A stretch of 6,717 nt of DNA from Candidatus Falkowiibacteriota bacterium (lineage in GTDB: Bacteria > Patescibacteriota > Patescibacteriia > Patescibacteriales > UBA12075): assembly GCA_003647675.1 (NCBI GenBank), contig QMNH01000054.1:1-6717 (forward strand), in the 5' to 3' direction. The notes beneath the pieces were generated by a model. It did not search any database. It was not told the origin of the DNA and saw nothing but the letters and a program-made list of their open reading frames with translations. The position numbers were made by a program, and so were the translations under genes. Of this stretch, positions 1 through 6,717 are shown piece by piece. How positions within the stretch are numbered: the stretch's first letter is position 1; every line of letters starts with the position of its first letter.

Positions 1-1
1 C

Positions 2-79
2 GTGTTTTTAAAAGCCACTTTTGCCGCCTGGGATACAGATAGTGATAATATAGAATTAATAATATTAGATAATATATAA
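2..79 (+). CDS. C-terminal tail of an unidentified protein (partial)
   Basis: One frame is open from the left edge to a TAA at 77-79 and gives a C-terminal tail ending in DSDNIELIILDNI. The other two forward frames hit stops early in the same stretch. The stop lies 3 nt before the ATG of the phosphatase gene, and that gene has no promoter or SD of its own, so the two are probably co-transcribed and perhaps translationally coupled. Only 25 residues are visible, so I cannot name the family. Reality of the gene rests on the open frame, the protein-like composition and the operon-like spacing. Confidence 0.5.
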   Translation: MFLKATFAAWDTDSDNIELIILDNI

Positions 80-82
80 AAT

Positions 83-856
83 ATGATAAACCAAATAAAA
101 AAAGTGGCCACAAAAGCAATAAAGAATGCCGGGAAAATTGCTCTCGGTGAGTATAAGAATTTTGATCGTGCTACCATAAAGCTGAAAGCACACCAGGAAA
201 TACTTACTAAGGTTGACCTTATGTCGGAAAAAGTTATTATTGACGAAGTTAAGAAAAATTTTCCCGAGCATAGCATTTTATCCGAGGAAGCCGGCGATGA
301 TAATATTAAGTCGGAATATTTATGGATAATTGATCCGATTGACGGTACGACTAATTTTTCCATGCATAATCCGCTCTGGTGCGTATCGGTCGGTATTGCC
401 TATAGAGGAGAAATAGTTTTAGGTTTTATTTACGCGCCTTGCCAGAATGAATTATATACGGCTCAAAAAGGCCAGGGCGCTTATCTTAACGGTAAAAAAA
501 TAAAAGTGTCAAACATTTTTGAAGGAAAAATTCTAAACGCGTTTTGCAGTGCCAGGGAAATAAAGCACACAAAAAAAGCGGTTAGATATTTTTCTTACCA
601 AAAACTCCGCGGCGGGAGCTGTTATATGCTTGGCAGCGCGGCTTTGGAGCTGGGTTATGTGGCGGCCGGGCGCTTGGAATCTATGGTAATTCCCGGGGCT
701 CATCCCTGGGACGTGGCCGCGGGCGTGTTGTTAGTCAGGGAGGCTGGAGGGATAGTTTCCGATTTTAAAGGGGGCGAATGGACTTTAAGATCTGAAAATA
801 TGCTGGCCTCTAATGGGAAAGTACATAGAGAGGTACTGAAGGTGATAAATAAATAA
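83..856 (+). CDS. Inositol monophosphatase family protein
   Basis: This is a complete 257-aa protein, close to the usual length of the family, a Mg2+-dependent cytoplasmic sugar/nucleotide phosphatase fold. Three metal-site motifs are in the expected order: SEEAGD with the catalytic glutamates around residues 68-69, DPIDGTTNF at 84-92 (metal-binding D84 and D87), and HPWDVAAG at 207-214 (D210). GSAALELGYVAAGRLE at 184-199 is the typical segment before the last motif. Family members include inositol-1-phosphatase (SuhB), histidinol-phosphatase (HisN) and 3'-nucleotidase (CysQ). The sequence alone does not fix the substrate, although the motif spelling is closest to the SuhB/IMPase branch. The ATG at 83 has no recognisable SD and follows the upstream stop by 3 nt, which suggests coupling or weak SD dependence. 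No terminator hairpin with a U-run is evident after the stop. Confidence 0.93.
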   Translation: MINQIKKVATKAIKNAGKIALGEYKNFDRATIKLKAHQEILTKVDLMSEKVIIDEVKKNFPEHSILSEEAGDDNIKSEYLWIIDPIDGTTNFSMHNPLWCVSVGIAYRGEIVLGFIYAPCQNELYTAQKGQGAYLNGKKIKVSNIFEGKILNAFCSAREIKHTKKAVRYFSYQKLRGGSCYMLGSAALELGYVAAGRLESMVIPGAHPWDVAAGVLLVREAGGIVSDFKGGEWTLRSENMLASNGKVHREVLKVINK

Positions 857-957
857 TCCAAAATTTTTTATAAATTTTTAAACAATTTAATTATTTTCGG
901 ATATTATTTTTTCTGTCATTCCTGTAGATGTTGCATGATTCATTGACAAAACTTCTT

Positions 958-1152
958 TTCTGTCATTCCGGAAGCCCGAAGGGCTATCCGGGATCCAGGA
1001 GCACGAAAGCCAATCAGTATTTTAAAATTATATATGGCACGTTTGAATATACTTATTTAGTTAGATGGAATATAGCGATTGTACGTATCTACCCTGGATC
1101 CCGGATATTCCCAAACTCGCTTCGCTCGTTTCGGAATTCCGGGATGACAGAA
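958..1152. repeat. GTCAT-type inverted-repeat element, copy 1
   Basis: The left arm (about 960-1000) begins CTGTCATTCCGGAA and ends ATCCGGGATCCAGG. The right arm (about 1091-1152) is its imperfect reverse complement, beginning CCTGGATCCCGGAT and ending TTCCGGGATGACAG. Each arm carries a small internal GC-rich segment (GCCCGAAGGGC on the left, CTCGCTTCGCTCG on the right). About 90 bases of AT-rich DNA separate the arms. Dispersed elements with GTCAT ends and a GGATCC-like core are common between genes in many bacteria and are presumably non-autonomous. No transposase is present here. Confidence 0.8.
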
Positions 1153-1300
1153 TAAATAGAGTTTATTAATTATTGCCAGTGAATTACTTAACTTCTACAA
1201 TTCCCGAACCCGGCTCCAATTTTCGTAAATAAACAGATGCCGTGAATGATTGCGGGATATTGCGAATTCAATTAATTTAATAAAATATAAAAATTGGGGC

Positions 1301-1441
1301 AGGGTATCGGGAATCCAGGTGGAAGATAAATGAATATGGCTAGCGGAAAGCAAATTCCAAAAAAAATATTTTTACTCCCAGAACCTGGATCTCCGGGTTC
1401 TCCGGTTCCGCTCCGCTCCACCGGAGCCCCGAGGATGACAG
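1301..1441. repeat. GTCAT-type inverted-repeat element, degenerate copy 2
   Basis: The left arm keeps only CGGGAATCCAGG (1308-1319), with no GTCAT end. The right arm runs from CCTGGATCTCCGGG (1384-1397) to GAGGATGACAG (1431-1441). Within the right arm, CTCCGGT (1400-1406) and ACCGGAG (1420-1426) form a 7-bp hairpin. The core and right end match copy 1 in design, so this looks like a decayed relative that has lost its left terminus. Confidence 0.6.
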
Positions 1442-1536
1442 AAGAGAGGGTTTTATTATTAAAGCTCTAGGATGACAAAAAAATTAGTTATAATTAGAAA
1501 GTGAAAAATTTGGCTTTAAGATGTTTTACGCCTGAT

Positions 1537-1545
1537 TGTTATAAA
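1537..1545 (+). promoter_or_regulatory. Possible extended -10 promoter for the MEMO/AMMECR1 gene
   Basis: TGTTATAAA fits an extended -10 (TGn-TATAAA), but no good -35 lies 16-18 nt upstream. Initiation about 7 nt downstream would start the mRNA only some 5 nt before the ATG at 1557, giving an essentially leaderless transcript. That would explain why no SD precedes this gene. Confidence 0.3.
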
Positions 1546-1556
1546 TTTGTTGATAG

Positions 1557-3101
1557 ATGAAAAAAATTAATTTAATTATAATTTTTTGTATTATATTATT
1601 ATCTGCTTGCGCAAAAACAAAGCAGGAAACCAAGCCTATGTTTACAAATATAAGGAAGCCGGCCGTGGCTGGCCAATTTTATCCGGCTGACGAGCCTCAT
1701 TTAGAATTTAAAATAAATAAATATTTGAAAGAAGCGGAAGTTGAAAAAACAGACGGAGATGTTAAAGCCATAATGGTTCCTCATGCCGGATATAGTTATA
1801 GCGGACCGGTAGCGGCCTATAGCTATAAATCATTAGAGGGAAAAAAAATTAATACGGCAGTTATTATATGCAATTCCCATACAACTTATTTTAGCGGTAT
1901 AGCGCTTGACAACTCGGACGCTTGGGAAACTCCTCTGGGCCAAGTTGAAGTTGACAAGGATTTGGCTGAAAAGATCGTAAATTCAAGCGCGGCGATTAAT
2001 TATAATTCAAAGGCGCATGCCAAAGACCATACTCTTGAGGTGCAATTGCCATTTTTGCAAACTGTGGTAAAAAATAATTTTAAGATTGTACCGATTTTGT
2101 TCGGGAATATGGAGAAAGGGCCATATAAAGAGCTGGCCAAAGCTTTAAAAGAAAATTTAGGCGATAATGATATCTTGGTAATATCAACCGATATGTCGCA
2201 TTACCCCAGTTATGAAGACGCCAATAAAATTGACACCGAAACGTTAAAATTGATCAAAGCCGGTGATATTAATAAATTAGAAGAGCATGTCGCCGCGATT
2301 GAAGCCAAAGGCGTGGCCGGAGAGGAAACAGTTTTGTGCGGGATTGACGGGGTTAAGACCGCGATGGAATTATTTAATTTGGCCGGCTGGAATTCAATAG
2401 AGATTTTAAAATACGCCAATAGCGGGGACGTGGCCAGCGGCGATAAGTCAGCGGTTGTCGGTTATGGGACGATCGTATTCACTCAAAATCAAAATGCAAA
2501 ACTCAAAATTCAAAATGACAATGAAAAATTAAAAATAAATAAAACATTGAACGAATTTCAACAAAAAGAGTTATTAAAAATCGCACGTGAAACAACAGAG
2601 AATTTTGTACAGACCGGGACAAAGTTAGAATTTAAAATAGCAGACGAGAGGCTTAACCGCAAAGAAGGAGCTTTTGTTACTTTGCATCTTGATGGAGAGC
2701 TCAGGGGTTGTATCGGGCAGATCGTGCCCAGCGATAAGCCGTTGTATGAAGTGGTAAGAGACATGGCAATATCGGCCTGCTCCGAAGACAATCGTTTTAA
2801 TCCGGTTAGTAAAGGCGAGCTTAAAAGACTGGAGTATGAAGTAAGCGTTTTATCCGTACCGGAGATAATTACTAATTACAAAAACGTTGAATTGAGCAAG
2901 CACGGGGTAATAGTAAAAAAAGGTTTAAGAAGCGGAGTATTTTTGCCTCAGGTAGCGACCGAAACTGGCTGGGATTTAGAGAAGTTTTTGAGTGAGCTAT
3001 GTTCCGGTAAAGCCGGATTACCCCCTAATTGCTACAAAGATAAAGATACGCAAATTTTTGTGTTTACAGCGCAGGTTTTTGGTGAGGAGGACGTTAAGTA
3101 A
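1557..3101 (+). CDS. MEMO-AMMECR1 fusion lipoprotein (AmmeMemoRadiSam system protein B plus A)
   Basis: This 514-aa protein starts with a lipoprotein signal: KK, then a hydrophobic stretch, then the lipobox LSAC with the lipidated cysteine at residue 18. The MEMO domain spans roughly residues 31-308. It starts RKPAVAGQFYP and contains VPHAGYSYSGP (H76), CNSHTTYFSG (H108), DHTLEVQLPF (158-166), STDMSHY (210-216) and ETVLCGID (C261). H76, H108 and C261 correspond to the His/His/Cys metal site of MEMO1. A lysine/asparagine-rich linker (about 309-330) joins an AMMECR1 domain (about 331-510) with the hallmark LRGCIG at 382-387. In many prokaryotes these two domains occur with a radical SAM protein (the AmmeMemoRadiSam set), whose chemistry is not firmly known. 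No radical SAM gene lies in this window. The lipobox predicts a membrane-anchored, extracytoplasmic protein. No SD precedes the ATG, and the gene appears monocistronic. Confidence 0.92.
   Translation: MKKINLIIIFCIILLSACAKTKQETKPMFTNIRKPAVAGQFYPADEPHLEFKINKYLKEAEVEKTDGDVKAIMVPHAGYSYSGPVAAYSYKSLEGKKINTAVIICNSHTTYFSGIALDNSDAWETPLGQVEVDKDLAEKIVNSSAAINYNSKAHAKDHTLEVQLPFLQTVVKNNFKIVPILFGNMEKGPYKELAKALKENLGDNDILVISTDMSHYPSYEDANKIDTETLKLIKAGDINKLEEHVAAIEAKGVAGEETVLCGIDGVKTAMELFNLAGWNSIEILKYANSGDVASGDKSAVVGYGTIVFTQNQNAKLKIQNDNEKLKINKTLNEFQQKELLKIARETTENFVQTGTKLEFKIADERLNRKEGAFVTLHLDGELRGCIGQIVPSDKPLYEVVRDMAISACSEDNRFNPVSKGELKRLEYEVSVLSVPEIITNYKNVELSKHGVIVKKGLRSGVFLPQVATETGWDLEKFLSELCSGKAGLPPNCYKDKDTQIFVFTAQVFGEEDVK
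2481..2540 (+). repeat. Repeat-like sequence forming the interdomain linker
   Basis: Inside the MEMO/AMMECR1 gene the DNA becomes a run of short near-repeats built on CAAAATC, CAAAATG, CTCAAAATT and CAAAATGACAA, then AATTAAAAATAAAT. It encodes the N/K/Q-rich linker between the domains (about residues 309-330). The base composition differs sharply from the flanking coding DNA. AAAATTCAAAATG strings of this kind are typical of intergenic repeats in candidate-phylum genomes (from memory, not searched), so an in-frame insertion is the likely origin. Confidence 0.6.
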
Positions 3102-3104
3102 GGA

Positions 3105-3262
3105 TAAAAAGAGAAATAAGAGCAAGAAGAAAAATAAGAGAGAGAAGAGAAATAAGATAAATAAGAGCGAGAAGAATAAAAAGAGAAATATGATAGTTGA
3201 AATGAATTTTGTTCATATTTATCTTATTTTTCTTTTTAATCTTATTTGTCTTATTTTTTGTT
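3105..3262. repeat. Purine-tract / pyrimidine-tract imperfect inverted repeat
   Basis: Just after the MEMO/AMMECR1 stop, the + strand is almost pure purine with scattered T for about 85 nt. It contains degenerate tandem copies of AAATAAGAGnnAGAAG. After a short spacer it becomes pyrimidine-rich. AAATAAGATAAATA (3150-3163) is perfectly complementary to TATTTATCTTATTT (3216-3229), and the pairing extends outward with many G-U wobbles. In RNA this would be a long hairpin at the 3' end of the mRNA, possibly a stabiliser or weak terminator. The low-complexity Lys/Asn-rich frames here are not credible genes. Confidence 0.6.
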
Positions 3263-3317
3263 TTCCACAAGACTATACACAAAATTTATGCTATTATATT
3301 ATTAATGTTAATAACTT

Positions 3318-3346
3318 TTGTTTCTTTTTAACAAGGATAGTATAAC
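3318..3346 (+). promoter_or_regulatory. Sigma70-type promoter for the short RNA
   Basis: TTGTTT (3318-3323), a 17-nt spacer and TATAAC (3341-3346) give five of six matches at -10 and a fair -35. The predicted start is near 3353, followed by a short hairpin-rich segment that ends in a terminator. Confidence 0.5.
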
Positions 3347-3352
3347 CCCTCT

Positions 3353-3427
3353 TAATTGAGCGGAAATACTTCCATATAAGGAGAGGTAAAAAAAATATAG
3401 CTTTTACCAAAACTCCAACCTTTTTTT
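3353..3427 (+). ncRNA. Candidate short structured RNA (about 75 nt)
   Basis: The segment lies between the promoter at 3318-3346 and a terminator hairpin. It contains a small hairpin GGAA/TTCC (3362-3365 with 3370-3373). A larger one follows: GGTAAAA (3385-3391) pairs with TTTTACC (3402-3408), extended by GGAG (3380-3383) with CTCC (3413-3416). Seven T residues follow shortly after. No ORF of useful length is present. I do not recognise the family. It could be a small regulatory RNA or simply a tandem terminator with a chance promoter. Confidence 0.4.
3380..3427 (+). terminator. Intrinsic terminator of the short RNA
   Basis: GGAG and GGTAAAA pair with TTTTACC and CTCC around an internal loop. 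The stem is followed, after AACC, by T7 at 3421-3427. The stem is A/U-rich, so efficiency is uncertain. A second terminator lies immediately downstream. Confidence 0.5.
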
Positions 3428-3429
3428 AC

Positions 3430-3464
3430 GCCCCAAAGTTTATTCTGCGGGGCTTTATTTTTTT
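3430..3464 (+). terminator. Second tandem intrinsic terminator
   Basis: GCCCC (3430-3434) pairs with GGGGC (3449-3453) around a 14-nt loop. TTTATTTTTTT follows at 3454-3464. This cleanly insulates the downstream double promoter from transcription coming from the left. Confidence 0.7.
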
Positions 3465-3471
3465 AGTGGGA

Positions 3472-3499
3472 TTGACAAATTATTAGGAATATGTAATAT
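3472..3499 (+). promoter_or_regulatory. Upstream member of a tandem promoter pair
   Basis: A perfect -35 TTGACA (3472-3477) is followed by a 16-nt spacer and TAATAT (3494-3499), a 4/6 match at -10. The -35 region ATTGACAAAT recurs 42 nt downstream in the second promoter. Confidence 0.55.
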
Positions 3500-3513
3500 T
3501 AATAAATTGGTCA

Positions 3514-3541
3514 TTGACAAATAACTAAAATTAGCTATAAT
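3514..3541 (+). promoter_or_regulatory. Strong consensus sigma70 promoter
   Basis: TTGACA (3514-3519), a 16-nt spacer and TATAAT (3536-3541) are both perfect consensus hexamers. The transcript should start near 3548-3549. It is the best promoter in the window and drives the long GC-enriched RNA region rather than a long ORF. Confidence 0.8.
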
Positions 3542-3589
3542 AAAAATATATTTTAGCGCAATTTATTATAAAAATGCGTTAACTTAGAA

Positions 3590-3619
3590 AGTCGGAGCGG
3601 TTCCGACTACAGCTTTTTT
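3590..3619 (+). terminator. Possible promoter-proximal attenuator hairpin
   Basis: AGTCGGA (3590-3596) pairs with TCCGACT (3602-3608) around a 5-nt loop. ACAGC and then six T follow (3614-3619). The five-base gap between stem and T-run makes it a weak terminator, or a pause or attenuator in the leader of the long transcript. Confidence 0.35.
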
Positions 3620-3648
3620 ACAATTTTTTAATCAAAAGGAGGTTGCTT

Positions 3649-3771
3649 ATGGATGTGTCTAAGGGAAATACTTCGAGAACCGTTATGTCACTGAAAGTCG
3701 ACCTGTTGATCTGCCAAATTGGCACCGGCAATTCTGAAAATTTGGCCATTTACGCCGGCCTGATCCTTTAG
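3649..3771 (+). CDS. Small ORF, 40 aa, strong Shine-Dalgarno
   Basis: AGGAGG at 3637-3642 lies 6 nt before the ATG, the strongest start signal in the window. The peptide begins MDVSKGNTSRTV and ends NLAIYAGLIL before a TAG at 3769-3771. The second half is mildly hydrophobic and there is one cysteine (residue 22). I do not recognise a family. The same frame stays open after the TAG to the stop at 4036-4038, but that extension is very basic and not protein-like. The ORF overlaps several predicted RNA pairings, so translation would compete with folding. It is a genuine small protein, a leader peptide or chance; the start site is good but the protein evidence is thin. Confidence 0.4.
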   Translation: MDVSKGNTSRTVMSLKVDLLICQIGTGNSENLAIYAGLIL

Positions 3772-3802
3772 TCGAAAACGGATGCAAAAAAGCGGAGGAA
3801 AG

Positions 3803-3877
3803 ATGTTAAATACATTCAGAATCCCACCGCAACCGCAGAGCCTGACCTTTGTATGGAGCGGCGTGTGTGTAAGGTAA
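3803..3877 (+). CDS. Small ORF, 24 aa, with Shine-Dalgarno
   Basis: GGAGG at 3794-3798 lies 4 nt before the ATG. The peptide starts MLNTFRIPPQPQ, ends FVWSGVCVR and stops at TAA 3875-3877. It begins 31 nt after the 40-aa ORF ends, in a different frame, as in a small bicistronic arrangement. No family is recognisable. The credibility comes only from the SD. Confidence 0.25.
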   Translation: MLNTFRIPPQPQSLTFVWSGVCVR

Positions 3878-4213
3878 AGGTTTTCGGATTATTCGGGGAT
3901 TTAAAACTCTGCCCATTTTTTAGAAATAATACCCGGCATGAGGAGCCAAGATCAGGCCAATACCCCGGCCGACGCAAGCCTTTTTTAGAAGGCCGCCCGA
4001 GAAACCCGGGTAGGTTTTGGCGGTCAAACAAAAGGTAGCGATTGTCACTTGCCGTGTCTTATCCCCGCCAGTAATGGGAATTTAAGAAGGCACGACGATA
4101 TCGGTGCGCAATTATTCGAACGAGAATTATGCCACCAGGGACCGCTGACAGCCAAGACTCCAAGAAGGCGAGCCACAGGGTCCTACGAAAGGACGCCGCT
4201 ATCTTTTACTAAA

Positions 4214-4245
4214 AAGGGGCGAAGAATCGCTTCGCCCCTTATTAT
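4214..4245 (+). terminator. Strong terminator of the long RNA
   Basis: AAGGGGCGAAG (4214-4224) pairs perfectly with CTTCGCCCCTT (4230-4240) around the loop AATCG. The T-run is short and broken (TTATTAT). The 11-bp stem is the most stable local hairpin in the window and fits the 3' end of the long transcript. Confidence 0.7.
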
Positions 4246-4339
4246 AACCTTCGGCTACATGAAAGGAGATTGTCCCAAATAATTTTTTTCAGATGAATAA
4301 TCAAAAAAATTGTAGTATCGTCATATGGAAAAATTAGAC

Positions 4340-4532
4340 TAGGTTTCCCGAACCTGAATACGGGAAAGTAAGCAGGTTCAACAACCTGCCGATAAAAAGG
4401 CCGAACTAATGTAAGGCCACTAAAAACCGGGCGACCATCTTAAAACGTGATGAATCGCTCAGGCGAAAACAATAAAAAGATAAAGACCCTTCTGCGAAGA
4501 GAAATTTCTTCCAAAGGGTCTTTTAAATTTTT
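4340..4532 (+). ncRNA. Candidate bistable structured RNA with terminator
   Basis: TTTCCCG (4344-4350) and CGGGAAA (4361-4367) form hairpin 1. GCAGGTT (4372-4378) and AACCTGC (4383-4389) form hairpin 2. The loop of hairpin 1 carries AACCTG (4351-4356), complementary to CAGGTT (4373-4378) in hairpin 2, so a pseudoknot and hairpin 2 exclude each other. GGT..CCCG at 4342-4350 can also pair with CGGG..ACC further 3'. Then come a conserved-looking CTAATGTAAGGCC (4406-4418), a small TCGC/GCGA hairpin near 4454-4465, and a strong terminator. This layout resembles a riboswitch or a structured sRNA, but no gene follows directly and the promoter is unclear. Family unknown. Confidence 0.45.
4482..4532 (+). 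terminator. Intrinsic terminator
   Basis: AAAGACCCTT (4482-4491) pairs perfectly with AAGGGTCTTT (4514-4523), with an inner GAAGA/TCTTC stem. TTTTAAATTTTTA follows from 4521. It closes the structured RNA on its 3' side. Confidence 0.75.
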
Positions 4533-4670
4533 ATACAAGATAAATATTTATTATTTTAAAGAAGGATTTTCAAAATTTAGATTACGTTCGTATAATTTCA
4601 GACTTCATAAATTGATTAACCAAAATTTTACGAAAGTAAGAATGATTTTATTATTTTTTATCTTTAATAC
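4533..4670. other. AT-rich spacer, nothing recognised
   Basis: This stretch has low GC and no hairpin of note. The frame open across it starts at 4447-4450 inside the structured RNA, has no SD, runs through the terminator and gives a low-complexity basic peptide, so I do not call a gene. Confidence 0.6.
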
Positions 4671-4699
4671 TAGACAAATTATTAAAATTAAGTTAAAAT
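4671..4699 (+). promoter_or_regulatory. Sigma70 promoter for the exported-protein gene
   Basis: TAGACA (4671-4676, 5/6), a 17-nt spacer and TAAAAT (4694-4699, 5/6) form a good promoter. Initiation near 4706 gives a 5' leader of about 175 nt before the ATG at 4883, long enough to hold a regulatory structure. Confidence 0.6.
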
Positions 4700-4726
4700 A
4701 TATATAGTCCTTTTAATTTGTAATTG

Positions 4727-4820
4727 AAATAGCTTTTCTAACGTAAGGCCTTAAAGCCGGAAAAAATAAGGCGCGATTAAAGCTATTTTTATAAATCCGC
4801 ATTTAGCGGGAGAGGAGGTG
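4727..4820 (+). promoter_or_regulatory. Structured 5' leader, riboswitch-like candidate
   Basis: AAATAGCTTT (4727-4736) pairs perfectly with AAAGCTATTT (4779-4788) and encloses an inner stem GCCTT (4748-4752) with AAGGC (4768-4772). A hairpin CCGC/GCGG (4797-4800 with 4806-4809) then leads straight into the SD AGGAGGTG (4813-4820). The enclosed segment starts with CTAACGTAAGGCC (4738-4750), nearly identical to 4406-4418 in the RNA upstream. T5 directly after the long stem could also let it act as a terminator. I do not recognise a known riboswitch class. Confidence 0.45.
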
Positions 4821-4825
4821 AAAAA

Positions 4826-4879
4826 ATAAAAAAAGAATCGCATTTGTTTCTTTTAATTTGGCCAAAGAAAGTGAGGTAA
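4826..4879 (+). CDS. Possible 17-codon leader peptide with a non-canonical ATA start
   Basis: AGGAGG (4813-4818) lies 7 nt before an ATA codon, not before ATG, GTG or TTG in a useful frame. The frame from ATA reads IKKESHLFLLIWPKKVR (first residue Met if initiated) and stops at TAA 4877-4879, 3 nt before the ATG of the exported-protein gene. The GTG inside the SD itself would give only three codons. Either this is a translationally coupled leader peptide with a rare start, or the SD is a standby or decoy site. Low confidence. Confidence 0.25.
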   Translation: MKKESHLFLLIWPKKVR

Positions 4880-4882
4880 ATT

Positions 4883-5296
4883 ATGAAAAAGTATTTGCTT
4901 CGATCAGCAGCAGTACTCATTGCATTAACGGTGACTTTTATTTGTTTTAGCCCGACATTTATCGCCGCGGCCGACAATAGCGATCAGACAACGGTACAGA
5001 CGACGGCCCTTCTGAAGATGACTTCAAGCCCGGAGGTGCTTGTTAAAAGCATTGAAATTGTTTTTGAGGAATTTAATTCCGCTGTTTTAACAAACTGCCT
5101 TGTTGGCGAAGAGATCACTGATGATGCCTTCTGCGTTAGGCATAGTGAAAGTATGGCAATAATCGGAACCGTGGAAAAGGAGGCAAGTGGCGGCATATTT
5201 GCCTATTTGATACGATATGACGATAATGCCATTTCCACTTCGGGCGAACAATTTTACACCTTTATCTCTACAGATGGCCTTTGTCTTCGCGTCTAA
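4883..5296 (+). CDS. Small predicted secreted protein, unknown function
   Basis: This 137-aa protein has a textbook Sec signal peptide: MKKYLLR, a hydrophobic core to about residue 27, and an AAA site near 28-30 followed by DNSDQ. There is no lipobox, so the mature ~107-residue protein should be exported free. After a Thr/Ser-rich start it has a mixed alpha/beta-looking body with cysteines near residues 72, 84 and 134, enough for one disulfide. The end is GEQFYTFISTDGLCLRV. I recognise no domain. GAGG at 4873-4876 lies 6 nt before the ATG. The gene has its own promoter, a structured leader and its own terminator, so it is a regulated single-gene unit. Confidence 0.75.
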   Translation: MKKYLLRSAAVLIALTVTFICFSPTFIAAADNSDQTTVQTTALLKMTSSPEVLVKSIEIVFEEFNSAVLTNCLVGEEITDDAFCVRHSESMAIIGTVEKEASGGIFAYLIRYDDNAISTSGEQFYTFISTDGLCLRV

Positions 5297-5343
5297 ACCA
5301 ATATACTGTAAGTTTTTTAGATTGCGCGATGAGGCGTAGTATT

Positions 5344-5380
5344 AACCCCTGGGTACAGGAAGTATTCAGGGGTTTTTTTA
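5344..5380 (+). terminator. Intrinsic terminator after the secreted-protein gene
   Basis: AACCCCTG (5344-5351) pairs perfectly with CAGGGGTT (5367-5374) around a 15-nt loop, followed by a T-run to 5379. It terminates + strand transcription before the convergent uvrA gene. On the - strand it lacks a U-run. Confidence 0.85.
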
Positions 5381-5383
5381 TTT

Positions 5384-5510
5384 GTCATCCTGAGCCGTAG
5401 GCGAAGGATCCCGATGCTTATATCTAGTACGTTTTTATTATGTATTATTTCCACATTTATTTTTCTTATCCTCGGGATTCTTCACTACGCTACGCTTCGT
5501 TCAGAATGAC
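5384..5510. repeat. GTCAT-type inverted-repeat element, copy 3
   Basis: The left arm GTCATCCTGAGCC...GGATCCCGA (5384-5414) is the imperfect reverse complement of the right arm TCGGGATTC...TTCAGAATGAC (5472-5510). The arms are separated by about 57 AT-rich bases. The right arm has a three-step CTACG/CTTCG reiteration. The GTCATYCTGA..GAAGGATC signature is a widespread intergenic repeat type. It sits between two convergent genes and differs in sequence from copies 1 and 2. Confidence 0.75.
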
Positions 5511-5520
5511 AGTTTATTTT

Positions 5521-6717
5521 TTATATTTTTAATATTTTCTTCAGATATTGTCCGGTATAACTTTTTTTAACCAGAGCAACTTCTTTTGGCGTACCTTGGG
5601 CGATTATTTCCCCGCCCTTGTCCCCGCCTTCCGGACCCAAGTCTATTATCCAATCAACCGATTTTATTACATCCAGATTGTGTTCTATTATCAGGACCGT
5701 ATTACCTTTGTCAGCCAGCTGGTTTAAAACTTTTAAGAGGCGCTTAATATCGTCAAAATGCAGACCGGTGGTCGGTTCGTCCAGGATATAAAGAGTTTTG
5801 CCGGTTGCCCGGCGGGAAAGCTCGGTAGCCAATTTTACCCTTTGGGCTTCGCCGCCGGACAGGGTAGTGGCGCTTTGACCTAGCTTAATATATCCCAGAC
5901 CAACTTCTCTAAGCGTAGCTAGTTTATTCTCTATGGCCGGAATATTTTTAAAAAAAGCATGAGCCTCTTCTATGGTCATTTTTAAAACATCGGAAATATT
6001 TTTATCCTTATAATATATTTCCAAAGCTTCTTTATTGTAGCGATGGCCGTGGCAGACTTCGCATTCAACGTAAACGTCGGGCAAGAATTGCATTTCTATT
6101 TTATTAACGCCATCCCCCGAGCACGCCTCGCAGCGTCCGCCCACCACATTGAACGAAAAACGACCCGGCCGATAGCCTTTTATTTTTGCTTCCGGCAAAG
6201 AGGCGAACAGTTCGCGTATTGGCGTAAAAGCGCCGGTATAGGTTGCCGGATTGGAGCGGGGCGTGCGCCCGATTGGCGATTGGTTAATGTCAATTACTTT
6301 GTCAAGGTATTTAAGGCCCTCTATGCTTTCGTGGGCGCCGGGTTCGGCTTTGGCGCGGTGGAATTTTTTACTTAAGGCTTTGGCCAGAATATCGCTCATT
6401 AAAGTGGATTTGCCGGAGCCGGATACGCCGGTAATAGCAATAAATTTTCCCAAAGGAAAACTAACGTCAATGTTTTTAAGATTATGTTCCGAGGCTTTAA
6501 TGATTTTTATTTTAGCGCCGTTTCCTTTCCGGTAATGGTTTGGAATTTTTACGGATTCTTTGCCCGACAGGTACTGGCCGGTTAAGGATTTAGCGTCTTT
6601 TTTAATTTGCGCCGGAGTTCCTTCGGATACGATTTCGCCTCCATGCTCGCCGGCACCAGGGCCGATATCTATTATCCAATCGGCCGAAATCATAGTTTCT
6701 TCATCATGTTCAACCAC
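5521..6717 (-). CDS. uvrA: UvrA, excinuclease ABC subunit A, C-terminal part (partial)
   Basis: The last 398 residues of UvrA, the ATPase that finds bulky DNA lesions with UvrB and loads it in nucleotide excision repair. The visible part opens with [22 protein letters not shown], the end of the first ATPase module. The second ABC module follows: Walker [10 protein letters not shown] (97-105), the zinc finger CEAC...CEVC (C196, C199, C219, C222), signature LSGGEAQR (286-293), Walker [13 protein letters not shown] (309-320) and the EH switch (345-346). All key residues are intact, so the gene looks functional. Full-length UvrA is about 940 aa, so the N-terminal half lies beyond the right edge. 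The first codon seen is an internal GTG (Val), not a start. No terminator of its own is clear on the - strand. Confidence 0.97.

Follow-up and report, generated by a model that had tools for sequence, protein, structure and literature searches.

The window analysed here (6,717 nt) is a complete contig, C54, of a Patescibacteria assembly of 1.17 Mb and 88.8% completeness, referred to below as G000. It encodes an inositol monophosphatase, a MEMO-AMMECR1 fusion, an orphan protein that returned its own copy only in the protein search and had no Pfam domain, and the C-terminal part of a protein that we take from its sequence to be the DNA-repair protein UvrA (Pfam itself gave only ABC_tran). Between the AMMECR1 fusion and the orphan gene lies a GC-rich unit that is preceded by promoter sequences and ends in a hairpin (Table 1). 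Other elements were seen around these features. Imperfect inverted repeats of the REP or MITE type were noticed, by eye only, in intergenic DNA at 960-1150, 1290-1490, and 5385-5510, and a small GC-poor element 5' of the first promoter site (3345-3465) ended in a hairpin and T run (folding z -2.21; 2 of 200 shuffles equally good). A second RNA-like element follows the unit immediately on its 3' side (4320-4530); its 4320-4450 segment had a fold that none of 200 shuffles equaled (z -3.35), its 4385-4525 segment contained a strong terminal hairpin with a T tract, and a search of 362 class genomes returned its own copy plus four short matches.

Table 1. Coordinates of genes and predicted features in the window
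Feature	Position	Strand	Remarks
Inositol monophosphatase	83-856		
MEMO-AMMECR1 fusion	1557-3101		
Upstream promoter-like site P1	3472-3499	+	TTGACA-N16-TAATAT; 10/12 consensus positions
Promoter P2	3514-3541	+	TTGACA-N16-TATAAT; 12/12 consensus; starts 42 bp after P1
Body of predicted RNA	3549-4240	+	GC-rich, ORF-less; GC 46%; folding z -2.45; no frame longer than expected by chance
Two predicted 5' hairpins	3553-3582, 3590-3608	+	Pair probabilities 0.85 and 0.82
Predicted hairpin pairing the first Shine-Dalgarno (SD) sequence (3635-3643)	3610-3645	+	3610-3619/3636-3645; mean probability 0.67
Mini-ORF 1	3649-3771	+	40 aa; SD AAAGGAGGT
Mini-ORF 2	3803-3877	+	24 aa; SD GGAGG
3' domain	4030-4207	+	Closed by predicted long-range helix 4030-4040/4197-4207; 11 pairs, mean probability 0.93
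Terminal hairpin, probably terminator	4214-4240	+	Pairing prediction; weak T tract
Orphan protein	4883-5296		137 aa; signal-like start
UvrA (presumed), C-terminal part	5521-6717	-	Pfam match is ABC_tran

A preliminary description of this DNA had proposed a perfect promoter in tandem with a second one, raised GC content, and no credible long ORF, and all of these were borne out. The sequence TTGACA-N16-TATAAT occurred once within the window and in none of 200 shuffles, and the second promoter-like site was located exactly 42 bp upstream of it. In 150-nt windows the GC content was 44-55% across 3675-4274, compared with 20-31% across 3150-3674 and 17-44% downstream of the unit, where the 44% value belonged to the second RNA-like element. 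The longest plus-strand stretch free of stop codons was 88 codons, a length reached by 23% of shuffles, and therefore no credible long ORF is present. For folding statistics the unit was cut as 694 nt, and none of 60 shuffles folded equally well; a second run gave z -2.51, with 1 of 20 shuffles equally good. This excess was the weakest among the nine units described below.

Structural claims fared less evenly. The terminal hairpin, earlier described as an 11-bp terminator, is real, with 9 pairs at 4216-4238 (mean pair probability 1.00) and 11 when A-U pairs are included (4214-4240); it has only a weak T tract (TTATTAT), however, and was absent from the list of the terminator scan. The same scan did list the second 5' hairpin, behind which the sequence is rich in T. 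Numerous complementarities, among them crossing stems, had also been described, and these were not confirmed: for minimum stem lengths of 8, 9, and 10 pairs the counts were 16, 10, and 1, compared with 11.0, 6.4, and 1.6 in 40 shuffles, and crossing combinations of such stems numbered 15, 6, and 0, compared with 16.2, 5.8, and 0.4. Crossing stems, being no more frequent than in shuffles, were rejected as a feature of the unit.

No known RNA family accounted for the unit. Rfam 15 searched at E values up to 1 gave two chance matches in the window, both outside the unit, and seven matches at the loci of seven relatives (E up to 0.5), all below the gathering score. As stated earlier from inspection, the unit does not show the cores of tmRNA, RNase P RNA, or SRP RNA: Rfam was negative in the window for all three, as it was for 6S RNA, and ARAGORN detected neither tmRNA (RF00023) nor any tRNA there, with the method control recovering the tmRNA in the sampled G003 DNA. 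A partial RNase P RNA match (RF00010, 102 bits) lay on another G000 contig, near the contig end; tmRNA did not exceed the cutoff in this incomplete assembly. Four relatives that carry a unit (G002, G003, G004, and G015) have both RNase P RNA and tmRNA located elsewhere. Within the accessible portions of the literature, no comparable RNA was described for Patescibacteria.

The control for GC-rich gaps used 389,514 bases from G017, G004, G002, G003, and G035 and considered gaps of at least 450 nt that lacked an ORF of 130 codons. Thirty-seven were found, and all three with a GC content of at least 43% contained either tmRNA (one gap) or two tRNAs each (two gaps); a GC-rich ORF-less gap thus marks stable RNA genes in the sampled genomes, and by this criterion the window unit looks like a stable RNA gene.

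Collecting homologues by blastn, as had been suggested, yielded no convincing homologue of the window unit among 59 relatives (own copy plus one 34-nt match) or 380 class genomes. In the latter set, beyond the unit's own copy, 22 genomes gave matches of only about 20-47 nt (E 3.6e-4 to 0.008), a number exceeding that predicted by the nominal E values; some of these were compared further and none resembled a homologue. Phage and plasmid records contained no match to the unit, and exact 20-21-mers of the window were found neither in viral contigs nor in genome contigs. The lack of a convincing homologue for the body would suit a decayed gene or a functionless foreign orphan sequence, which we nevertheless consider most improbable given that a perfect promoter and a terminal hairpin are retained, that eight relatives show the same arrangement, and that folding and SD-led start codons are in excess.

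These relatives were recognized by gene order. AMMECR1 and uvrA are convergent on one contig in twelve genomes. A uvrA match was found in 104 of 111 genomes of the order, and 71 regions 3' of the gene (168,448 bases) were examined, using the flank of the best copy where a genome had two. Nine of the 71 flanks contained a GC-rich ORF-less unit of 475-976 nt directed toward the 3' end of uvrA: G000, G002, G003, and G004 (family f1), G015 (f5), G017, G035, and G045 (f7), and G048 (f15). For G017, blastn against 110 loci gave an alignment over the promoter pair (79 bp, 73%, E 1.1e-4), which is followed by the GC-rich ORF-less unit and then a terminal hairpin; the G048 unit was recognized solely through the promoter-pair scan. 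All nine folded better than each of 60 dinucleotide shuffles, with z values of -2.45 (G000), -5.10 (G017), -5.24 (G035), -3.93 (G045), -5.81 (G004), -9.90 (G003), -3.96 (G002), -9.55 (G015), and -3.67 (G048). In none did a long plus-strand frame exceed chance (14% to 84% of shuffles equaled the observed length). We hold it quite probable that the unit is an RNA gene, and this synteny is the decisive evidence.

Not all relatives carry a unit at this place. The gap between AMMECR1 and uvrA was 84 nt in G005 and 9 nt in G024, and no unit was seen in the gap of G016, G028, or G034, which have the gene pair. The ORF-based gap survey was insensitive, with chance frames hiding known units such as those of G000, G002, and G003 and some flanks ending at contig ends, so units elsewhere may have been missed. 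Additional genes between AMMECR1 and uvrA, two in G003 and a small one in G035, were seen by eye alongside the unit, and the spot therefore looks like a variable island. A different RNA-like unit was observed beside uvrA on the opposite strand in family f8 (G052, G425, and G426). Its 5' part is conserved (76-84% over about 100-124 nt), and in G052 it contains the SD-led mini-ORFs MPYINYPP and MYYWTRPP, both ending in Pro-Pro-stop, which we take to be a ribosome-stalling pattern.

In another reading the transcript would regulate its neighbor, converging on uvrA and acting as antisense RNA or by transcriptional interference. All nine units point at the 3' end of uvrA, yet the window unit stops ~1.28 kb before the gene, with another gene in between, the units terminate in hairpins short of uvrA, and antisense action leaves the folding excess unexplained. 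We regard such regulation as very unlikely.

The spacing of the two promoter sites recurred among the units. Because 42 bp corresponds to four helical turns, we infer that P1 and P2 face the same side of the DNA. Among the eight units found first, six had TTGA 41-43 bp after the first TTGACA (P = 3.1e-8 under independence, a value to be read with the three f7 genomes representing one genus and the step having first been spotted in G000 and G017; of the remaining four units, 2 fit). Over all nine, the pair TTGACA-N35..37-TTGA was kept in seven, with G004 and G015 lacking the 42-bp step. Scanning the 71 flanks for this pair gave nine matches on the RNA strand, of which seven lay within units and two within apparent coding sequence (G013 and G438), and a single match on the other strand (G001).

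Conservation of the body was far narrower, as the sequences of most units hardly matched and clear alignment was confined to one genus, f7. The three f7 units shared a 3' domain, aligned by blastn in pieces of 82-293 nt at 70-77%, with a mean column identity of 82% over a 170-nt core and 78% over about 250 nt. In a check of these three sequences of one genus for covariation, 2 of 36 base pairs were changed on both sides and several were broken in one sequence. Against the other units, the window body never aligned better than expected from shuffles (highest z 1.6, for G004), and between families the one pair above the z threshold of 2 was G017-G002 (z 3.7). The units of G000, G017, and G035 have the 10-mer CACGACGATA in common, at distances of 148, 184, and 200 nt, respectively, from their 3' ends, which is no more than suggestive.

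Searches outward from individual units agreed with this narrow range. When the f7 3' domain was written as a gapped pattern, five loci in genome contigs matched it, namely G017, G035, and three actinobacterial contigs, the last being taken as chance. The covariance model R1, built from the f7 core, gave strong matches only to f7 across 27 sources, where a single further match was weak (14.5 bits). With filters off it produced no convincing match in the other units, and in the 380 class genomes it gave ten weak matches, the best at 22.5 bits. No f7 match appeared in that set, so the f7 genomes probably lie outside it. The G004 unit, searched against 111 genomes, matched itself and one position inside an apparent coding gene.

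Two SD-led short ORFs lie within the putative transcript of the window; the preliminary description had allowed for small peptides but named neither frame. The peptide of mini-ORF 1 was found by protein search only as its own copy, identical, from an 8,875-nt contig. Across the first eight units GGAGG-N4..10-ATG occurred 10 times on the RNA strand (two each in G000, G035, and G004; one each in G017, G045, G003, and G002; none in G015) and never on the other strand, compared with a mean of 0.54 and a maximum of 4 in 1000 shuffles (0/1000 reached 10). The G048 unit had none, so that SD-led starts were present in seven of nine units and missing from G015 and G048. Of the 37 control gaps, 7 likewise contained SD-led ATGs, at 11 sites counted over both strands. 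Some of them resemble small genes, and the motif alone is thus not specific. Hairpins over the first SD or its neighborhood were predicted in G035 (0.86), G004 (0.83), and G015 (0.87) as well.

These starts, well above chance, bear on whether the unit is simply a messenger for fast-evolving small peptides, with the mini-ORFs as its function and the structured remainder as a stable 3' untranslated region. Changes between mini-ORFs offer it some support: those of G017 and G045 share the start MARA..NRK and differ mostly at third positions (by eye), and G004 has three mini-ORFs by a looser rule, two of them near-copies with four different codons, three of these synonymous (a pattern search with the G004 mini-ORFs matched G004 alone). 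The first mini-ORF of G035, however, has 5 codons only, a GGAGG-led ATG is missing from two of the nine units, and the part that blastn can align within one genus is the 3' domain; we consider a pure peptide messenger rather unlikely. The opposite view, a purely noncoding stable RNA in which the SD-like sites either have a structural part or bind ribosomes but yield no functional peptide, has precedents in OLE, ROOL, and GOLLD, as far as they are covered in the available part of PMC12286853, and the body does make up most of the unit. Starts at translational spacing after an SD, on the RNA strand only, and the codon-like changes in both comparisons (G017/G045 and the G004 near-copies) argue against it, and we judge it distinctly unlikely.

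The reading we favor, held at about even confidence, is a large RNA, stable and structured, with two roles, one as RNA and one through one or two mini-ORFs; that mini-ORFs and body both matter seems to us about equally open to either answer. In the proposed mechanism, two promoters 42 bp apart would drive strong transcription, ribosomes would load on one or two mini-ORFs near the 5' end, the hairpin over the first SD would make this loading conditional, and the structured body would subsequently function at the RNA level, probably in trans. Transcription, stability, translation, and a shared ancestry of the units from different families are all inferred steps here. The new large or dual-function RNA first suggested for this locus is favored by the units in eight relatives, the folding excess in nine of nine, the promoter pair in seven of nine, and SD-led starts far above chance, although the window body aligned with none of the others beyond shuffles. 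On this account the body evolves so rapidly that, between families, only the location, the paired promoters, the arrangement of the mini-ORFs, and the hairpin at the end can still be recognized.

RNAIII/hld and SgrS/SgrT are dual-function regulatory RNAs, and our bet would be on a regulatory RNA working like RNAIII or SgrS. They share with the predicted unit an SD-led short frame (or frames) near the 5' end, a longer structured part, and a terminator hairpin. So does VcdRP/VcdP, another dual-function regulatory RNA in the accessible text of PMC8672173. The units differ in having no known sequence relation to these RNAs, up to three mini-ORFs, and a body hardly conserved between families; a putative dual-function mode of action, assigned to no named family, appears to us an even call. 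OLE, ROOL, and GOLLD, in the available part of PMC12286853, are large structured bacterial RNAs of roughly 600-900 nt with their own transcription unit, resembling the unit in these respects, but the latter has no Rfam match to any family. The same part assigns ROOL and GOLLD to phages or prophages, often in the vicinity of tRNA islands, in contrast to this tRNA-free window, and these three classes keep recognizable sequence and structure across relatives, whereas the units are hardly alignable between families. The abundant 520-nt RNA of Lactobacillus salivarius (PMC5643018, cited as ROOL in PMC12286853; both available in part) is likewise long, stable, and narrowly distributed, stability being predicted for the unit; it was measured as abundant and is alignable across its species, whereas the unit is a prediction from sequence. 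Like tmRNA, the unit would be a stable structured RNA containing a short reading frame, but without the tRNA-like ends (Rfam and ARAGORN).

In a bolder and less probable reading, Patescibacteria could have a hypervariable RNA gene of a new class, in which the place, an in-phase promoter pair, SD-gated mini-ORFs, and a terminal hairpin are inherited and a structured body of 500-1000 nt is rewritten between genera. What hypervariable orphan proteins are among proteins, such genes would be among RNAs, and they might be adjusted to the host or the parasites of each bacterium. Structured RNAs are usually detected by conservation; the units here were unlinked by sequence search and found only via synteny and promoter layout. 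If this is true, large RNAs of candidate phyla would be undercounted, small-genome bacteria would retain an RNA gene that evolves fast and carries mini-ORFs on which ribosomes load, and how RNA genes evolve when only the frame is inherited would become testable.
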